Below the pieces are notes generated by a model. That model did no database searches and had not been told where the DNA came from. It saw nothing but the letters and a program-made list of their open reading frames with translations. From Alphaproteobacteria bacterium (GTDB taxonomy: Bacteria; Pseudomonadota; Alphaproteobacteria; Micavibrionales; Micavibrionaceae): DNA of 64,000 bases. Below, piece by piece: positions 1 to 64,000 of this stretch (position 1 is its first letter; each line of letters opens with the position of its first letter). A program made the translations under genes and the position numbers. Location: NCBI GenBank assembly GCA_002690045.1, contig NZDE01000010.1:124001-188000 (forward strand). Direction: 5' to 3'.

Positions 1-340
1 ACCCACCTAGGCGGCTGACAACGTGATAATCTTTGTCGTCCGGCGCGGATGGGATTTTATCTGCGGCGCGGGACATCCATGTCTGGACGATTTTTGGTTT
101 TGACTTCTTGATGATTTGCCCTATGCGCCATGGCGTAAATTTATCAACTTTTCCGCCAAAGGGAAGCGTATGTGTTTTGATGCCCGCTTTTTTTAGGCGC
201 GGAACGCGAATTTTATTGGGGCGCGTGATGACCTCAACATCAAAGCCATGTTTCGACAGGGCAATACATGTGTCAACAAAGGCGGTCTCTGCACCGCCTG
301 TTTCTGCTCCTGCTAAAACTTGGATAGTTTTTAAAGTCAT
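1..340 (-). CDS. Glycosyltransferase family 4 protein, N-terminal part (runs off the window)
   Basis: The reading frame is open from an ATG at 338-340 down to base 1, giving 113 codons without a stop; the 3' end lies outside the window. The protein starts MTLKTIQVLAGAETGGAE. A small hydrophobic beta strand followed by a GGAE loop is the classic donor-side start of GT-B fold (GT4/WaaG-type) glycosyltransferases. It continues with an alternating strand/helix pattern (HGFDVEVITRP, then IVQTWMSRA), as expected of a Rossmann-like N-terminal domain. It would transfer a sugar from a nucleotide-sugar to a surface glycan. The next gene downstream of its start, on the same strand, ends 4 bases away, so the two may be co-transcribed. 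Substrate cannot be told. Confidence 0.7.
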   Translation of the reverse strand, partial: MTLKTIQVLAGAETGGAETAFVDTCIALSKHGFDVEVITRPNKIRVPRLKKAGIKTHTLPFGGKVDKFTPWRIGQIIKKSKPKIVQTWMSRAADKIPSAPDDKDYHVVSRLGG

Positions 341-344
341 GATT

Positions 345-920
345 TTACTTATCTAGGCCGATATTCTCGCGGAGTAAGCGAATTAAATTCGGCTGCGTTT
401 TGTCCATATCTTTTAGCAGGGCTGTGCAGCTTTTTTTGTCTGATGCGGTTTTTAGATCTATTAGTTTCTCACCATATTGTGCAGCCGCGTCAAAACTCTT
501 GAGGTGTTTTTTGACATCTGAGGGTTTGGCGTAGTCTTGCAGGAGTATGAGCTTTTCTAAACGGTCTTCACCAGATTTCACAACAGGGTGAACGGCAAGC
601 TTCCACTCGGTGAAGCGTTTATCAATATTCTCGCCAAGTTCGCCATGTTTCTCTTTACATTCTTTGACGGCTTTGCCAACGATCGTTTCCACAGATTGAA
701 CGGAACGAATAATGCCATGCGTATCACGGATGAGGTGATATTTTTTTGCTTGCTCTTCGCTTAAATTGCGTAACAGATCTTCTGCTTCTGCCGCGTAACG
801 CGTGATGGGCGTGTCTTGTTCAGTGGCTGGTTTATCGCCTTCTGCGTATGCAGTGATGCTAATAGATGCGACAACAAATAAGCTCGCGAGAAAGATGGTT
901 CTGATGAATCTTGATGTCAT
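345..920 (-). CDS. Secreted hypothetical protein, helical
   Basis: A 191-residue protein with a clear Sec signal peptide: basic n-region (MTSRFIR), hydrophobic core, and a probable cleavage site after AYA near residue 26. The mature part is highly charged and looks almost entirely alpha-helical. Two cysteines (in KECKEKH and KSCTALL) could form a disulfide in the periplasm. I do not recognise a family. It lies between an RNase D-like gene upstream and a glycosyltransferase gene downstream, all on the minus strand with gaps of 14 and 4 bases, which suggests one operon but no shared function is evident. Confidence 0.6.
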   Translation of the reverse strand: MTSRFIRTIFLASLFVVASISITAYAEGDKPATEQDTPITRYAAEAEDLLRNLSEEQAKKYHLIRDTHGIIRSVQSVETIVGKAVKECKEKHGELGENIDKRFTEWKLAVHPVVKSGEDRLEKLILLQDYAKPSDVKKHLKSFDAAAQYGEKLIDLKTASDKKSCTALLKDMDKTQPNLIRLLRENIGLDK

Positions 921-934
921 GTCAAATGTCCTGA

Positions 935-1549
935 TTAATGGGCGAAAATGTCAATGTCATTCCAGCCAATGATGTCCAAATCTGCACGCGTATTGAGGAA
1001 GTTAAAGCATTCTTGTGCTACATCCATGCGGCCTTCGCGCGTAAGAAGTGTATCAAGCTTCTCTTTTAAACGGTGTAGGTAAAACACGTCACTAGCCGCA
1101 TATGATAGCTGATCTTTTGATAATTCGTCGGCGCCCCAATCAGAAGATTGCTGCTGTTTGCTGATGTCAACGCTGATTAGTTCACGGCAAAGCTCTTTAA
1201 GGCCGTGGCGGTCTGTATAGGTACGCACAAGCTTTGATGCAATCTTTGTGCAATAAACGGGCGCTATATCAACGCCGAGGAATAATTTTAGTGCCGCGAC
1301 ATCAAAACGCGCAAAGTGGAATATTTTGACGATATTAGGATCAGACATTAATTTCTTAAGGTTTGGTGCTTCGGTTTGGCCTTTGGCGATTTGTACCAAA
1401 TGCGCGGTGCCATCACCTGCGGATATTTGTACAACACATAGGCGGTCGCGCCCATGAACTTGTAATCCCATAGTTTCGGTATCAACGGCTATGGCATCGG
1501 TAAAAGTTATATTGTCTGGTAAGTCACCTTTATGTAGCGTAATGCTCAT
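935..1549 (-). CDS. RNase D-like 3'-5' exonuclease (DEDD family), single domain
   Basis: A 204-residue protein matching the exonuclease domain of ribonuclease D. Exo I is AVDTETMGL (catalytic Asp and Glu), Exo II lies in the HFARFDVAALK stretch, and Exo III contains YAASDVFYLHRL, with the Tyr-Asp arrangement of DEDDy enzymes. HRDC domains of full-length RNase D (about 370 residues) are missing, as is common in short alphaproteobacterial homologues. Role: trimming 3' ends of structured RNAs with two metal ions. The ATG at 1547-1549 is preferred over an in-frame ATG seven codons upstream, because an AAGGAAG Shine-Dalgarno lies just before it. It is divergent from the regulator at 1751. Confidence 0.85.
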   Translation of the reverse strand: MSITLHKGDLPDNITFTDAIAVDTETMGLQVHGRDRLCVVQISAGDGTAHLVQIAKGQTEAPNLKKLMSDPNIVKIFHFARFDVAALKLFLGVDIAPVYCTKIASKLVRTYTDRHGLKELCRELISVDISKQQQSSDWGADELSKDQLSYAASDVFYLHRLKEKLDTLLTREGRMDVAQECFNFLNTRADLDIIGWNDIDIFAH

Positions 1550-1750
1550 AATTATCTTCCTTATATTCATCGATTATTAGACGCATTAGGATAGTGCATG
1601 CGCTATGCGTTTGATGCAAGCAAATATTTTTCAGGTGAATTGTTATTTGTGGGTTTGATTAAAATGCCTGTCCGTGATAAATTTGTTAATTATTTCTGTG
1701 TACTATATTCGTAATGCACAAATTTTTTCCAATATGTTTCGGGGGCTTCA

Positions 1751-2590
1751 ATGAAGTGTTTGATTGTCGATAGTGATAAAGTTTCTTCGGAGTTGATACA
1801 AAGTCGACTATCGGCGGCGGGTGTAAAGGCTTCAATTGAGCCAGGGCGTAATATTGCGATTAAACGGCTAGAAAGCGAGCCGTTTGATTTTATCGTGATT
1901 GACCCTTCTCCTATGCGTGATGCGCGCCCTTTTGTGCGTGAGGCACGCCGTGTTTTGAAAGCGAACCCGTATATGGTGTTAGCGAGCGAAAGCCACACAT
2001 TGGATGAAGCGATTAAGGGCGGTTTTAATGATTTGCTGCCTAAACCATTGGAACCAAGCGCGATTGACCTCATGGCACAAAACGCCAAGACGTTAACGGA
2101 TTTAGTTAATCATTTGGGTAATGATAAAGAAGACTTCAAAAGTGCGGGGGGAATTATCGCAAAATCTGCGTTTAACCAGTTGTTTCTGGCATGTATTGAC
2201 CGCGCAGACCGTTATGCGGAACGCTCATATTTGTTGTTTATCTCTTTAGATAATTATAAAGAAATTATTGAGAAAGATGGTCCTTATCCGGGGGAGTATA
2301 GCGCCGCGCAGCTTGCGAAAAACATGGTGCGGTTGCGCCGTCAGAGTGATATTATCGGGCAAACGCGCCGCAATGAGTATGTATTGCTTTTACAGCGCCC
2401 TGTTTTTGAAACGGAGCCAATTGAGGCTGCGCATCGTTTTGCCGAAGCGCTTTCCAAAATGCATGATATTACTTCAGTGGGTGCAATGCGCGCACGCATT
2501 GCTGTGCGCTTGATTGATTTACCGCTAGGTGCCAAGCGCGTTGAACATATTTTTGATGTCGCAGAGGCGCCCAAAGCGGCGGCAGGATGA
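1751..2590 (+). CDS. Response regulator with receiver domain and degenerate GGDEF-like domain
   Basis: A 279-residue protein. Residues 1-115 form a receiver domain with acidic residues at D7/D9, a phospho-acceptor candidate D51 (in VIDPS) and the conserved Lys-Pro at about K98 (LLPKPLE). Residues about 135-270 resemble a GGDEF fold (FLACIDRADRY, LLFISLDNYKEI, QSDIIGQ), but the signature loop reads TRRNEY where active enzymes have RxGGDEF. It should therefore lack diguanylate cyclase activity and may act as a partner or c-di-GMP-independent output. The arrangement resembles a shortened PleD. It stands alone, followed by its own terminator at 2624. Family is inferred from fold pattern; the GGDEF part is moderately sure. 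Confidence 0.65.
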   Translation: MKCLIVDSDKVSSELIQSRLSAAGVKASIEPGRNIAIKRLESEPFDFIVIDPSPMRDARPFVREARRVLKANPYMVLASESHTLDEAIKGGFNDLLPKPLEPSAIDLMAQNAKTLTDLVNHLGNDKEDFKSAGGIIAKSAFNQLFLACIDRADRYAERSYLLFISLDNYKEIIEKDGPYPGEYSAAQLAKNMVRLRRQSDIIGQTRRNEYVLLLQRPVFETEPIEAAHRFAEALSKMHDITSVGAMRARIAVRLIDLPLGAKRVEHIFDVAEAPKAAAG

Positions 2591-2623
2591 TGTGCTAACT
2601 TGGTTACGCATAAGTTTTTGATT

Positions 2624-2652
2624 AAACGCTGATAAATTCAGCGTTTTTCTTT
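2624..2652 (+). terminator. Intrinsic terminator after the receiver/GGDEF-like gene
   Basis: Perfect 9-bp stem AAACGCTGA / TCAGCGTTT with a 5-base loop, followed by a T-rich tail. It lies 33 bases after the stop codon at 2590. Confidence 0.8.
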
Positions 2653-2767
2653 ATTTTCTATAGCTTTTTTTCCTTGGGTTGTCTTCGCCTTTCCTGTATT
2701 ATAATTGTGTATAAGTTTATATTATGCGCATTTCTTTTTTTGTCTTTACTGACCCTTGGATTTCTTG

Positions 2768-3436
2768 ATGATTCTATCGTTCTGGTGGAAAATTTGCCTA
2801 AATATGATGATTGTGCTGCTGATTTTACTCAGCGGTGTTTCCGTGTATGCGGCATCACCTATACATCAAGATGTGGTCGCTGGTGGACAAGATATGCCAC
2901 TTGTTGACGATATGAAAATGATGGACGTGTGGGATGGTGTATTGCCAGAACATACCAGCTTTGCAGAAGAAGTGCAGCGTGGTTATCGTTTGGCGAGCGA
3001 TGATGTGTTGAATGTTAAGATTTATAATGAGCCCGAATTAAGTGGACAATATCGCGTTGATGCAGTTGGGCAGATTTTAATGCCGCTTATTGGCGCAGTT
3101 GATGTGATGGATAAAACCGCCAAAGAGTTGGTGGATGATATTGAGCATAAATTAAAAGACGGTTATTTGAAACGTCCGAGCGTTTCAGTTGAAATCGCCG
3201 CTTTTAGACCTTTTTATCTGTTGGGTGAAGTGCGTAGCCCTGGTTATTATGGCTATGCTTATGGCTTGGATGTTATTAAGGCTGTGGCGATGGCTGGGGG
3301 CTTTACCTATAGGGCTAACCAAAAAAAAATTTACATTAAGCGCGACTTTAACGGTATGAAGAAAACTATAGAAGCGCATGTGGACACAGTTATTTATCCT
3401 GGTGATGTTATCACCGTGAAGGAAAGATTTTTTTAA
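2768..3436 (+). CDS. Polysaccharide export protein (Wza/ExoF-type)
   Basis: About 222 residues: an N-terminal signal peptide (cleavage after VYA near residue 28 of this start), a Poly_export domain (GYRLASDDVLNVKIYNEPEL, then VDAVGQILMPLIG) and one SLBB-like domain (FYLLGEVRSPGYY, later YPGDVITV). Such proteins form the periplasmic/outer-membrane channel for capsule or exopolysaccharide. No lipobox cysteine is seen, so it is of the short non-lipidated type. The start is uncertain: TTG 2756, ATG 2768 and ATG 2804 all give a signal peptide and none has a strong Shine-Dalgarno. ATG 2768 was chosen because it keeps a lysine in the n-region. It lies 12 bases before the Wzc-like gene, clearly co-transcribed. 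Confidence 0.85.
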   Translation: MILSFWWKICLNMMIVLLILLSGVSVYAASPIHQDVVAGGQDMPLVDDMKMMDVWDGVLPEHTSFAEEVQRGYRLASDDVLNVKIYNEPELSGQYRVDAVGQILMPLIGAVDVMDKTAKELVDDIEHKLKDGYLKRPSVSVEIAAFRPFYLLGEVRSPGYYGYAYGLDVIKAVAMAGGFTYRANQKKIYIKRDFNGMKKTIEAHVDTVIYPGDVITVKERFF

Positions 3437-3448
3437 AAGCATTTTTGT

Positions 3449-5719
3449 ATGGTAGAACAGCAAATAGATCATAATAGACAAGCGCCTTCGGCAAATTTGC
3501 ATGAAGGACATGACAGCGCAGAAATTGATTTGCGCCGTATATTAATGACATTTTGGCGGCATCGCTATTTGGTCGTGGGGATGATGGTGCTGTTTGTTAT
3601 GGGAGCATATTATTTATCTGGACGCATAACGCCGATGTATCGAACATCGGCCCTGATCCTTATTCAGCAAGATCAACTAGATGTAAAAAACATTTCTGCT
3701 GCGCAGTTCTTAAGCAATGAGCGCGTCGATACAACACAGATTCTAAGTGAAGTTGAAGTGCTTCGTTCACGTAATGTTTTGTTGAAAGTTATTAATCGTT
3801 TGAAATTGTATAACGATCCGTCATTTACTTATGACTTGCCATATCTACGGAAATTTCATCAGCTGGAAAGTAGTCCAGAGCGAAAGCAAGGATTTAAATC
3901 ATTTAAGCTTGATACGCCAGATGTAGAAGACGTACGCATCATGACTAATGATGAAAAGTGGCGTTATGAGCGAGAGCTTGGCATATTGATCGGGCGCATA
4001 ATAAAAGGGCTTGAAATTCGACCTGTTCCAGGGTCAATGGTGCTATCAATCAAATATGTATCACCGTCAGCTGAGCGAGCAAAGCAGATTGTAGATATGA
4101 TTGCTGATGTCTATGTTAATGAACGCCTGAACCGTAAGTTTGCGGCGACACGCAAAGTAACGACATGGCTAGATGGCCGTTTGGACACTTTGCGCGAACA
4201 GCTGCGAGAAGCGGAATCTGCTGTTGAAAAATATCGTGCTGATAAAGAATTAATTGCTGGCGCTCGGGCGGAAATAACCGCGCAGCAAATATCTGAAGTG
4301 AACTCACAGTTGGTCGTGTCAAAAACACGCCTTGCAGAAGCGCAGGCGAAGCTAGATAACATACGCGGCTGGGCAGAGCGTCCAGTCAAAATTGAATCGG
4401 CGATGACGCTTGGTGATGGCAATGTTCTTGGTGCACTCATTCTAAAGCAAGGTGAGATCGAACAAGAATATTCTGATTTATCAAAGCGTTATGGTGATAA
4501 GCACCCGGAAATGATCCGCGTAAGAGGGGCGTTAGAAGGCATTCGCGCTGAAATTAAAAAAGAATTGGAACGCACAGCAGAGCATTTAGAAAACAATATG
4601 GCCGTGGAGCGCCGCCGTACAGAAGTGTTGTCTGAAAATTTGAAGGAGCTTGAAGATAAGCGCAAGGAAGAAAATCAGGCGTCGATACATTTGCGTGAAC
4701 TGGAAGGTGAGGCGGAGACTATTCGTCAAATTTTCGCGAATTTCTTGGTAAGTTATAAGCGTTCAGATAGTCAGGAAGATTTGCAAGAAGCTGATGCACA
4801 GGTTTTATCCTACGCAACTGTGCCACTAATACCATTTCATCCAAATGTTAAACTTATTGTCGCGTTGGCCGCGATATTAGGTTTATTTGTGGCGATAGGG
4901 TTGATTGTCTTGATTGAAAACTTGGATAATGCCTATCGAAGTGTAATACAAATTGAAAAAGATACAGGTTTAAGATGTGTGGGGTCTATCCCTGCTGTTA
5001 AACAAAGCCGAAGTCAGATTATGGCTAATTATATTTTTGATAACCCGAATTCTGTAACAACAGAAGCGTTGCGATCATTAAAAACTGTGTTAACTTTGAA
5101 TCAAAAGCATTTGGATCAGCCATTAAACGTGTTGGGTGTGACGTCTTCGCTGCCAGGTGAGGGGAAATCTACTTTGTCTTTGTGGATGGCACGGCTTAAT
5201 GCATTGTCGGGTAAGCGCGTGCTGCTCATTGACTGCGATTTGCGCCGCCCGAATATTCACAATCTGATGAGATATAAGAATAACTTGTCACTGGTAGAAT
5301 ATTTAAGCGGTCAAATGCCGCTAGAAGATGTGTTGTGTCAGGATGAGCGTACGGGGTTGGACCTTATTTTGGGGCGCTCAGTGGCAAATACGGCGCTAGA
5401 TTTGCTGTCGTCTGAGCGCATGGATGAATTAATGAAGCGCGCGCGCACGGAATATGACCTGGTCGTACTTGATACGCCTGCATCGCTTGCCGTATCTGAC
5501 CCGTGCATATTGGCAGAATATGCAGATCATATGATTTACGCCGTCCATTGGGACAAAACGCCGCGTGAGATTGTCACAAGCGGCGTTAAGCAATTTAAAG
5601 ATCTAGGCTTTAATCATATGTCCATCGTATTCTCGCTTGTTGATTTGCGCAAGCAAGCCAAATACGGTTATGGTGAAACCGCATATTATTATACGCATTA
5701 TAGCGAAGAAGACGCTTAG
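3449..5719 (+). CDS. Polysaccharide co-polymerase / tyrosine autokinase (Wzc/ExoP family)
   Basis: A 756-residue inner-membrane protein with the full BY-kinase layout. It has an N-terminal Wzz domain with a first membrane helix at about 40-57, a long periplasmic coiled-coil region (about 210-430), and a second helix at about 468-490. A cytoplasmic P-loop kinase follows: Walker A in LPGEGKST (about 566-573), Walker A' LLIDCDLRRP (about 592-601) and Walker B LVVLDTPAS (about 670). The tail carries six tyrosines in the last 19 residues, the usual autophosphorylation cluster. Together with the Wza-type gene upstream it should control chain length and export of an exopolysaccharide. No polymerase, flippase or further glycosyltransferase follows, so the locus is minimal. 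It overlaps the convergent metE stop by 4 bases. Confidence 0.93.
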   Translation: MVEQQIDHNRQAPSANLHEGHDSAEIDLRRILMTFWRHRYLVVGMMVLFVMGAYYLSGRITPMYRTSALILIQQDQLDVKNISAAQFLSNERVDTTQILSEVEVLRSRNVLLKVINRLKLYNDPSFTYDLPYLRKFHQLESSPERKQGFKSFKLDTPDVEDVRIMTNDEKWRYERELGILIGRIIKGLEIRPVPGSMVLSIKYVSPSAERAKQIVDMIADVYVNERLNRKFAATRKVTTWLDGRLDTLREQLREAESAVEKYRADKELIAGARAEITAQQISEVNSQLVVSKTRLAEAQAKLDNIRGWAERPVKIESAMTLGDGNVLGALILKQGEIEQEYSDLSKRYGDKHPEMIRVRGALEGIRAEIKKELERTAEHLENNMAVERRRTEVLSENLKELEDKRKEENQASIHLRELEGEAETIRQIFANFLVSYKRSDSQEDLQEADAQVLSYATVPLIPFHPNVKLIVALAAILGLFVAIGLIVLIENLDNAYRSVIQIEKDTGLRCVGSIPAVKQSRSQIMANYIFDNPNSVTTEALRSLKTVLTLNQKHLDQPLNVLGVTSSLPGEGKSTLSLWMARLNALSGKRVLLIDCDLRRPNIHNLMRYKNNLSLVEYLSGQMPLEDVLCQDERTGLDLILGRSVANTALDLLSSERMDELMKRARTEYDLVVLDTPASLAVSDPCILAEYADHMIYAVHWDKTPREIVTSGVKQFKDLGFNHMSIVFSLVDLRKQAKYGYGETAYYYTHYSEEDA

Positions 5720-8007
5720 GCTGCCTGAGACTTCTTATACGCTAAGCGCATATGTTTGGCTGATTTTACCATATTATCCAATGCAGGTTTAACTTCTTCC
5801 CAGCCCCGTGTTTTTAGGCCGCAATCTGGGTTAACCCAAATTTGTTCAGCTTTAAGCACGTCAGATGCTTTTTGAAGAAGGGTTGTCATGTCTTCTTCGC
5901 TAGGGATGCGTGGGGAGTGAATGTCATATACACCTGGGCCAATTTGGTTCGGGTAAGCGTAATCAGCAAAGGCATCTAAGAGCTCCATCTGCGAACGACT
6001 TGTTTCGATAGATATAACATCTGCATCAAGCGCCGCGATAGATTCAATAATGTCGTTAAATTCTGAATAACACATATGTGTGTGAATTTGCGTGCTATCC
6101 TCCACGCCGCAAGATGATAGTTTGAAACATTCAACCGCCCATTTTAGATATGCGGCCCAGTCATCTTTATGGATGGGAAGGCCTTCACGAATGGCAGGTT
6201 CATCAATTTGGATGATTGTTACGCCAGCAGTTTCAAGGTCGCAGACTTCATCGCGAATGGCGAGGGCAATCTGGCGACAGGTGTCAGATAGTGGCTGATC
6301 GTCACGAATAAATGACCAGAACATAATTGTTACAGGACCAGTTAGCATGCCTTTCATTGGGCGTGCGGTTAAGGATTGTGCATATCGTGACCATTCAACC
6401 GTCATGGCTTTTGGGCGGGATACATCACCAAAAATAATTGGCGGCTTTACGTATCGTGAACCATAAGATTGAACCCAACCAAATCTTGTAAAGGCGAAGC
6501 CTTCCAAATGTTCGCCGAAATATTCAACCATATCGTTGCGTTCGGCTTCACCATGAACAAGGACATCAATATCTGCAGCTTCTTGATAGCGCACAACGCC
6601 TTCAATTTCTTTCTTCATCGCTTCGACGTAACGCTCGCGGCTTAAATCGCCTTTTTTATAAGCCGCGCGGGCGGCGCGAATGTCGCTGGTTTGCGGGAAT
6701 GAACCAATAGTCGTTGTTGGGAAAGCGGGCAGCTTATATATATCTGCTTGTATTTGTTCCCGCGTGGCAAAGCTGCTAGTGCGCTGCGCCATTTCACTAT
6801 TCACTTTTTGAGTGCGCTGTTTCACATTTGGATTGTGAATGCGCGGTGATACTTTACGCTCAGCAATCGCTTTTTGGTTATCGGCTAATTCTGTAGCGAT
6901 AGAGTCTTCGCCCTCATTGAGTGCTGAGGTTATAAGCGCGATTTCATTTATTTTCTGCTTAGCGAAGGCGAGCCAATTCTTGATTTCGCTGTCGAGTTTG
7001 TCTTCCTGATCCAAATCAACAGGGCTATGGATCATTGAACAGGATGGGGCAATCATCAAGCGGCTTGATCCAGTTGAGGCTAGCGCTTTCTTCGCAACGT
7101 CTATCGCGTCTTGTAGGTCGCTGCGCCAAATGTTGCGCCCATCGACAAGGCCTAAGGATAATGTGCGGCCTTTGGGTAAATGTTCAATTATATAATCGAC
7201 CTGTTTTGGTCCGCGCTTGGTATCAATATGCAGACCATCGACATCTAAGTTCAGGGCCAGGTCAATATTGGGGCCAAGGTCTTCAAAATAGGTGGCGAGT
7301 AAGATTTTAATGTCGCTCTGTGCGCGCAACCATCCATATGTTTCACGGTAGGCTTGGCGTGTTTCATCACAGATATCGGTCACGAGGAGGGGTTCATCAA
7401 TTTGAACCCATTCAACGCCCATAGTTTTAAAACGCGCAATAATTTCGGCATATAATGGCTTTAATGCGGTTAGAATGTCTTTTTTTGTAAGGGCCGAGGC
7501 TTTGATTTTGCCAAGACCAATATATGATAGAGGCCCAAGAATGACAGGGCGCGGCGCTATACCGAGGCTCTGGGCTTCTTGGATTTCATCAAAAATTTTA
7601 CTGGATGATATTTTGAGTTTATCTACGCTTTCGAATTCTGGCACGATGTAGTGATAATTGGTATTGAACCATTTTGTCATTTCCATGGCCGGGGCATTTT
7701 TGCTTCCGCGCGCCATGGCGAAATATGTTTCCGCTGTGATCGCCGTACCATCCCATTCATAACGTTCAGGAACGCAGCCTAGCAGGGCGCTCATATCTAA
7801 CACATGGTCATAGAATGAAAAATCACCCACTGGGATGTGGTCTATACCGGCGTTTTTTTGTAGCAGCCAGTTTTCTTTACGGATGGCCTTGCCTGCTATA
7901 ATTAATTCGGTTTCGCTAATTTGGTTCTTCCAATAAGCCTCTGTTGCTTTTTTTAGTTCTCGTTTGGCACCAATACGTGGAAAACCTAAATTCGTTGCTA
8001 CAGCCAT
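5716..8007 (-). CDS. metE: Cobalamin-independent methionine synthase
   Basis: 763 residues, the usual MetE length. It transfers the methyl group of 5-methyltetrahydropteroyl-triglutamate to homocysteine. The N-terminal barrel starts LGFPRIGAKRELKKA. The C-terminal barrel carries the zinc ligands His/Cys in IHTHMCYSEF (about 640) and Cys in NPDCGLKTRG (about 728), plus the VLVHGEAERNDMVEYF loop. The ATG at 8005-8007 follows a strong AAGGAGGG Shine-Dalgarno; the reading frame is open 34 codons further upstream but that part looks non-coding. metF lies 2.3 kb away, and MetF makes the methyl donor. A 10-bp inverted repeat stands in the 5' leader (8045-8083). Confidence 0.97.
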   Translation of the reverse strand: MAVATNLGFPRIGAKRELKKATEAYWKNQISETELIIAGKAIRKENWLLQKNAGIDHIPVGDFSFYDHVLDMSALLGCVPERYEWDGTAITAETYFAMARGSKNAPAMEMTKWFNTNYHYIVPEFESVDKLKISSSKIFDEIQEAQSLGIAPRPVILGPLSYIGLGKIKASALTKKDILTALKPLYAEIIARFKTMGVEWVQIDEPLLVTDICDETRQAYRETYGWLRAQSDIKILLATYFEDLGPNIDLALNLDVDGLHIDTKRGPKQVDYIIEHLPKGRTLSLGLVDGRNIWRSDLQDAIDVAKKALASTGSSRLMIAPSCSMIHSPVDLDQEDKLDSEIKNWLAFAKQKINEIALITSALNEGEDSIATELADNQKAIAERKVSPRIHNPNVKQRTQKVNSEMAQRTSSFATREQIQADIYKLPAFPTTTIGSFPQTSDIRAARAAYKKGDLSRERYVEAMKKEIEGVVRYQEAADIDVLVHGEAERNDMVEYFGEHLEGFAFTRFGWVQSYGSRYVKPPIIFGDVSRPKAMTVEWSRYAQSLTARPMKGMLTGPVTIMFWSFIRDDQPLSDTCRQIALAIRDEVCDLETAGVTIIQIDEPAIREGLPIHKDDWAAYLKWAVECFKLSSCGVEDSTQIHTHMCYSEFNDIIESIAALDADVISIETSRSQMELLDAFADYAYPNQIGPGVYDIHSPRIPSEEDMTTLLQKASDVLKAEQIWVNPDCGLKTRGWEEVKPALDNMVKSAKHMRLAYKKSQAA

Positions 8008-8044
8008 ATCACCCTCCTTGCATAAAAACAGCCGATGATTATTA

Positions 8045-8083
8045 CACATTAAATTTATATGCGATGCAAGATGATTTAATGTG
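8045..8083 (-). promoter_or_regulatory. Inverted repeat in the metE 5' leader or promoter
   Basis: Perfect 10-bp arms (CACATTAAAT and ATTTAATGTG) separated by 19 bases, ending 37 bases upstream of the metE start codon. It lies just downstream of a TATATA-type -10 candidate on the minus strand. It could be an operator or an RNA hairpin at the 5' end of the metE message. It does not resemble the cobalamin riboswitch or a MetR box that I could recognise. Confidence 0.4.
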
Positions 8084-8123
8084 GCTATAAAACTTATATA
8101 TAACAACACGTTAGCATTTCATC

Positions 8124-8152
8124 TTGACAGAATTATTTTTTTGTCATAAAAA
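8124..8152 (+). promoter_or_regulatory. Sigma-70-type promoter for the gene at 8201
   Basis: TTGACA at 8124-8129, a 17-base spacer, and TAAAAA at 8147-8152; predicted start near 8159, about 42 bases before the ATG at 8201. It is back to back with metE. Confidence 0.6.
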
Positions 8153-8200
8153 TATCCTCGCTTCAATAAGAAACAATAATTATTACGTGTAGGGAAATAC

Positions 8201-9328
8201 ATGGTAAAAATTAGAAATGTGACTTTGGCAAATGCCGAAGAAGCCGTTATGCCTTTGCGAGGAAGTGAAAATAGTTTCACTTTTGTTATTCGTGATGACA
8301 CGGATTTTGTAACAACGCCGATTAAGGCACGCCTGTTACGTGTTCTTTCAAAAAAGCCGACATTGAAATCAGAATATGCGATGGCATCTAATGATGAAAC
8401 CTTGGATGCTGCAATTGACCGCATTGTAGACCGTGCTTACCAGAAATGGATGCGTCACGCTTTATACATGCTTGGTCGTCATATTGATGCAGATAAATAT
8501 GACCTTAATCCGCAGCGCCGTAATGAGCTTTCGGTGCATCTTTATGATGCGGATGAGCTTACCAACTCAGTTATCAAGAAGGCACATTCTGCGCAGTTTG
8601 TTAAGGCAGATGACCCCGCGCCTTATTTGATCTCATTAGATGATATGATCCCTGTGTCAGATGAATTGGGCGGTGAAATATCGTTCTCGCGCCTATTCTC
8701 ACTATGTGGAACGGATTATTTTGATTATACGGCTCGTCCGGGGCATCCGGCTATTCATCGCCAGCTTGATAAGGTGAAGGCGGATTTGAATGCACGTTTT
8801 GAACAAAGCGGCAAAAGCACGCCTATAGTTTTGTTAGAAGACAATGTCCGCCATGCGCGCATGCTCAATTGGCTCGAAAATTTGATGGATGGCCATGGCT
8901 TGTTTAACCATGCGCATCTTGCGGGTATCTCGACGTGCTTTTGTTCGGCCGATGACGCCGAACTTTCGAAGATCGTCCATAAGGGGCATTTGGCTGTGCC
9001 GGTCGCTGTTGGCGTAAATTACCTTGGTGTAAATGCCGATGTGCAAACGCCGCGAGATTTAATGTTTGATGGTTTTGTCGTTAAAATTGATGGCCAGAAG
9101 GGGCGTTTGCCGGGTATATTCATGGATGTGGCTTCTCGCTTTTCTGTGTCGGAGCCACGAAGTGAGGCCTTTAAAGAAGACATTCGCTGTATTAATCGCG
9201 AGTTTTGTGCTGATATAAGGAAAGATTTGGGCGTAAATATGCCGCTTTCGTGGTTTGTGGGCGCAAAGCCTGTATCTCATGTTACCAATACACATGTAAA
9301 TACGTCGATGTTAAAGGTTATGCGCTAA
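8201..9328 (+). CDS. Conserved-looking hypothetical cytoplasmic protein
   Basis: A 375-residue soluble protein that I do not recognise. No signal peptide or membrane segment. The N-terminal half is mixed alpha/beta with a helical, charged stretch. The C-terminal half (about 205-330) has a regular strand-helix pattern with an acidic loop after a hydrophobic strand (IVLLEDNVRHARML), then AGISTCFCSADDAE and a His-containing turn (KGHLAVPVAVG). This is suggestive of a Rossmann-like or phosphoribosyl/nucleotide-handling fold, but there is no diagnostic motif. It has its own promoter and ends 28 bases before the nucleoside hydrolase gene, so the two are probably co-transcribed and a role in nucleoside or base metabolism is a reasonable guess only. 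Confidence 0.6.
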   Translation: MVKIRNVTLANAEEAVMPLRGSENSFTFVIRDDTDFVTTPIKARLLRVLSKKPTLKSEYAMASNDETLDAAIDRIVDRAYQKWMRHALYMLGRHIDADKYDLNPQRRNELSVHLYDADELTNSVIKKAHSAQFVKADDPAPYLISLDDMIPVSDELGGEISFSRLFSLCGTDYFDYTARPGHPAIHRQLDKVKADLNARFEQSGKSTPIVLLEDNVRHARMLNWLENLMDGHGLFNHAHLAGISTCFCSADDAELSKIVHKGHLAVPVAVGVNYLGVNADVQTPRDLMFDGFVVKIDGQKGRLPGIFMDVASRFSVSEPRSEAFKEDIRCINREFCADIRKDLGVNMPLSWFVGAKPVSHVTNTHVNTSMLKVMR

Positions 9329-9356
9329 CCTGCACAGACAAATTCTAGGGATAATA

Positions 9357-10295
9357 ATGACCACAGCTTTTATACTGGATTGCGATACGGGCCGCGATGA
9401 TGCGCTGGCTATGTGGTATGCACTTTATGAAGATATGCCGCTTAAGGGTGTAGTTGCATCCTATGGCAATACGCCGCTTAATAATGTGGTTATAAATTGC
9501 CGTAAAGTTTTGTCGGCTTTTCCGGATAAAAAAATTCCTGTCTTTACGGGGGCTTCAGCGCCGCTTCAACATCACATCTATATAGATAAAATTGTTTCGC
9601 CGCGCCAAGAGGCGTCGGGCAATGGGCTATGTAATATTGATCTGCCGTATAGTGATGGCGCAACGCCGCTTGCGTTTGATGCGCTGTGGGCGTTTATAAA
9701 AGCTACGAGTAGTATTGAGGGCGCAAAACTTGATTATGTGATAACAGGTCCTGCCACCAATTTTGCGCGTTTGCTGGATGAATATGGCGCAGATGTGCTT
9801 AGTCAATATATCGGCCGTGTGGTTATGATGGGCGGTAAATTTGATGACTTATGGACGAAGTTACCTTTTGCAGATTTTAATATTGGCGCTGACCCGTTTG
9901 CGGTGAAGGCTATAATGAGCTCTTCAATCCCGTTTAATATTGTGCCAATGAATGCGACATGGCCAATTGTTAGCCCGCTAGATGAAATTGAGCACACAAA
10001 GCCGCGCGATGCATTGGCGGAGCAGGTGCGTGACATTATGATTGCACATTGTAAAACATTTTCGCCAGAACCCGTATTCCGCTTTCATGACCCTGCTGTA
10101 ATGGTAGCTTTACAAGATAATGTTTTGTTTAAGCGTAAGCCGTTGGATATAAACCTTACACAGCGCGATGATCACTTTGGCCAGCTTGTTACAGCGGATC
10201 AAGGCCATGATGTAGGTGTGTTTGAAATCAGCGCGGTGCAGATTGCCGATTTTAAGGCGCGTTTATTGCGTGTTCTGGGGCTTTGGTCAGTCTGA
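9357..10295 (+). CDS. Inosine/uridine-preferring nucleoside hydrolase family protein
   Basis: 312 residues, the normal family size. The N-terminus carries the calcium-binding signature DCDTGRDDALA (residues 9-19), equivalent to DxDxGxDDxxA. Other family landmarks are YGNTPLNNV, VITGPATN, VMMGG and the C-terminal HDPAVMVAL with the conserved His-Asp pair. The enzyme splits the N-glycosidic bond of ribonucleosides into base and ribose. Substrate preference cannot be set from sequence. It follows the unknown gene at 8201 by 28 bases. Its 3' end overlaps the convergent metF gene by 9 bases. Confidence 0.9.
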   Translation: MTTAFILDCDTGRDDALAMWYALYEDMPLKGVVASYGNTPLNNVVINCRKVLSAFPDKKIPVFTGASAPLQHHIYIDKIVSPRQEASGNGLCNIDLPYSDGATPLAFDALWAFIKATSSIEGAKLDYVITGPATNFARLLDEYGADVLSQYIGRVVMMGGKFDDLWTKLPFADFNIGADPFAVKAIMSSSIPFNIVPMNATWPIVSPLDEIEHTKPRDALAEQVRDIMIAHCKTFSPEPVFRFHDPAVMVALQDNVLFKRKPLDINLTQRDDHFGQLVTADQGHDVGVFEISAVQIADFKARLLRVLGLWSV

Positions 10296-11135
10296 TACGT
10301 TTTTGAACAATGATTCATCAAGCATTTCAGCGCTGTTTAGTGCGTAAAAGTGGATGTGTGGTACCTTATTGTGCATCAGGTCGCTAACTTGCGCGTTTAA
10401 AATTTCTTCTGCAAAACGGCGTAGGTCATCTGGCGCAGATTTATACTTCTCAAACCCATCTATAATGTTAGACGGAATGGTTGCTTGGCAGTTTTTTGCG
10501 AAATTGAGTAGGCGTTCGTAGTTTCGAACAGGCAATATACCGGGGCAGATTGGAATGGTTATGCCTGATTTCTCTGCGTGTTCGATAAAATCATAATAAA
10601 CGCTATTGTCAAAAAAGAACTGGGTTAGAGCGCGGCTTGCGCCTGCATCTTGCTTGCGTTTTAATGCCATCAGGTCTTGTGATAAGTCTGGGGAATCAGG
10701 GTGCTTTTCAGGGTATGTACCAACCATAATGTCAAAATCATGTAGCTCTTTCAGCCCCGCGATAAACTCATTGGTGTAACGGTAATGATTTTCGTCAATA
10801 TATGTGTTTATATCTTCATTTGGTGGTATATCGCCGCGTAAGGCGACTAAAGCGCGTATATTGTTCTGCCATAAATAGTCAGCTGTTTGGCGGATAGAAT
10901 CTTTTGTTTCAGTTATAAATGTTATATGTGCGGCTGTGCTTAAATGAGGGTAGTTTGCCTGGATGTTTGTGAGCGTATCAAAAGCGTTATCATGACCGCT
11001 GCCGCCAGCGCCGCTTGTCATCGTAATGAACTCAGGATTTAAGGCTGTTAATTGCTGCAATGCCTTTGAAAGTCGAACTTCGCCAGTGGCGTTCTTGGGT
11101 GGAAAAAATTCAAAGCTGATGGTTGTTTGCTGCAT
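10287..11135 (-). CDS. metF: 5,10-methylenetetrahydrofolate reductase
   Basis: 282 residues, typical of bacterial MetF, an FAD-dependent (beta/alpha)8 barrel that makes 5-methyl-THF for methionine synthase. Landmarks: SFEFFPPKN near the start (catalytic Glu), MTSGAGGSG, AHITFI, LRGDIP, VGTYPEKHP, RALTQFFFDN and CPGILPV. The ATG at 11133-11135 has a GAGGGG Shine-Dalgarno, part of a small hairpin (CCCC at 11156-11159 facing GGGG at 11144-11147) that might damp translation. Works with the nearby MetE. Confidence 0.95.
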   Translation of the reverse strand: MQQTTISFEFFPPKNATGEVRLSKALQQLTALNPEFITMTSGAGGSGHDNAFDTLTNIQANYPHLSTAAHITFITETKDSIRQTADYLWQNNIRALVALRGDIPPNEDINTYIDENHYRYTNEFIAGLKELHDFDIMVGTYPEKHPDSPDLSQDLMALKRKQDAGASRALTQFFFDNSVYYDFIEHAEKSGITIPICPGILPVRNYERLLNFAKNCQATIPSNIIDGFEKYKSAPDDLRRFAEEILNAQVSDLMHNKVPHIHFYALNSAEMLDESLFKNVSD

Positions 11136-11287
11136 ATGTTCGTCCCCTCTATCGCGGGGTAAGTTTTACATCTTTAGGTATAAATGCAAGTTTTTTTATA
11201 AAGTTAAAGGTAGTTTGTGTAGAAAAAGAACAGTTGGTATGGTATTATTAAAGAGTTATATAAGGACTTTTTTATTAGGTATTTGGA

Positions 11288-11875
11288 TTGTCTGCTTCAT
11301 GTAAAATATTATGCGCATTAATATTGTGCATTACGTTTGTCTTGTCATCTGTTCATAGGGGGTATGCGCAGGAAGTGGCCGTTACACATGACGACAGACC
11401 ATTCTGGGAGACTGAGAAAGTCCCAGCTAAATTAGTGAAGCGCTATGAGCGCCGTTATCCGTTCTTTAAAAAGATTGATTTGAATAAAGACTGGATATTA
11501 CAGCCTCAAGAAATTGATAAGGCATTAAAGGTGGCTTTTAAAAAGGGTGACGCAAATAAATCTGGTTTGTGGGAGCGTGATGAGCTTGATAAACATCGCG
11601 CAGATTTTGAAGAAAACCGCGAAGAAAGCCATGGCGGATTTAATAAAGACCGTGTAAAACGCTATGATCAGCGCATGAAGCAAGCAGATAAGAACGAAGA
11701 TGGAGCGCTGTCATGGGAGGAATATTATAAATTTTTCCGCGCCCGTTATTATCGTATGGATAATGACGGTGATGAGGAGGTTGAATTTCGTGAGTTTAGA
11801 ACAATAGATGATAAAATGTCACCGTCAGGTGGCAAGGATGCGGCGTATATCAAAGTTCCCGCTTTAAATGAGTAA
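11288..11875 (+). CDS. Secreted EF-hand protein
   Basis: 195 residues with a signal peptide (probable cleavage after YAQ or GYA near residue 27) and four EF-hand-like loops: DLNKDWILQPQE, DANKSGLWERDE, DKNEDGALSWEE and DNDGDEEVEFRE. The Asp/Asn at loop positions 1, 3 and 5 and Glu at 12 fit calcium binding. The only start giving a signal peptide is a TTG at 11288, with TTAGGT a few bases upstream, so the start is somewhat uncertain. It is followed after 9 bases by a TetR regulator, suggesting co-transcription. A second EF-hand protein is encoded at 22045. Confidence 0.75.
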   Translation: MSASCKILCALILCITFVLSSVHRGYAQEVAVTHDDRPFWETEKVPAKLVKRYERRYPFFKKIDLNKDWILQPQEIDKALKVAFKKGDANKSGLWERDELDKHRADFEENREESHGGFNKDRVKRYDQRMKQADKNEDGALSWEEYYKFFRARYYRMDNDGDEEVEFREFRTIDDKMSPSGGKDAAYIKVPALNE

Positions 11876-11884
11876 AGGTATGCT

Positions 11885-12493
11885 ATGTCTTCGAAAATTA
11901 ATTCGAAAGTAAAGTTGATTGAAACAGCGATTGATCTTGTACGGATGAGCAGTTACACAGATGTTGGTGTGAATGAGATTTGCCAGAAAGCTGGCGTTAC
12001 AAAAGGCGCGTTTTACCATCACTTTAAATCCAAGGCAGCGCTTTATGCGGAAGCGGCATCCTATAAAAAAGATAATGAAGAAAAGGTTTTGCAGTCTTTA
12101 TTATCGGATCGACATGAATCATTGAAGAAACTAAATAATATGATCGGTTATATTTATTATAAAGGATTTCAAAGCACAGAAACAGCCGAGCAGAAAGTTA
12201 GTGGATGCCCATTTTTTACAGCAGGCGCGATTAATTCTCAGCAAGATGAACTTATTCGTGAGGCAAGTAAGGCTTATGTTGATAATGAGGTCGGATATTG
12301 GCAGCATGTTATTGATGATCTGGCGGAAAGTAATTTAATTGAGTCACCAAAAGATAGTCGCCAGTTAGCGAGGATGGTTTATCAATACGCGAATGGTGTC
12401 CTGACTTATTCGCGCATTTTTGATGATGAGAAGACTATGCGCGATGACCTTGAGTCGGGTATTTATCGTTTGTTAAATATCAAAAAAAATTAG
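11885..12493 (+). CDS. TetR/AcrR family transcriptional regulator
   Basis: 202 residues. The N-terminal helix-turn-helix is standard: LIETAIDLV, then VNEICQKAGVTKGAFYHHFKSKAALYAEA (residues about 30-60, described here as helices 2-4). The ligand-binding half contains a CPFFTAGAINSQQDEL stretch with one conserved-looking cysteine that could sense an electrophile. It follows the EF-hand gene by 9 bases. A TetR-type palindrome sits 90 bases after its stop inside a promoter spacer (12583-12600), so it probably represses that downstream unit. Ligand unknown. Confidence 0.88.
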   Translation: MSSKINSKVKLIETAIDLVRMSSYTDVGVNEICQKAGVTKGAFYHHFKSKAALYAEAASYKKDNEEKVLQSLLSDRHESLKKLNNMIGYIYYKGFQSTETAEQKVSGCPFFTAGAINSQQDELIREASKAYVDNEVGYWQHVIDDLAESNLIESPKDSRQLARMVYQYANGVLTYSRIFDDEKTMRDDLESGIYRLLNIKKN

Positions 12494-12579
12494 AAATTAT
12501 TTCATAGTATTATTCCTGATAGATGTTTAGGCCACGCAAATACTGAATTTCTTCGGCTTAAAACTTTTTCGTTTTTATG

Positions 12580-12608
12580 TTGACACCAACCGGTCGGTAT
12601 GTTAGTCT
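12580..12608 (+). promoter_or_regulatory. Promoter with TetR-type operator in the spacer
   Basis: TTGACA (12580-12585), 17-base spacer, TAGTCT (12603-12608). The spacer is filled by an inverted repeat with half-sites ACACCAACC and GGTCGGTAT (12583-12600), 7 of 9 positions symmetric around CC|GG. That is the ACCRACCGGTYGGT style of TetR-family operators. Position between -35 and -10 is the classic repressor site. The only TetR gene nearby ends 86 bases upstream. Confidence 0.6.
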
Positions 12609-12641
12609 AAATATATGAGTTGCTTAGTGTAAATAATACAA

Positions 12642-12716
12642 ATGAAGCTCGAAATTATTTTAATTGAGTGGATATATTTATTAGATACTTTTTTAAAAAG
12701 TAAGGGTAGAAAGTAA
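12642..12716 (+). CDS. Possible 24-residue hydrophobic micropeptide
   Basis: An ATG-initiated frame of 24 codons downstream of the TetR-operator promoter. The peptide begins MKLEIILIEWIYLL and ends LKSKGRK: a hydrophobic/amphipathic helix with a basic tail, the general shape of small membrane peptides such as type I toxins or leader peptides. Its last codons and stop lie in the 5' arm of the hairpin at 12704-12783, so translation would interfere with that hairpin. No convincing Shine-Dalgarno precedes the ATG, so coding is unproven. Confidence 0.3.
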   Translation: MKLEIILIEWIYLLDTFLKSKGRK

Positions 12717-12793
12717 AAATATTGGGCCATACCCCCATACCTTGATCCTAAATATAACAGGCCTGGTGTTTTTCTTTCTACCCATTTTTATTT
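12704..12793 (+). terminator. 24-bp hairpin with T-rich tail (terminator or structured RNA)
   Basis: Left arm 12704-12728 pairs with right arm 12760-12783: a perfect 10-bp base (GGGTAGAAAG / CTTTCTACCC), one bulged U, five A-U pairs, then nine pairs of which four are G-U. G-U pairs only work in the plus-strand RNA, which fixes the orientation. The 31-base loop is C-rich with a repeated CCATACC. The tail is ATTTTTATTT. It would end, or attenuate, the transcript from 12608 before the REC-HPt gene at 12819. Confidence 0.7.
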
Positions 12794-12818
12794 AGCGATA
12801 ATTGGATGGATTTAAATA

Positions 12819-13652
12819 ATGGCGATGTCTATGAAGCAAGATGATGCGCTGCGTATTTTATACGTTGATGATATCGCCACTAACCATGCGATTTTTCAGT
12901 CAATGTTTGATTTTTCAGGTGTTGAATATGAAATCGCAGAAACGTGTGAAAGGGCGGTAAATCTGTGTCTGCGCAACCGCTATGATTTAATCATAATGGA
13001 TTGCTTCATGGACATATTTGATGGTTTTCTGGCCACAAAGTTCATACGTAATAATGAGCGAGCGGAAAAATTAAGGCCATCAGTCATATTGGGTTTAGTA
13101 CATCATGATGATGTCATGACGCGGATTAGGGCCTCTATGTCAGGAATGAACGGAATGGTAGGAAAGCCAATGACTATAGATGTTTTTAAGAAGATTATAA
13201 ATCGCTGGTTCGATGCTGATAAGGCATCCGAAGCGGGCGGCGTGGCTGAAAATCTAGATCATGATAAGCAGTTAAATGCGGCAGAAAGCTATGCAGCGCA
13301 ATTTTTGGATAAAGATGCTGCTTTGTCTTTAAAGGATATTCTTAAAGACAAATATCCAACGACTTTGGAGCTTTTTAAACAAGACATCAAAAAATATGTA
13401 GAACTTGCATATGATGGTCTTGATCAGCAGGATTTACAAAGAGTGCATGATTCCATGCACACAATTAAATCTGTAAGCATGCAAGTTGGGCTAATAAAAG
13501 TTCATGAACTGGCCGCGCAACTTGAATCGATCTGTGGGAATCTTGACACTGGTATTGAGAAAAATATGCTGTGTGATATTGTGCGCGCGCAAGTTGACCA
13601 TATTCAACATGTCTACAGCCTCTCGGAAAAGCTTTTAGAGCAAACAAAATAA
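12819..13652 (+). CDS. Receiver-HPt phosphotransfer protein
   Basis: 277 residues with a receiver domain (about 10-130) and a C-terminal histidine phosphotransfer domain (about 180-270). The receiver shows the acidic pair in YVDDIA, phospho-acceptor D61 (IIMDCF) and K116 (VGKPM). HPt carries HTIKSVSMQVG, with H214 as the likely phospho-His in the HxxK(G/S) motif. No kinase or DNA-binding domain is present, so it probably relays phosphate between a hybrid kinase and another regulator. Three in-frame ATGs (codons 1, 3 and 5) could start it, and no strong Shine-Dalgarno decides. It lies behind the operator/hairpin region, so expression may depend on read-through of that hairpin. Confidence 0.82.
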   Translation: MAMSMKQDDALRILYVDDIATNHAIFQSMFDFSGVEYEIAETCERAVNLCLRNRYDLIIMDCFMDIFDGFLATKFIRNNERAEKLRPSVILGLVHHDDVMTRIRASMSGMNGMVGKPMTIDVFKKIINRWFDADKASEAGGVAENLDHDKQLNAAESYAAQFLDKDAALSLKDILKDKYPTTLELFKQDIKKYVELAYDGLDQQDLQRVHDSMHTIKSVSMQVGLIKVHELAAQLESICGNLDTGIEKNMLCDIVRAQVDHIQHVYSLSEKLLEQTK

Positions 13653-13712
13653 CGTTTCCCTGTCCTTTTCATTGTATAATATTTCGTGTATGCTTAAAGG
13701 CAGATGAAGTCT

Positions 13713-13734
13713 AGGCGGATATTCTTCCGCTTTT
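13713..13734 (+). terminator. Weak terminator after the REC-HPt gene
   Basis: Short stem GCGGA / TCCGC (13715-13719 with 13726-13730), extendable by a G-U and an A-T pair, then TTTT. Confidence 0.45.
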
Positions 13735-13756
13735 CAAAGCCTTACGGAGTATGTTC

Positions 13757-14572
13757 ATGAACCTCAATCGTCTTTCTATGATGGCTGCCTCTTGCGCCGT
13801 CTTATTGGGTGCGCTGCCAGCACAAGCGGGCTATAAAGAAAATCTTATTCAAAGTGATTCTAAATGGGATGTCATGTTAGGGATTACGGCAGCGACTATT
13901 GCAGAATATCCTGGTGCAGAAGATCAAGAATTTATCGTCTTGCCAGCTGCTGTTATTGATTTTGAATTTCGTGAGAAAAATTATTTATTTATAAATACGC
14001 TTCGAGATAGTGGCGCAGAGCATATGAAAGGACTTGGCTATGAATATAATGGCGACCGTATAGTATGGGGCGTCAAGTCAGGTTGGCGCAGCGGACGTGA
14101 TGAAGGTGATTCCGAGAAGCTCGTTGGTATGGGCAATTTAGATAGCACATTCACAGCAGGGTTTTATGGCGGGTTTAATTTTGGACCAGTGCGTTTGCTC
14201 GCGGAATATGATGCGGGGCTGGATAACAATAATGATGGCGTGTTAACAACGTTTTCGGCGCGCTATAATATGGCGTCCGTGGATAAACCTATGAGCGGTT
14301 ATATCATGGGTAAAGTTGTTTACGGTGATGATGCCTATCAAGATGCCTATTTTGGTGTTGATACGCCTATCGCCGGGCGACCTACATACGAAGCTGAAGC
14401 TGGCTTTGTAAAGTTTGGTGTACAGGGCGGGGTTGATTATATGCTCGCCGATCATCACTATTTTCGCTTAGATGCCAATTATATGAGCTTGTCAAATGAC
14501 GTTACGAACAGCCCAATCGTTGAAGAAAATTACGATTTTGGTGCTTATCTAAGCTATGGCTATAAGTTTTAG
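13757..14572 (+). CDS. MipA/OmpV family outer-membrane protein
   Basis: 271 residues with a signal peptide ending PAQA|GYKEN. The mature protein is a run of short amphipathic strands. It shows family features: an early ITAATIAEYPGAEDQ (the PxYxG-like start), VLPAAVIDFEF, a periodic FGPVRLLAEYD, and a C-terminal strand ending in Phe (LSYGYKF), the signal for beta-barrel insertion. Such proteins sit in the outer membrane as scaffolds or channels; exact role unknown. ATG 13757 is preferred over ATG 13751, because the GGAG at 13746-13749 is 7 bases from the former but 1 base from the latter. A strong terminator follows. Confidence 0.88.
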   Translation: MNLNRLSMMAASCAVLLGALPAQAGYKENLIQSDSKWDVMLGITAATIAEYPGAEDQEFIVLPAAVIDFEFREKNYLFINTLRDSGAEHMKGLGYEYNGDRIVWGVKSGWRSGRDEGDSEKLVGMGNLDSTFTAGFYGGFNFGPVRLLAEYDAGLDNNNDGVLTTFSARYNMASVDKPMSGYIMGKVVYGDDAYQDAYFGVDTPIAGRPTYEAEAGFVKFGVQGGVDYMLADHHYFRLDANYMSLSNDVTNSPIVEENYDFGAYLSYGYKF

Positions 14573-14599
14573 AGCATGGCTCGCGTACTAACATACTAT

Positions 14600-14629
14600 A
14601 AAGGGCCTATTATAAGGCCCTTTGTTTTA
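14600..14629 (+). terminator. Intrinsic terminator after the MipA-type gene
   Basis: Perfect 9-bp stem AAAGGGCCT / AGGCCCTTT (14600-14608 and 14615-14623), then TTTGTTTT. It reaches the 3' end of the convergent gene at 14627. Confidence 0.85.
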
Positions 14630-15745
14630 TGATTGATGTGGCTTCGGGGTTATTTTGAAGCTGTGTAGGTAAACATTTTCTTTGCCGCGGGCGAGGGTTT
14701 CTTTTGCCTCATAAATTTTCGACGTTTTGCTAATGTTATTTACCTGTGTGTTCACCAAAGATGTGCTCGCTTGGTATGAGTTAATCATGGTGAAAGAGAA
14801 GCCTGCTTCGATGTCTTTGCAGATTTCTTCGAATGAACCGTCTTCAACTGTGTCGTCTTTTGCGTAAACGCGGAAAGACTTCTTAGCTTTGATCACATGG
14901 GCATAATTACGTGTTGCCGGATCAAACTTTGGATCATCCATTTCATAGGCGAAGAGATCATCAATAACCGCGCGATCATTTTTATCAAGCGGGTTACCGT
15001 TTATGTCTTCAATGCGAATATCTGGTGAATTGAGGAGCATAAAGTGCCATGCATTCATCATAAATTCAGCCAAATATGTGTTCGCATAGGCTTTTTGTAG
15101 TGTAGATTGCTTTTCAATGGCGTTGTAACCAATAACGGCATAGCCGTCATTCGCAGCAAGGCGGAAAATATCACGCAAAGCTGATTGTGTCTCGGTTTCA
15201 GGGTATGAATCTTTCGCTAGTTTTTCAATGTTAGTAATCAATGAACCAACACACATAACGAGATTCTTTTTGTAATCTTTGCCCCAACGTTCAGGGGCTT
15301 TTTTATCAATTTCTTGGAACGGGCCCGTAATTGATGACACTTTAACGTTCTTTGCAGCCATTTCATCTGCATGATCGTTAAATGTTTGTACCGCCGCTTG
15401 GTTGAACTTTTCAGCGATATCGATAAATGTTACGGATTTTAGATTTTTTAGGTGTTTGATAACATGCCATTCTTTTTCACCGAAGGCAGAGCCGGGGCCG
15501 ACAATAACAGCATGCTCAACATCTTGCATTTCGTTGGCGATTGCTTGACCTTGTTCGGAAAGGATCTCACCTTCTTTCCAAAAGCTAGGGTAGTTTTCGT
15601 TATTACGAATAAATTCGTTAAACTTAGCACCACCACCATTTAGATAGGCGTATCGACCACCATTGGCCAAGTTTTGACCAAACAACATATCTTTTGTTGC
15701 TTGTTCGATGCCTTCCAAATGTTTATCTTGCTTTTTCTTTGCCAC
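14627..15745 (-). CDS. SAM-dependent methyltransferase, EgtD/Methyltransf_33-like
   Basis: About 372 residues. A Rossmann core carries the SAM-binding loop IVGPGSAFGEKE (about 95-105 of this start), followed by the acidic strand end VTFIDIAEKF. The N-terminal helical part, with an NENYPSFWKEGEIL stretch, resembles the ELPEYYPTRTE region of histidine N-alpha-methyltransferases (EgtD family). The C-terminal substrate motif of true EgtD is not clear, so ergothioneine synthesis should not be assumed. A GTG at 15743-15745 is chosen because AAGG lies 9 bases upstream; the frame is open 14 codons further. It is 17 bases behind the XRE gene and surely co-transcribed with it. Confidence 0.6.
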   Translation of the reverse strand: MAKKKQDKHLEGIEQATKDMLFGQNLANGGRYAYLNGGGAKFNEFIRNNENYPSFWKEGEILSEQGQAIANEMQDVEHAVIVGPGSAFGEKEWHVIKHLKNLKSVTFIDIAEKFNQAAVQTFNDHADEMAAKNVKVSSITGPFQEIDKKAPERWGKDYKKNLVMCVGSLITNIEKLAKDSYPETETQSALRDIFRLAANDGYAVIGYNAIEKQSTLQKAYANTYLAEFMMNAWHFMLLNSPDIRIEDINGNPLDKNDRAVIDDLFAYEMDDPKFDPATRNYAHVIKAKKSFRVYAKDDTVEDGSFEEICKDIEAGFSFTMINSYQASTSLVNTQVNNISKTSKIYEAKETLARGKENVYLHSFKITPKPHQS

Positions 15746-15762
15746 GTCCACACACCTTATAT

Positions 15763-16401
15763 TTAGAAACTCACCGCGCGTGCCCACATATCTTCAAACT
15801 GAATACGATAGGCTGCGTTAATTGCTGGATAGTTCATAACAATGACGGTTGGTTCGTTTTCGAACAACATAATCGCCAATTTTTCACCAAAAGCATAAAA
15901 TGGTACAGATGCAAAAAGATCAGACGGTAAACGTTTGTATTCTGCGTAGCTATCACCTGGCGCGTAATCGTCATTCTCACGAATAAGAATGCGGAAGTTT
16001 AGCCCTTCGATAGATTCCATACGGTTAATATGCGTTTTGGCATAGTCACCTAGCCAGCGTATAAAGTCCCGCTCATTCACGTTGCTGACAACAACGTTTT
16101 TGTTTTCACTTGTCTTTAATGTCTCATAAATAGTGTCATAGAAGCTAATCAAACCATTACGGCCTGTGAAAACACGAACATCACCACTGCGAATTTTTAC
16201 CCCTTCAAGGCCAACGAATTCGATACCGCCGTATTCAAATGTCGCCTTAATATTGGCAATTGTACTTTCACGTGGAGTTGTTGTTCCGTTTTCAATGCTT
16301 CCGATTGACGTTGCGGATATGCCCGTACGGTCAGATAGATCTGCTTGCGACCAGTTAAGTAGTCCGCGTGCGCCTCTTATTTGTGCTGCCGTTATGGTCA
16401 T
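15763..16401 (-). CDS. XRE-family helix-turn-helix regulator with C-terminal sensor-like domain
   Basis: 212 residues. Residues 5-55 form a Cro/CI-type helix-turn-helix (QIRGARGLLNWSQADLSDRT, then SIGSIENGTTTPRESTI). The remaining 150 residues are alpha/beta (SGDVRVFTGRNGLISFYDTI, NKNVVVSNVNERDF, a basic/acidic loop, then MLFENEPTVIVMNYP). They look like the C-terminal PLD-like sensor domains seen in some XRE/TrmB regulators; the ligand is unknown. It heads a two-gene operon with the methyltransferase. GAGGGAAC lies just upstream of the ATG, and the TGAAA-N6-TTTCA repeat before it may be its own operator. Confidence 0.75.
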   Translation of the reverse strand: MTITAAQIRGARGLLNWSQADLSDRTGISATSIGSIENGTTTPRESTIANIKATFEYGGIEFVGLEGVKIRSGDVRVFTGRNGLISFYDTIYETLKTSENKNVVVSNVNERDFIRWLGDYAKTHINRMESIEGLNFRILIRENDDYAPGDSYAEYKRLPSDLFASVPFYAFGEKLAIMLFENEPTVIVMNYPAINAAYRIQFEDMWARAVSF

Positions 16402-16415
16402 ATCGTTCCCTCATA

Positions 16416-16431
16416 TGAAACATTATTTTCA
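16416..16431. promoter_or_regulatory. Inverted repeat, possible XRE operator
   Basis: TGAAA-CATTAT-TTTCA: perfect 5-bp arms, 6-base spacer, 15 bases upstream of the XRE start codon. Autoregulation is inferred from position only. Confidence 0.35.
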
Positions 16432-16635
16432 ATCTTGTCATGAAAAATATCAGCTTAATATTTATCACGATTTCAATTGCGTTTTTAACAAGTTTTAAGT
16501 GGTTAAAAACTTTATAGAGAGAAGTTATACAGTTTTCAATAAAAAAATGCAAGATAATTATGTTAATTATTTTTTAATTTTTTTGATTAACTTTGATAAA
16601 AGCAAAGTGATGCTTTTTTTTATCACAATTTTCTC

Positions 16636-16664
16636 TTGACATAAGTGTAATAAAAGCGTAAAAA
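16636..16664 (+). promoter_or_regulatory. Sigma-70-type promoter of the orphan sRNA
   Basis: TTGACA (16636-16641), 17-base spacer, TAAAAA (16659-16664); predicted transcription start near 16671. Same hexamers and spacing as the promoter at 8124. Confidence 0.6.
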
Positions 16665-16670
16665 ACAACT

Positions 16671-16793
16671 ATTGTTTGTATATATGTGTCCTTACTTGAT
16701 ATGAAAACGCAATTTTCTTTCAATGACAGGCGATATATCAGATTTCCCCACACAACTTGGCCGTTGGATATTATTTCCAACGGCCTTTTTCTT
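16671..16793 (+). ncRNA. Predicted small RNA, about 123 nt
   Basis: A consensus-like promoter is followed about 90 bases later by a near-ideal intrinsic terminator, with no protein-like frame in between; short ATG frames lack a Shine-Dalgarno and run through the terminator. Both neighbours are on the minus strand, so this plus-strand terminator belongs to no known gene. Not recognised as 6S, SRP or tmRNA. It contains a single-stranded-looking CCCCACACAA segment just before the terminator stem, a possible seed. Confidence 0.55.
16759..16793 (+). terminator. Strong intrinsic terminator (plus strand only)
   Basis: Perfect 10-bp stem GGCCGTTGGA / TCCAACGGCC (16759-16768 and 16776-16785), 7-base loop, then TTTTTCTTT. 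On the opposite strand there is no T tract. Confidence 0.9.
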
Positions 16794-16857
16794 TGCTTGC
16801 ACGGTACGTTTTAGGCTGCGTTGCTGCACGGCGCAATGTGCTAACTAGTTGATTTCC

Positions 16858-18897
16858 CTACGCTGCCATAAGGTTTTCTCGGCGGAGGAGGGCTTCAGGG
16901 TCGGCGTCACGGCCACGGAAGCGGCGGTAGAGCAGATCAGGGTCTTCACTGCCGCCTTTAGCCAAAACCTCTTTACGGTATTTATCGGCTAGGGCTTGGT
17001 TATATAGGCCTTCTTCTTTAAAATACTCAAAAGCATCAGCATCTAAAACTTCTGCCCATTTATAACTGTAATAGCCCGCAGAGTAGCCGCCTGCGAAAAT
17101 ATGACTGAAGGATGAAGATGTTGGCCCGCCATAGCGGTTAAAGAGTTTACAGTCTTTAATGGCGTCATCCTCAACGGCGATGACGTCTTTGACTTTTTCT
17201 GGGATGCCGTTATGCCATGCCATATCCACAAGGCCGAGGCTCACTTGGCGTAGGCCAAACATGCCGATCATGAAGTTCTTGGCTTCAACCAATTTTTGAA
17301 TAAGCTCTTCAGGGATTTTTTCGCCGGTTTCGTAATGTTCGGCGAATAGGTCCAATGTTTCTTTCTCATAGGTCCAGTTTTCTTGAAGCTGTGAAGGCAG
17401 CTCAACAAAGTCCCACAAAACATTTGTACCTGATAGGGAACGGTATTGCCCCTCGGCAAGAAGCGCATGAATAGCGTGGCCCAGTTCATGGAATAGGGTT
17501 GATACTTCATCATGCGTCAATAGGCTTGGTTTATCACCGGCTGGTTTTGTGAAGTTACATACAATTGAAATCACAGGGCGATGAACCTCACCTTTATATA
17601 GGCCTTGGTCACGATAGCTTGTTTTCCATGCACCTGGCTTTTTACCAACGCGTGGATAAAAGTCACCATATAATGTGCCAATGAAGCTGTTGTCATTTTT
17701 ATCATAGACATCATAGGTCACGACATCCTCATGCCAGACATTATAGGATTCATTTTTGGTGAAGCTAATATTGAATAACTTGCTGAAATGGGTGAATGCG
17801 CCTTCAAGAACTTTGCTCATTTGGAAATAGGGGCGCAGGTCTTCGCCTGAGAATTTAAAACGCTCTTGTTTCAGCTTCTCACTATAATAAGATGCATCCC
17901 AAGGCTTCAGATCATCATCAAGGCCTTGGCTTTTAGCGTAGTCTTTTAGCTCGGCCAACTCTTTTTCCGCAGCAGGTTTGTAGCTATCTTGTAGTTTCTT
18001 GAGGAAATCCATCACCGTTTCAGGAGATTTCGCCATGCGGCGCTCCAGCACATAATCGGCGTGGTTTTTGTAGCCGAGCAGTTTTGCACGTTGGTCGCGT
18101 AGAGTGACAATCTGTTCGATTAGTGTAGCATTGCTATATTCTTCACCCCATGCGCGGTTTGAAAAGGCTTTCCAAATTTTTTCACGTAGATCGCGTTTGT
18201 CTGAAAATGTGATGAATGGGCCGTAGCTTGGGTAATCAAGTGTAAACAGCCATTTGCCTTCATGGCCTTTATCGGCAGCCGCGTGCGCTGCGCCATCAAT
18301 GGCACTTTGTGGTAGGCCGGACAGATCATCTTTATTGTCAATTAGTAATTCAAAAGATTCTGAAGATTTGTTGACGTTATTTGTATATTCGGGGCCAAGC
18401 TTGGACATGGCTTCGTTAATTTTGCGTAGTTCCGCTTTACCGTTGTCGTCAAGTAGGGCGCCACCACGGACAAAACCTTTATAGCTGTTGGTGAGTAGCA
18501 TATCTTGTTCAGCATCAAGGCTTAGCTCATCTTTACGGTCATAAACGCTTTTGACACGTTCAAATAATACAGGGTCCATTGCCACGTCAGATGATAATTC
18601 CGCGCAAAGTGGACCAATTTCCATGGCGAGGTTTTGTAGGCCATCTGTGCCGTTAGCGTAAAGCTGATTATAGAATATAGATGTAATGATATCGAGCGTT
18701 TCGCTAGATGTTTCCATCGCGATGATAGTGTTGTCAAAATCTGGCGCATCAGTGTTGGCTTTGATGGCCTCTATATTCGCGCGCGCTTCTTTTATGGCTT
18801 CTTTTACCGCAGGCAGAAAGTCGTCTTCTTTATATTGTGGGAAGTCCGGCGCCATGTTCGGTAATGTTGATTTTTGTAGAAGCGGATTGTTGCTCAT
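16858..18897 (-). CDS. dcp: M3 family peptidyl-dipeptidase (dipeptidyl carboxypeptidase)
   Basis: 679 residues, matching Dcp (about 680). The zinc site is FHELGHAIH near residue 470, with the third ligand Glu and the DFVELPSQLQENW segment downstream that is typical of the M3A Dcp/oligopeptidase A group. The C-terminus includes the FSHIFAGGYSAGYYSYKWAE substrate-loop region. The enzyme removes C-terminal dipeptides from oligopeptides. There is no signal peptide, so it acts in the cytoplasm. The ATG has AAGGAT upstream. Dcp is favoured over PrlC because of length and the ELPSQ motif, but the two are close relatives. Confidence 0.92.
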   Translation of the reverse strand: MSNNPLLQKSTLPNMAPDFPQYKEDDFLPAVKEAIKEARANIEAIKANTDAPDFDNTIIAMETSSETLDIITSIFYNQLYANGTDGLQNLAMEIGPLCAELSSDVAMDPVLFERVKSVYDRKDELSLDAEQDMLLTNSYKGFVRGGALLDDNGKAELRKINEAMSKLGPEYTNNVNKSSESFELLIDNKDDLSGLPQSAIDGAAHAAADKGHEGKWLFTLDYPSYGPFITFSDKRDLREKIWKAFSNRAWGEEYSNATLIEQIVTLRDQRAKLLGYKNHADYVLERRMAKSPETVMDFLKKLQDSYKPAAEKELAELKDYAKSQGLDDDLKPWDASYYSEKLKQERFKFSGEDLRPYFQMSKVLEGAFTHFSKLFNISFTKNESYNVWHEDVVTYDVYDKNDNSFIGTLYGDFYPRVGKKPGAWKTSYRDQGLYKGEVHRPVISIVCNFTKPAGDKPSLLTHDEVSTLFHELGHAIHALLAEGQYRSLSGTNVLWDFVELPSQLQENWTYEKETLDLFAEHYETGEKIPEELIQKLVEAKNFMIGMFGLRQVSLGLVDMAWHNGIPEKVKDVIAVEDDAIKDCKLFNRYGGPTSSSFSHIFAGGYSAGYYSYKWAEVLDADAFEYFKEEGLYNQALADKYRKEVLAKGGSEDPDLLYRRFRGRDADPEALLRRENLMAA

Positions 18898-18967
18898 AAT
18901 ATATCCTTTGAATTTGTAGTAAATTTATAATCTGTTCAGAAAATAAGATAGAAAGGGTAACAAAAAG

Positions 18968-20464
18968 TTAAAGCCCTAATGTGTCCATTTCTTTATCTAT
19001 AAGTTTCAAGACATCTTTGTGGTTTAACTCTTTGTCTTTCTCAACGCGTTTTTCTTTTTCAGCTGTTAGTTTCTTAAGGATGTGGTCGGTATATGCAAAG
19101 ACCTCGTCCCAGTCACCCGGCGCACTTTGGCGAATGAAGCGCGTTGTGTCATAAAGCGGCGTTGTCCGCGTTTCAGGGAAATACAGCCAATATGGGCGGT
19201 AGTTTAACAAATCTAATTGTGGTGTGCTTTGGTGGCCGCATAGATGCGTCAGGGAGCTGTCGGTCATGATGATGAGATCCATATGCTCAAGCGCTGCCGC
19301 TGTTTCAGAGAAGTTATCAACCATATGCCCAAGTGGGATCATTGTGCCGAGGCCGTGACGCTGCATATCAACTTCACGCTCACCTTTTTGGAAACTGTAA
19401 AATTGGACGGCTGGGTTCTTTGCTGCAAGGTTTAAGAAGCGTTCAATAGATACGGAACGTTTAGCGTTTTGTTGGAATGTCACGCTGCCTGACCAGACAA
19501 CACCAATTTTTAGACGGCTTGCGTTATGCTTGTTTAGGAATTCAAATTTTTTATGTGCGTCATCGCTTACATATAATGATGGCGCTTTCGGCCATTTTAG
19601 CCAGTCATGTTCAACATGTTGTGGGATGCTCATCATTTCGATGTAATAATCATATTCATCTTCTTTAATTTGTGCGTTTTCAATGACGGATACGCCTAAA
19701 TCGCTGAATAAAACATGTAGTGGTTTTTTACATGTGAGTGTGACGGATTTACATTGTTTGGTGAAATGCGGTAAAAAGCGGACCATCAACATTGTATCGC
19801 CAAAGCCTTGTTCGCCGATAATCAGTATTTTTTTGTTCTTAAGACTTTTTTTGCCGTCCCAGCGTTCAAGTTTGCTGATTTGCGGAAGGTTGATTTTACC
19901 GGTGGCAAGGCGCCATTCAAAATTTTTCCATGCACTGTCTAGGTTTTCGCGGATGTACAGTTCGATAAAGGCTTTATCAAAGTTTAGCATCGCGTCATCG
20001 GGAGTTTGCTCTAAGCACTCTTCGTAATATTTCAAAGATTCTTTAAATTCTTTGGCGTCACGTAATTGAACGGCAAGGTTTTTGCGGAACCCGAAATCTT
20101 TTTCGTTTAATTCAACGGCGCGGCGTGCATGGATGATCGCTTCTTCGTTGCGATCCATGTCATTGAGCAGGTTGCCTAGATTTGTGTGGGCCGATGCATT
20201 ATCAGGGTCAATGGCCAATGCACGACGATAACACATTTCAGCCGTGTCAAAACGTTTGGTCACACGGTAGATAATTCCAAGACAGATTAAGCCAAGCGGG
20301 TCTTCGGGCTGTGCGGCGAAATAGCGGAGCGCTAGCGGCTCAGCTATGGCATAGCGTTCTTCGTTAACAAATTTAAACAATGTTTCGCGTAGCTCTTTAA
20401 GGGAATTAAAGACCATTTGCTTTGGCACTTGTTCATTTTGAATTTTTGAGGAGGTATTTTGCAT
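18968..20464 (-). CDS. TPR protein with glycosyltransferase-9-like C-terminal domain
   Basis: About 498 residues. Residues about 15-190 hold four to five tetratricopeptide repeats (LGLICLGIIYRVTKRFDTAE, ASAHTNLGNLLNDMDRNEEA, and so on). The C-terminal 300 residues begin IGEQGFGDTMLMVRFLP and contain IGVVWSGS and MTDSSLTHLCGH, the pattern of ADP-heptose-type GT9 domains often fused to TPRs in proteobacteria. It may glycosylate a surface protein or only bind one. A highly charged tail follows. The start is taken at ATG 20462-20464; a TTG 16 codons upstream is possible and neither has a good Shine-Dalgarno. Confidence 0.7.
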   Translation of the reverse strand: MQNTSSKIQNEQVPKQMVFNSLKELRETLFKFVNEERYAIAEPLALRYFAAQPEDPLGLICLGIIYRVTKRFDTAEMCYRRALAIDPDNASAHTNLGNLLNDMDRNEEAIIHARRAVELNEKDFGFRKNLAVQLRDAKEFKESLKYYEECLEQTPDDAMLNFDKAFIELYIRENLDSAWKNFEWRLATGKINLPQISKLERWDGKKSLKNKKILIIGEQGFGDTMLMVRFLPHFTKQCKSVTLTCKKPLHVLFSDLGVSVIENAQIKEDEYDYYIEMMSIPQHVEHDWLKWPKAPSLYVSDDAHKKFEFLNKHNASRLKIGVVWSGSVTFQQNAKRSVSIERFLNLAAKNPAVQFYSFQKGEREVDMQRHGLGTMIPLGHMVDNFSETAAALEHMDLIIMTDSSLTHLCGHQSTPQLDLLNYRPYWLYFPETRTTPLYDTTRFIRQSAPGDWDEVFAYTDHILKKLTAEKEKRVEKDKELNHKDVLKLIDKEMDTLGL

Positions 20465-20526
20465 GATATGACCCGCGTGATGAAAAATTTCTACGCCTAT
20501 ATCATAGGTCAAAAACGCCCTAAAAT

Positions 20527-20546
20527 AAAGCCCCTTGCGGGGCTTT
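20527..20546 (-). terminator. Intrinsic terminator after the symporter gene
   Basis: Perfect 8-bp stem AAAGCCCC / GGGGCTTT with a 4-base loop; on the minus strand it is followed by ATTTTAG. Confidence 0.75.
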
Positions 20547-20554
20547 ACGGTTGC

Positions 20555-21898
20555 TTATTTAATCCACTTATTCATAATAGAGGCGGCGGTAATATCACCG
20601 GTCACATTTACAGTGGTGCGGCACATATCCAGAATGCGGTCAACGCCGATGATTAAGGCAATGCCTTCTGCAGGGACGCCAATGCCCGCCAGAATGGTTG
20701 CCAGAACGACAATGCCTACCCCTGGCGTAGCGGGCGTGCCAATGGATGCCCCTATAGTCGTTAGAAGAAGCAAAATCGTTTCACCGAGGCTAAGATCCAC
20801 GCCGAAAGCTTGCGCCAAGAAGACGGCGGCAACAGCTTGGTATAGGGCGGTGCCATCCATATTCACCGTCGTGCCGAGTGGAATAATAAAGCGTGAGATT
20901 TCGTGGCGTAGGCCAAGCTTTTCCTCAGCAGCTTGTATGGTCACGGGCATGGTTGCTGCTGAAGATGATGTTGAAAAGGCAATGATTTGCACCTCACGTA
21001 TTCCGTTTAAGAATACCTTGATTGAAAGATCAGAAAAGAGTTTTATAAAAATCAAATAGACACAAAGCATAGCGCAGAGCGCCGCAAAAACGGTCATGGC
21101 ATAAAGTCCGACACTGGTTAAGGCTTCAACCCCTAGGCTTATTGTGATTTTACCGAGCAAGCCAAACACGGCATATGGAGCAATTTGCATCGCCCAGCCA
21201 ATAATATGCATGGTGATGACTTGTACAGACCGACATAAATTTGTTATCGGCACGGTCGTTTCGGTCGGGATTTGTAATAAAGCTAGTCCAACAATGATTG
21301 ATGCGATAACTATATGCAGCATGTTGCGGTCAACATTCGCCTTCGCTGGATTGGTGGGGATCATATTGGCAATGCGCTGCGGTATAGTTAAATCATCAAA
21401 CCGTTGCTGCGCAATTGTGTTTTCTGCGCGGGCACTGTCAACGGTCATGGTTAGGCGCTCTTGGTCAAAATTCAGGCCGGGTTTGACGATGTTGACGGCA
21501 AATAAGCCAATAGAAATAGAAATCGCTGTGGTCAATATGAAATAAGGCACAATGCGCAGGCCAAGTTTCTTAACGAAAGCCATATTTCCTGAATCGGCAA
21601 TGCCAAGGATGATCGAACAGGTGACTAAAGGAATAACAACCATTTTGATAAGCCCGAGGAAGACTATGCCCAGAAGCTCTATCCAGCCACTAAATGTGCT
21701 AAGGACCTTATCTTTATCCGCAGTGTCTTCAATAAAGTGACTAAGAATATCTACGCCGTATGGGGATAAAAGCAGGCCTAGTCCAACGCCAAGTGCCATG
21801 CCAATCAGAATTTTATACCATAAGCCGCTTTGGATGATTTGTTCGCCAGTTTCATGAACAACTTCACCGCGCTGTGAACGTTTTTCATTATTGGTCAT
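20555..21898 (-). CDS. Dicarboxylate/amino acid:cation symporter (SDF/DAACS family)
   Basis: 447 residues with eight-plus hydrophobic segments. Diagnostic motifs of the GltP/DctA/GltPh family are present: a serine-rich FSTSSSAATMPVT hairpin tip, GTTVNMDGTALYQAVAAVF (transmembrane helix 7 with NMDGT), and the helix 8 stretch GVDRILDMCRTTVNVTGD (the substrate-binding Asp, Arg and Thr region). It imports C4-dicarboxylates or acidic/neutral amino acids with protons or sodium. The ATG has AGGAAA upstream. Exact substrate cannot be set. Confidence 0.93.
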   Translation of the reverse strand: MTNNEKRSQRGEVVHETGEQIIQSGLWYKILIGMALGVGLGLLLSPYGVDILSHFIEDTADKDKVLSTFSGWIELLGIVFLGLIKMVVIPLVTCSIILGIADSGNMAFVKKLGLRIVPYFILTTAISISIGLFAVNIVKPGLNFDQERLTMTVDSARAENTIAQQRFDDLTIPQRIANMIPTNPAKANVDRNMLHIVIASIIVGLALLQIPTETTVPITNLCRSVQVITMHIIGWAMQIAPYAVFGLLGKITISLGVEALTSVGLYAMTVFAALCAMLCVYLIFIKLFSDLSIKVFLNGIREVQIIAFSTSSSAATMPVTIQAAEEKLGLRHEISRFIIPLGTTVNMDGTALYQAVAAVFLAQAFGVDLSLGETILLLLTTIGASIGTPATPGVGIVVLATILAGIGVPAEGIALIIGVDRILDMCRTTVNVTGDITAASIMNKWIK

Positions 21899-22044
21899 TC
21901 GTTTTTCCTGTTCTTATTATTGTTAAATTCTTGTTCATTTGCGCGGCAGTATAACAAAAATGAAAAAAATGCGAAGGGTTAGTTTGGTGAATGTCGTATA
22001 TATGTTTAGTTACATTTTTTATCCTGATGAAAGGGGATTTAACC

Positions 22045-22452
22045 ATGATTGTACAAAAATCTATTCGACAGATCAGCGCTTTATTTTTGGGCGCCGCTAT
22101 TTTAGGGCTTTCTGCATCAGCCTATGCCGAAGGGGGCATGAAGGACAAGAAGCATCATTTTGATAAAAAAGGTCACCATGAGCGCATGCTGAAAAAATTG
22201 GATACAAACCAAGACGGTAAAATATCTAAAGCTGAATTTTTGACAGAATCTGAAAAGCGTTTTACCGAGATTGACGCCGATGCAAATGGTGAGCTTACAT
22301 CAGAAGAAATGCAAAAGCATCACGAGGCGCGCCGTGAGGAAATGAAGAAGAAGTTTGATAAGTTTAAAGGAAAAGGTGGCCCAGATGGGCGCATGCCACC
22401 GCCAATGGATGGGCCGCATGGTGATATGCCACCACCGCCGCCTGAAGAATAA
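22045..22452 (+). CDS. Secreted EF-hand protein with proline-rich tail
   Basis: 135 residues. Signal peptide with cleavage after AYA (about residue 28), then a His/Lys-rich segment, and two canonical EF-hand loops DTNQDGKISKAE and DADANGELTSEE. The C-terminus is Gly/Pro/Met-rich (MPPPMDGPHGDMPPPPP). Likely a periplasmic calcium-binding protein. The start at ATG 22045 is set by AAGGGGA 8 bases upstream; an earlier in-frame start adds 18 residues without a Shine-Dalgarno. A second, longer four-loop protein is at 11288. Confidence 0.82.
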   Translation: MIVQKSIRQISALFLGAAILGLSASAYAEGGMKDKKHHFDKKGHHERMLKKLDTNQDGKISKAEFLTESEKRFTEIDADANGELTSEEMQKHHEARREEMKKKFDKFKGKGGPDGRMPPPMDGPHGDMPPPPPEE

Positions 22453-22498
22453 AATTTGCTTGTACCCTGTGTTTGCACCCCACCGTAATCACAGACAT

Positions 22499-22536
22499 AA
22501 AAAGGGATATGGCCTTGCGCCATGTCCCTTTTTCTT
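22499..22536 (+). terminator. Intrinsic terminator (works in either direction)
   Basis: A-tract, 10-bp stem GGGATATGGC / GCCATGTCCC with one G-U pair (22504-22513 with 22519-22528), 5-base loop, then TTTTTC. Confidence 0.85.
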
Positions 22537-22585
22537 TGCGCCGCATATGTGTATACTGCACGAGAGATTAAGGAGCGTATTTGCC

Positions 22586-23179
22586 ATGCGGCGTTTGTTT
22601 TTTGTTATTTTTATGATTGGGGTTATCGGGTTTGTTTTTTATGGGCTGCCCTTTTACCAGTATTATTTGATGGGTGATAAGGGCGCGGTACAAAATGATG
22701 CACCAATACCAGCGACTGAAGAATCTTATGTTGATATTTATAAAGAGCAAGTTACTTTAAAACAGGCGGCGCCATTAGATGTTTTGAATGCGTATAGCGG
22801 GGCGTTGATTGAAGGTAAGATGCAAGAGCGCCGTCACCTTTATACGTTAAAGACGCAGCTAATATTGGATAATATGCGCGCAGATATGGACACACAGCGC
22901 CAAGCGGCCTTTGCGATTGAGGAATGTTTGCCAGGGCAAAGCGCGGCGCTAGATAAATTCGCAGTTATTCGTTTTGATGTCACGCGGCGGGACTGTGCCC
23001 CGTTTTTCTTTGCTTATGAAGAAGATGGCTGGCGCCTTGATTTATATGCTATGCAGCGCAATATTACTTTTAATAATAAAAATGAGTGGCATTTTTCTTT
23101 TGTGCCGCAACTGTTAAACGGCCCTTATGGTTTTGCCTTTCAGGGCTGGCGGTTTGATCAATATGGATACCCGTATTAA
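22586..23179 (+). CDS. Hypothetical membrane-anchored protein
   Basis: 197 residues with one N-terminal membrane helix (MRRLFFVIFMIGVIGFVFYG), so either an uncleaved anchor or a signal peptide. The rest is a periplasmic domain with two cysteines (EECLPG, RRDCAPF). Aromatic C-terminal part (FAFQGWRFDQYGYPY). No family recognised. AGGAG lies 10 bases before the ATG at 22586; the frame is open upstream but without coding character. It overlaps the convergent GST gene by 4 bases. Confidence 0.65.
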   Translation: MRRLFFVIFMIGVIGFVFYGLPFYQYYLMGDKGAVQNDAPIPATEESYVDIYKEQVTLKQAAPLDVLNAYSGALIEGKMQERRHLYTLKTQLILDNMRADMDTQRQAAFAIEECLPGQSAALDKFAVIRFDVTRRDCAPFFFAYEEDGWRLDLYAMQRNITFNNKNEWHFSFVPQLLNGPYGFAFQGWRFDQYGYPY

Positions 23180-23775
23180 TCTGCTTGCCATAGTAGATGT
23201 TTTTTCATGATGTCTTGGAAAATGGCGCTGTATAAATGCGCGTCTAGCCAATTTTGTAAGGCTTTATAAGGCAGTGCGGTGAACCAGTCTTTATCAACAT
23301 TGGCGCATTGGCGGATGAATGGGAATATGGCGTAATCAGTTAGGCCGCCTAATTGACTAGCGGCGTTTAGTTTATCATTTAATAAGGCAAAATAATTTTC
23401 GCAGGAATCACGTGCGCCGCTGCAGTCTTCATCAGGGTAACGTGTTGGGTATTTATAACGGTCAAGCTGCGGTTTGAATATTGTGTCATTATGTGTGATG
23501 AGGGCGAAGTCGGTTGCCTGTAACCAGTTTTGTGGGTCGTTTTGCGCGCCTGCCCACTTCATGATATCGAGGCTTTCATCTATCACTGTTGCATCAGGTA
23601 GGATGAGCACGGGTACAGTGCCTTTTGGTGAAGCATCAAGCATGGCTTGCGGTTTATCGCGCAGAATGATTTCGCGATGTTCAAGCTTTATGCCTGCATA
23701 ATGCAAAGCAAGCCGTGCCCGCATGGCATAAGGGCAGCGGCGGAAGCTATAGAGTATGGGGCGGTCAGAAGACAT
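23176..23775 (-). CDS. Glutathione S-transferase/glutaredoxin-2-like protein
   Basis: 199 residues. The N-terminal thioredoxin fold begins ILYSFRRCPYAMRARLAL, where CPYA sits at the active-site position (as in Grx2/omega-type GSTs), followed by the cis-proline motif GTVPVLIL and ESLDIMKW. The C-terminal half is a helical GST domain. Likely a glutathione-dependent thiol transferase or dehalogenase-type enzyme in the cytoplasm. It shares a minus-strand run with the acyl-CoA dehydrogenase (stop-to-start gap of 1 base), so the two are translationally coupled. Confidence 0.85.
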   Translation of the reverse strand: MSSDRPILYSFRRCPYAMRARLALHYAGIKLEHREIILRDKPQAMLDASPKGTVPVLILPDATVIDESLDIMKWAGAQNDPQNWLQATDFALITHNDTIFKPQLDRYKYPTRYPDEDCSGARDSCENYFALLNDKLNAASQLGGLTDYAIFPFIRQCANVDKDWFTALPYKALQNWLDAHLYSAIFQDIMKKHLLWQAD

Positions 23776-23776
23776 A

Positions 23777-25537
23777 TTAAGCGGCGCTGACCTCAGGCGT
23801 TGAACCGTTTTCTATTGTTGGCATCAGGCCGTGAATTTGCGGCAATAGGAAGTCAAAATAGAACTGTGTCGTTGTTGCCTTGTCTTCCATAAATTCTTTA
23901 CGGTTATCGCCATCTTGGTCATGAATACCATTTAGGCAGCGCACAAGCATAGATGCCCCCGCGACGAGGCCAAACATTTTTAAATATGTTGTGGCAATGC
24001 CGCCCAGGCGGTCATGTTCACCTTTACCAGCGAGGTCGAGGATGATGCTGGTTGCGCGCTCAAGCGTATCATAAGCAGCGGTTAAATCAGCGCTCATTTT
24101 GGATACGGATTCGGCAGGGCATTTGCTCATTGATAATGTTTTCTCTTTGGCGTCGGTAAGCCATGCGCTGAAGGCTGCGCCTTTATCCATTATGGTTTTG
24201 CGGAAGACCAGATCCATCGCTTGAATGCCGTTTGTGCCTTCATAGATTGGTAAAATACGGGCATCACGGTAATATTGTGCAAGTCCAGTTTCTTCAATAA
24301 AGCCCATCCCGCCACACACCTGTACGCCAAGCGATGTAACATCAAGCGATATGTCGGTTGACCAGCCCTTTACCACGGGGGTAAGCAAGGCAACGCGCGC
24401 TGCCGCGGCAGGGTCGTCTTTATGGTCATCTTGCTGGCTTAAATCGTAATAATAGGCAGCTTCATAAGCTAATGCGCGGGCAGCTTCAGTGTAAGCCTTC
24501 ATGGTGAAGAGCATACGGCGTACGTCGGCATGTTCAATAATGTTTGCGCTTTCGCCTTTTAAGTTCTTGCCTTGTGTGCGGTCTGCTGCATAGGCTTTGG
24601 CTGCTTGATAGGCGCGCTCAGAAATAGCAATGCCTTGCAGGCCAACATTCAGGCGTGCCATGTTCATCATCGTGAACATATATTTTAAGCCTTCATTCGG
24701 TTCGCCCACAATATAACCTGTTGCGCCGCCATTTTCACCGAAGGTCATTGTGCATGTCGGGGATGCGTGAATGCCCAGCTTGTGTTCAATGCCGCTACAG
24801 ATTAAATCATTGCGCTCACCAATTGAGCCATCTGCATTAAGTTTGAACTTTGGCACGACGAATAAAGAAATGCCTTTTACGCCTTCTGGCGCGTCAGGTG
24901 TGCGGGCGAGGACGAGATGTATGATGTTTTCAGAAAAATCATGTTCACCAAATGTAATATAGATCTTCTGACCTGTTATTTTATACATGCCGTCCGCTTG
25001 TGGCTCTGCTTTGGTGCGGACAACGGACAGGTCAGACCCTGCTTGTGGTTCGGTTAGGTTCATTGTCCCTGTCCACTCGCCTGAAATCATGCGCGGTAGG
25101 AACATTTGTTTTACGTCGTCACTGGCGTGATGTTCTATGGCCTCGATCGCGCCTTGGTTTAGAAGCGGGCATAGGCTGAAACTCATGTTAGCGCTTTGCC
25201 ACATTTCTTGTAGTGGGAATGATAATGTATAGGGAAGGCCTTGCCCTTCATATTCGGGGGCGAAGGGCACACTGTTCCAGCCGCTTTCGCAATATTGGCT
25301 ATAGGCGTCTTTAAAGCCGGGCGGTGTGATGACAACGCCGTCTTTACATTCCATCGGAAATTCGTCGCCAACGCGGTTTAGGGGGGCAAGGACATCGCGC
25401 GCTAACTTTGCGGCCTCATGCAAAATCGCATCAATCATTTCCTCATCTAATTCTGCAGCTTTGTCCAAGCCATGAATGTTCAAGACTTTTTCAATGATAT
25501 GGCGCATGTCTTCGATGGGGGGATTGTACGTTAGCAT
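23777..25537 (-). CDS. Acyl-CoA dehydrogenase (long, DmdC/FadE12-like type)
   Basis: 586 residues, the length of the acyl-CoA dehydrogenases with an extra C-terminal domain (DmdC-type, about 590). FAD/substrate landmarks: MNLTEPQAGSDLSVVRT, KIYITFGEHDF, MNMARLNVGLQGIAISERAY, CGGMGFIEETGLAQYYRDAR and IYEGTNGIQAMDL with the catalytic-base Glu. It oxidises an acyl-CoA at the alpha-beta position and passes electrons to ETF. The substrate (medium-chain acyl or 3-methylmercaptopropionyl-CoA) cannot be decided from sequence. GGGGGAGG lies upstream of the ATG. Confidence 0.9.
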   Translation of the reverse strand: MLTYNPPIEDMRHIIEKVLNIHGLDKAAELDEEMIDAILHEAAKLARDVLAPLNRVGDEFPMECKDGVVITPPGFKDAYSQYCESGWNSVPFAPEYEGQGLPYTLSFPLQEMWQSANMSFSLCPLLNQGAIEAIEHHASDDVKQMFLPRMISGEWTGTMNLTEPQAGSDLSVVRTKAEPQADGMYKITGQKIYITFGEHDFSENIIHLVLARTPDAPEGVKGISLFVVPKFKLNADGSIGERNDLICSGIEHKLGIHASPTCTMTFGENGGATGYIVGEPNEGLKYMFTMMNMARLNVGLQGIAISERAYQAAKAYAADRTQGKNLKGESANIIEHADVRRMLFTMKAYTEAARALAYEAAYYYDLSQQDDHKDDPAAAARVALLTPVVKGWSTDISLDVTSLGVQVCGGMGFIEETGLAQYYRDARILPIYEGTNGIQAMDLVFRKTIMDKGAAFSAWLTDAKEKTLSMSKCPAESVSKMSADLTAAYDTLERATSIILDLAGKGEHDRLGGIATTYLKMFGLVAGASMLVRCLNGIHDQDGDNRKEFMEDKATTTQFYFDFLLPQIHGLMPTIENGSTPEVSAA

Positions 25538-25688
25538 GGGGGGAGGTCTCCTTGATCCGAATATTCAGGCAATTAGTTTAACAAATTTTTTGCTGTAACC
25601 ATAGGTTAAAAATAACGCGTTTTCTGTTTGGCACAAACTTTGCGATGTATATGGCGGGTCACAAACGGACAGATAAAACAGGATAAAA

Positions 25689-26675
25689 ATGAGTTTAACC
25701 GTTCCACAAGATAATATGCAGTATTTACAGTCTCTTAGCCATCGCGCAGGGGCTGAGGTCAATAATGCTGTGCGTGTTGCCAGTAATGCCACGGGGGTAG
25801 ATTTTGCCTATTTATTGGAACAAGCTGCCGTGGAGAGTAGTTTTGATACCGATGCTGCGGCAAAAACGAGCTCAGCGCGCGGGCTGTTTCAGTTTATTGA
25901 ATCAACATGGCTTAATACTGTGCGTGAGCATGGTGAGAAATATGGTCTAGCTAAAGAAGCGGCCGCAATTAATGAAAAAGGCGGTGTCGACGATGCAGAC
26001 ACGCGCCGCGCCATTTTGGATTTACGTAATGACCCTAAAATCGCCTCGCTAATGGCGGCTGAATTGGCCGCGGATAATAAAGCCTATCTTGAAAAGCATT
26101 ATGATGGGGAGATTGGCAGCACAGAGCTATATATGGCGCATTTCTTAGGCGCGGGGAACGCTGCGGCCTTTTTGAATGCGGCGAAGGATACACCATATGC
26201 GGCGGCGGCAGATATATTCCCGAAGGCGGCAATGGCGAACCGTAATGTATTTTATGATAAGCAGAGCGGTACGCCAAAGAGTGTCGCAGAGGTCTATAGC
26301 TATTTTGATGAGAAATTTAGCGCAGATGATATAGAGAGTAAGGTCGCAGAGGCGGCGGATATACCACGCCGAAGCAAGCAGCCTTTGCGCGATTTTATAG
26401 GGCAAATGCCATTTGAAGCTGATGTCGCGCGTGCCCGTGCGCTGGGTGCAATTGTCGCGGATAGCTTGAATAATCAAACAGCCACAAGTCTGTCGGATGA
26501 TAATCAGGGTAAAGTTAGCTTTAATATAGACCCAAGCCGATCCTTGTTTGAACAATTACAGTATCGCCATTATATTCCACAGAAGCAGAGCGCGGCGGTG
26601 GAGTTACCTGTGCCGCAAACCCTTTCTGGCTATAGTAATGAAGATTATTTGTCCTTATTTACGGACAAGGTCTAA
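25689..26675 (+). CDS. Lytic transglycosylase-like (SLT) protein
   Basis: 328 residues. Residues about 30-165 form a goose-lysozyme/SLT-like domain with catalytic E49 in QAAVESSFD and the family motif SSARGLFQFIESTW (61-74), then YMAHFLGAGNAAAFL. It would cleave peptidoglycan between MurNAc and GlcNAc. No signal peptide is seen, unlike most housekeeping transglycosylases. Export could be through a flagellar or other specialised route, or it may be a cell-wall-active protein of phage origin. AGGAT precedes the ATG. Confidence 0.82.
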   Translation: MSLTVPQDNMQYLQSLSHRAGAEVNNAVRVASNATGVDFAYLLEQAAVESSFDTDAAAKTSSARGLFQFIESTWLNTVREHGEKYGLAKEAAAINEKGGVDDADTRRAILDLRNDPKIASLMAAELAADNKAYLEKHYDGEIGSTELYMAHFLGAGNAAAFLNAAKDTPYAAAADIFPKAAMANRNVFYDKQSGTPKSVAEVYSYFDEKFSADDIESKVAEAADIPRRSKQPLRDFIGQMPFEADVARARALGAIVADSLNNQTATSLSDDNQGKVSFNIDPSRSLFEQLQYRHYIPQKQSAAVELPVPQTLSGYSNEDYLSLFTDKV

Positions 26676-26715
26676 ATCACTATCTCATTGAATGTAAAAA
26701 AATCTCTTATTATAT

Positions 26716-26744
26716 TTGACATAAATTAAAACTGGGCGTATATT
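26716..26744 (+). promoter_or_regulatory. Near-consensus sigma-70 promoter
   Basis: TTGACA (26716-26721), 17-base spacer, TATATT (26739-26744); start near 26751, 20 bases before the ATG at 26772. Confidence 0.7.
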
Positions 26745-26771
26745 CTGTTGCGGTGCAATAGGAGGTGTAAA

Positions 26772-28427
26772 ATGAGTAAAAAGCAGGACCATCCGCTGTC
26801 TCATTTCCATGACCGTATAACGGATATAACAAGTCGATTTTCTTTTACCCATCATCCGGTTCCGGATCAAAATGGTTTAATTGTCACGCCGCAAGGTTTT
26901 GGGCGTCCATTTTTCCATCGTGAAACGAATACGGTTGGGGTGTTGTTTTCTAAAACAGCCAATAACTTAGAAGGCCGCCGTTTGGCGGATGGGCGTATTG
27001 TCGCGACTAAGGAACAAATGGAGCGCTGTTATATATTTGCAGCGCGCCGCGCAAAGGGCGATGTTAATGCGCCGTTAAAAGACCGGTCGAATGAACATAC
27101 TATGCGCCGTGAATTGCGTGAAGATTTTGATATTACACGCCGTGAGTTAGGCAAGAAAAGCCGTAAGCATTTTACCTTATATGGCGCGGATAATTTATAT
27201 ACAAATGGCCGTCACGCATATGAACTTATAAAGCAAAGAAATGGCGGTTTTGCCGTTGTTCTACATTTATCGACACGCCGTAAGGACGGTAGTTTTATAC
27301 CGTTTGATATTAATGATAAATCTTTGCGCGGTAAATTTTCTTACGCATCAAAAACAATTGGGCGCTTTAAGGGTGAAAACCAAGCGCGCCGTTTTGTTAG
27401 CCAGCATTGGCATGAATTATCGGCGCAGCTTTGGGAAGGTAAAAATATCTTCCTGAATAGTGGCTTATCCATGGCGGGTAAAAAATTAATGGCAGATTTT
27501 GTCAATGTCTCGCTTGATAAGGGCGGGCGTATCGCCACGGCGACCAGCATTGTCGGCGGTATTTTTGCGACAAAATATGCAATGGCGGTTGATGCACATG
27601 CCGGCTTAATGGCCGTTGGCGGGGCAATTGGTGCGGGTTTGCTATCAACGCTTATTCATACGGCCGTACATTTGCCTGTTGAGTTTGGCGTTGATGAATA
27701 TGTTGGTGCGCGCCGCCGTGCGAAGGAGTTGAAAACAAAGCAAGATATTGACGCGTTTGATTATAATGTCGATGTGTCCGACCATTTCAAAATCCAAACA
27801 GCAGATAACCTTGCTAAACTTTGTCCGCATGTGGATTTAGACCGTTTCAAGGCGAGTGAGTTTGAGTTCCTATCACTTGATGAATTTGATTTGCGTAAAG
27901 ACCGCGAACAAACACAAGAAAACCTGCAGGCAACTGTGCTTGCAGGCTATTTAATGTTTGGCGGGCAGCGCGGCATTCCATCCGAGGCATTTATAGCCGA
28001 TAATAAAACAGAGGTTCGTGCCTTCCATAGTGGCGTGGTGCGCTATATGCATGAAAAAGATAATGGCAAAATTGTCGTTTTCGCGCAGTATCGTAAAGAT
28101 TTATGCACGAATGAGAATTTGCGCGTGCCGCAGCAATATATTGACCAGTTTGAAGGCCAAATTGTCCGTCTTGAATATGACCGCATGGCAGACACTTTTG
28201 GCGAAGGTTTGGTGCAAGACGTTACGCCTGTATCTTATCAAGATATGATGCGCGAGGTTGAAACCGAAAACCTGTTCAAAAATTATGACGGGCTAAGCTG
28301 GACAACTAAACAAGCTACGCTTGAAGGCATTATGGGCACGTTTGCTGATACGTCATCATATGCTCATTTACGTGGCCGTACTCATTTAGCTGTACGTTCA
28401 AGTCTTAAAGCGGTTGATCCCGTTTAA
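26772..28427 (+). CDS. Hypothetical protein with a central membrane hairpin
   Basis: 551 residues from the ATG that follows a textbook AGGAGGTG. Charged, Arg/Lys-rich N-terminal 240 residues without recognised motif. At about 255-300 there are two adjacent hydrophobic stretches rich in Gly/Ala (TSIVGGIFATKYAMAV, then GLMAVGGAIGAGLLSTLI), probably a membrane hairpin. The C-terminal domain is soluble and acidic. I do not recognise a family. It has a strong promoter of its own and no partner gene on the same strand. Its stop overlaps the convergent adenylate kinase gene by 4 bases. Confidence 0.65.
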   Translation: MSKKQDHPLSHFHDRITDITSRFSFTHHPVPDQNGLIVTPQGFGRPFFHRETNTVGVLFSKTANNLEGRRLADGRIVATKEQMERCYIFAARRAKGDVNAPLKDRSNEHTMRRELREDFDITRRELGKKSRKHFTLYGADNLYTNGRHAYELIKQRNGGFAVVLHLSTRRKDGSFIPFDINDKSLRGKFSYASKTIGRFKGENQARRFVSQHWHELSAQLWEGKNIFLNSGLSMAGKKLMADFVNVSLDKGGRIATATSIVGGIFATKYAMAVDAHAGLMAVGGAIGAGLLSTLIHTAVHLPVEFGVDEYVGARRRAKELKTKQDIDAFDYNVDVSDHFKIQTADNLAKLCPHVDLDRFKASEFEFLSLDEFDLRKDREQTQENLQATVLAGYLMFGGQRGIPSEAFIADNKTEVRAFHSGVVRYMHEKDNGKIVVFAQYRKDLCTNENLRVPQQYIDQFEGQIVRLEYDRMADTFGEGLVQDVTPVSYQDMMREVETENLFKNYDGLSWTTKQATLEGIMGTFADTSSYAHLRGRTHLAVRSSLKAVDPV

Positions 28428-28984
28428 GGCTTAATGTTCAGCGCTAGGCAAATGTCTTTGGTGACTTCGGCAATTGGTTTTGTGCCGTCAATTTCAATTA
28501 ATTGACCTGCTTGGCGGTAATGCTCAATCAGCGGCAAAGTTTTGCTGTTATAGTCGGCAAGGCGCTTTTTGAGGACTTCTGGTTTATCATCAGCGCGGCC
28601 GCGTAGGGCAAGGCGCTTATAAAGCTCTGCATCTGGAACATCAATATGGATGGCCTTGTCAAAAACAAGGTTTGTGCGCTTCATAATGTCATCAAGTGTT
28701 GCAATTTGCCCTAAGTGACGTGGGTAGCCATCAAGGATAACGCCATTTTGGCAATCTGCCTGGTTTAGGCGGTCTTCTAATACTTGGTTGACGATGGCTT
28801 CGGATGCAAATTGGCCTTTTGCCATGGTTTTCTTGATGGCGTCAGCTATTGCATCACTGCCGTTCATGCGGTCGCGAAGTAAATCGCCTGTGCTGACATG
28901 TGCCCATGTGGTGCGCAGTGAAATTTCTTTGGCTTGTGTACCTTTACCAGAAAGTGGCGGCGCGATAAGTGTGATAACGCTCAT
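28424..28984 (-). CDS. Adenylate kinase-like nucleoside monophosphate kinase, short LID form
   Basis: 186 residues, the length of bacterial adenylate kinases without the zinc/LID insertion. Family motifs: VSTGDLLRDRM (AMP site), VILDGYPRHLGQ, and RLADYNSKTLPLIEHY. The P-loop reads APPLSGKGTQ rather than GxPGxGKGTQ: the first and second glycines are replaced by Ala and Leu, while GKGT is intact. The catalytic Lys is kept but phosphate-loop geometry may differ. It is not in a ribosomal-protein operon, where the housekeeping adk often sits, so it may be a second copy with another NMP specificity. Confidence 0.8.
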   Translation of the reverse strand: MSVITLIAPPLSGKGTQAKEISLRTTWAHVSTGDLLRDRMNGSDAIADAIKKTMAKGQFASEAIVNQVLEDRLNQADCQNGVILDGYPRHLGQIATLDDIMKRTNLVFDKAIHIDVPDAELYKRLALRGRADDKPEVLKKRLADYNSKTLPLIEHYRQAGQLIEIDGTKPIAEVTKDICLALNIKP

Positions 28985-29235
28985 GTGATGTCTCCCTATA
29001 TGTATTTATTCTTATGTTTTTACCAATATCATTTTAGGCGTATATGTCAAGCCGCCACATAGGGGGGGGCGGGTGTGGACAATAGCTATCAAAGTGTGAA
29101 AAAAACTGGATTTTTTTCTGAGGATTTTGTAAAGTTCGCGGTATTAGGGAAAACATGGATATTTAAACTCAGGCACGCGCCGCGCTTTAGCAGGCTTTGC
29201 TGTGCGCTTTGGGGAATTATAATTAAGCTTTGGGT

Positions 29236-31434
29236 ATGAAAATGAATATTAAAACAGCCGCCAAAACACAAAAACAAAATAGTATGAAGGGGCTCGCTTC
29301 ATCTGAAAATGACGGCAATACCAAAACGTTAAAACCCGCGAATGGCCGTAATTTACCGATGGGCATGGGCACAGATAAAACTGCCTATATCATTAAATTG
29401 CTAGATACCGTATCACAGCAGCTACGCCGCTCAGAAACAGAGCGCGAATTGCTGTGGAAAGAGCTTGAAGAAACACGCCGCTTGCTTAGTGCTGTTGATG
29501 AGCGTACAGGCAAGTACGAAAAGTCATATAATTTCATCCGCCAAGAAGTTGAACGCACACAACAAGAAAGTTTAACATTTATTGAGCAGCTTAATATTGT
29601 TGAAGGCCGTGCATTAAACGCGGTTGAGAAACTTGAAAGCATTAGCGAGGAAAATGCACGTTTGACACATTCTGTTGAACGTCTGGCGCAAGACAAAACA
29701 CGTTTAAACCGTAAAGTAAATATTATTGAAGAAGCCGTAACCTCAACACGTGAAGCGCTTGAAGCTAAGGCGCTTGTCCTCTTGACGGATAAAGCAATTG
29801 CGCATCAATCATCATATCCGTCAGTGGATGCGGCAAATATTTATGCGGATCATAATGATGTGACACCTGCAAAAACGCCAGAAGCCCTAGTTGATGAAGA
29901 AACAGCAAAAATCAAAAAGCGCTTATTTGGCGGTGCATCTATAACGGTGCTTATGATTTTGGGTGTTGCGTCCGTTTGGGGCTTTAGTCATTTTGGTCTA
30001 TCACTGCAAAATAAGGTTGCTTCGGTCGCGCCAGAATACACATCATCAGCTGCACCATCTTATGACACTGGCTATAGCGCTCAAACGCAAACATATCAGC
30101 GTGGCTCATTGGCGGGTGCTGCTGAGTATGAAGCCTTTAGCGAAGTTGTAGAAGATACAGTAGAAGCAAATGATGGTGATATTAATTCAGTCGCGGATAT
30201 GATGAATGCGTTAGAGCCATCGGCGGATGTTGTTGAAAAAATCACGCCTGCTGCTGATGTTAAAGAAGCGCCTGTGCCTGAAGTGAAGGCTGAGACTGTG
30301 GCGGCAACGCCTGTAACAGAGGCTAAGGCTGTACAAACTGCATCAGCGCCAGTACAGGAAACAGTCGTTGTTGCACAAAGTCCCGCGCCAAAATCGGTTA
30401 GTCTTTCTGGTGATGCGCTTAAACGTCAATTGGATAAGCTAGAACAAGATGCTGTTGCGAAAGCGTTTCCTTCTAAAGAGCTCGGCGCGTTAGCAAGCCG
30501 CGCAAAGCCTGATGCGCGTTTGGATGGTTTTGCTAAAGAGATTGAAACAGCGGCCTTTAGCGGTAATCCTGAAGCGCAGCATGATTTAGCTGCACTTTAT
30601 ACGGCTGGGCAAGAAGGCGTTCCGCAAGATTTTGAAAAGGCTTTTTTCTGGTTCACAGAAGCAGGGCGCGAAAATGTAGCGAATGCGCGCTATAACCTTG
30701 GTGTATTATATCAGCAAGGTTTAGGCACATTTAAGAATGTGATGAGCGCCATGGATATGTATCGCAGTGCTGCGTTGCTTGGGCACCCAGAAGCGCAATA
30801 TAACTTAGGTATTGCCTACGCCGAAGGTATTGGTGTGCCGTATTCAATTGAAGCGGCCATACATTATTTTGAGAAATCAGCCGTCATTGGCGTTGCAGAA
30901 TCTGCGTTCAATCTGGGCCTTATATATGAGAATGGCTTGCTTGGCCGTAAAGACAGTAACAAGGCGCTATTCTGGTATAATATGGCAGCAGAACAAGATA
31001 ATATTGAGGCGCAAAATGCGCTTGGCCTGTTAACAACTAAACTTGGCCTATCGGTCAGTGAGGTTCGTGACATTATCACGCTAGAGCAAGATGAAATTCC
31101 TGCGCTTCAGAAGGTTAATCAGGTAAGTGCGGTGGCGAAAAATATGCCAAGAGCCGTGGATACCGTGCGCGCCGTGCAGCCATCTGAAAATGAAATCATT
31201 GATGTGCGCGATGTTATGCCTGCGCAAGATGATTATGACTTAATCGCCCCAATACAGCAGCAATTAATGGCGCTGGGGCTATACCCTGGGCCAGCTGACG
31301 GCATTATGGGCCCAATGACGGCAGACGCTATTCGGTCTTACCAAACCATGTTTAACCTAACACCAAACGGTCAAGCTACAGCGCAGCTCGTTGAACATAT
31401 GATGAATAATGTATCATCTGCTGGCGGGCAGTAA
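29236..31434 (+). CDS. PodJ-like polarity protein (coiled coil, TM, Sel1 repeats, peptidoglycan-binding)
   Basis: 732 residues. Layout: a cytoplasmic coiled coil at about 53-188, one membrane helix at about 234-253 (SITVLMILGVASVWGFSHFG), an Ala/Pro/Val-rich linker to about 400, and Sel1-type repeats at about 440-600 (AQHDLAALYTAGQEGVPQDF, ARYNLGVLYQQGLGTFKN, AQYNLGIAYAEGIGVPYS). A C-terminal peptidoglycan-binding domain (QQLMALGLYPGPADGIMGPM) lies in the periplasm. This order is that of the alphaproteobacterial polar organiser PodJ, though the coiled coil is shorter than in Caulobacter. It should mark a cell pole and recruit phosphorelay proteins. The start is uncertain among TTG 29230, ATG 29236 and ATG 29242. 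Confidence 0.75.
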   Translation: MKMNIKTAAKTQKQNSMKGLASSENDGNTKTLKPANGRNLPMGMGTDKTAYIIKLLDTVSQQLRRSETERELLWKELEETRRLLSAVDERTGKYEKSYNFIRQEVERTQQESLTFIEQLNIVEGRALNAVEKLESISEENARLTHSVERLAQDKTRLNRKVNIIEEAVTSTREALEAKALVLLTDKAIAHQSSYPSVDAANIYADHNDVTPAKTPEALVDEETAKIKKRLFGGASITVLMILGVASVWGFSHFGLSLQNKVASVAPEYTSSAAPSYDTGYSAQTQTYQRGSLAGAAEYEAFSEVVEDTVEANDGDINSVADMMNALEPSADVVEKITPAADVKEAPVPEVKAETVAATPVTEAKAVQTASAPVQETVVVAQSPAPKSVSLSGDALKRQLDKLEQDAVAKAFPSKELGALASRAKPDARLDGFAKEIETAAFSGNPEAQHDLAALYTAGQEGVPQDFEKAFFWFTEAGRENVANARYNLGVLYQQGLGTFKNVMSAMDMYRSAALLGHPEAQYNLGIAYAEGIGVPYSIEAAIHYFEKSAVIGVAESAFNLGLIYENGLLGRKDSNKALFWYNMAAEQDNIEAQNALGLLTTKLGLSVSEVRDIITLEQDEIPALQKVNQVSAVAKNMPRAVDTVRAVQPSENEIIDVRDVMPAQDDYDLIAPIQQQLMALGLYPGPADGIMGPMTADAIRSYQTMFNLTPNGQATAQLVEHMMNNVSSAGGQ

Positions 31435-31539
31435 TAAAAGCTGTATATGTTTTGGGGCTTTTGCGCCCTAGTGTTGTAAATTTTTATGCTTATTATACTA
31501 TAGCGTGATGTTTCTGCTCGCAACGTCTAGGAGAGTTAT

Positions 31540-33438
31540 ATGCGGTATATTAATGGTTTGGGGCAATATTCTTTATTATTGGCTTCTACGGCCTGTATAA
31601 TGTTGTCGGCCACTAAATCTGTAAACGCGGATCCTGCTGTTTTCTTTGATACAATTCCTGATGGCCGCGCTGAATTTGAAATGCGGGTGAATGATGCTGG
31701 CGGTACATTCACGACGGATGCGTTGAGTGGTTTGGTTTCGAACACAAATAGTTGGGCCAGAACTGGATACACAATTACATCGTCCAACGGGGCAAACCGC
31801 ATTGTAAGTAATGCTGTTTTAAATCCTGCACCATTGGGAAACCCCGGTGGTGATGGGATTAGCATGAATGCGGATGGGTCTGTTACATCTGGCTTAACGT
31901 ACACTTTTAACACAGCCATTAACGGCTTTGGTCTGGACTTGGAAGACTGGGCAACATGTTGTTTTCCGTCGTCCCTTTATATTGCATTTGATGGCGGCGC
32001 ACCCATTTTGATTGGGACAGCGACGCAAAACTCGGATAATCCTGGCGCTGCGGCGGGGCAGGGTGATACGACATTTATTGGGGCGATTGATGATAGTGGA
32101 ACGTTCACGACCGTGACATTTTATGGCACGGGGGCGGGTGACGCGTTATATGGCGGCGGTATTATTTATTATGCTGTCGTGCCATTAGGAGCGTTGTCTG
32201 GGACAATTGCATCTTATACGGATGATGGCGGTACTACGAAGGGCGGCTATCTCGACCAAAACTTACCTGATGGTGTGCGGACGAGCATTATTACTGCCCT
32301 GAATGGCGCTTCTGACGCAGAGGCACAAAAGGTTATTAAGCGTATTTACCCAGTTGGGCAGAGTACTGTAGCGCAGGCAGGTATGAGTGCGGGATTGCAG
32401 GCTATTAACACGACATTTGAGAAGGTGGGAACTGTGCTTGGGCGCTCGGCATCACTTTCAACGACGAATACCGTTCTTGGCTTAAGTCAGGGTGACTTTG
32501 ATGCCGATGGCCTGTATCTTCCATCTTTCGGCGTTAGTGAGGATAACACCTTTGGTGACTTGATGCTGCAATTGTCCTCAACGCCTTATCAAAAATTTGA
32601 TTTAGGCTCTCAGGCTGTATGGATAGAGGGCATTGGCACATTTGCATATGGTGATGAAACAGCGTTGAGCAATAGTTACCATACACTTGGTGCAGGTCTG
32701 GTTGGCGGTTATGAGCATGCACTGAAAGATGACCTGATGCTTGGTTTGATGTTTAGTGGATATACCGCGCGGATTGATTTCGGTAATCAGGCCGGTGATA
32801 CACAGGCTGATTTATATACTCTGGGAGTGTATGGGCAGAAATTGTTGGGGCATACTAAGCTTACGGGACTTTTATCTGCGGGTTATGGTGAATATCAAGC
32901 GGATCGTAATATTGTTGTTGGAAATGTTGTTAATGAACAAGCCACAGGTGAATATAACAGTTGGAGTGGCAACGCTTCTGTCGGAGCAAGCCGTCTGTAT
33001 GAAACAGATAAGGGCAGTATTGAGCCGTTTTTAAAAGGTAATTTCTCTTATATTATGACTGAAGATTTTACTGAAACAGGTGCTGGCAGTTTCAATATGC
33101 AGGTTGATGAAAATCATCAATCTTCAGTTGGCGTGAATACTGGTGTGACGTGGTTGGTTGATCGTGAGGTAAATGATAAAAATGTGAAGCTCAGCCTTAC
33201 GCCGTATGCTGGGTATCAATGGGAAATTGAGAGCGGTGATAGCGATGTGAGCTTAGCTAGCGCCAGTACAGGGACTACGGTCGAAGGGCGCGAGCTTACA
33301 ACCTTCCAGTTGGGGCTTAATGCGCAGATGGATATAGATCTTGAGAATGGTAGGGATTTTAAATTTGGTGTAAATGCCGGTCGCGATAAATATGAAGAGC
33401 GAGTCGCGCTTTATGTTGGTTTTGGAATGGCGTTTTAA
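31540..33438 (+). CDS. Autotransporter beta-barrel domain protein
   Basis: 632 residues with signal peptide (cleavage after VNA, residue 30). The passenger at about 31-290 is Gly/Thr/Asn-rich beta structure with a cysteine pair (TCCFPS). A helical linker (VAQAGMSAGLQAINTTFEKV) leads into a 12-strand-type barrel from about 360. The last strand, YVGFGMAF, ends in Phe, as needed for Bam-dependent insertion. It likely presents a small passenger on the surface; adhesin or enzyme function is not evident. AGGAGAG precedes the ATG. A (CA)7 tract lies 53 bases after the stop. Confidence 0.85.
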   Translation: MRYINGLGQYSLLLASTACIMLSATKSVNADPAVFFDTIPDGRAEFEMRVNDAGGTFTTDALSGLVSNTNSWARTGYTITSSNGANRIVSNAVLNPAPLGNPGGDGISMNADGSVTSGLTYTFNTAINGFGLDLEDWATCCFPSSLYIAFDGGAPILIGTATQNSDNPGAAAGQGDTTFIGAIDDSGTFTTVTFYGTGAGDALYGGGIIYYAVVPLGALSGTIASYTDDGGTTKGGYLDQNLPDGVRTSIITALNGASDAEAQKVIKRIYPVGQSTVAQAGMSAGLQAINTTFEKVGTVLGRSASLSTTNTVLGLSQGDFDADGLYLPSFGVSEDNTFGDLMLQLSSTPYQKFDLGSQAVWIEGIGTFAYGDETALSNSYHTLGAGLVGGYEHALKDDLMLGLMFSGYTARIDFGNQAGDTQADLYTLGVYGQKLLGHTKLTGLLSAGYGEYQADRNIVVGNVVNEQATGEYNSWSGNASVGASRLYETDKGSIEPFLKGNFSYIMTEDFTETGAGSFNMQVDENHQSSVGVNTGVTWLVDREVNDKNVKLSLTPYAGYQWEIESGDSDVSLASASTGTTVEGRELTTFQLGLNAQMDIDLENGRDFKFGVNAGRDKYEERVALYVGFGMAF

Positions 33439-33491
33439 GATTGGGCGAGTGAGTTGAGTGTGAAGGGCATTAATCGGCCTGCAGAATATGT

Positions 33492-33505
33492 CACACACAC
33501 ACACA
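33492..33505. repeat. (CA)7 dinucleotide tract
   Basis: Seven CA units in the 215-base gap between the autotransporter and the protease gene, about 150 bases upstream of the latter's start. Too short to call a phase-variable switch on its own. Confidence 0.7.
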
Positions 33506-33653
33506 CTTTGGGGACTAGTGCTGCTTTCTTATATTTTAACTTCCTTGAGGCTTGGCAATATATGACTATTTTCGTATGGGGGAATGCCATATAGTTATTT
33601 ACATAATTTTTTGATCGTGTTAGTATCACCTACATTAATATCAGGTGGTAAGT

Positions 33654-34529
33654 ATGCGGTTTCGTAATTTAGCTACAGCAGGCATTGGTTTAGTTATGGC
33701 GTTTAATGTCATGGCAGATTATCAGCGCTATGAAAATCCGCATGGTGCGGAGCTAAATCTACAGGATGACCAGTATTCTTATAATAAAGTTTCAGCGTTA
33801 TATGACCATAGTTTGGCTTATGCTTGGGAATATGGTCTCTCTTTACAGCGTGCCTTGGCATTTGAAAAGTCCGACCAAGTCCTTGAGCTAAAAACACGTA
33901 TTGATGCGGATATGCGTGCCCCGAAAAAAGTACAAATCCTTGCGGATTGGTACGCGTCTTTTGAAGATGTACGGGGAGTGGGGCGTGAGGAAATGCTCAA
34001 CACTGTAGATAAGATCATTAATGACAGAATAGTAGAAGCCAAGGATATTGAGAGTTCAGGGCGAGATGATTATTTCTCAACACCATATGAGACGATCACG
34101 CGTGGAAATGGTGACTGTGAAGATTATGCCATATTGAAATATTTCACATTAAAGCATTTGGGCTATCCAGAAGAAGATTTGCGCGTTGTGTTCATGCATA
34201 AACATGCAAGCCTATTGGCGCTGAATGAAAACGGCATGCCCGTTCATTTGGATAATAATGAGATGTTTTCTCAGCGTGCTCCAAAATATTTCTATGTTGC
34301 GGATTCAATGCTGCCATATATGATGTTTAACTTTACGGATGATGGTATCCATATGATGCAGAAAACTGCGAATGAGCCGCTACTTTATAAGGGTGTCTTT
34401 ACTACAGATGATAAGCTTGTGCTTGGCGGCGGTGCGCTTTGTATATTATTGAGCGTAGGAATAGGGGCTATCCGTTGGCGACAAATTAGTAGGGCGCAGC
34501 AATCTGGTCACGCTACGCCTCATATCTGA
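33654..34529 (+). CDS. Bacterial transglutaminase-like cysteine peptidase (BTLCP/DUF920) with C-terminal membrane anchor
   Basis: 291 residues. Signal peptide or N-terminal helix (cleavage about MADYQ). The Cys-His-Asp protease core has C155 in GNGDCEDYAILK, H182/H184 in FMHKHASLL and an Asp in VHLDNN, as in the LapG family of periplasmic proteases that release adhesins in c-di-GMP-controlled systems. Unlike LapG it ends with a membrane helix (VLGGGALCILLSVGIGAIRW, about 255-276). No LapD gene is adjacent, but PleD and another GGDEF gene are within 6 kb. ATG 33654 follows AGGTGG by 5 bases; a GTG three codons earlier is less likely. Confidence 0.82.
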   Translation: MRFRNLATAGIGLVMAFNVMADYQRYENPHGAELNLQDDQYSYNKVSALYDHSLAYAWEYGLSLQRALAFEKSDQVLELKTRIDADMRAPKKVQILADWYASFEDVRGVGREEMLNTVDKIINDRIVEAKDIESSGRDDYFSTPYETITRGNGDCEDYAILKYFTLKHLGYPEEDLRVVFMHKHASLLALNENGMPVHLDNNEMFSQRAPKYFYVADSMLPYMMFNFTDDGIHMMQKTANEPLLYKGVFTTDDKLVLGGGALCILLSVGIGAIRWRQISRAQQSGHATPHI

Positions 34530-34532
34530 ATT

Positions 34533-35195
34533 TTAGCGGACTAAACGCAGAGCTTCATTCGGATAACGCGCGATAAAGTCTTCATCTAGCTCATCTGACC
34601 CACTCATTAAATGGTAAACTATACCGCCATAGATCATGTCGACCGCCATTGCGGTGTCTAAATCTTTACGGAAGGCGCCGGCGTTTTTGCCGGTTTCGAT
34701 GATTTCGGCAAGGTTTTCTTCGTGGACGAGCATAAAGCTTTCGTAATAACTGCCAAGTGCGTCTGGGCTCGCTTGTGCTTGTGCCATCATTTCGATGATG
34801 ACCTTACCGTTACGTCCGCGTAGAAGGCGTAGGAATCGTTCCAATTGCCACAACAAGCGCTCACCCGCTGATTTGTGAACGGGCTGCGGTACATTTGCGC
34901 CATTCGCGTTGATGGCTTCGAGGATGAGGGCGATTTTATCTGGCCACCAACGGTAAATTGTTGTTTTGCCAACGCCTGCTTTTTTTGCGATGGCTTCGAT
35001 GGAGAGGTCAGAGGCTTGTTTGTGCAGCAACATGCGGTTCACGGCATTAACAATGGCCTTGCGTGATTTCTCTGAACGCGGACGACCGACTTTGCGCGCA
35101 GGTTTTTCATCCTTCGCTTTTGCGGTTTTTTTAGGTTGTTCATCACGAATAACGTCTGCCAAAGCGGATGCACGGGCGTTTGCGGCGCTGCTCAT
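34533..35195 (-). CDS. TetR family transcriptional regulator
   Basis: 220 residues. A basic, Lys-rich N-terminal extension (KKTAKAKDEKPARKVGRPR) precedes the helix-turn-helix at about 60-95 (LSIEAIAKKAGVGKTTIYRW), then a helical ligand domain. GRPR is a minor-groove-binding hook common before such motifs. The ATG at 35193-35195 is 7 bases from GGAGAAA; ATGs further upstream would include that Shine-Dalgarno in the coding region. It stands 3 bases from the stop of the convergent protease gene. Confidence 0.88.
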   Translation of the reverse strand: MSSAANARASALADVIRDEQPKKTAKAKDEKPARKVGRPRSEKSRKAIVNAVNRMLLHKQASDLSIEAIAKKAGVGKTTIYRWWPDKIALILEAINANGANVPQPVHKSAGERLLWQLERFLRLLRGRNGKVIIEMMAQAQASPDALGSYYESFMLVHEENLAEIIETGKNAGAFRKDLDTAMAVDMIYGGIVYHLMSGSDELDEDFIARYPNEALRLVR

Positions 35196-35288
35196 ATCAA
35201 ATTTCTCCATCAATGTTTGAATAGATCCATTTTCGATACGTTGCGTCTAAATGTCAAGGCGTACTGTAAAGTTATGCATGGGTTTTCG

Positions 35289-35321
35289 TAAAAAAAAGAC
35301 ACCTCACGGGTGGGTGAGGTG
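35289..35321 (-). terminator. Intrinsic terminator on the minus strand, upstream of the LysR gene
   Basis: Perfect 8-bp stem CACCTCAC / GTGAGGTG (35300-35307 and 35314-35321), 6-base loop; on the minus strand followed by TC and eight Ts. No annotated minus-strand gene precedes it, implying a short transcript from 35324-35459. Confidence 0.7.
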
Positions 35322-35323
35322 CT

Positions 35324-35359
35324 TTAGGTAAAACGAGTTGAACAGGAAGTTGTTTTCAT
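35324..35359 (-). CDS. Possible 11-codon leader peptide or peptide-coding small RNA
   Basis: ATG at 35357-35359 with GAGGGCG upstream encodes MKTTSCSTRFT, and the stop lies directly before the minus-strand terminator. It is divergent from the LysR gene, the usual position of a LysR target. The frame is too short to be sure; it may simply mark a small RNA. Confidence 0.2.
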   Translation of the reverse strand: MKTTSCSTRFT

Positions 35360-35459
35360 AAAAACGCCCTCAAATTCACGTTATACATAAGGCATAAATA
35401 TACATATTGTCTAATAATTATTTCTTATATATTTATAGCAAATATGTTATATGTGAAAT

Positions 35460-36290
35460 ATGAGCTATTATTTGTCGAATTTAAATTTAAATATGTTGTT
35501 GGTTTTTGATGCGGTTTGTCGGCATCGGAATATGACAGCAGCCGCACATGATTTGGGGCTAACTCAGCCTGCGGTATCCCGTTATATCAAGGAATTAAAA
35601 GATATTACGGGTACTGATTTTTTTATACGCGGTGCAAATGGGTATGAGCTGACCAATGAAGGGCATATATTCTGGCGCAAAGCGACGGATATATTGAGTA
35701 ATTGTGAAGTATTTACACGTAATGCGCAGGACGATTTCGACCCCGCGAAGGATGTGCATGTGAACTTAAGCCGTCATAATGTAAAAGATGCGTTTGAATT
35801 GTTATATCGCCGTGAAATTGCGGCATATTTAGGGTATGATTTTGATGTTCCACCAGATTATCTTAACGTAATGGACGTTAAGACATTAGAGTATTGTCCT
35901 GTTTGCTCTGTGCGTAGCCCATTTGCTAAGAAGCGCAAGATAACGATAGATGAATTCGTAAAAACACCACATTTAAAAGTCTACACAGGCAGTTCGCCAT
36001 CTGTATTTGATAAGGTTTTAGAAGACCTTGGCCTGTTTCAAGATACGCTTATTGAGGTGCCTGACTTGGCGTCTGTTCTGGTGATGTTAAAACAAACAGA
36101 TATGTTATTCTTCGCTTTAAAAGATCATGCAGAAGCCTTTTGTGCGCAAGACCCTGATTTAGTCATGTTAGATTCAGTCGACTTTTCTTTGCCATCCATG
36201 CAATTAAACTTGTATTGGAACAAAACTAACGATGCCTATAAGCCGAATATGTGGCTACGCTCATTTATTAAGCAAACATTGGGCGCTTAA
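35460..36290 (+). CDS. LysR family transcriptional regulator
   Basis: 276 residues, slightly short for the family (about 300). The winged helix-turn-helix is at residues 10-70: LLVFDAVCRHRNMTAAAHDL, then LTQPAVSRYIKEL and FFIRGANGYELTNEG. The effector domain is weakly LysR-substrate-like and contains two cysteines in a CPVCS motif that might bind metal or be redox-active. The region upstream is very AT-rich. The short minus-strand unit at 35289-35359 diverges from it and could be its target. Confidence 0.88.
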   Translation: MSYYLSNLNLNMLLVFDAVCRHRNMTAAAHDLGLTQPAVSRYIKELKDITGTDFFIRGANGYELTNEGHIFWRKATDILSNCEVFTRNAQDDFDPAKDVHVNLSRHNVKDAFELLYRREIAAYLGYDFDVPPDYLNVMDVKTLEYCPVCSVRSPFAKKRKITIDEFVKTPHLKVYTGSSPSVFDKVLEDLGLFQDTLIEVPDLASVLVMLKQTDMLFFALKDHAEAFCAQDPDLVMLDSVDFSLPSMQLNLYWNKTNDAYKPNMWLRSFIKQTLGA

Positions 36291-36304
36291 CTCCCGCAAG
36301 AGAA

Positions 36305-36347
36305 GATAAAAAAAAGCCCGGTGCGTGATTCTGACGCGCCGGGCTTT
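36305..36347 (-). terminator. Strong terminator between LysR and GGDEF genes (bidirectional)
   Basis: 14-bp stem with one G-U pair (36313-36326 with 36334-36347; core AAAGCCCGG / CCGGGCTTT). On the minus strand it is followed by eight Ts, so it mainly ends the GGDEF gene; on the plus strand the T run is short. Confidence 0.85.
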
Positions 36348-36419
36348 GGGGAGTTCACTTGCTAGGGTTTGGGTTTACGGTTAGGGAGGTCGCAAGTGAT
36401 TTTGTTCGGTTAATGTGGG

Positions 36420-37187
36420 TTACTGGTGTAGTGTGAGGACCGAAATCTCCCCTTTAAAAAGTTGGTGGTTTAAATCTTCTTCTTTGGTTGTAATAAGCTC
36501 TTCTTTTTGTTTATTTTGTTTTTTATCTTCATAAAGTGTGTCGTCTGCAGCGCTCATAATGTTTTCAATTGTGGCGCCTTTGTTAAAATCTTTTAGGCCG
36601 ACTGATGCGCGAATATCAATTGTTTCGCCTTCCCATTCGATCGACAGCTTGTTTAGTGCAACAGCCATTTCTTGTGCACGGCCTATCGCAAGCTCAGCAT
36701 TTGTATCTGCAAAGATTACAACATACTCGTCACCGCCAAGGCGGGCTGCTGTATCAAATGTGCGTACCGACTCGTTTAGAAAGTCTGCAACGCATTTCAG
36801 GCATTCATCACCAGCTTGATGGCCAAATGTGTCATTGATTTGCTTGAAATTATCAAGGTCGATCATAACTAATAGGCCGCCAGCGCTGTGGCCGCGGTTG
36901 ATGCGGTCAACTTCAACGGCGAAGGCACGTTCAAACTGACGGCGGTTGGCTAGGCCAGTCATAAAATCAGTATCGGCAACTTTTTCTAAAGCCATAATTT
37001 CTTCTTGTTGTTCAGCGATGACCGTTTGTGCTTCTTTTAAGTTTTGTTGCATCGCTGAGAAAATTGATAAGGCTTTGGCTGCGAAGTTATTGTTATCTTT
37101 ATTTGCAAACAAATCCTGTAAATCTTTTACTGTGGGTGCATAGCCATTCTGTGTAAAACCCGCTATTTCTGATGGCTGTGTCAACAT
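36420..37187 (-). CDS. Diguanylate cyclase (GGDEF), single output domain
   Basis: 255 residues. A helical N-terminus (about 1-85, partly coiled coil: QNLKEAQTVIAEQQEEIMAL) leads into a GGDEF domain with DTDFMTGLANRRQFE, MIDLDNFKQINDTFGHQAGD and the active-site RLGGDEY. An RxxD inhibitory site (RTFD) sits five residues before GGDEY, so the enzyme should be product-inhibited. It makes c-di-GMP from two GTP. No membrane helix or known sensor domain. ATG 37185-37187 follows GAGTGAGG; a TTG six codons upstream is less likely. Confidence 0.92.
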   Translation of the reverse strand: MLTQPSEIAGFTQNGYAPTVKDLQDLFANKDNNNFAAKALSIFSAMQQNLKEAQTVIAEQQEEIMALEKVADTDFMTGLANRRQFERAFAVEVDRINRGHSAGGLLVMIDLDNFKQINDTFGHQAGDECLKCVADFLNESVRTFDTAARLGGDEYVVIFADTNAELAIGRAQEMAVALNKLSIEWEGETIDIRASVGLKDFNKGATIENIMSAADDTLYEDKKQNKQKEELITTKEEDLNHQLFKGEISVLTLHQ

Positions 37188-37402
37188 ATTAAATACCTCA
37201 CTCAATCTACCTTTTCGTCAAATGGCTCAAAAATTTTGCCCCAACCATTTGCTCTCGGAAACATATATGCGAAGGCTATGCCAAAGTAAGAAAAAGCCGT
37301 GTTTTCAGTAGGTGAGTATGTTATAACAGATTTTATTAAACGTATTTTCTTTACGTATCTGCATCATATGCGGCGATTATTACCGCATCAGCTAGGAAAA
37401 AA

Positions 37403-38290
37403 ATGCCGCTTTCCAAAATGAGGGGATCAAAATTGCCTAATCAGAAATTTTATACATATGTGTTTCGCCTATCTGGCATGGCGCTTGGGGTATGTCTGTC
37501 TTTATTCGCTGTGCCGCACGCGCAGGCTGAGTATAATCCGTTATTGCAGGACATGGCAGGGCATAAGGCTGTTTATGAGATAAGCCTTGCGAAGGCAAAA
37601 CCAGGGGTGCAAGTTGTTGGTATATCAGGGCAAGTGGCCTATGAGATTAAACATGATTGTCTTGGCTGGAATACGCGGTTTGATTTTGATATGGAGTATA
37701 CTTATATAAGCCAAGCACCCTTGCGCGTAAGAAGCACGATCACTAGCTATGAAAATATGGGGGATTGGTCTTATAATTATCATCTGGAGCGTAAGGCTAA
37801 GGGCACAGTGATTGATGGACGAAAAGGCTATGCTATACGCAAGGAAGATGGTTTGCATGTAAATGAAGAGCAGCCTGAGCAGAAGGAAAGTGTATTTGAT
37901 TTGCCTGTATTGTTCCCGATGGCGCATACGCATGAAATTATTCAAAAAGCTAAGCAAGGCAAACGCTTTTTTTCGGCAGATATCTTTGATGGCTTTGATG
38001 GCACGGGCGTGATGAACGTAAATACGGTTATTACGCCATTGGGTGATCGTATGGCTTATAATCGCGGTGATCACGTGGCCGCGCTTAACGGCGATGATCA
38101 TGAATATTGGCGTGTGAGTCTTGGTTACTTCCCGCGTGATAACCATGATGAAGCACAAAGCATTTATGAAATGCGTGCGACATTATATGATAATGGCGTG
38201 TTGGATGATGTCTTGCTGAATTATCATGATTATGAGATTTCACAAGAGCTTAAATCTATTGAATATTTGCCAGAACAGCAGTGCGAATAG
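37403..38290 (+). CDS. eipB: Cell-envelope integrity protein EipB (DUF1849)
   Basis: 295 residues with a signal peptide (cleavage after AQA, about residue 42). The mature part is predicted beta-rich (ISGQVAYEIKHDC, WNTRFDFDMEYTY, RVRSTITSYENM), like the beta-spiral of Brucella EipB. Two cysteines, one early (HDCLGW) and one at the extreme C-terminus (EQQCE), match the conserved disulfide of the family. Periplasmic; in Brucella it supports envelope integrity under stress. AGGA lies 7 bases before the ATG. Confidence 0.82.
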   Translation: MPLSKMRGSKLPNQKFYTYVFRLSGMALGVCLSLFAVPHAQAEYNPLLQDMAGHKAVYEISLAKAKPGVQVVGISGQVAYEIKHDCLGWNTRFDFDMEYTYISQAPLRVRSTITSYENMGDWSYNYHLERKAKGTVIDGRKGYAIRKEDGLHVNEEQPEQKESVFDLPVLFPMAHTHEIIQKAKQGKRFFSADIFDGFDGTGVMNVNTVITPLGDRMAYNRGDHVAALNGDDHEYWRVSLGYFPRDNHDEAQSIYEMRATLYDNGVLDDVLLNYHDYEISQELKSIEYLPEQQCE

Positions 38291-38439
38291 GCGTGTTGTC
38301 GTGCTGTGTAGAAAAAAGCTGTTAAATTGATGTATTGGCTTTAAATTTTAATGATTTTGCAATACTATCCTTGTAACCTATATTACTAATAAAAATAATG
38401 AATCTTATATTGACCAGAGCTTAGGGTATCGATTTTAAA

Positions 38440-38811
38440 ATGAGCAAGACAGTCTTAATTGTCGAAGACAATGAACTAAACATGAAATTATTTAATGACC
38501 TGCTTGAAGCGCATAACATTAATACGCTTCAAACGAAAGATGGTCGTGAAGTGCTGGACATCGCACGGGAAAAGAAACCTGATTTGGTCATAATGGATAT
38601 TCAGTTGCCCGAAGTTTCTGGTTTGGAAGTAACCAAATGGTTGAAAGCTGATGATGAGCTAAAAAGCATCCCTGTTGTGGCCGTGACCGCTTTCGCTATG
38701 AAAGGTGATGAGCAGAAAATCCGTGAAGTTGGCTGTGATGATTATATATCTAAGCCGATATCGGTTGCCCATTTCATGGAAGTTGTACAAAAGCATTTGA
38801 ATGCTGAGTAA
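38440..38811 (+). CDS. divK: Single-domain response regulator DivK
   Basis: 123 residues, only a receiver domain, very close in pattern to Caulobacter Div[21 protein letters not shown], phospho-Asp in [15 protein letters not shown], the [14 protein letters not shown] loop and YISKPIS. In alphaproteobacteria it shuttles phosphate between PleC and DivJ and, when phosphorylated, lowers CtrA activity, setting cell fate. It is 17 bases upstream of pleD, the conserved gene order. Confidence 0.96.
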
Positions 38812-38828
38812 TAAATGAAGGAAGACGA

Positions 38829-40277
38829 ATGTCTGCACGTATTTTAGTCGTTGATGATATTTTGCCAAACGTAAAATTGCTGGAAGCCAAGCTTGTCAGT
38901 GAATATTACGATGTTATTACGGCGACCAATGGTGAAGATGCCTTACGCCGCGTTAAAGAAGATGGGCCTGACCTTGTGTTGCTTGATGTGATGATGCCTG
39001 GCATGGATGGTTTTGAAGTTTGTAAGCGTATTAAGGAAGCCCCTGAAACATCGCATGTGCCTGTTGTTATGGTTACGGCGCTGACCGATGTACAAGACCG
39101 CGTTAAAGGCCTTGAGAGCGGCGCTGATGATTTCCTCAGTAAGCCTATTAATGATACAGCGCTTATGGCGCGTGTGCGCTCACTTGTACGCCTTAAGATG
39201 ACAATTGATGAGTGGCGCGTACGCTCTAATGCGGCGAACACACTTGGCGTGATGGATGATTCAGGCGCTGTGATGAATGAACCTGTACAGGGCGCGCAGC
39301 TTTTATTAGTCGAAGACCAAGACTTTGAAGTTGATAAAATCAAATCATCTTTGGCATCAGATGATAATATTATTATTCAAGCACGCAGTGGTATGCAAGC
39401 GCTTGAATATGCGCGCGAGCGTGAATTTGATTTGATCGCTATCTCATTGAATCTGGGCGGGGAAGATGGTCTGCGCCTATGTTCACATATACGTTCCAAT
39501 GAACGTACGCGTCAGATTCCTATTATTATGATTGCCTCGCCGGATGATATGCCGCGCGTTGCCCACGGCCTAGAAATTGGTGCACATGATTATATTATGC
39601 GCCCAATTGATAAAAATGAGATGTTAGCACGTGCGCGTACACAAATTCGCCGTAAGCGTTTCCAAGAGCGTTTGCGCTCCAACTATGAGAACAGCTTGAA
39701 CATGGCGCTGACGGATCAGCTGACGGGGCTTTACAACCGCCGTTATTTTGAAGTCCATATGGAGAAATTGTTAGAAGACAACAAGACCAGCGCAAAGAAC
39801 CTTTGTGTGCTGTACATGGATATCGACAAGTTCAAAAGCGTTAACGATACATGGGGCCACAATGTCGGGGATGAAGTGTTGAAGGTCTTCGCTAATCGCC
39901 TGAAAGACAATATGCGTAGTTTCGATATGCTTGCCCGTTTAGGTGGTGAAGAATTTGTCGCCGTATTACCAGATGTGTCACAGGAAAAGGCGCTTTATGT
40001 TGCCGAACGTCTACGCCGTATTGTAGCGGATGAGACCTTCCCGTGTTCTGTGCCTGATGGCCATTTGCCGATTACCACATCAATGGGTGGCGTATTGGTA
40101 GAAGGTGGTGATCACCCGATCCCAACTTTGTTGGAACGCGCCGATGGTGAGTTGTATAAGGCTAAAGAAGGCGGCCGTAACCGTGTATTCTTTGAAAATA
40201 TTGGTGAACTCAATCCTGATGACTTCGAAATTATTGAACGCGAAGATCTGGGCAGCGAACTTAATCAAGCGCAATAA
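38829..40277 (+). CDS. pleD: Response regulator/diguanylate cyclase PleD
   Basis: 482 residues with the PleD layout: receiver 1 (phospho-Asp in VLLDVMMPGMDG, KPI lysine), a second degenerate adaptor receiver (about 155-275, ISLNLGGEDGL without a clear acceptor Asp), and a GGDEF domain with ALTDQLTGLYNRRYFE, YMDIDKFKSVNDTWGHNVGD and RLGGEEF. The inhibitory RxxD (RSFD) lies five residues before GGEEF. It is activated by phosphorylation and makes c-di-GMP at the differentiating pole. Operon with divK. Confidence 0.97.
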   Translation: MSARILVVDDILPNVKLLEAKLVSEYYDVITATNGEDALRRVKEDGPDLVLLDVMMPGMDGFEVCKRIKEAPETSHVPVVMVTALTDVQDRVKGLESGADDFLSKPINDTALMARVRSLVRLKMTIDEWRVRSNAANTLGVMDDSGAVMNEPVQGAQLLLVEDQDFEVDKIKSSLASDDNIIIQARSGMQALEYAREREFDLIAISLNLGGEDGLRLCSHIRSNERTRQIPIIMIASPDDMPRVAHGLEIGAHDYIMRPIDKNEMLARARTQIRRKRFQERLRSNYENSLNMALTDQLTGLYNRRYFEVHMEKLLEDNKTSAKNLCVLYMDIDKFKSVNDTWGHNVGDEVLKVFANRLKDNMRSFDMLARLGGEEFVAVLPDVSQEKALYVAERLRRIVADETFPCSVPDGHLPITTSMGGVLVEGGDHPIPTLLERADGELYKAKEGGRNRVFFENIGELNPDDFEIIEREDLGSELNQAQ

Positions 40278-40313
40278 AAAAAGTGACCTTTGCCGCTTAT
40301 GTGCAAAGGTCAC
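40276..40313 (-). terminator. Intrinsic terminator on the minus strand
   Basis: Perfect 11-bp stem GTGACCTTTGC / GCAAAGGTCAC (40283-40293 and 40303-40313), 9-base loop; on the minus strand followed by seven Ts. On the plus strand there is no T tract, so it belongs to the small gene at 40353, although it touches the pleD stop. Confidence 0.85.
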
Positions 40314-40352
40314 CCCGTAATAAAATATCTTTATAAAAAAGTATTTATAAAA

Positions 40353-40457
40353 TTACTGACCAAGAGCTAAAGGTGCAGGTTTTGGCTGCTCGACCTTTAT
40401 TTCTGTGGCTGGAGTTTCTTCTTCAATAGTATCTACTGTATTAAAATCGTTTTTCAT
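40353..40457 (-). CDS. Small acidic protein, 34 residues
   Basis: ATG at 40455-40457 with AGGGAG 7 bases upstream; 34 codons, TAA stop, and a strong minus-strand terminator 40 bases further. The peptide begins MKNDFNTVDTIEEE, continues Glu/Pro/Val-rich, and ends PAPLALGQ. No membrane helix, no cysteine. Complete expression signals make it a likely real gene. It could be a regulatory peptide or a modified-peptide precursor (acidic leader, short non-polar tail), but no maturation enzyme is next to it. Three copies of a 12-bp repeat lie upstream. Confidence 0.55.
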   Translation of the reverse strand: MKNDFNTVDTIEEETPATEIKVEQPKPAPLALGQ

Positions 40458-40544
40458 TGGGAATCTCCCTTTAAATATAAGTTTTTAAATACCAGCTACT
40501 CCACCAACAGCCTAGGAAAACGCTGTAAGGATCGTCAAAAAAAC

Positions 40545-40600
40545 TTTTTAATGTGCTGTTATTAAATAATATTTTTTTTAATGCACGGTTTCTAATGTGC
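40545..40600. repeat. Three 12-bp direct repeats between divergent small genes
   Basis: TTTTTAATGTGC (40545-40556), TTTTTAATGCAC (40575-40586) and TTTCTAATGTGC (40589-40600), consensus TTTYTAATGYRC, between the 34-residue gene (minus) and the lipoprotein gene (plus). Could be regulator-binding sites; spacing is uneven (30 and 14 bases). Confidence 0.5.
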
Positions 40601-40666
40601 TTTGCGTTTGTCGTGAAGTGGACAAGAACAGGCGCAAATATATATAAATAAGTAGGGAGATTAGCC

Positions 40667-40858
40667 ATGAAGCGTTATATGACCATAGTTGTTATTTTAT
40701 GCACCCTTGCAGCCTGTCAGAGCAGGCCTGCAACACAAGACGAAATGGATAAGCTGGATGCCGCGCGCGAATGGCAAGATAAAGTTCGGTCAGAAGAAAT
40801 TCATCATCCGCGCTGTGATATACGGCCAAGCGGGACAGGGACGTGTGTGACGCGTTAA
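40667..40858 (+). CDS. Small lipoprotein
   Basis: 63 residues with an N-terminal lipoprotein signal: MKRYMTIVVILCTLAAC, lipobox LAAC with Cys at residue 17. The mature part of about 47 residues is charged, with two more cysteines near the end (PRCDIRP, GTCVTR) that may form a disulfide. GGGAG lies upstream of the ATG. No family recognised. It ends 8 bases from the stop of the convergent unknown gene. Confidence 0.7.
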   Translation: MKRYMTIVVILCTLAACQSRPATQDEMDKLDAAREWQDKVRSEEIHHPRCDIRPSGTGTCVTR

Positions 40859-40866
40859 TTTTGACT

Positions 40867-41757
40867 TTATAAGCCGTATTTTTGTAAGGCGTTTTCACGG
40901 TAAGTTTGTATTGCTTCATTCAATGGCGCAAGGTCGTCCTTACATTTATATGTATGGCAGTTACGGTTTTGGGCCGTATAAACGGGCAATTTGAGGGCTT
41001 TTGCGCCTGAAACGGTTTGTGTAATACGTAGCTGCGGTGTGGAATCGCTATTCATGGCCTGAGGGATAATAATGTCAGTCACATTAAACCCAATATTATC
41101 GATAAAACTTAATGTTGCACTTAACCAGTCTTTTTCGAATTTGTTTTTTAGGTCATCAAAAGCGGCTTGCGTTGCTTGATCTTTAAGGCCAGCTCGTTTT
41201 AGTTGTGCCATTTTACGGGCCAAGCCGCTATATTTTTGCGGAGAAAAGCCAATGCCTAGCTCTGTTATCACGCGGGCGCGGCCTTGTGCTTCACATGACT
41301 TGAGGGCATGCTTGTACATATCTTTGAATAGCGTCAAATCTTGAAGATGTATGGTAGAGTTTACAAGGCTTTCTTCTATTTTTGTACAGTCTCTACGGCG
41401 CGTATCGGTGTCTCGTATAAGGTGCAACATACGCAAAAAACCGCAGGATTCATTATTTGGGTTCATGAACATTGTTTGTTCATAGCGCGTTTCGCCCTTT
41501 TGACGCTGTAGCTGATAATCAACAACATAGTTAAATGGAATGGTATTGCCCACCCAGTTTGCTTGTTTTGCTAAAGCGCGTTGCCATGCTTTAATAAGGC
41601 TGTAATCGCCCAAATTATCGGCATGACGATGCATGACAGGTGTTAGGCTGCCCTCTGTATTTTTGGCCTCGTCCAATACATTCTGCGGAATATATAGTGG
41701 TCGAGCATTATACATATTTATGTTGGTCATTTTGTCTTTATAAGGAGGCGGGGGCAA
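40867..41757 (-). CDS. Hypothetical protein, probably secreted, start codon unclear
   Basis: 296 residues from a TTG at 41755-41757, beginning with a proline run (MPPPPYKDK). Soluble, helical, six or more cysteines (ESCGF, RRDCTK, KSCEAQ, NRNCHTYKCKDD), which suits a periplasmic protein. The frame stays open for 30 more codons upstream (to the TAA at 41848-41850), and that extension reads as a signal peptide (KVLLGIIFCYVICRSYA), but it contains no ATG, GTG or TTG. Either a rare start such as ATT (41806-41811) is used or the start has been lost. Family not recognised. Confidence 0.55.
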   Translation of the reverse strand: MPPPPYKDKMTNINMYNARPLYIPQNVLDEAKNTEGSLTPVMHRHADNLGDYSLIKAWQRALAKQANWVGNTIPFNYVVDYQLQRQKGETRYEQTMFMNPNNESCGFLRMLHLIRDTDTRRRDCTKIEESLVNSTIHLQDLTLFKDMYKHALKSCEAQGRARVITELGIGFSPQKYSGLARKMAQLKRAGLKDQATQAAFDDLKNKFEKDWLSATLSFIDNIGFNVTDIIIPQAMNSDSTPQLRITQTVSGAKALKLPVYTAQNRNCHTYKCKDDLAPLNEAIQTYRENALQKYGL

Positions 41758-41830
41758 TATGTCAATATCTGGTTGGGCATAGCTTCTGCATATGACGTAG
41801 CAGAAAATAATACCTAAAAGTACTTTTGAT

Positions 41831-41866
41831 AAAACACCCCCCTTGTATTAGGGGGTGTTTTTTGTG
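41831..41866 (-). terminator. Intrinsic terminator after the hsp20 pair (bidirectional)
   Basis: 11-bp stem AAAACACCCCC / GGGGGTGTTTT (41831-41841 and 41851-41861). T-rich on both sides: TTTT on the minus strand, six Ts on the plus strand. Confidence 0.8.
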
Positions 41867-41868
41867 CC

Positions 41869-42462
41869 TTAAGCCGCTGATTTAATATCTATGACTTTAT
41901 TGCCTTTAGGTTTTTCTAATGCCTTACGTGGCATGGTTATGGTGAGGACGCCGTTTTTAAATTGGGCGCCTATATCATCCGCGACGGCATCGGCAGGAAG
42001 CGTTAAAACGCGCTGGAATGTGCCGTAAGAGCGCTCCACACGATGAAAATTTTTGTCTTTATTTTCGGTTTCTGATTTTTTCATGCCGCTAATGGTCAGC
42101 ATGTTGTCATCAGAAAGTTCCAATGTGACGTCTTTCTCATCAACGCCGGGGATTTCGACCGTAATTGTGTAGGCTTTGTCCGTTTCGGCAATATCAATAT
42201 TGGGTCTCAAGGTTGTGTCAGTAAACATAGACTGTCCCGTGATTGACGGGAATGTCTGGAAGGCCGAAAAGACATCGCCGAATAAGCGGTCAATATCACT
42301 ATGTAGCGCGGCGAGTGGGGACGTATCATATAAAGACGTTAAATTCCGCCCGCCGTAATTACGCCCTTGTATTCGGTCGGCGACAGCGCTGTGACGTGGT
42401 GCGTCTTTCTGTTCGTCTTTTAACCAATTCCAAGGGGCTAGTTTTTGAATGTTTACACTCAT
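41869..42462 (-). CDS. Small heat-shock protein (Hsp20, class with long N-terminus)
   Basis: 197 residues. A disordered N-terminus of about 85 residues is followed by an alpha-crystallin domain (RPNIDIAETDKAYTITVEIP, DNMLTISGMKK, YGTFQRVLTLP, FKNGVLTITMPR) and a Lys-rich tail with an IxI-like VIDI motif for oligomer assembly. It is an ATP-independent holdase. AGGAGG precedes the ATG. It lies 76 bases downstream of a second Hsp20 gene with a perfect hairpin in between. Confidence 0.93.
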   Translation of the reverse strand: MSVNIQKLAPWNWLKDEQKDAPRHSAVADRIQGRNYGGRNLTSLYDTSPLAALHSDIDRLFGDVFSAFQTFPSITGQSMFTDTTLRPNIDIAETDKAYTITVEIPGVDEKDVTLELSDDNMLTISGMKKSETENKDKNFHRVERSYGTFQRVLTLPADAVADDIGAQFKNGVLTITMPRKALEKPKGNKVIDIKSAA

Positions 42463-42495
42463 GATTTAGTCCTCCTTTTGATTGAAGTGATATGC

Positions 42496-42530
42496 ACGGA
42501 TACGGCACAGCTAGGTCATGCCGTATCCGT
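42496..42530 (-). other. Perfect 12-bp hairpin between the two hsp20 genes
   Basis: ACGGATACGGCA / TGCCGTATCCGT (42496-42507 and 42519-42530) with an 11-base loop and no T tract on either strand. Likely an RNA stability or processing element, or partial terminator, that adjusts the ratio of the two chaperones. Confidence 0.5.
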
Positions 42531-42538
42531 AAGCTCGT

Positions 42539-43009
42539 TTATTTCTTATCGTGGCTTAGCTTGCCAGTTTCAGCCTTAATTTTAATCATCTTTGGCTTCT
42601 TCTCTTCTGGTATTTCACGTTCAAGATCAATCATCAACAACCCGTCTTTTAGGTTGGCGCCGTTGACTTTGATATGGTCGTCTAGGCGGAAGCTGCGTTC
42701 GAACGCGCGTGAAGCAATGCCGCGGTAGAGGTATTCTACAGCATCATTATCTTTATCATGCGCTTGCATGTCGCCTGTTACAGTGAGTGTGTTGTCATTT
42801 TGCACAATATTAAGATCAGCTTCTTTGAATCCAGCAACCGCCATGGTTATGCGGTACAGGTTCTCACCGTATTTCTCAATATTATGGGGTGGGTAATGGT
42901 CTTGTTGTGCGGCTGATTTTTCGTCAAAGAACGTATCAAAAAGATCATTGAAACGGTCAAAGCCAACACTGCGCCGAAGCAGCGGCGTCATCGTTAATAC
43001 ATTTGTCAT
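42539..43009 (-). CDS. ibpA: Small heat-shock protein IbpA type
   Basis: 156 residues. N-terminus TPLLRRSVGFDRFNDLFD is characteristic of IbpA-type proteins. The alpha-crystallin domain has NLYRITMAVAGFKEADLNI, LTVTGDMQ, IASRAFERSFRL and LKDGLLMIDLERE, with a PKMIKI tail motif. It binds aggregating proteins during heat stress and hands them to DnaK/ClpB. AGGAG lies 6 bases before the ATG and is probably masked by a ROSE-like hairpin. First gene of a probable two-gene hsp20 operon. Confidence 0.93.
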   Translation of the reverse strand: MTNVLTMTPLLRRSVGFDRFNDLFDTFFDEKSAAQQDHYPPHNIEKYGENLYRITMAVAGFKEADLNIVQNDNTLTVTGDMQAHDKDNDAVEYLYRGIASRAFERSFRLDDHIKVNGANLKDGLLMIDLEREIPEEKKPKMIKIKAETGKLSHDKK

Positions 43010-43110
43010 TTGTATCTCCTTTCATTAAGCAAGATGAACAATGTATAGCGATTGCGTTTGTGATTTATTCACGTTAGAGCCTTCAATAAGCACTCTTGCG
43101 CAACCTATGT
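43010..43110 (-). promoter_or_regulatory. ROSE-like RNA thermometer in the ibpA leader
   Basis: On the minus-strand RNA, a UUGCU (43028-43032) stands 7 bases before the Shine-Dalgarno AAGGAG (AGGAG 43016-43020). UUGCU facing AGGA is the conserved core of ROSE elements, which block ribosome binding at low temperature. A second small hairpin GTGA-AUAAA-UCAC lies further upstream. The 5' boundary is approximate. Confidence 0.5.
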
Positions 43111-43178
43111 ATCCCTTATACGCACGGCTTTGAAATTGGATCATATTTTTTTTGAGCTGTATCTATTTTTTTTGAACT

Positions 43179-43187
43179 TGCTATACT
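43179..43187 (+). promoter_or_regulatory. Extended -10 promoter for the MAPEG gene
   Basis: TGCTATACT (TGnTATACT) with start expected near 43194, 24 bases before the ATG at 43218. No clear -35. Confidence 0.45.
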
Positions 43188-43217
43188 GAATGCCTAAATA
43201 TCTGGAAAGGATAGATT

Positions 43218-43613
43218 ATGATTATTGGGTATTATGCAGGTTTACTTGGCTTGCTCTTTATTGTGTTAACGGCGCGGATTATTCGCCTACGTTGGAAATT
43301 GAGAGTTGGCATTGGCGATGGCGGCGAACATATTTTGAACAAGGCTATTCGTGTGCAGTCTAACTTTGTAGAACAAGTGCCATTGGCGCTGCTGCTAATT
43401 TATTTAGTTGAAATGCAAATGTCGAATATTGTTCTATTGCACGGGCTTTGTAGCGCGCTGCTAATTGGGCGTGTATTACATGCTTTTGGTTTGAGTAAAA
43501 CGAGTAAAACATCATTCGGGCGCTTTGTCGGGATGATTTTGACATTATCTGTGACTTTAGTTGCGTCTCTATTGCTGATTTACAGTTATCTTAAATCAAA
43601 TCATATCTTCTAA
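43218..43613 (+). CDS. MAPEG family membrane protein
   Basis: 131 residues with four hydrophobic segments. The family pattern is present: RVQSNFVEQVPLALLLIYLVE (Asn and Glu then Pro, in the glutathione-site helix; shown as the stretch at about 54-74) and LLIGRVLHAFGL (Arg-His). MAPEG proteins are trimeric membrane enzymes acting on glutathione and lipophilic substrates. GGAAAGGA precedes the ATG. Likely an inner-membrane glutathione transferase-like protein; substrate unknown. Confidence 0.85.
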   Translation: MIIGYYAGLLGLLFIVLTARIIRLRWKLRVGIGDGGEHILNKAIRVQSNFVEQVPLALLLIYLVEMQMSNIVLLHGLCSALLIGRVLHAFGLSKTSKTSFGRFVGMILTLSVTLVASLLLIYSYLKSNHIF

Positions 43614-43721
43614 TTTCACTCTTTTGTAGAGCGCATTTTTTTTGTATAATACAGGGCTGAAACATTATGTTTTACGCCCTGCATTTTATTTCGCCGTTCT
43701 GGCGTGGAAGGATATTTAAGC

Positions 43722-45152
43722 ATGAAGACCCCAATTACAGTTGCGCGTGGTGATGGCATCGGCCCAGAAATTATGGATGCGACATTGCGCGTATTAGAGG
43801 CCGCCGGCGCGCAGCTTGACATTGAAGAAATTGAGATTGGTGAAGCTGTATATAAACGCGGCGTGCAAAACGGTATTGAGGACAGCGCATGGGATTCCTT
43901 GCGCCGTACAAAAGTATTCTTGAAAGCGCCGATTACCACGCCGCAAGGCGGCGGGTTTAAATCGCTTAACGTGACAGTGCGTAAGTCACTTGGCTTATAT
44001 GCCAATGTACGCCCTTGTGTATCGTATCACCCATATGTGGAAACCAACTTTCCGGGTATGGATATTGTGATCGTCCGTGAGAATGAAGAAGATTTATATG
44101 CGGGTATTGAACACCGCCAAACGCAGGATGTTGTGCAGGCGATAAAAGTTATTTCTCGCCCAGGCTGTGAACGTATTGTGCGTTATGCGTTTGAATATGC
44201 ACGCGCCAATGGCCGTAAGAAAGTTACATGTATGTCAAAAGACAATATCATGAAAATGGCAGATGGCCTGTTCCACAAAACTTTTGATGAAATCGGCCTT
44301 GAATATCCAGATATTGAACAAGACCACTATATTATTGATATTGGCACAGCACGAATTGCTGCGCGCCCAGATGATTTTGATGTGATCGTTACTGAAAATC
44401 TTTATGGCGATATTATATCCGACGTTGCGGTTGAAATTACGGGCTCAGTTGGCCTTGGTGGGTCATGTAACGTTGGTGATGATTTTGCGATGTTTGAAGC
44501 TGTCCACGGATCAGCGCCTGATATCTCAGGGAAGGGTATTGCGAACCCATCAGGCTTGTTGCTTGGGGCGGTATTGATGCTCAACCATATTGGTCAGTCG
44601 GCGGTGGCGACTAAAATTCATAACGCATGGTACAAAACATTGGAAGATGGTGTACATACTGGCGATATTTATGATGAAGGCCTGTCTAAAGAGCGTGTTG
44701 GCACAGTTGCTTTTGCCGATGCCGTCATCGCACGCTTAGGTCAGAACCCAAGCCAGTTTAAGCCAGTTGACTATGGTGAAGGGAGCAGTGAAGGCCTTAA
44801 ATTGCCGCCGCTAAAACCGCGCCGTATGCAGAAGAAAGAACTTTTCGGCGCAGATATATTTGTTGCGTTTGAGGGCGCGACAGATGAATTAGTGAAGAAA
44901 ATTCATGCAGTAGACGGGCTGAAGTTGGAGATTATATCTAACCGCGGCGTTAAAGTTTGGCCTAATGGGCATCCAGATACGTTCTGTTCAGACCATTGGT
45001 GTTTGCGTTTCTATAAGAACGAAGACATTACCCATGATACATTGCTAGCGCAGCTTAAAGCGATTAAAGATGCAGGCGTTGAATTTATTAAAGTTGAGAA
45101 CCTCTATGAGTTTGATGGCGAGCGTGGCTTTACTTTAGCGCAAGGGCAGTAA
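43722..45152 (+). CDS. icd: NADP-dependent isocitrate dehydrogenase, long (Rickettsia/Thermus-type)
   Basis: 476 residues. The catalytic part (1-335) has VARGDGIGPEIM, the substrate loop SLNVTVRKSLGLYANVRP, the tyrosine-containing IVRENEEDLYAGIEHR, the ENLYGDIISDV strand and EAVHGSAPDISGKGIANP. It also carries the extra C-terminal domain of about 120 residues found in the 480-500-residue enzymes of Rickettsia and Thermus but not in E. coli Icd. It oxidises isocitrate to 2-oxoglutarate in the TCA cycle. ATG 43722 is set by GGAAGGA 8 bases upstream; a GTG six codons earlier is unlikely. Confidence 0.93.
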   Translation: MKTPITVARGDGIGPEIMDATLRVLEAAGAQLDIEEIEIGEAVYKRGVQNGIEDSAWDSLRRTKVFLKAPITTPQGGGFKSLNVTVRKSLGLYANVRPCVSYHPYVETNFPGMDIVIVRENEEDLYAGIEHRQTQDVVQAIKVISRPGCERIVRYAFEYARANGRKKVTCMSKDNIMKMADGLFHKTFDEIGLEYPDIEQDHYIIDIGTARIAARPDDFDVIVTENLYGDIISDVAVEITGSVGLGGSCNVGDDFAMFEAVHGSAPDISGKGIANPSGLLLGAVLMLNHIGQSAVATKIHNAWYKTLEDGVHTGDIYDEGLSKERVGTVAFADAVIARLGQNPSQFKPVDYGEGSSEGLKLPPLKPRRMQKKELFGADIFVAFEGATDELVKKIHAVDGLKLEIISNRGVKVWPNGHPDTFCSDHWCLRFYKNEDITHDTLLAQLKAIKDAGVEFIKVENLYEFDGERGFTLAQGQ

Positions 45153-45177
45153 GCAGCTAGCCTACGCAATAAGTTTT

Positions 45178-45212
45178 TAAAGGCGAGAATTTTTTTCTCG
45201 CCTTTATTTTTA
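45178..45212 (+). terminator. Intrinsic terminator after icd
   Basis: Perfect 12-bp stem (45178-45189 with 45195-45206; core AAAGGCGAG / CTCGCCTTT), T-only loop, TTTTT tail. Confidence 0.9.
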
Positions 45213-45314
45213 AAAGGGCGTATATGTTATGTATATTTGTTTGCTTTTGTTTTGCCTATCTAGACCTAAAGTAAAATCAAGCAAATATGTTTTTTATGGT
45301 GAGAGAGGTGTATT

Positions 45315-45590
45315 ATGAACCATATTAAGAACATATTTATACGTAGCGCCGCATATGAAGATGGCGTAGTCATTAACGGCCGCACGGTTAAGTATAAAAA
45401 TCAAGACGCGCCAAAGAACGTCGTAGAATTTGATAATCTACGCGTTAGCTTTACCAGTTTTGAAGATAGTGATTTGGAACGTTTAGATTCTGCCTTTATA
45501 GATGTACCGTTCCAAAAAACGCAGCAACGCTGTGATACGGACATTCTAATCCTTGCCCGTGGTTCACGAGTGAAATTGCAGATTATTTAA
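45315..45590 (+). CDS. Hypothetical small protein
   Basis: 91 residues, soluble, no signal peptide, one cysteine. Starts MNHIKNIFIRSAAYEDGVV and ends GSRVKLQII. GAGAGGTG lies 6 bases before the ATG. It sits alone between the icd terminator and a convergent GNAT gene. Coding is supported by the ribosome-binding site and codon use like its neighbours; no family recognised. Confidence 0.6.
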   Translation: MNHIKNIFIRSAAYEDGVVINGRTVKYKNQDAPKNVVEFDNLRVSFTSFEDSDLERLDSAFIDVPFQKTQQRCDTDILILARGSRVKLQII

Positions 45591-45598
45591 ATCCAGTG

Positions 45599-46063
45599 CT
45601 ATAAATGCTTTTCCATGACTAGGACGTCTGCGCCGTTGTAGTGCACACGCTCTAATGGTTGCCAGCCGAGTTTGCCGTATAACCCGCCATTTTCTAGCGC
45701 TTCCGTTTGAAGATATAATGTTTTGATGCCAAAAGATCTGGCAGTTTTTATACTGTGTACGCATATATTTTGTGCGACCTTTTGGCCTCTATATGGTGTG
45801 TCTACATACACACTGCCAAGCCAATACTCGCGATCAGGGTATATACTCATCTCATGTGTTTTGAGCTGTGCCACACCCATAACATTATCGCGATTAGTCG
45901 CAATGATATGTAAGGGCACTTTGTCCTTGTTGAGCTTACCGTTAATTCTTGTGCAGGTTTTTTCTATTGAGTTGTTTGGGTCGCAATGCCCCCATTCGCT
46001 GTAATACCATTTGGCGATGATGGGGACGGCATCTGGCTGGTCTGCGAGAAACTTTAGTTCCAT
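45599..46063 (-). CDS. GNAT family N-acetyltransferase
   Basis: 154 residues. The acetyl-CoA-binding motif A is VDTPYRGQKVAQNICVHSIK (R-G-Q-K-V-A, the R/Q-x-x-G-x-G/A variant), preceded by strand YPDREYWLGSVYV and followed by GLYGKLGWQPLE near the C-terminus, the classic GNAT end. It transfers acetyl to an amine; the substrate is unknown. It lies 14 bases downstream of hemH on the same strand, so probably co-transcribed. Confidence 0.88.
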   Translation of the reverse strand: MELKFLADQPDAVPIIAKWYYSEWGHCDPNNSIEKTCTRINGKLNKDKVPLHIIATNRDNVMGVAQLKTHEMSIYPDREYWLGSVYVDTPYRGQKVAQNICVHSIKTARSFGIKTLYLQTEALENGGLYGKLGWQPLERVHYNGADVLVMEKHL

Positions 46064-46077
46064 ACGAAATACCTATT

Positions 46078-47136
46078 TTAAATCCAGCCTTGTAATTCTT
46101 GTTTGATATAGGTGCAAAGCATGTCGACATGTTCAGCATCGTCATTGAGGCAAGGAATATAGCTGAAGTTCTCGCCGCCATGTTCAAGGAATGTGTTTTT
46201 GCCTTCTATGGCAATTTCTTCCAGTGTTTCGATGCAGTCACTGACAAAAGCGGGGCTAAGGATAGCGATGTTTTTTACACCTTTTTCAGCAAGTTCGACT
46301 AATGTTGGCTCTGTATAAGGCTGTAGCCATTCGGCAGGGCCGAAGCGGGATTGAAAAGTGGTTAGCCATTTATCCTTTGACCAGCCTAATTTTTCTTGTA
46401 ATAGGCGCGAATTTTTAACGCACATACAGTGATATGGGTCGCCCTTCATCAAATATTTTTTCGGTAGGCCGTGGAACGACGTTAAGACATATTCTGGTTC
46501 AAAATCGAGCGTGGAAAGATGCGCTTTAACCTTGTTGGCAAGGGCGGTGATGTATTCATCGCGGTCATGCCACGGGCTTGATGTGCGGATGGCGGGCTGC
46601 CAACGCAAAGTCTTTAAATGGTCGAACGCTTTGTCGAATGCCGTGGCCGTTGTTGTTGCGCTATATTGCGGATAAAGCGCGAAGAGTAAAATCTTTTTAC
46701 AGCCTTTGGCGGTCAGCTCATCTATACCGCTTTTTATTGATGGATTGCCGTAGCGCATAGCCCAAGTGACTTCAACGTTATTTAATTCCGCGCCGAGCAT
46801 GGTCGAGACTTTTTCGCATTGGGCGCGTGTGATGGTTTTTAGTGGCGATTCATTTTGTTCGTTATTCCAGATGGACTGGTACGCCTTACCGCTTTTTGAT
46901 GGGCGGATGGATAGGATTATGCCTTGTAATATAGGCTGCCAAAGAAGTTTAGGCAGGTTTATTACGCGCGTATCGCTTAAAAATTCTGAGAGATATTTAC
47001 GCATAGACCAGTAATCTGTTGCATCTGGTGTGCCTAAGTTAATGAGGCATACGCCGATACGCTCGCTTTGAGCTGCGGGGTGGCCTTGTGGCTTAGTAAT
47101 TGGGGTCAGATTCGATGCTGATTCGTTTGTGCTCAT
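46078..47136 (-). CDS. hemH: Ferrochelatase
   Basis: 352 residues, the normal length. Motifs: VCLINLGTPD at the start of the core, MRYGNPSI, LFALYPQYSATTTATAFD, TSFHGLPKKYLMKGDPYHC with the metal-binding His, WLTTFQSRFGPAEWLQPYTE, and a C-terminal acidic pair in IETLEEIAIEG. It inserts Fe2+ into protoporphyrin IX, the last step of haem synthesis, at the inner membrane. About 20 Ser/Thr-rich residues precede the core. Confidence 0.96.
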   Translation of the reverse strand: MSTNESASNLTPITKPQGHPAAQSERIGVCLINLGTPDATDYWSMRKYLSEFLSDTRVINLPKLLWQPILQGIILSIRPSKSGKAYQSIWNNEQNESPLKTITRAQCEKVSTMLGAELNNVEVTWAMRYGNPSIKSGIDELTAKGCKKILLFALYPQYSATTTATAFDKAFDHLKTLRWQPAIRTSSPWHDRDEYITALANKVKAHLSTLDFEPEYVLTSFHGLPKKYLMKGDPYHCMCVKNSRLLQEKLGWSKDKWLTTFQSRFGPAEWLQPYTEPTLVELAEKGVKNIAILSPAFVSDCIETLEEIAIEGKNTFLEHGGENFSYIPCLNDDAEHVDMLCTYIKQELQGWI

Positions 47137-47285
47137 ATTTTTATCTCATAAAATTCATTAACGTAAACAATATGTTATTGGGCAGGAAAAGTCATTAACA
47201 TTTTGTTTACCATTCTGCGTCAGACTCCATTTCACACTTACTTACACCACAGAAGAAATGGTCTGCATCCTACTTAGATCATTTC

Positions 47286-47324
47286 GCACATGAATCAAGT
47301 TACATTTTTGTAAGGTTGATGTGC
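47286..47324. promoter_or_regulatory. Long imperfect palindrome upstream of the isochorismatase-like gene
   Basis: Nested matching arms GCAC..GTGC, ATCAA..TTGAT and TTACA-TTTT-TGTAA around one centre, with a few unpaired bases. It lies about 70 bases before the gene at 47393. Could be an operator or an RNA hairpin. Confidence 0.4.
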
Positions 47325-47392
47325 ACTCACTACGCTTATCTAGAAGTTGCTTCATTTAAATTTTTAACTTTCTAAATGAAAAGGATCAAGCT

Positions 47393-48079
47393 ATGACTTT
47401 TGCCACTAAAAACTTAATCTCTCCTGAAAACGCAGTTTTTGTATTTGTTGACCACCAGCCGCAAATGGCTTTTGGTGTCCGTTCAATTGATACGCAGCTT
47501 CTTAAAAATAACACTGTGGCTTTGGCCAAAACAGCGCGTGCGTTTGATGCACCAACTATTCTTACCTCAGTCGAAAGTGATAGCTTTTCCGGTTATATAT
47601 GGCCGGAGCTTTTAGATGTACTTCAGCAAGATCCGATGGAACGTACAACTATGAACCTATGGGAAGACAAAAAGGTTTATGATGCGATTAAAAAGACAGG
47701 ACGCAAGAAAATTATACTTTCTGGCCTATGGACAGGCGCTTGCATAAACTTCCCAACGCTTTGCGCTTTGGATGAAGGTTTTGAGGTTTATATAATTGGT
47801 GATGCATGCGGAGAAGTTAGCCCAGAAGCACAATATATGGCAATGACCCGCGCAGAACAAGCGGGCGCTGTGCCAATGACATCGTTACAGGTGTTGTTAG
47901 AATTGCAGCGTGATTGGGCGCGCCATGAAACATATGACCGTACGCTTGATATTGTCCGTGAACATTATGGTGCTTATGGTATGGGCGTAGATTATGCGTA
48001 CACCCACATACATCATGATGCGCAGCGTACAGAGCACCCACAAAAAGTTACGCAATTACACCGTAAAACGGCAGCATGA
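47393..48079 (+). CDS. Isochorismatase-like cysteine hydrolase (YcaC-type)
   Basis: 228 residues. Catalytic-triad elements of the isochorismatase/nicotinamidase fold: Asp in FVFVDHQPQM, and the nucleophile Cys in LSGLWTGACINFPTL at the helix start; the Lys is less certain. Closest in pattern to YcaC-type hydrolases (WEDKKVYDAIKKTGRKK). An unusual His-rich C-terminal extension (THIHHDAQRTEHP) could bind metal. GGATC precedes the ATG. It is followed by a strong terminator. Substrate unknown. Confidence 0.82.
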   Translation: MTFATKNLISPENAVFVFVDHQPQMAFGVRSIDTQLLKNNTVALAKTARAFDAPTILTSVESDSFSGYIWPELLDVLQQDPMERTTMNLWEDKKVYDAIKKTGRKKIILSGLWTGACINFPTLCALDEGFEVYIIGDACGEVSPEAQYMAMTRAEQAGAVPMTSLQVLLELQRDWARHETYDRTLDIVREHYGAYGMGVDYAYTHIHHDAQRTEHPQKVTQLHRKTAA

Positions 48080-48127
48080 TAGACCATATTACTTACTCCA
48101 CCCTCTTAAGTCCTATGACTGCACCTT

Positions 48128-48156
48128 GTGCCCTGATTTATTCAGGGCACTTTTTT
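48128..48156 (+). terminator. Intrinsic terminator
   Basis: Perfect 9-bp stem GTGCCCTGA / TCAGGGCAC, 5-base loop, six Ts. Confidence 0.92.
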
Positions 48157-48161
48157 GTCTA

Positions 48162-49190
48162 TTAAGTCCAATCCAGAATAACTTTACCAGATTGCCCTGA
48201 TGCCATTGTTTCAAAAGCGTCTTGGTATTCATCAATTGGGAAGTGATGGGTGATGATGGGTGTAAGGTCTAAGCCGCCCATGACCATCATTTTCATTTTG
48301 TGCCATGTTTCATACATTTCACGGCCATAAATGCCTTTAAGTGTCAGGCCTTTGAAAATAACTTGGTTCCAGTCAATTTTCATTTCCCCCGGTGGTATGC
48401 CGAGCAGGGCGATTTTACCGCCATGAATAATGTGGTCGAATATGGTTTGGAAAGCAGGCGCCGCGCCAGACATTTCAAGCGCAACATCAAAGCCTTCAAG
48501 GATATGAAGCTTCTTTTTCAAATCATTGAGGTCTGTTTCCGCAACGTTGATGGCGTGCTCAATACCGCATTTTCTGGCGAGCTCTAGGCGGTATGGGTTA
48601 ATATCTGTAATCACAACATGGCGCGCGCCCGCATGCTTGCAGACCATCGCCGCCATAATGCCAATTGACCCTGCACCAGTGATTAACACATCTTCACCGA
48701 CGAGGTTAAAGGATAAGGCCGTATGAACAGCATTACCGAACGGGTCAAAGATGGATGCAATATCATCAGATATTTCATCAGGTATAGGACAGACATTGCT
48801 GGCGGGTAATTTCATATATTCAGCAAATGCCCCTTGAATATTGACGCCAATACCAACGGTTTTTGGGCAGAGATGCAAACGCCCACCTCGGCAGTTACGG
48901 CAGCGTCCGCAAACAATATGCCCTTCGCCGGATACGCGCTGACCTACTTTCACTGTTGTCACATCACTGCCGATTTCAACGACTTCACCGACATATTCAT
49001 GACCTGTAATCATTGGGACAGGAATGGTTTTCTGTGACCATTCATCCCAGTTATATATGTGTAAATCCGTACCGCAAATTGCCGTTTTGCGAATCTTGAT
49101 CAGCACTTCGCTTGGACTGATCTTTGGTACTTCAGCATCTTTAACCATCCAGATGCCAGGTTCTGCTTTTAATTTTGATAACGCCTTCAT
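48162..49190 (-). CDS. tdh: L-threonine 3-dehydrogenase
   Basis: 342 residues. Zinc-dependent medium-chain dehydrogenase: catalytic-zinc cysteine in [28 protein letters not shown], four structural-zinc cysteines in [15 protein letters not shown], and the NAD-binding [15 protein letters not shown]. It converts threonine to 2-amino-3-ketobutyrate. Second gene of the kbl-tdh operon; its ATG is 1 base after the kbl stop. Confidence 0.97.
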
Positions 49191-49191
49191 G

Positions 49192-50397
49192 TTAGGCCGC
49201 CTTTCCTTTTAATACGCCTAATTTTTCGCCGACTTCGGTAAAGGCGGCAATGGCTTTGTCTAGATGCTCTTTATTATGTGCACATGACATTTGTGTGCGA
49301 ATGCGTGCTTCGCCTTTTGGCACAACAGGAAATGAGAATCCAACGACATATACACCGCGTTTAAGCATTTCATCCGCGAATTTGCTCGCTAGCGCTGCGT
49401 CATACAGCATTACAGGAATAATTGGGTGATCCCCTTCGAGTAGGTCAAAGCCGCGCTTGGTCATTTCGTTGCGGAAATAGGCGCTGTTTTCTTGCAGTTT
49501 TTGGCGCATGGCTGCGCCTTCTTCGTCCAATAGGTCAAGCACAGCAATAGATGTCGCAGCAATAACTGGTGCAAGCGTATTTGAAAATAGATAAGGACGT
49601 GAACGCTGGCGCAGCATTTCAACAATTGGCTTGCTCGCCGAAATATAGCCGCCTGACGCGCCGCCAAGCGCTTTGCCGAGTGTGCCCGTAATAATATCAA
49701 TTTGGTCAATGACGCCGTGATAATCGGCTGTGCCGCGTCCGTCTTTGCCAAGGAAGCCTGCGGCATGGCAATCATCAATCATGACAAGCGCATCATATTT
49801 TTTGGCAAGGGCGCATATTTCAGGTAGCTTGGCGATATAACCATCCATTGAGAATACGCCATCCGTTGCAATTAAGCGGTAACGCGCGTCTTTAGAAGCT
49901 TGTAACTGCGCTTCTAAATCGGCCATATCATTATTCTTGTAACGATAGCGTTGTGCTTTCGATAAGCGTATGCCGTCAATAATGCTGGCGTGGTTTAATG
50001 AATCGCTGATAATTGCGTCTTCTGCACTTAAAAGTGTTTCAAATAAACCGCCATTGGCGTCAAAACATGATGGGTACAGGATGGTGTCTTCTTTGCCTGT
50101 AAACTTAGAAATACGGGCTTCTAGGTCTTTGTGAACATCAAGCGTGCCGCAGATGAAACGTACAGATGCCATGCCAAAGCCATATTTATCGAGGGCTTGT
50201 TTGGCTTTGTCGATTAGTTTTGGGTTGTTGGCAAGGCCAAGGTAATTATTTGCACAAAAATTGAGAACATCCTGTCCACCACGCACGGCAATCTCGGCTG
50301 ATTGTTGTGAGATAATCGGGCGTTCGCCCTTATATAAACCAGCGTCTTTAATAGCGTTAATTTCCTGCGTCAGGAAGGCATTAAAATTCTGTGACAT
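49192..50397 (-). CDS. kbl: Glycine C-acetyltransferase (2-amino-3-ketobutyrate CoA ligase)
   Basis: 401 residues. PLP enzyme of the alpha-oxoamine synthase family: [43 protein letters not shown], and the PLP lysine in [15 protein letters not shown] at about 240. It splits 2-amino-3-ketobutyrate with CoA into glycine and acetyl-CoA. It forms a complex with Tdh, so the unstable intermediate is channelled. GGAGC precedes the ATG. Confidence 0.97.
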
Positions 50398-50553
50398 AAT
50401 GGGCTCCTCATTAATATATTCAATTCATTTATAACGCTTCCGAATTGATTAACCAATAAGTAAATTATTTTCAGTAGAATGACACTGGGGCATAGGTTTT
50501 TTTATTTTTGAAATAAGACTATTTTGGTATAAGATTGTGTTAGGTTAATTATT

Positions 50554-50946
50554 ATGAGCGAAGAAATGATAGATCGTATTTTAGTTATTGATGACAGTGA
50601 AACGGATCAGTTCATCTGTTCTTGCATTCTGGAAGAATATAATCAGAACATAGAGATTTTGAAGGCCTATGATGGCAAAGAAGGCTTAGAGTTATTGTCT
50701 GATCTTGATAAGCCACCAAAATTGATCCTTTTAGACATTAATATGCCGCGTATGAACGGGCATGAGTTTTTAGCTGAATATGCTAAACTGAGTGGTGAGC
50801 GCCCAGCCGTTGTCGTTATGCTGACGTCATCTGCACAGGAGCGCGATAAAGAGCAAGCGATGCAATATGGCTTTGTTCGTCAATATCAACAAAAGCCGCT
50901 ATCTGTAGAGGCCGTACAAAATTTGGAAAATTTGTTTGATAATTAA
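50554..50946 (+). CDS. CheY-like single-domain response regulator
   Basis: 130 residues, receiver domain only: ILVIDDSETDQFICSCIL, phospho-Asp in LILLDINMPRMNGHEFL, VVVMLTSSAQERD, and Lys-Pro in QYQQKPLSVEAV. Resembles receivers that work with hybrid kinases in proteobacterial two-component relays rather than motility CheY. It stands alone between kbl and hmgA. Partner kinase unknown. Confidence 0.88.
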   Translation: MSEEMIDRILVIDDSETDQFICSCILEEYNQNIEILKAYDGKEGLELLSDLDKPPKLILLDINMPRMNGHEFLAEYAKLSGERPAVVVMLTSSAQERDKEQAMQYGFVRQYQQKPLSVEAVQNLENLFDN

Positions 50947-50983
50947 CGCCTAGTCTTTGTCGCTAATATAATTTAAAATCTCT

Positions 50984-50997
50984 CTAAAATATTTTAG
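50984..50997 (+). promoter_or_regulatory. 14-bp perfect palindrome before the hmgA ribosome-binding site
   Basis: CTAAAATATTTTAG directly abuts the GGGAGG Shine-Dalgarno of hmgA. It may be an operator of an aromatic-catabolism regulator or just AT-rich symmetry. Confidence 0.35.
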
Positions 50998-51009
50998 GGA
51001 GGTTTTTTT

Positions 51010-52299
51010 ATGGATGATTTGTCTTATATAAGCGGTTTTGGTAATGAATTTGCCAGTGAAGCGAAAGCAGGTGCATTGCCCGAAGGTCAAAACTCGCCGC
51101 AATCCGCACCATATGGTTTATATGCAGAGCAGATATCTGGATCGGCCTTTACCGCCCCGAAGGCGCAAAATAAGCGCAGTTGGTTTTATCGTCTAAAGCC
51201 ATCCGTGTGCCACGGGAAGTACCGCCAATACAAAGCTGCAGCGCATTTCCTCTCTGCACCATTTGATAAAGGAGCGTTGTCGCCGAACCAATTGCGGTGG
51301 AGCCCTAAGCCTGCCCTAAAAGACCATGTTGATTTTATTGATGGTATTCACACGGTCGCAGGTAACGGTGTGATTGATGAATGGTCTGGCCTTGCTGTAC
51401 ATGTATATAAGGCCAATGTTTCTATGGGTAAAAAACATCGTTATTTTTATAATGGTGATGGAGAAATGCTAATCGTCCCGCAAGGTGGTGAGATGATTGT
51501 GCGCACTGAAATGGGCGTATTGGCGCTTGCGCCAGAGGAGATCGCCGTCATTCCGCGCGGTATAAAATTTGCCGTTGATTTGGCGGACGGCATATCTGAA
51601 ATATCTGGTTATATTTGTGAAAATTATGGTGCGCCGTTTGAGTTGCCTGAACGTGGGCCGATTGGCGCAAATGGCCTTGCCAATCCGCGTGATTTTCTCT
51701 ATCCCGTCGCGGCGTATGAAGAATTTGAAGGCGGCTGCACGCAAATTGCTAAATTTATGGGTAATCTATGGGAGGCAGATTTGCGCTCAACGCCGCTAAA
51801 TGTTGTCGCGTGGCATGGTAATTACGCGCCGTATAAATATAACCTCAAACATTTTAACACGATTAATACGGTTAGTTTTGACCATCCAGATCCATCTATT
51901 TTTACCGTGTTAACATCGCCGAGCCATATTACAGGTACAGCGAATGTTGATTTTGTGATCTTCCCGCCGCGTTGGATGGTGGCTGAAAAAACTTTCCGTC
52001 CGCCATATTTCCATCGTAATTTGATGAGTGAATTTATGGGTATGATTAATGGGCAATATGACGGCAAGTCGGACGGTTTTGCACCAGGGGGCTATTCCCT
52101 CCATAACACGATGTCTGCGCATGGCCCAGATAGTGAGGTCTATAAAAAGGCGATTAATGCAGAGCTTCAGCCACACTACCTTGATGGCGGCCTTGCCTTC
52201 ATGTTTGAAAGCCGCTACGTCATGCGCCCAACGCATCAGGCTTTGGAAGATGATACATTGCAGCATGACTATATTGATGTTTGGCAAGATATGGCATGA
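51010..52299 (+). CDS. hmgA: Homogentisate 1,2-dioxygenase
   Basis: 429 residues, the family length. Starts [15 protein letters not shown], a hallmark of the enzyme; also [52 protein letters not shown] (iron His and Glu) and [14 protein letters not shown] (second iron His). It opens the homogentisate ring to maleylacetoacetate. The genes for the steps before and after lie on the other strand at 54138-59174. It has its own GGGAGG site and a palindrome upstream. Confidence 0.97.
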
Positions 52300-52305
52300 T
52301 ACATC

Positions 52306-52334
52306 TTGACATAATCAGCCAGCTGCTTTACTGA
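52306..52334 (+). promoter_or_regulatory. Possible promoter of the three-gene unknown cluster
   Basis: TTGACA (52306-52311), 17-base spacer, TACTGA (52329-52334, weak), just after the hmgA stop and 32 bases before the ATG at 52366. Confidence 0.4.
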
Positions 52335-52365
52335 TGGTTTCAATAATAAAATTGGGAGCATCAAA

Positions 52366-52998
52366 ATGAATTTTAAAAAATTTCCAGTGCTGCGTTTATT
52401 TTTTAATGACCCTGCCGCTAAAACCCCTGCACAACTTGAACATGAGCGTCAATTTGAGCGTTTGCGTAGCTGGATGGCGGGTTTGCCTGAATTCATGACA
52501 AAACATTTAGATGCAACGCTGAATAAAGCCCGCAAAGAAGGTGCTGATCCTGCTGCATTAAAATCTCAAATATATCCGCATAACAACATGTTCCAATTGG
52601 TGGCAGGAAACGGGTGCTCTAAACAAGGGCATATTAAGGGCAGCGCCACAATTGATGTTGATGGCGCAGCATTTTCACGTGAGGAGATGGCGGCTTTACA
52701 AGACGAGCTGCATGCTATTCATGATATCGCGCTAGCTTATAATGTCGATATTGGCTTTGCAGGTTTTGATAATTTACCGCGTAAATTAACGGTCGCGCGT
52801 AACTCTACGACGGCCGCTGATAGTGTGCTGTTCTTTGTTGATACAGAGCGCACTTATAACTATTTAGCGCACCCAGAATATAAAGCGGTTGCGGGTGAGA
52901 TCAAAGCATTAGAAACGCGTTTGAATAACCGTTTTGTCGCGCCTAAACCACAAGGGCCAGATAATTCAACTGAACCTGCACGACCAGCGATTTGGTAA
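52366..52998 (+). CDS. Hypothetical protein, founder of a tandem paralogue pair
   Basis: 210 residues, soluble, no signal peptide. Helical N-terminal half, then an alpha/beta C-terminal half (about 100-190) containing IDVDGAAFSREEM, ELHAIHDIALAYNVDIGF and GFDNLPRKLTVAR. The same segment recurs in the next gene (53037-53600) as IELDGSNFTKDEL, EFKAIHDIGLKYNVDISF and GFDNMPRKVTGTR, so the two are clearly paralogues. A proline-rich tail follows. Family not recognised. GGGAGC precedes the ATG. Own promoter candidate at 52306. Confidence 0.65.
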   Translation: MNFKKFPVLRLFFNDPAAKTPAQLEHERQFERLRSWMAGLPEFMTKHLDATLNKARKEGADPAALKSQIYPHNNMFQLVAGNGCSKQGHIKGSATIDVDGAAFSREEMAALQDELHAIHDIALAYNVDIGFAGFDNLPRKLTVARNSTTAADSVLFFVDTERTYNYLAHPEYKAVAGEIKALETRLNNRFVAPKPQGPDNSTEPARPAIW

Positions 52999-53036
52999 AT
53001 TAAACACATAACTTAATATTTAAAGAGATTAGAAAT

Positions 53037-53600
53037 ATGACAGAAGATAATAAAGCGAAAACACGACCAAGTGATTTAGATATATTGAAACATTATTTAG
53101 GCGTTGCCGCGAATGTTTTTGAAGAATATTTGACTGAAAATGTAGAGGTTGTCTGCGGCTTATATCAGGATAAATGTGGTAAGGGTTAGAAGAAGTTTTT
53201 TTGCAAAAACCTTGATGATGTTTTTAATGAAATGGCGGCGCATAAAAATTATTGCATGGCTTTAGAAGAAAATGGCTTGCAGCAAGCGTTGACCATGCAG
53301 TTTCCAATTGAATTAGATGGCAGTAATTTCACTAAAGATGAACTGGCTATAGCTGCGAATGAATTTAAGGCTATTCATGATATTGGGTTGAAATACAACG
53401 TTGATATATCTTTCGATGGCTTTGATAATATGCCGCGTAAGGTTACGGGCACAAGGGGCGGTTATGCTGATAATCGCTGTATTCTTATTTCGCTTAACAC
53501 GAGCCGTCCTTACAGTGTTTATACACATCCAGATTTTGACGGCAAAAATGATATGCAGCTCAAAGAGCGCTTGAATAGTTTTAAGCGTCTAGATATTTAA
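53037..53600 (+). pseudogene. Paralogue of the 52366 gene, interrupted by an in-frame TAG
   Basis: ATG at 53037-53039 opens a frame of 50 codons, then TAG at 53187-53189, after which the same frame runs on without stops to 53600 (137 more codons). An internal ATG at 53232 could start a shorter product. The part after the TAG carries the domain shared with the upstream gene (AIHDIGLKYNVDISFDGFDN). TAG is an ordinary stop elsewhere in the window (for example at 5717-5719). Options: recent nonsense mutation, read-through, reinitiation at 53232, or a sequencing error. Function unknown. Confidence 0.6.
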
Positions 53601-53635
53601 TTTTCGTAGAAAACTAAAAATAAAAGGGATTGATA

Positions 53636-54097
53636 ATGAGCAATAAAGAACAGAAAACATTCCGTGAAATGTTTAACCAAATGGCCGATAAGCACGTTCA
53701 TTTTGGTGAGTATTGCGACCTTTGGGATATGGAGATTAAAAATTTAAGCTTTTTAGAAAAGTTTAGATTGTACGCGACTGATTATCCAGTCGGTCTGTAT
53801 CAGGCTTTATTTGTTAAAGATAGTGAAGAGCAAAAACGTTTAGATAAAACAGATATGTATTACCGCTCACGCTCAGAAGGGGATACGTCTTTGTTTGGTA
53901 ATCTGAAAGATCTTATTATTACAAAAAACTGGCTGGTTGCGACCGATACAAAGGGGGTGGATCTGGATGCTACACCATCAGACTTCCGCACAAAAATTAT
54001 AGAGAGTCAGATTGCTGCGTGGAACAAGGCTGAAGACCGTAGTGATGAAATTCTTAAAGGTAATTACCGCGCGCAGATACATAAATCACCGCGATGA
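53636..54097 (+). CDS. Hypothetical protein, third gene of the cluster
   Basis: 153 residues, soluble and charged, mainly helical: FREMFNQMADKHVHFGEYCD near the start, then LEKFRLYATDYPVGLYQALF, and a C-terminal helix rich in Glu/Lys. Not clearly related to the two genes before it, but follows them by 35 bases on the same strand and is followed by a terminator, so the three form one unit. AAGGGA precedes ATG 53636. No family recognised. Confidence 0.6.
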   Translation: MSNKEQKTFREMFNQMADKHVHFGEYCDLWDMEIKNLSFLEKFRLYATDYPVGLYQALFVKDSEEQKRLDKTDMYYRSRSEGDTSLFGNLKDLIITKNWLVATDTKGVDLDATPSDFRTKIIESQIAAWNKAEDRSDEILKGNYRAQIHKSPR

Positions 54098-54104
54098 TTT
54101 AAGT

Positions 54105-54131
54105 AAAGCGGCTGATTAAGCCGCTTTTTTT
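54105..54131 (+). terminator. Intrinsic terminator after the three-gene cluster
   Basis: Perfect 9-bp stem AAAGCGGCT / AGCCGCTTT, 5-base loop, then four further Ts. Confidence 0.9.
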
Positions 54132-54137
54132 GTGTCT

Positions 54138-54485
54138 TTACGCGTCTGCGTTAAAAATTTCGTCCGTTTTGGCGGCGCAGATGAAGTCGTTTTTGTGCAG
54201 GCCGCTGATGGCGTGTGTCCACCATGTGACTTTGACTTTGCCCCATTCTAGTAATAAAGCTGGGTGGTGCTGTTCAGCCTCAGCCATTTCGCCGATTTTG
54301 TTGACGAAGGCTTGTGCTTGCTTCCAGTTCTTGAACTTGAATACACGTTCAATCATATCTATATTGTCTGTGTCATATATTGTCCATTCTGGAATTTCTT
54401 TCGCCATTTCTTTGATTTCGTCTTTGCTCGCCGCGCTTACGCCGCCGTGACAAGGAATACATTTATCTTTTTGCAGTGCTGACAT
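54138..54485 (-). CDS. phhB: Pterin-4a-carbinolamine dehydratase
   Basis: 115 residues. Family landmarks: WTIYDTDNIDMIERVFKFKN, KIGEMAEAEQHHPALLLEWG with the catalytic His pair, and KVTWWTHAISGLHKNDF. It recycles the tetrahydropterin cofactor of phenylalanine hydroxylase. Last gene of the fahA-maiA-phhA-phhB run on the minus strand, 40 bases after phhA. The N-terminus has two cysteines (CIPCHGG). Confidence 0.96.
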   Translation of the reverse strand: MSALQKDKCIPCHGGVSAASKDEIKEMAKEIPEWTIYDTDNIDMIERVFKFKNWKQAQAFVNKIGEMAEAEQHHPALLLEWGKVKVTWWTHAISGLHKNDFICAAKTDEIFNADA

Positions 54486-54525
54486 TTTTAGTGCTCTCCA
54501 TTTGGTGTGTTATTAAGTGTTTTAT

Positions 54526-55332
54526 TTACGCTGTTTTTTGGTTGTCATCCTTAGGCGGATATTTCGGGGCGTGTAGGCCAAGTGCCTGCGCCTCACGTAC
54601 TTTTGCCATTATATCCATCTGGGCGATGTTATAAAGGTCATGGATGCCATTAATCATAAAATATATGGGCTGCATAATATCAATGCGGTACGGGGTGCGT
54701 AAAACGTCGATGACGTCAAGCGGTTTGCGCTCCGGCGTGTCGGATGAAAACGCATATTCGGTTTCCGCAGGGGATGATAATATGCCGCCGCCATAGATGC
54801 GCAGCCCGTCTTTGGTTTGCATTAGGCCAAATTCAACCGTAAACCAGTATAGGCGAGCGAGCCAGACACGGTCTTTTTTATCCGCGGCTTTGCCGAGCGT
54901 ACCATATTTATGCGTAAATGCTGCAAAATCAGGGTTGGTCAGCATTGCGCAATGGCCAAAAATTTCATGGAAAATATCAGGTTCTTGTAGGTAATCAAAT
55001 TCTTCACGGCTACGGATAAATGTTGCAGCAGGGAATTTTTTGTCAGCAAGCAAGGCAAAGAATTTATCAAAATTGATAAGGGCAGGGACGGGATAGACCT
55101 CCCACCCAGTTTCCTTCTTTAATATCTTATTGATATCAGGCAGCTGCGGTATTGCACCTTTGTCAAAGCCAAGGGTTTTTATGCCGTGCATATATTCGTC
55201 GCAGGCTTTGCCTTTAATGCAGCTAAGTTGACGTGCAACCAGTTCGCTCCAAATCTGGTTTTCGTCGTTGCTCCAGTCAATATACCCTTTATCATCAGGC
55301 TGTTTTGACACGTAATTCGTTGATTTTGCCAT
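54526..55332 (-). CDS. phhA: Phenylalanine 4-monooxygenase
   Basis: 268 residues, the monomeric bacterial type without a regulatory domain. The iron ligands are in PDIFHEIFGHCAML (two His, about 118-124) and YWFTVEFGLM (Glu). Also FIRSREEFDYLQEPD and RIYGGGILSSPAETEYAF. It hydroxylates phenylalanine to tyrosine with tetrahydropterin and O2. Co-transcribed with phhB, which regenerates the cofactor. Confidence 0.97.
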   Translation of the reverse strand: MAKSTNYVSKQPDDKGYIDWSNDENQIWSELVARQLSCIKGKACDEYMHGIKTLGFDKGAIPQLPDINKILKKETGWEVYPVPALINFDKFFALLADKKFPAATFIRSREEFDYLQEPDIFHEIFGHCAMLTNPDFAAFTHKYGTLGKAADKKDRVWLARLYWFTVEFGLMQTKDGLRIYGGGILSSPAETEYAFSSDTPERKPLDVIDVLRTPYRIDIMQPIYFMINGIHDLYNIAQMDIMAKVREAQALGLHAPKYPPKDDNQKTA

Positions 55333-55361
55333 TTCCCTGTTCCCCTGTTTATATTTTGTAA

Positions 55362-56039
55362 TTATAGCATGTTACCGTGAATGTTTTCCAGTTCTTGTGG
55401 CGCTTCAGCATGTGCCTCTGGTGTGGATTTTTGCACGGCATTTTGCTGCAGCATATTTTGTTCAATGCAGCATAAATTTTTATATGGCGTTAGGTCAATT
55501 TTATAACGATGCGCGTTATAAAGCTGCGGCAGCAGGCATATATCGGCGAGGGATATTGCATCGCCGCAGCTATAATCGCCTTTTATATTGCTGCGTGAGA
55601 CCATGGCTTCATAGGTCGATAGGCCGCGGGTTAGCCAGTGGCTTATCCATGCATTGGCTTCTTCTTGCGATGCATCCAATATGCCCATTAAGTATTTCTT
55701 CCAAACTTGCGGCGTGCCGAAGGGGTGAATGTCGGTGGCGACCAATAAGGCAAGCTGCCATATATGCGCCTGCGTTGCAGCATCGCCATAGACTAGCTTT
55801 GTGTCGGGATAGGCATTATCCAGATATTGCGCGATGGCGAGGCTCTGGTTAAGTTCGACATCACCATCAATAAAATAGGGCACAGTGCCAAGCGGGTTAA
55901 TCGCTTTATATTTCGCGCCGTGATGCTCACCCTTTAATAAATCAACATGGATACTTTCATAGGCAATGTCTTTAATGTTCAGGGCAAGACGCACGCGATA
56001 GGCGCTAGAGGCACGGTAATAATCATAAAGTTTGATCAT
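55362..56039 (-). CDS. maiA: Maleylacetoacetate isomerase (zeta-class GST)
   Basis: 225 residues. Starts KLYDYYRASSAYRVRLALNI, where SSAYRVR is the zeta-GST active-site motif (usually SSCxxRVR or SSAxxRVR); then NPLGTVPYF and LNQSLAIAQYLD. It isomerises maleylacetoacetate to fumarylacetoacetate with glutathione. It starts 3 bases after the fahA stop, so translation is coupled. The C-terminal 20 residues are Glu/Ala-rich. Confidence 0.94.
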   Translation of the reverse strand: MIKLYDYYRASSAYRVRLALNIKDIAYESIHVDLLKGEHHGAKYKAINPLGTVPYFIDGDVELNQSLAIAQYLDNAYPDTKLVYGDAATQAHIWQLALLVATDIHPFGTPQVWKKYLMGILDASQEEANAWISHWLTRGLSTYEAMVSRSNIKGDYSCGDAISLADICLLPQLYNAHRYKIDLTPYKNLCCIEQNMLQQNAVQKSTPEAHAEAPQELENIHGNML

Positions 56040-56042
56040 ATA

Positions 56043-57053
56043 TTACGCGCTCTTTTTTACAGGCTTTGCTGCGGCGTTATATTGCACAATTTTTTGGTCA
56101 ATTGTGCCGAATATAGATGCGCCGTTTGCGTCTTTCGCTTCGATTTTTATAGTGTCGCCGAATTTCATAAACGGGGTTTTAAATTCGCCGCTATCTATTT
56201 TCTCAATCATGCGTATTTCGGCAAGGCAGCTATAACCAACGCTGCGGTCAGAATTTGAAATTGTGCCTGACCCGATAATTGCGCCTGCAGCAAGTGGGCG
56301 CGTTTTTGCGGCGTGGGCGATAAGTTGCCCGAAATCAAACTGCATTTCTGTGCCGCAATTTGGTGCGCCGCATTGTACGCCGTTTAAGGTGCTGATTAAT
56401 GGCACGGTTAGTTTGCGACCATCCCATGCCGAGCCGAGTGCTTTGGGCGTTACGGCAACGGGAGAAAATGCGCTTGGTGGTTTTGAATTAAAGAAGCCAA
56501 AACCCTTTGCAAGTTCATTTGGAATAAGGTTACGTAAGGATACGTCATTCATAATCATCACAAGCGCAATATAATCTGGTGCGTCTTCGGCGCTTACGCC
56601 CATGGGGACGTCTGTTGTGATGATGGCAACTTCGCCTTCAAAATCGATGCCGTAATCTTCGCTAATGACGGGAATATCGTCATGCGGGGCAAGTATGGTG
56701 TCCGACACGCCCTGATACATAAGCGGGTCAGTTAGGAAGCTTTCTGGCATTTCAGCGCCGCGGGCTTTGCGGACAAGTTCCACATGGTTTAAATAGGCGC
56801 TGCCATCAGCAACTTGATAGGCGCGTGGTAGGGGCGATTCACATTTTGTTTCATCAAAAAGCTTAATATTTGCGGCGCTGCCGTTTTCTAACGCCTCATA
56901 AAGTGCAGCAAGTTTTGGCGCAGCATTTTCCCAATCATCTAATGCCGCTTGCATGGTCGGAGCAATGTCTTGAGCGCTCACGGCTTTGGTGAGGTCTTTG
57001 GATACAACGTAAAGCTGACCATCGCGGCCTGATTTATACGAAGCGAGTTTCAT
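56043..57053 (-). CDS. fahA: Fumarylacetoacetase
   Basis: 336 residues of the FAH family. MKLASYKSGRDGQLYVVSKD at the start, VISEDYGIDFEGEVAII with the metal-binding acidic residues, MIMNDVSLRNLIPNE, GFFNSKPPSAFSPVAVTP, and GSGTISNSDRSVGYSCLAE. It cleaves fumarylacetoacetate to fumarate and acetoacetate, the last step of tyrosine breakdown. ATG 57051-57053 follows AAAGGAA; the frame is open 22 codons upstream but not coding in appearance. First gene of the four-gene operon. Confidence 0.93.
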   Translation of the reverse strand: MKLASYKSGRDGQLYVVSKDLTKAVSAQDIAPTMQAALDDWENAAPKLAALYEALENGSAANIKLFDETKCESPLPRAYQVADGSAYLNHVELVRKARGAEMPESFLTDPLMYQGVSDTILAPHDDIPVISEDYGIDFEGEVAIITTDVPMGVSAEDAPDYIALVMIMNDVSLRNLIPNELAKGFGFFNSKPPSAFSPVAVTPKALGSAWDGRKLTVPLISTLNGVQCGAPNCGTEMQFDFGQLIAHAAKTRPLAAGAIIGSGTISNSDRSVGYSCLAEIRMIEKIDSGEFKTPFMKFGDTIKIEAKDANGASIFGTIDQKIVQYNAAAKPVKKSA

Positions 57054-57268
57054 GACCGTTCCTTTCATTCTTGTTCTATAAGTACAAAAATAGTCTATCT
57101 TGTTTTTGCGGAGGGTCAAGTTTTGTTTTAGAAGGCAATAACCATTTGTTTTTCAATGGAATATTCTGCTTATCTCTACGGCGGTAAGAAGTATAGCTTG
57201 CATAACGTGTAGCTGGGTATGTAGACTTGCCTTAAGTTTAATATAATTACAAACAAGGGTGATGAGTA

Positions 57269-58096
57269 ATGTGTAGATGGATTGCCTATTGCGGCGCACC
57301 AATATTTATTGAGCAAATTGTAACTCTGCCAGACCATTCATTGGTTGCACAAAGTCTAAATGCCAAAATGAATTATACTTCAGAAGGTACGCTTGTAAGT
57401 TTAAATGCAGATGGGTTTGGTGTCGGCTGGTACGGCGAAAAAGACGAACCAGGGCTGTTTAAAGATGAACTTCCTGCGTGGAGTAATGAAAACCTGCATG
57501 AAATATGTAAGCACACGAAAGCAAGCATATTTTTTGCCCATGTGCGGGCACGTACAACAGGTGTTGTGCAGCGTTCAAATTGTCATCCATTTAAATATAA
57601 AAACTGGTTGTTTCAGCATAATGGACACGTTGATTCCTTTGAAGTTCTTCGTCAAGACTTGCATAAAGATATTGCGCCTGAATTCTATGCGGAGCTTTCT
57701 GGTACAACGGATAGTGAGACGTTATTTTTATTGGCGCTTACATATGGATTAATGGATAATCCACATGCAGCAATGAAAAAAGTGGTAGAACGTGTTCGTG
57801 GCGCAGCGAAGGAGCGGAATACTAGCGGAATTATTAACTTATCTTGTACAATAAGTGATGGGGAACACGTTTGGACGACCCGTTACGCTGAAAAAGAAGA
57901 GCCTATGACGCAATTCTATTCGACCGAATCTGACTGGATTAGTGATGAAAGCGGCGAAAAGACGATTAAGCAGAAAAAGAGCGTTATTATCGTTTCAGAA
58001 CCGATCGATAAGTTGAATAAGGCGTGGGTTGAAATCCCGCCTAATTCATTCACAACCACCGTTGGCAACCATATAGAAATCGATAACTTTATTTAG
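57269..58096 (+). CDS. Class II glutamine amidotransferase (YafJ/EgtC-like)
   Basis: 275 residues. Starts MCRWIAYCGAP: Cys2 is the N-terminal nucleophile after Met removal. Other family residues: NADGFGVGWYG, FFAHVRARTTG (Arg at the glutamine site), NCHPFKYKNWLFQHNGHVDSF as an Ntn-hydrolase core (positions about 109-129), and TDSETLFLLAL. It hydrolyses glutamine or a gamma-glutamyl amide; no synthase domain is attached. It sits between fahA and hppD on the opposite strand. An EgtC role would need EgtB/EgtD partners, and only a distant EgtD-like gene (14627) is in the window. Confidence 0.88.
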   Translation: MCRWIAYCGAPIFIEQIVTLPDHSLVAQSLNAKMNYTSEGTLVSLNADGFGVGWYGEKDEPGLFKDELPAWSNENLHEICKHTKASIFFAHVRARTTGVVQRSNCHPFKYKNWLFQHNGHVDSFEVLRQDLHKDIAPEFYAELSGTTDSETLFLLALTYGLMDNPHAAMKKVVERVRGAAKERNTSGIINLSCTISDGEHVWTTRYAEKEEPMTQFYSTESDWISDESGEKTIKQKKSVIIVSEPIDKLNKAWVEIPPNSFTTTVGNHIEIDNFI

Positions 58097-58124
58097 GCGT
58101 CAAACGCGGCACCATGCTATTAAA

Positions 58125-59174
58125 CTATTTTTCTAATACGCCGCGGCGTATTTGGTCGAGTTCGATGGACTCGAACAACGCTTGAAAGTTGCCTTCACCA
58201 AAGCCTTCATTGCCTTTACGCTGAATAATTTCAAAGAAGACAGGGCCAATGGCGTCTTTTGTAAATATTTGCAGTAATATGCCTTGGTCTTCTGTTGGTG
58301 CGCCATCAAGTAATATGTTGAGGTCTTGTAGCGCTTGGGTGTCTTCACCGTGACCCGGCACGCGCGCATCTAGCTTCTCATAATATGTATTCGGCGTTTC
58401 TTGCAGCGGCACATTGTTTTTGTGCAATGCACGGACAGTGTTGTAAATGTCATCCGTGCCAAGGGCAATATGCTGAATACCTTCGCCGTTAAAGCGCTTT
58501 AAGAATTCTTCAATTTGTGATTTGTCATCAGAGCTTTCGTTTAGGGGGATGCGAATTTTACCGCAAGGTGATGTCATTGCGCGGCTTTTTAGGCCAGTTA
58601 ATTTGCCTTCAATGTCGAAATAGCGTATTTCACGGAAGTTAAAGACATCCTCATAGAAGCCTGCCCATTTATCCATATTGCCGCGGAAAACGTTATGCGT
58701 TAAGTGGTCGATATAAGTTAGGCCTGCGCCTGTCGGGTGGTGGTCATGAACAATGAAATTAAAGTCGTTCTCATAAAACGCATCTGGGTCATCCAATAAG
58801 TGAATAAGGCTGCCGCCAATGCCGTCTAATGTTGGGATGTTTTTTTGCTTTGCACCGCTTTTGTCCATGGCCGATGTTGCGCCGCGCTTAATGGCTTCGG
58901 TAAAGGCAAAGTTAGCATCATGGACGCGGAAGGCCATAGAGCTTGCACCCGCAATATGTGTATCGCTAAATTCTTTTGGCTGACCAAAATCTTCGGCGTT
59001 TAGGAGGAAGTTGATTTTGCCTTGGCGGTATAGGTGGATATTGCGTTCTTTATGTTTCGCGACTTTTGTGAAACCTAAATCTTCGAATAGTTTACCCAGA
59101 ACGTCTGGCTGCCCAGCGTATTCAATAAATTCAAATCCATTTGTCCCAAGCGGGTTTTCAAATAAATCAGCCAT
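58125..59174 (-). CDS. hppD: 4-hydroxyphenylpyruvate dioxygenase
   Basis: 349 residues. A two-domain vicinal-oxygen-chelate enzyme with iron ligands His in YIDHLTHNVFRGNM, His in GIQHIALGTDDIY and Glu in GPVFFEIIQRKGNEGFGEGN near the C-terminus. It converts 4-hydroxyphenylpyruvate to homogentisate. ATG 59172-59174 follows GAGGAGAAAG; five codons of open frame upstream are ignored. It is on its own, separated from fahA by the amidotransferase gene. Confidence 0.96.
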   Translation of the reverse strand: MADLFENPLGTNGFEFIEYAGQPDVLGKLFEDLGFTKVAKHKERNIHLYRQGKINFLLNAEDFGQPKEFSDTHIAGASSMAFRVHDANFAFTEAIKRGATSAMDKSGAKQKNIPTLDGIGGSLIHLLDDPDAFYENDFNFIVHDHHPTGAGLTYIDHLTHNVFRGNMDKWAGFYEDVFNFREIRYFDIEGKLTGLKSRAMTSPCGKIRIPLNESSDDKSQIEEFLKRFNGEGIQHIALGTDDIYNTVRALHKNNVPLQETPNTYYEKLDARVPGHGEDTQALQDLNILLDGAPTEDQGILLQIFTKDAIGPVFFEIIQRKGNEGFGEGNFQALFESIELDQIRRGVLEK

Positions 59175-59375
59175 CAGCTTTCTCCTCACTATTATTATAT
59201 TTTGCGCGCAGTATTTAGTCGTTTAAGTTTATTTTGGGACAAGCCATATGGAGCGTAGCCTATACATATAGGTGAGCGACATAGAGCGCCGTAACAAAAC
59301 AAAATCAAATGACTATAAAATAAATATAGGGCGGGCAATAGTATAAATCATGCGGCGCTGCAACAGCATGAATGA

Positions 59376-59404
59376 TTGACCGCGTTTTTATTGCAGCATA
59401 AACT
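59376..59404 (+). promoter_or_regulatory. Promoter for the amino-acid dehydrogenase gene
   Basis: TTGACC (59376-59381), 17-base spacer, TAAACT (59399-59404), about 60 bases before the ATG at 59464. A small inverted repeat GCTG-CAA-CAGC (around 59357-59367) lies just upstream and could bind a regulator. The rest of 59175-59463 shows nothing else clear. Confidence 0.5.
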
Positions 59405-59463
59405 ATGCGGCGGTAAATAGGGATGTGCACATACGTGTAACATATTTTTGATGGGAGGGCCCT

Positions 59464-60531
59464 ATGGCACTGACATTTACGTACCCTGATTTATCTAATC
59501 ATCCAGCTTTTGATAATCATGAAAAAATTCTATGTGCAGAAGATACTGATATAGGCTTTAAGGCATATATTGCGCTTCATAATACGCGCCGTGGCCCTGC
59601 GCGCGGTGGTTGCCGTTATTGGGCAAGTTACGAGAATGATAACGAAGCCATTGGTGATGTTTTGCGCCTTTCAAAAGGGATGACCTTTAAAAACGCGCTC
59701 GCTGGTTTGCAATATGGCGGCGGGAAAACCGTAATTGTCGGCAAAAAAGGGACAAAGAACCCTGACCCAGCCTTTATGGAAGCGCTTGGCCATGCGTTAA
59801 ATGAACTTGGCGGGGCATATGAAACTGGCGAAGATGTCGGGACGCGCACAGAAGACTTCCGCATTGCCGGTCATGTAACGGATTATGTGAGTGTTAAATC
59901 ACTCGAAAAGGTGGGCGCAGTCGATTTAGCGGGCGGCCCGCCGCTCTATACAGCTTTTGGTGTGTATTACGGCATTAAAGCGGCTGTGAAGTTTAAGTTT
60001 GGGCAGGACAGCCTTAAAGGTATTCGTTTTGCGGTAAAGGGGCTTGGTAATGTAGCATCGTCATTGTGTAAGCTACTTTATGCTGATGGCGCGAAATTAA
60101 CGGTATGTGATATTGATGCAGAAAAGGTGAAAATGGCGGCGGAGCTTTGGGGGGCGCGTGTTGTGCGCCCTGAAGATATTATTGTGCAGAATGTCGATGT
60201 TTATGTGCCCTGCGCTCTGGGCGGGGATATTAATGCGCAGTCTTTGCCGCTTATAAAAGCGAAAGTTATTGCGGGGGCAGCGAATAATCAGCTTGCAACG
60301 CCAGATATGGCAACGGCACTGAAAGAGCAAGGTATTTTATATGCGCCTGATTATGCGATTAATGCAGGCGGTGTGATAAATGTCGTGGAAATTGGCGCAA
60401 GCCACGAAGACCTTATTAAAAAGGTACAAAATATTGGTACGACCTTGATGGAGATATTTGTGCGCGCTGAGCGTGAAGATAAAACCACCGCAGAGATCGC
60501 CGATATTATAGCGCTAGAGCGTATCTTTTAA
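59464..60531 (+). CDS. Leucine/phenylalanine/valine dehydrogenase family
   Basis: 355 residues of the Glu/Leu/Phe/Val dehydrogenase family in the short (Leu-DH) form. HNTRRGPARGGCRYW, GMTFKNALAGLQYGGGKTVI with the catalytic Lys region, GEDVGTRTEDF, and the NAD-binding FAVKGLGNVASSLCKLL. Reversible NAD-dependent deamination of branched-chain or aromatic amino acids to 2-keto acids. Being beside hppD and phh genes, a phenylalanine or tyrosine role is tempting (no aromatic aminotransferase is in the window), but leucine dehydrogenase is equally compatible. GGGAGG precedes the ATG. Confidence 0.9.
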   Translation: MALTFTYPDLSNHPAFDNHEKILCAEDTDIGFKAYIALHNTRRGPARGGCRYWASYENDNEAIGDVLRLSKGMTFKNALAGLQYGGGKTVIVGKKGTKNPDPAFMEALGHALNELGGAYETGEDVGTRTEDFRIAGHVTDYVSVKSLEKVGAVDLAGGPPLYTAFGVYYGIKAAVKFKFGQDSLKGIRFAVKGLGNVASSLCKLLYADGAKLTVCDIDAEKVKMAAELWGARVVRPEDIIVQNVDVYVPCALGGDINAQSLPLIKAKVIAGAANNQLATPDMATALKEQGILYAPDYAINAGGVINVVEIGASHEDLIKKVQNIGTTLMEIFVRAEREDKTTAEIADIIALERIF

Positions 60532-60642
60532 AGGTGAGGACAATACGTATTTTCTTAGTGCCTATTCACACGCGCTACGCAAAATATGTTAGACTCAAGC
60601 TATAAGGTTTTATTCATTTTAGAAGAAATAAAAGGAGCATTC

Positions 60643-62169
60643 ATGATGCGAGACCATGGGGGTTTAGATATTCATTCCGTATTAAACGATTTAGGTATTA
60701 CGGGCGAAGTAAGTGCAGGCGACTTGGTCGTACATTCACCTGCAGATGGCGCAAAAATAGGCGCAGTTAAGACACACAGCGCGACAGATTGCGACAAGAT
60801 TATCGCGCAGTCTGTAAAGGCGTTTAAAGAATGGCGCAATGTGCCTGCGCCGCGCCGCGGTGAATTGGTGCGTATTTTAGGCGAAATTTTACGTGAGAAG
60901 AAAGAGGCGCTTGGCGCTTTGGTGACGCTTGAATGCGGTAAGATTTATCAAGAAGGCCTTGGCGAAGTACAGGAGATGATTGATATCTGTGACTTTGCCG
61001 TGGGTTTGAGCCGTCAGCTTTATGGCTTAACGATCGCATCTGAACGCCCAGGGCACAAAATGCGTGAATATTGGCAGCCTATGGGACCCGTTGGCATCAT
61101 TAGTGCCTTTAATTTCCCTGTGGCCGTTTGGTCATGGAATTCGGCGCTCGCCCTTGTTTGCGGCGATAGTCTTATTTGGAAACCATCTGAAAAGACACCG
61201 CTTACAGCATTGGCCTGTCAGAAACTGTTTGAAGACGCGTGTAAACGTTTCGGTGATGATGCACCGGTGCATTTATCACAATTATTAATTGGTGAAGCGG
61301 ATATCGGCGAACAAATGGTACGTGATACGCGTATGCCGGTTATTAGCGCGACAGGAAGCACGGCAATGGGTCGTAAAGTTGCGCCAATCGTTGCAGAGCG
61401 CTTCGGTCGTTCAATTCTAGAGCTTGGCGGTAATAACGCAATTATCGTTGCGCCAAGTGCAGATTTGGATTTGGCGTTCCAAGGGATCGTCTTTGGCGCA
61501 GTCGGTACATGTGGGCAGCGCTGTACGTCAACGCGCCGCATTTTCGTGCATGATGACGTGTATGATCAACTCGTGCCGCGTATTAAAAAGGCTTATGGCG
61601 GCCTATCCCTTGGTCACCCTATGGCGGCAGAGACACTTGTTGGCCCATTAATTGATAAAGCGTCGTTTGACCTTATGGAGGCTGCGCTTGATAAGGTGCG
61701 CACTAAAGGCGCGAATATTATTGGCGGCGGCCGTGCGCTGGCGGATCAATATCCGGACGCTTATTACGTGAATCCGGCTGTGGTTGAAATGGATGGCGTG
61801 GCTGATAATGTCATGGAAGAAACTTTCGCACCGATTTTATATGTATTCCGCTATAGCGATTTGGATGATGCGATTACTCGTCAGAATGCTGTACCGCAGG
61901 GCCTGTCATCGGCAATCTTTACGCGTGATGTATTAGAGGCCGAATTGTTCACCTGTGAAGCAGGGAGTGACTGCGGTATCGCTAATGTGAATATCGGTAC
62001 AAGCGGCGCTGAAATTGGCGGTGCATTTGGCGGTGAGAAGGAAACTGGCGGCGGGCGAGAGAGTGGATCTGACGCGTGGAAGGGGGATATGCGCCGCATG
62101 ACCAGCACGCTGAATTATTCGAAAGAACTACCACTTGCACAGGGGATAAAATTCTCTGTTGGTGAATGA
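60643..62169 (+). CDS. amaB: ALDH7-type aldehyde dehydrogenase (aminoadipate semialdehyde / piperideine-6-carboxylate)
   Basis: 508 residues, like antiquitin/AmaB. Family-specific features: GPVGIISAFNFPVAVWSWN, the glycine motif SATGSTAMGRKV, catalytic Glu in LELGGNNAI, catalytic Cys in GTCGQRCTSTRR (the GQRCT signature of ALDH7), and EETFAPILYVFRY. It oxidises the lysine/pipecolate-derived semialdehyde to 2-aminoadipate with NAD. ATG 60643 follows AAAGGAGC; an earlier in-frame start lacks a Shine-Dalgarno. It may be co-transcribed with the dehydrogenase 111 bases upstream. Confidence 0.88.
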   Translation: MMRDHGGLDIHSVLNDLGITGEVSAGDLVVHSPADGAKIGAVKTHSATDCDKIIAQSVKAFKEWRNVPAPRRGELVRILGEILREKKEALGALVTLECGKIYQEGLGEVQEMIDICDFAVGLSRQLYGLTIASERPGHKMREYWQPMGPVGIISAFNFPVAVWSWNSALALVCGDSLIWKPSEKTPLTALACQKLFEDACKRFGDDAPVHLSQLLIGEADIGEQMVRDTRMPVISATGSTAMGRKVAPIVAERFGRSILELGGNNAIIVAPSADLDLAFQGIVFGAVGTCGQRCTSTRRIFVHDDVYDQLVPRIKKAYGGLSLGHPMAAETLVGPLIDKASFDLMEAALDKVRTKGANIIGGGRALADQYPDAYYVNPAVVEMDGVADNVMEETFAPILYVFRYSDLDDAITRQNAVPQGLSSAIFTRDVLEAELFTCEAGSDCGIANVNIGTSGAEIGGAFGGEKETGGGRESGSDAWKGDMRRMTSTLNYSKELPLAQGIKFSVGE

Positions 62170-62191
62170 TTTCCGTTCATATTTTGATGTA

Positions 62192-62221
62192 TAAAGGCGC
62201 TTTTGAGCGCCTTTATTTTTG
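62192..62221 (+). terminator. Intrinsic terminator after the ALDH7 gene
   Basis: Perfect 10-bp stem TAAAGGCGCT / AGCGCCTTTA, 4-base loop, TTTTTG tail. Confidence 0.9.
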
Positions 62222-62355
62222 TTTTAAAATAATGGCTTATATGTAAACGAAATAGTTTATTATATTGTGTGTAACTTGATAAAATAACTGGGCGCATAAA
62301 TTTGAATTTTGTATAAATAAACTTGAGTGTTTATCACGATTTTTGTGAGGGAAAT

Positions 62356-62955
62356 ATGAAAATCACAGCAAAGCAAAAAGATATTTTAGATGCCGCTGAA
62401 ACAGAATTTTTGAAGCATGGTCTGCATAATGCTGTGATAGATCAAATCGTTGAAAATGCTAATGTTTCTAAACGTACATTGTATAAATATTACAGAAGTA
62501 AACTGGATCTTTTCCAGGCTGTTTTGATGCAAAAATACCGCGCTGTTGGGCGTGCGGCGACCATCAAATATAACAAGGATCAAGATTTCAAAATACAGCT
62601 TAAAAACTTAATTTTGAGTGAGATTAATACATATCAATCAGTGGCTTACCGTGACGTGGCGCAGATGATTTTGCGGGAATTAATGCTCTCTCAGGACAAA
62701 GCAGAAAAAGTTTTCGCCCAGTTGCCGCCGACAGGCGCGTCAATTGCCGTGTGGCTGGATGCTGCTGTGAGGGATGGGTACATTGCCTGTAGTGATGTAC
62801 AAATGGCGGCAGAAAGCCTAGAGGCACATATAAAAGCTTTTGCGTTTTACCCGCAGGTATTTGGCTTAGCAGCGCTTTCTGAAGCGCGCAGTGCGCAAAT
62901 AGCGGATCATTTGGTTGATGTTATTTGTAAGGCTTATGACTACGCGGGCGCGTAA
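62356..62955 (+). CDS. TetR/AcrR family regulator
   Basis: 199 residues. Helix-turn-helix at about 10-50 (DILDAAETEFLKHGLHNAVI, then ENANVSKRTLYKYYRSKLDL), then a C-terminal AefR/TetR_C_7-like helical domain (VAYRDVAQMILRELMLSQDK). Likely a repressor of a nearby catabolic or efflux gene; the ALDH7 and amino-acid dehydrogenase genes upstream are candidates. GAGGG is 4-5 bases before ATG 62356, and an earlier in-frame start lacks one. Confidence 0.85.
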   Translation: MKITAKQKDILDAAETEFLKHGLHNAVIDQIVENANVSKRTLYKYYRSKLDLFQAVLMQKYRAVGRAATIKYNKDQDFKIQLKNLILSEINTYQSVAYRDVAQMILRELMLSQDKAEKVFAQLPPTGASIAVWLDAAVRDGYIACSDVQMAAESLEAHIKAFAFYPQVFGLAALSEARSAQIADHLVDVICKAYDYAGA

Positions 62956-64000
62956 TTATTGTATGCCCACTGTATAGCTTGCGAGAAGTTTATCTAAATC
63001 CCCGCTCTGCTTATGGCGTGCAATTGATTTATTGATATCATTTAAGATATCTTTTAATTCTTCATCTATAAGAATATTTAATGTGCCGTTACTATGGGGG
63101 AATGCGTGTTTGAGCGTGTAATTGTTGTTGACCTTCAGTTTTTGGAAGCTCAAATGACCAACTATACCGCATGGCACTTCACCAGATTGTATGGCATTTA
63201 GTAAGGATTCCTCGTCCTTATAATCTTTACGTGTTAACAAGCTTTCGTCAAAATATTTATATCCTGCAATTGTGCCTGTTGTTGTTTTGTATAAATCGCG
63301 ATGCTTTCTTATATGTTTGGCGTGTTTGGCTGTGCACACAATGTCGTCTTGTATATTAAAAATAGGGTCTGAGAAAACTGTGCCAGCAAAGGGCTGTTTA
63401 TTGGGCAGCCATGATGGGCTAAATATAATGAAATCAACATAGCCAGAAAGTAAAGAATCTACGCGGTTGATAACATCGATACTGAATTCCTTAGGTTGGA
63501 CGTTTAAATCACTTAAAATAACCTCTAAAGATTTGTGTAGTAGCGTCGCTTGATCCTTTTTTAGACCCATAGTGAAGGGGAAGCGCGCTTTTGATCCAGT
63601 TGTTGAATACTTTAAGAAGAATGTGGTTTGTCCATCTATCCATTCATTATATTTTTTATTAAAAATGTCAGCCTTTGCTTTCTTTGTGAATTCAGGACTG
63701 ATTTTGGTAATGACATCATGATGCTTACCGTTAAGGACATGATGTATTGTATATGTATCTAATGTTTTTTGCTTCAGTTTCTTGGTATTGAGCATGTTAA
63801 TCTTGCGCATATATCGGTGGCTATAATTATCCATGACAAAGCCGTCAATACGTTTCATTTCTAGCATCGCGACAAGCTGTTCATAGCTGCGAATGGGAAT
63901 ATTATGTGGTGTTAATCGCTCCGCTGTATCGCGCGCATGTGCGTCTGATAATAAATAACCAATTGTAAGGTCTTGTCGCTGTGTTGTATTCAAGGCGTCG
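62956..64000 (-). CDS. Periplasmic solute-binding-like protein, 5' end beyond the window
   Basis: At least 345 residues, stop at 62956-62958, directly abutting the TetR stop. The frame is open to the window edge, so the N-terminus and any signal peptide are missing. The visible part looks like the second lobe of one SBP_bac_3-type domain (IPIRSYEQLVAMLEMKRIDG) followed by a second binding domain (FPFTMGLKKDQATLLHKSLE; VDFIIFSPSW; GEVPCGIVGHLSF). It ends with a helix. It might bind amino acids or act as a sensor; no transporter genes are visible. Confidence 0.55.
   Translation of the reverse strand, partial: DALNTTQRQDLTIGYLLSDAHARDTAERLTPHNIPIRSYEQLVAMLEMKRIDGFVMDNYSHRYMRKINMLNTKKLKQKTLDTYTIHHVLNGKHHDVITKISPEFTKKAKADIFNKKYNEWIDGQTTFFLKYSTTGSKARFPFTMGLKKDQATLLHKSLEVILSDLNVQPKEFSIDVINRVDSLLSGYVDFIIFSPSWLPNKQPFAGTVFSDPIFNIQDDIVCTAKHAKHIRKHRDLYKTTTGTIAGYKYFDESLLTRKDYKDEESLLNAIQSGEVPCGIVGHLSFQKLKVNNNYTLKHAFPHSNGTLNILIDEELKDILNDINKSIARHKQSGDLDKLLASYTVGIQ

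Follow-up and report, generated by a model that had tools for sequence, protein, structure and literature searches.

The plus-strand unit at 16636-16794 of the window (the whole stretch of 64,000 nucleotides analysed here) is probably a stand-alone gene for a regulator-linked small RNA (sRNA), acting in trans through base pairing and belonging to a new family of the Micavibrionaceae whose genes are usually transcribed divergently from genes for XRE-type regulators. The initial annotation had proposed an orphan sRNA gene, and this proposal gains support from the absence of any Rfam match at gathering score and from the conservation of the unit in relatives; we infer that a transcript of about 123 nt is made from it. 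What is added here is that the unit is one of a whole group of sRNA genes that have an XRE gene as divergent partner, and that the 5' end of its RNA is complementary to two other mRNAs. The sequences themselves show a conserved promoter, the conserved motif CCCCACACA, a covarying terminator, the linkage to XRE genes and, in the genus of the window, the long complementarity of the 5' end to two other genes; the coordinates are collected in Table 1.

Table 1. Features of the sRNA unit and of its flanking genes, in window coordinates.
Feature	Position	Strand	Basis
Promoter: TTGACA (16636-16641), 17-nt spacer, TAAAAA (16659-16664)	16636..16664	+	Read from sequence
sRNA of about 123 nt; both ends predicted (start at 16670-16672)	16671..16793	+	Distance from -10, terminator, conservation, fold z -4.24
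Intrinsic terminator (16759-16785) and T-rich tail	16759..16794	+	Perfect 10-bp stem, 7-nt loop
R1, TATTGTTTGTATATATGTGTC, RNA 5' end	16670..16690	+	Identical in three species; complementary to pilZ leader and ftsH-paralogue 3'UTR
Putative pairing partner of R1 in the free RNA, just 5' of the C-rich stretch	16734..16745	+	Predicted in 3/3 species
Segment R2, CCCCACACAACTT, family signature, predicted single-stranded	16746..16758	+	Fold and family comparison
XRE-type (HTH_3) regulator, divergent partner gene	15763..16401	-	Pfam PF01381, E 5.9e-9
Peptidase M3 gene, other flank	16858..18897	-	Domain match and neighbourhood

Direct reading bears out the architecture described in the initial annotation, that is, a TTGACA/17/TAAAAA promoter and a perfect 10-bp terminator with a U tail, both on the plus strand and lying between two minus-strand genes, which are here assigned to an XRE/HTH_3 regulator and a peptidase M3. 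The tail of the terminator reads TTTTTCTTTG on the plus strand, and the minus strand past the hairpin reads AAGTTGTGTGGGG, with no T tract, as had also been noted; the remark that the RNA does not look like 6S, SRP or tmRNA agrees with the suggested Rfam search, which at gathering score returned no family in the 64-kb window and none in 20 loci of members of the family. Taken singly, promoter and terminator are not beyond chance, since shuffles of the 1.5-kb region contain on average 3.4 promoter-like and 1.7 terminator-like sites; the promoter of the window was missed by the consensus scan because its -10 hexamer lacks the final T. The fold predicted for 16670-16792 is beyond chance, with a z score of -4.24 and none of 200 shuffles as good, and the conservation of the unit settles its reality. 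Downstream of the XRE gene lies a minus-strand gene (14627-15787) whose product belongs to the histidine-specific methyltransferase family (PF10017) and scores far under the EgtD equivalog cut-off.

In a search of 58 genomes, own genome (G000) included, clear orthologues at the DNA level were found only in two congeners, G001 (E 1.1e-40) and G002 (E 2.9e-14), where the units sit between the same two genes as in the window and the promoter hexamers occupy the same place (TTGACA/TAGTAA in G001, TTGACA/TTAAAA in G002). The promoter and the CCCCACACAA segment, the conservation of which had been proposed as a check, are indeed kept in relatives. Conservation among the three species is most striking in two blocks, the 5'-terminal 20-21 nt of the RNA and TATATCAGATTTCCCCACAYAACTTG; in the terminator stem, four of the ten pairs are changed on both sides, in a compensatory manner, and none is broken. 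In each of the three congeneric RNAs, R1 is predicted to form a 5' stem with the segment preceding CCCC; this stem is without covariation support because its core pairs never vary in the three species. A second XRE paralogue (L236, on contig C13 of G000; L238, on contig C10 of G001) has a very short divergent unit, composed of TTGACA, CACACA and a terminator, and the short unit of L238 is weakly matched (E 0.0016) by the covariance model described below.

The wider family emerged from the distribution of the XRE protein, homologues of which are present in 45 of the 58 genomes at E<=1e-15 (117 hits); 88 of the 117 upstream regions were used, weaker hits and the contig-end loci L084 and L095 being left out. 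The motif CCCCACA[CT] occurs on the divergent strand of 25 of these 88 regions and on the other strand of 4, and a terminator with CACA just 5' of it is found on the divergent strand in 26 versus 3 on the other. The plan of the family comprises a TTGAC promoter, a 5' domain that varies between genera, CCCCACACA, a short linker often containing AACTT, and a terminator, the whole being divergent from the XRE gene; the window itself displays a TTGAC promoter, CCCCACA[C/T], a terminator and a divergent XRE homologue. The motif CCCCACACA is far more conserved than terminator function requires; the C-rich stretch of the window reads UUUCCCCACA, and variants recognised by eye are CCCCAGACAAAACTT (G018), CCCCAATAAACT (G008) and CCCACACACAC (G010). 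In 25 aligned units, the TTGAC promoter lies 72-244 nt from the XRE start, with an A-rich -10 region in most; these units were picked for having TTGAC, so that their alignment cannot count units devoid of it. When the sequence is sought anywhere in the first 460 nt, TTGAC is present in 24 of the 26 regions with a terminator and CACA, versus 32 of the 62 others. Only 9 of 25 members have a palindrome near the -35 hexamer that is better than those in shuffles, and the window's own unit is not one of the nine.

Full units are shorter than 150 nt in 16 of the 20 cases measured. Among 20 members with a predicted fold, 13 have, as judged by eye, a 5' domain that closes just before the C-rich stretch; others do not, and in the predicted fold of L082 the CCCC is paired. 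Two CCCCACAC stretches, about 40 nt apart, occur within one unit in L090 (G023) and in L075 (G026). Three genomes (G024, G016 and G033) seem by eye to keep adjacent XRE and M3 genes without the unit, which apparently can therefore be lost.

By eye, 22 of the 35 regions with CCCCAC were accepted as members, and 17 of them entered the model alignment (A6), L075, L077, L081, L082 and L220 being omitted for long or odd terminators; the stem covariation score of the 17 members is above that of all 500 shuffles. The covariance model of the 3' domain (model R2) matches 42 of the 142 genomes of the order at E<1e-4, in 24 genera, all of them in the family of the window, while the best match outside this family within the order has an E value of 5.4e-4. 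An XRE homologue is found within 3 kb in 29 of 30 fetched loci; in L282 the best-scoring XRE homologue of the locus is a different XRE gene, the linked one being contained in the XRE homologue set. The linkage extends to loci outside the training set, 14 out of 15 of which have a divergent XRE homologue, with 216-429 nt between it and the point where the matched domain begins at its 5' end; these 14 include four genera without any training member (g8, g50, g51 and g52). The exception is G087, where the M3 peptidase gene adjoins; this gene adjoins the sRNA also in G001, G002, G015 and G077. In G009, the M3 gene is about 550 nt away and no XRE gene occurs in the fetched 3 kb.

In an even sample of the class (385 genomes), 11 genomes match model R2 at E<=0.001, three of them in the family and eight outside it. 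In the seven inspected loci of these eight (all but G402), tblastn finds no XRE or M3 homologue, so that members outside the family gain no support there. One match outside the family, in G290 (E 4.2e-5), reads CCCTCACACACA and may yet be a member. In the genus g87, which belongs to another family, a conserved GTCCTCACACACGCGACTTTGCCGGCC and a terminator are present in three loci (L301, L303 and L304 in G174, G302 and G399, respectively), only part of model R2 being matched; the sequence TTGCGAATCATTCTCA upstream of these units resembles an iron box, and the units possibly represent a separate sRNA.

When own genome was searched with the 271-nt query, the two top-ranking matches other than the unit itself were exact copies, 20 and 19 nt long, of the 5' end of the RNA. 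Exact copies of the 19-mer number three in G000, two in G001 and one in G002; with up to three mismatches the counts become five, four and five, versus three, one and one for the backward control. A scan of 84,980 species' genomes for R1, which may leave out own genome, returned seven stretches, three in records of G001 and G002 and four in unrelated organisms, two of the latter four being near-identical coding-like sequences.

The first candidate partner is the leader of a PilZ-domain gene (pilZ), behind a TTGACA-N17-TATAAA promoter common to the three species. The R1 site, which in G000 ends 127 nt upstream of the ATG, stands out from its surroundings as conserved and is unchanged in G000 and G001; in G002 it carries four substitutions at positions 1-18, all compatible with G.U pairing, and a mismatch at position 19. 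The contiguous pairs, G.U included, between the leader and nt 1-20 of the RNA amount to 20, 20 and 18 in the three species, and leaders of other genera reach at most 12 with the three congeneric RNAs. In the 12 members tested from other genera, the longest contiguous complementarity between the RNA and its cognate pilZ leader measures 9-12, no better than with foreign leaders; the whole-leader duplex energy places the cognate pair first in one case out of 15, the congeners ranking 4th, 3rd and 7th of 14. By these run lengths and energy rankings, pilZ as a target of the whole family is unsupported outside the genus. Of the 28 loci read, four have the sequence TGTGGG in the 30 nt that precede the pilZ start, namely the three congeners and G013.

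The second candidate partner is the 3'UTR of an ftsH paralogue. In G000 it holds the exact 19-mer, which lies between convergent genes at 25 nt downstream of the stop codon; in G001 the site is 21 nt past the stop and has two mismatches, and in G002 it is absent, a terminator-like hairpin being present instead. The short-duplex energies of R1 with its partner sites range from -21.1 to -26.1 kcal/mol. Just 3' of the ftsH-paralogue site there is a hairpin without a clear T tract (L003 1520-1570 in G000, L065 1012-1052 in G001), the arms of which differ, being CTCCTGCAAA/TTTGCAGGAG in G000 and CGCCTGCAA/TTGCGGGCG in G001. After the site, G001 has a 149-aa ORF without Pfam match (L065 1074-1523), and G000 has no ORF of at least 80 aa on that strand.

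Two further candidates were set aside. A 20/21 antisense match of segment R2, in the leader of a 205-aa ORF of G000 (L004), is not kept in G001 and G002 and was treated as chance or lineage-specific; R1 as the promoter of a phage RNA polymerase was given low priority, only one of the three exact copies of G000 lying in a phage-like cluster. This podovirus-like cluster (L168 5081-16821, G000:C11:452000-471900; L137 in G001; L170 in G002) is kept in the three species and comprises genes for a terminase, tail proteins, a major head protein (PF19821) and a T7-type capsid assembly protein (PF05396), with 62-98% identity for the genes found in each of the three; the PilZ gene is antisense between the assembly-protein and head-protein genes. 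The cluster is possibly a fixed prophage or an element resembling a gene-transfer agent.

The R1 repeats might be explained at the level of DNA, as an operator immediately 3' of the sRNA and pilZ promoters that is bound, e.g., by the XRE protein encoded next to the sRNA gene, in which case they would mark a regulon and not RNA pairing, and the sRNA gene would still stand. The location of R1, at the sRNA start and roughly 30 nt downstream of the predicted pilZ start, would suit a repressor, the copies are identical over 19 bp, and an XRE gene is next door; nevertheless, R1 has by eye no evident dyad beyond TATATA, and the ftsH-paralogue site of G000 follows a stop codon between convergent genes (although in G001 an ORF follows), so that an operator appears unlikely. 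Pairing of the RNA is favoured by the antisense register of both partner sites, as base pairing needs, by the substitutions of the G002 pilZ site, which retain G.U pairing, and by the 3'UTR position of the second site. Were the unit transcribed without any function in trans, either serving for insulation as a promoter-terminator cassette or arising as a by-product when the XRE regulator controls its own gene, the variability of the 5' domain between genera would be readily understood, as would the short unit at the second XRE paralogue, which is little else than promoter, CACACA and terminator; against this explanation, which we regard as decidedly unlikely, stand the conservation of CCCCACACA far beyond the needs of a terminator and R1, which is identical in three species and has antisense partners.

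It is most improbable that the unit encodes a small protein. An ORF-like stretch can be seen by eye before the CCCCACAC motif in two distant members, L211 (G035) and L220 (G032); however, most measured units are under 150 nt (see above), and in the window the plus-strand ORFs of at least 20 aa starting within the unit overrun the terminator, which fits the description of the unit as being without a protein. Affiliation to a known sRNA family, as a divergent member of aR8/MmgR (RF00519), was also considered. Among models for alphaproteobacterial sRNAs, suhB/MmgR gives the region its best sub-threshold score in a lax Rfam search (23.5 bits, E 0.011), and the order of parts, i.e. hairpin, single-stranded C-rich stretch and Rho-independent terminator, is that of aR8 in the predicted folds and the terminator. 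Yet the gathering cut-off of 41 bits is exceeded in none of the 58 genomes, weak matches to the model turn up in 13 of 14 control genomes, the 20 member loci lack a match at gathering score, and the aR8 10-mer UUUCCUCCCU is absent from all 88 XRE upstream regions, own included. No known family is reached at threshold, and the lead to aR8, once examined, was rejected, such membership being judged highly unlikely.

For the new XRE-linked family, a mechanism can be outlined. The XRE protein would likely set the level of the sRNA by acting on its promoter from the shared intergenic region; as to the C-terminal domain of this protein, a PDB sequence search matched mainly the HTH part. The sRNA would then act in trans through base pairing, R1 pairing in the genus of the window with the leader of the PilZ-domain mRNA and with the 3'UTR of the ftsH-paralogue mRNA. 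In the free RNA, R1 is predicted to be folded against the segment directly 5' of CCCCACACA, so the 5' domain would be opened by pairing with a target. If CCCCACACA works like the C-rich stretch of aR8, it may provide another site for pairing: it could form 6 bp with the TGTGGGAG that precedes each of the three pilZ start codons, and through it the sRNA might pair with further mRNAs, either repression or stabilisation of the targets being conceivable. More tentatively, the XRE gene and its divergent CCCCACACA sRNA could form a duplicated two-gene module of the Micavibrio lineage, in which a constant 3' shared seed is combined with a fast-changing 5' domain for lineage-specific targets; in the genus of the window the module would be tuned to pilZ (20 perfect pairs, within the podovirus-like cluster) and to the ftsH paralogue, the opening of the 5' domain upon pairing serving as a switch.

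Among the papers returned by a literature search for Micavibrio and small RNA, none has either term in its title or abstract, so sRNA control would seem to be a new subject for this predator lineage (Micavibrio being placed under Bdellovibrionota in the NCBI taxonomy), and a search for an alphaproteobacterial sRNA divergently transcribed from an XRE gene found no paper; the available part of the M. aeruginosavorus genome paper (PMC3189940) reports RNA-Seq of attack and attachment phases and makes no mention of sRNAs. With its constant regulator gene as partner, its strong signature and two candidate target sites of great length, the new family provides direct, testable handles on post-transcriptional control in this lineage, and it can be compared with aR8-like sRNAs to see how such C-rich RNAs originate or take each other's place.

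Among known systems, the gene arrangement recalls AbcR1, an sRNA whose gene is divergent from that of its LysR-type regulator. In both cases the sRNA gene lies back-to-back with the gene of a DNA-binding regulator, probably its controller; in the new family, in contrast, the regulator is an XRE and not a LysR-type protein, and its control of the sRNA is putative. The closest likeness in the RNA itself is to aR8 (RF00519 suhB; MmgR of Sinorhizobium meliloti; SisA-D of Caulobacter crescentus), with which the new family shares a weak hairpin, a single-stranded C-rich stretch and an intrinsic terminator, as well as several copies per genome in some species. The two differ in the stretch itself, which is CCCCACACA in the new family and UUUCCUCCCU in aR8, and the score is under the Rfam cut-off. 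In the case of SisA, the conserved C-rich 10-mer pairs with the target 5'UTR and with the sponge CrfA, according to the accessible text of PMC12559287; in the same text SisA-D have no shared upstream motif, whereas the new family is linked to XRE genes and has a conserved promoter.
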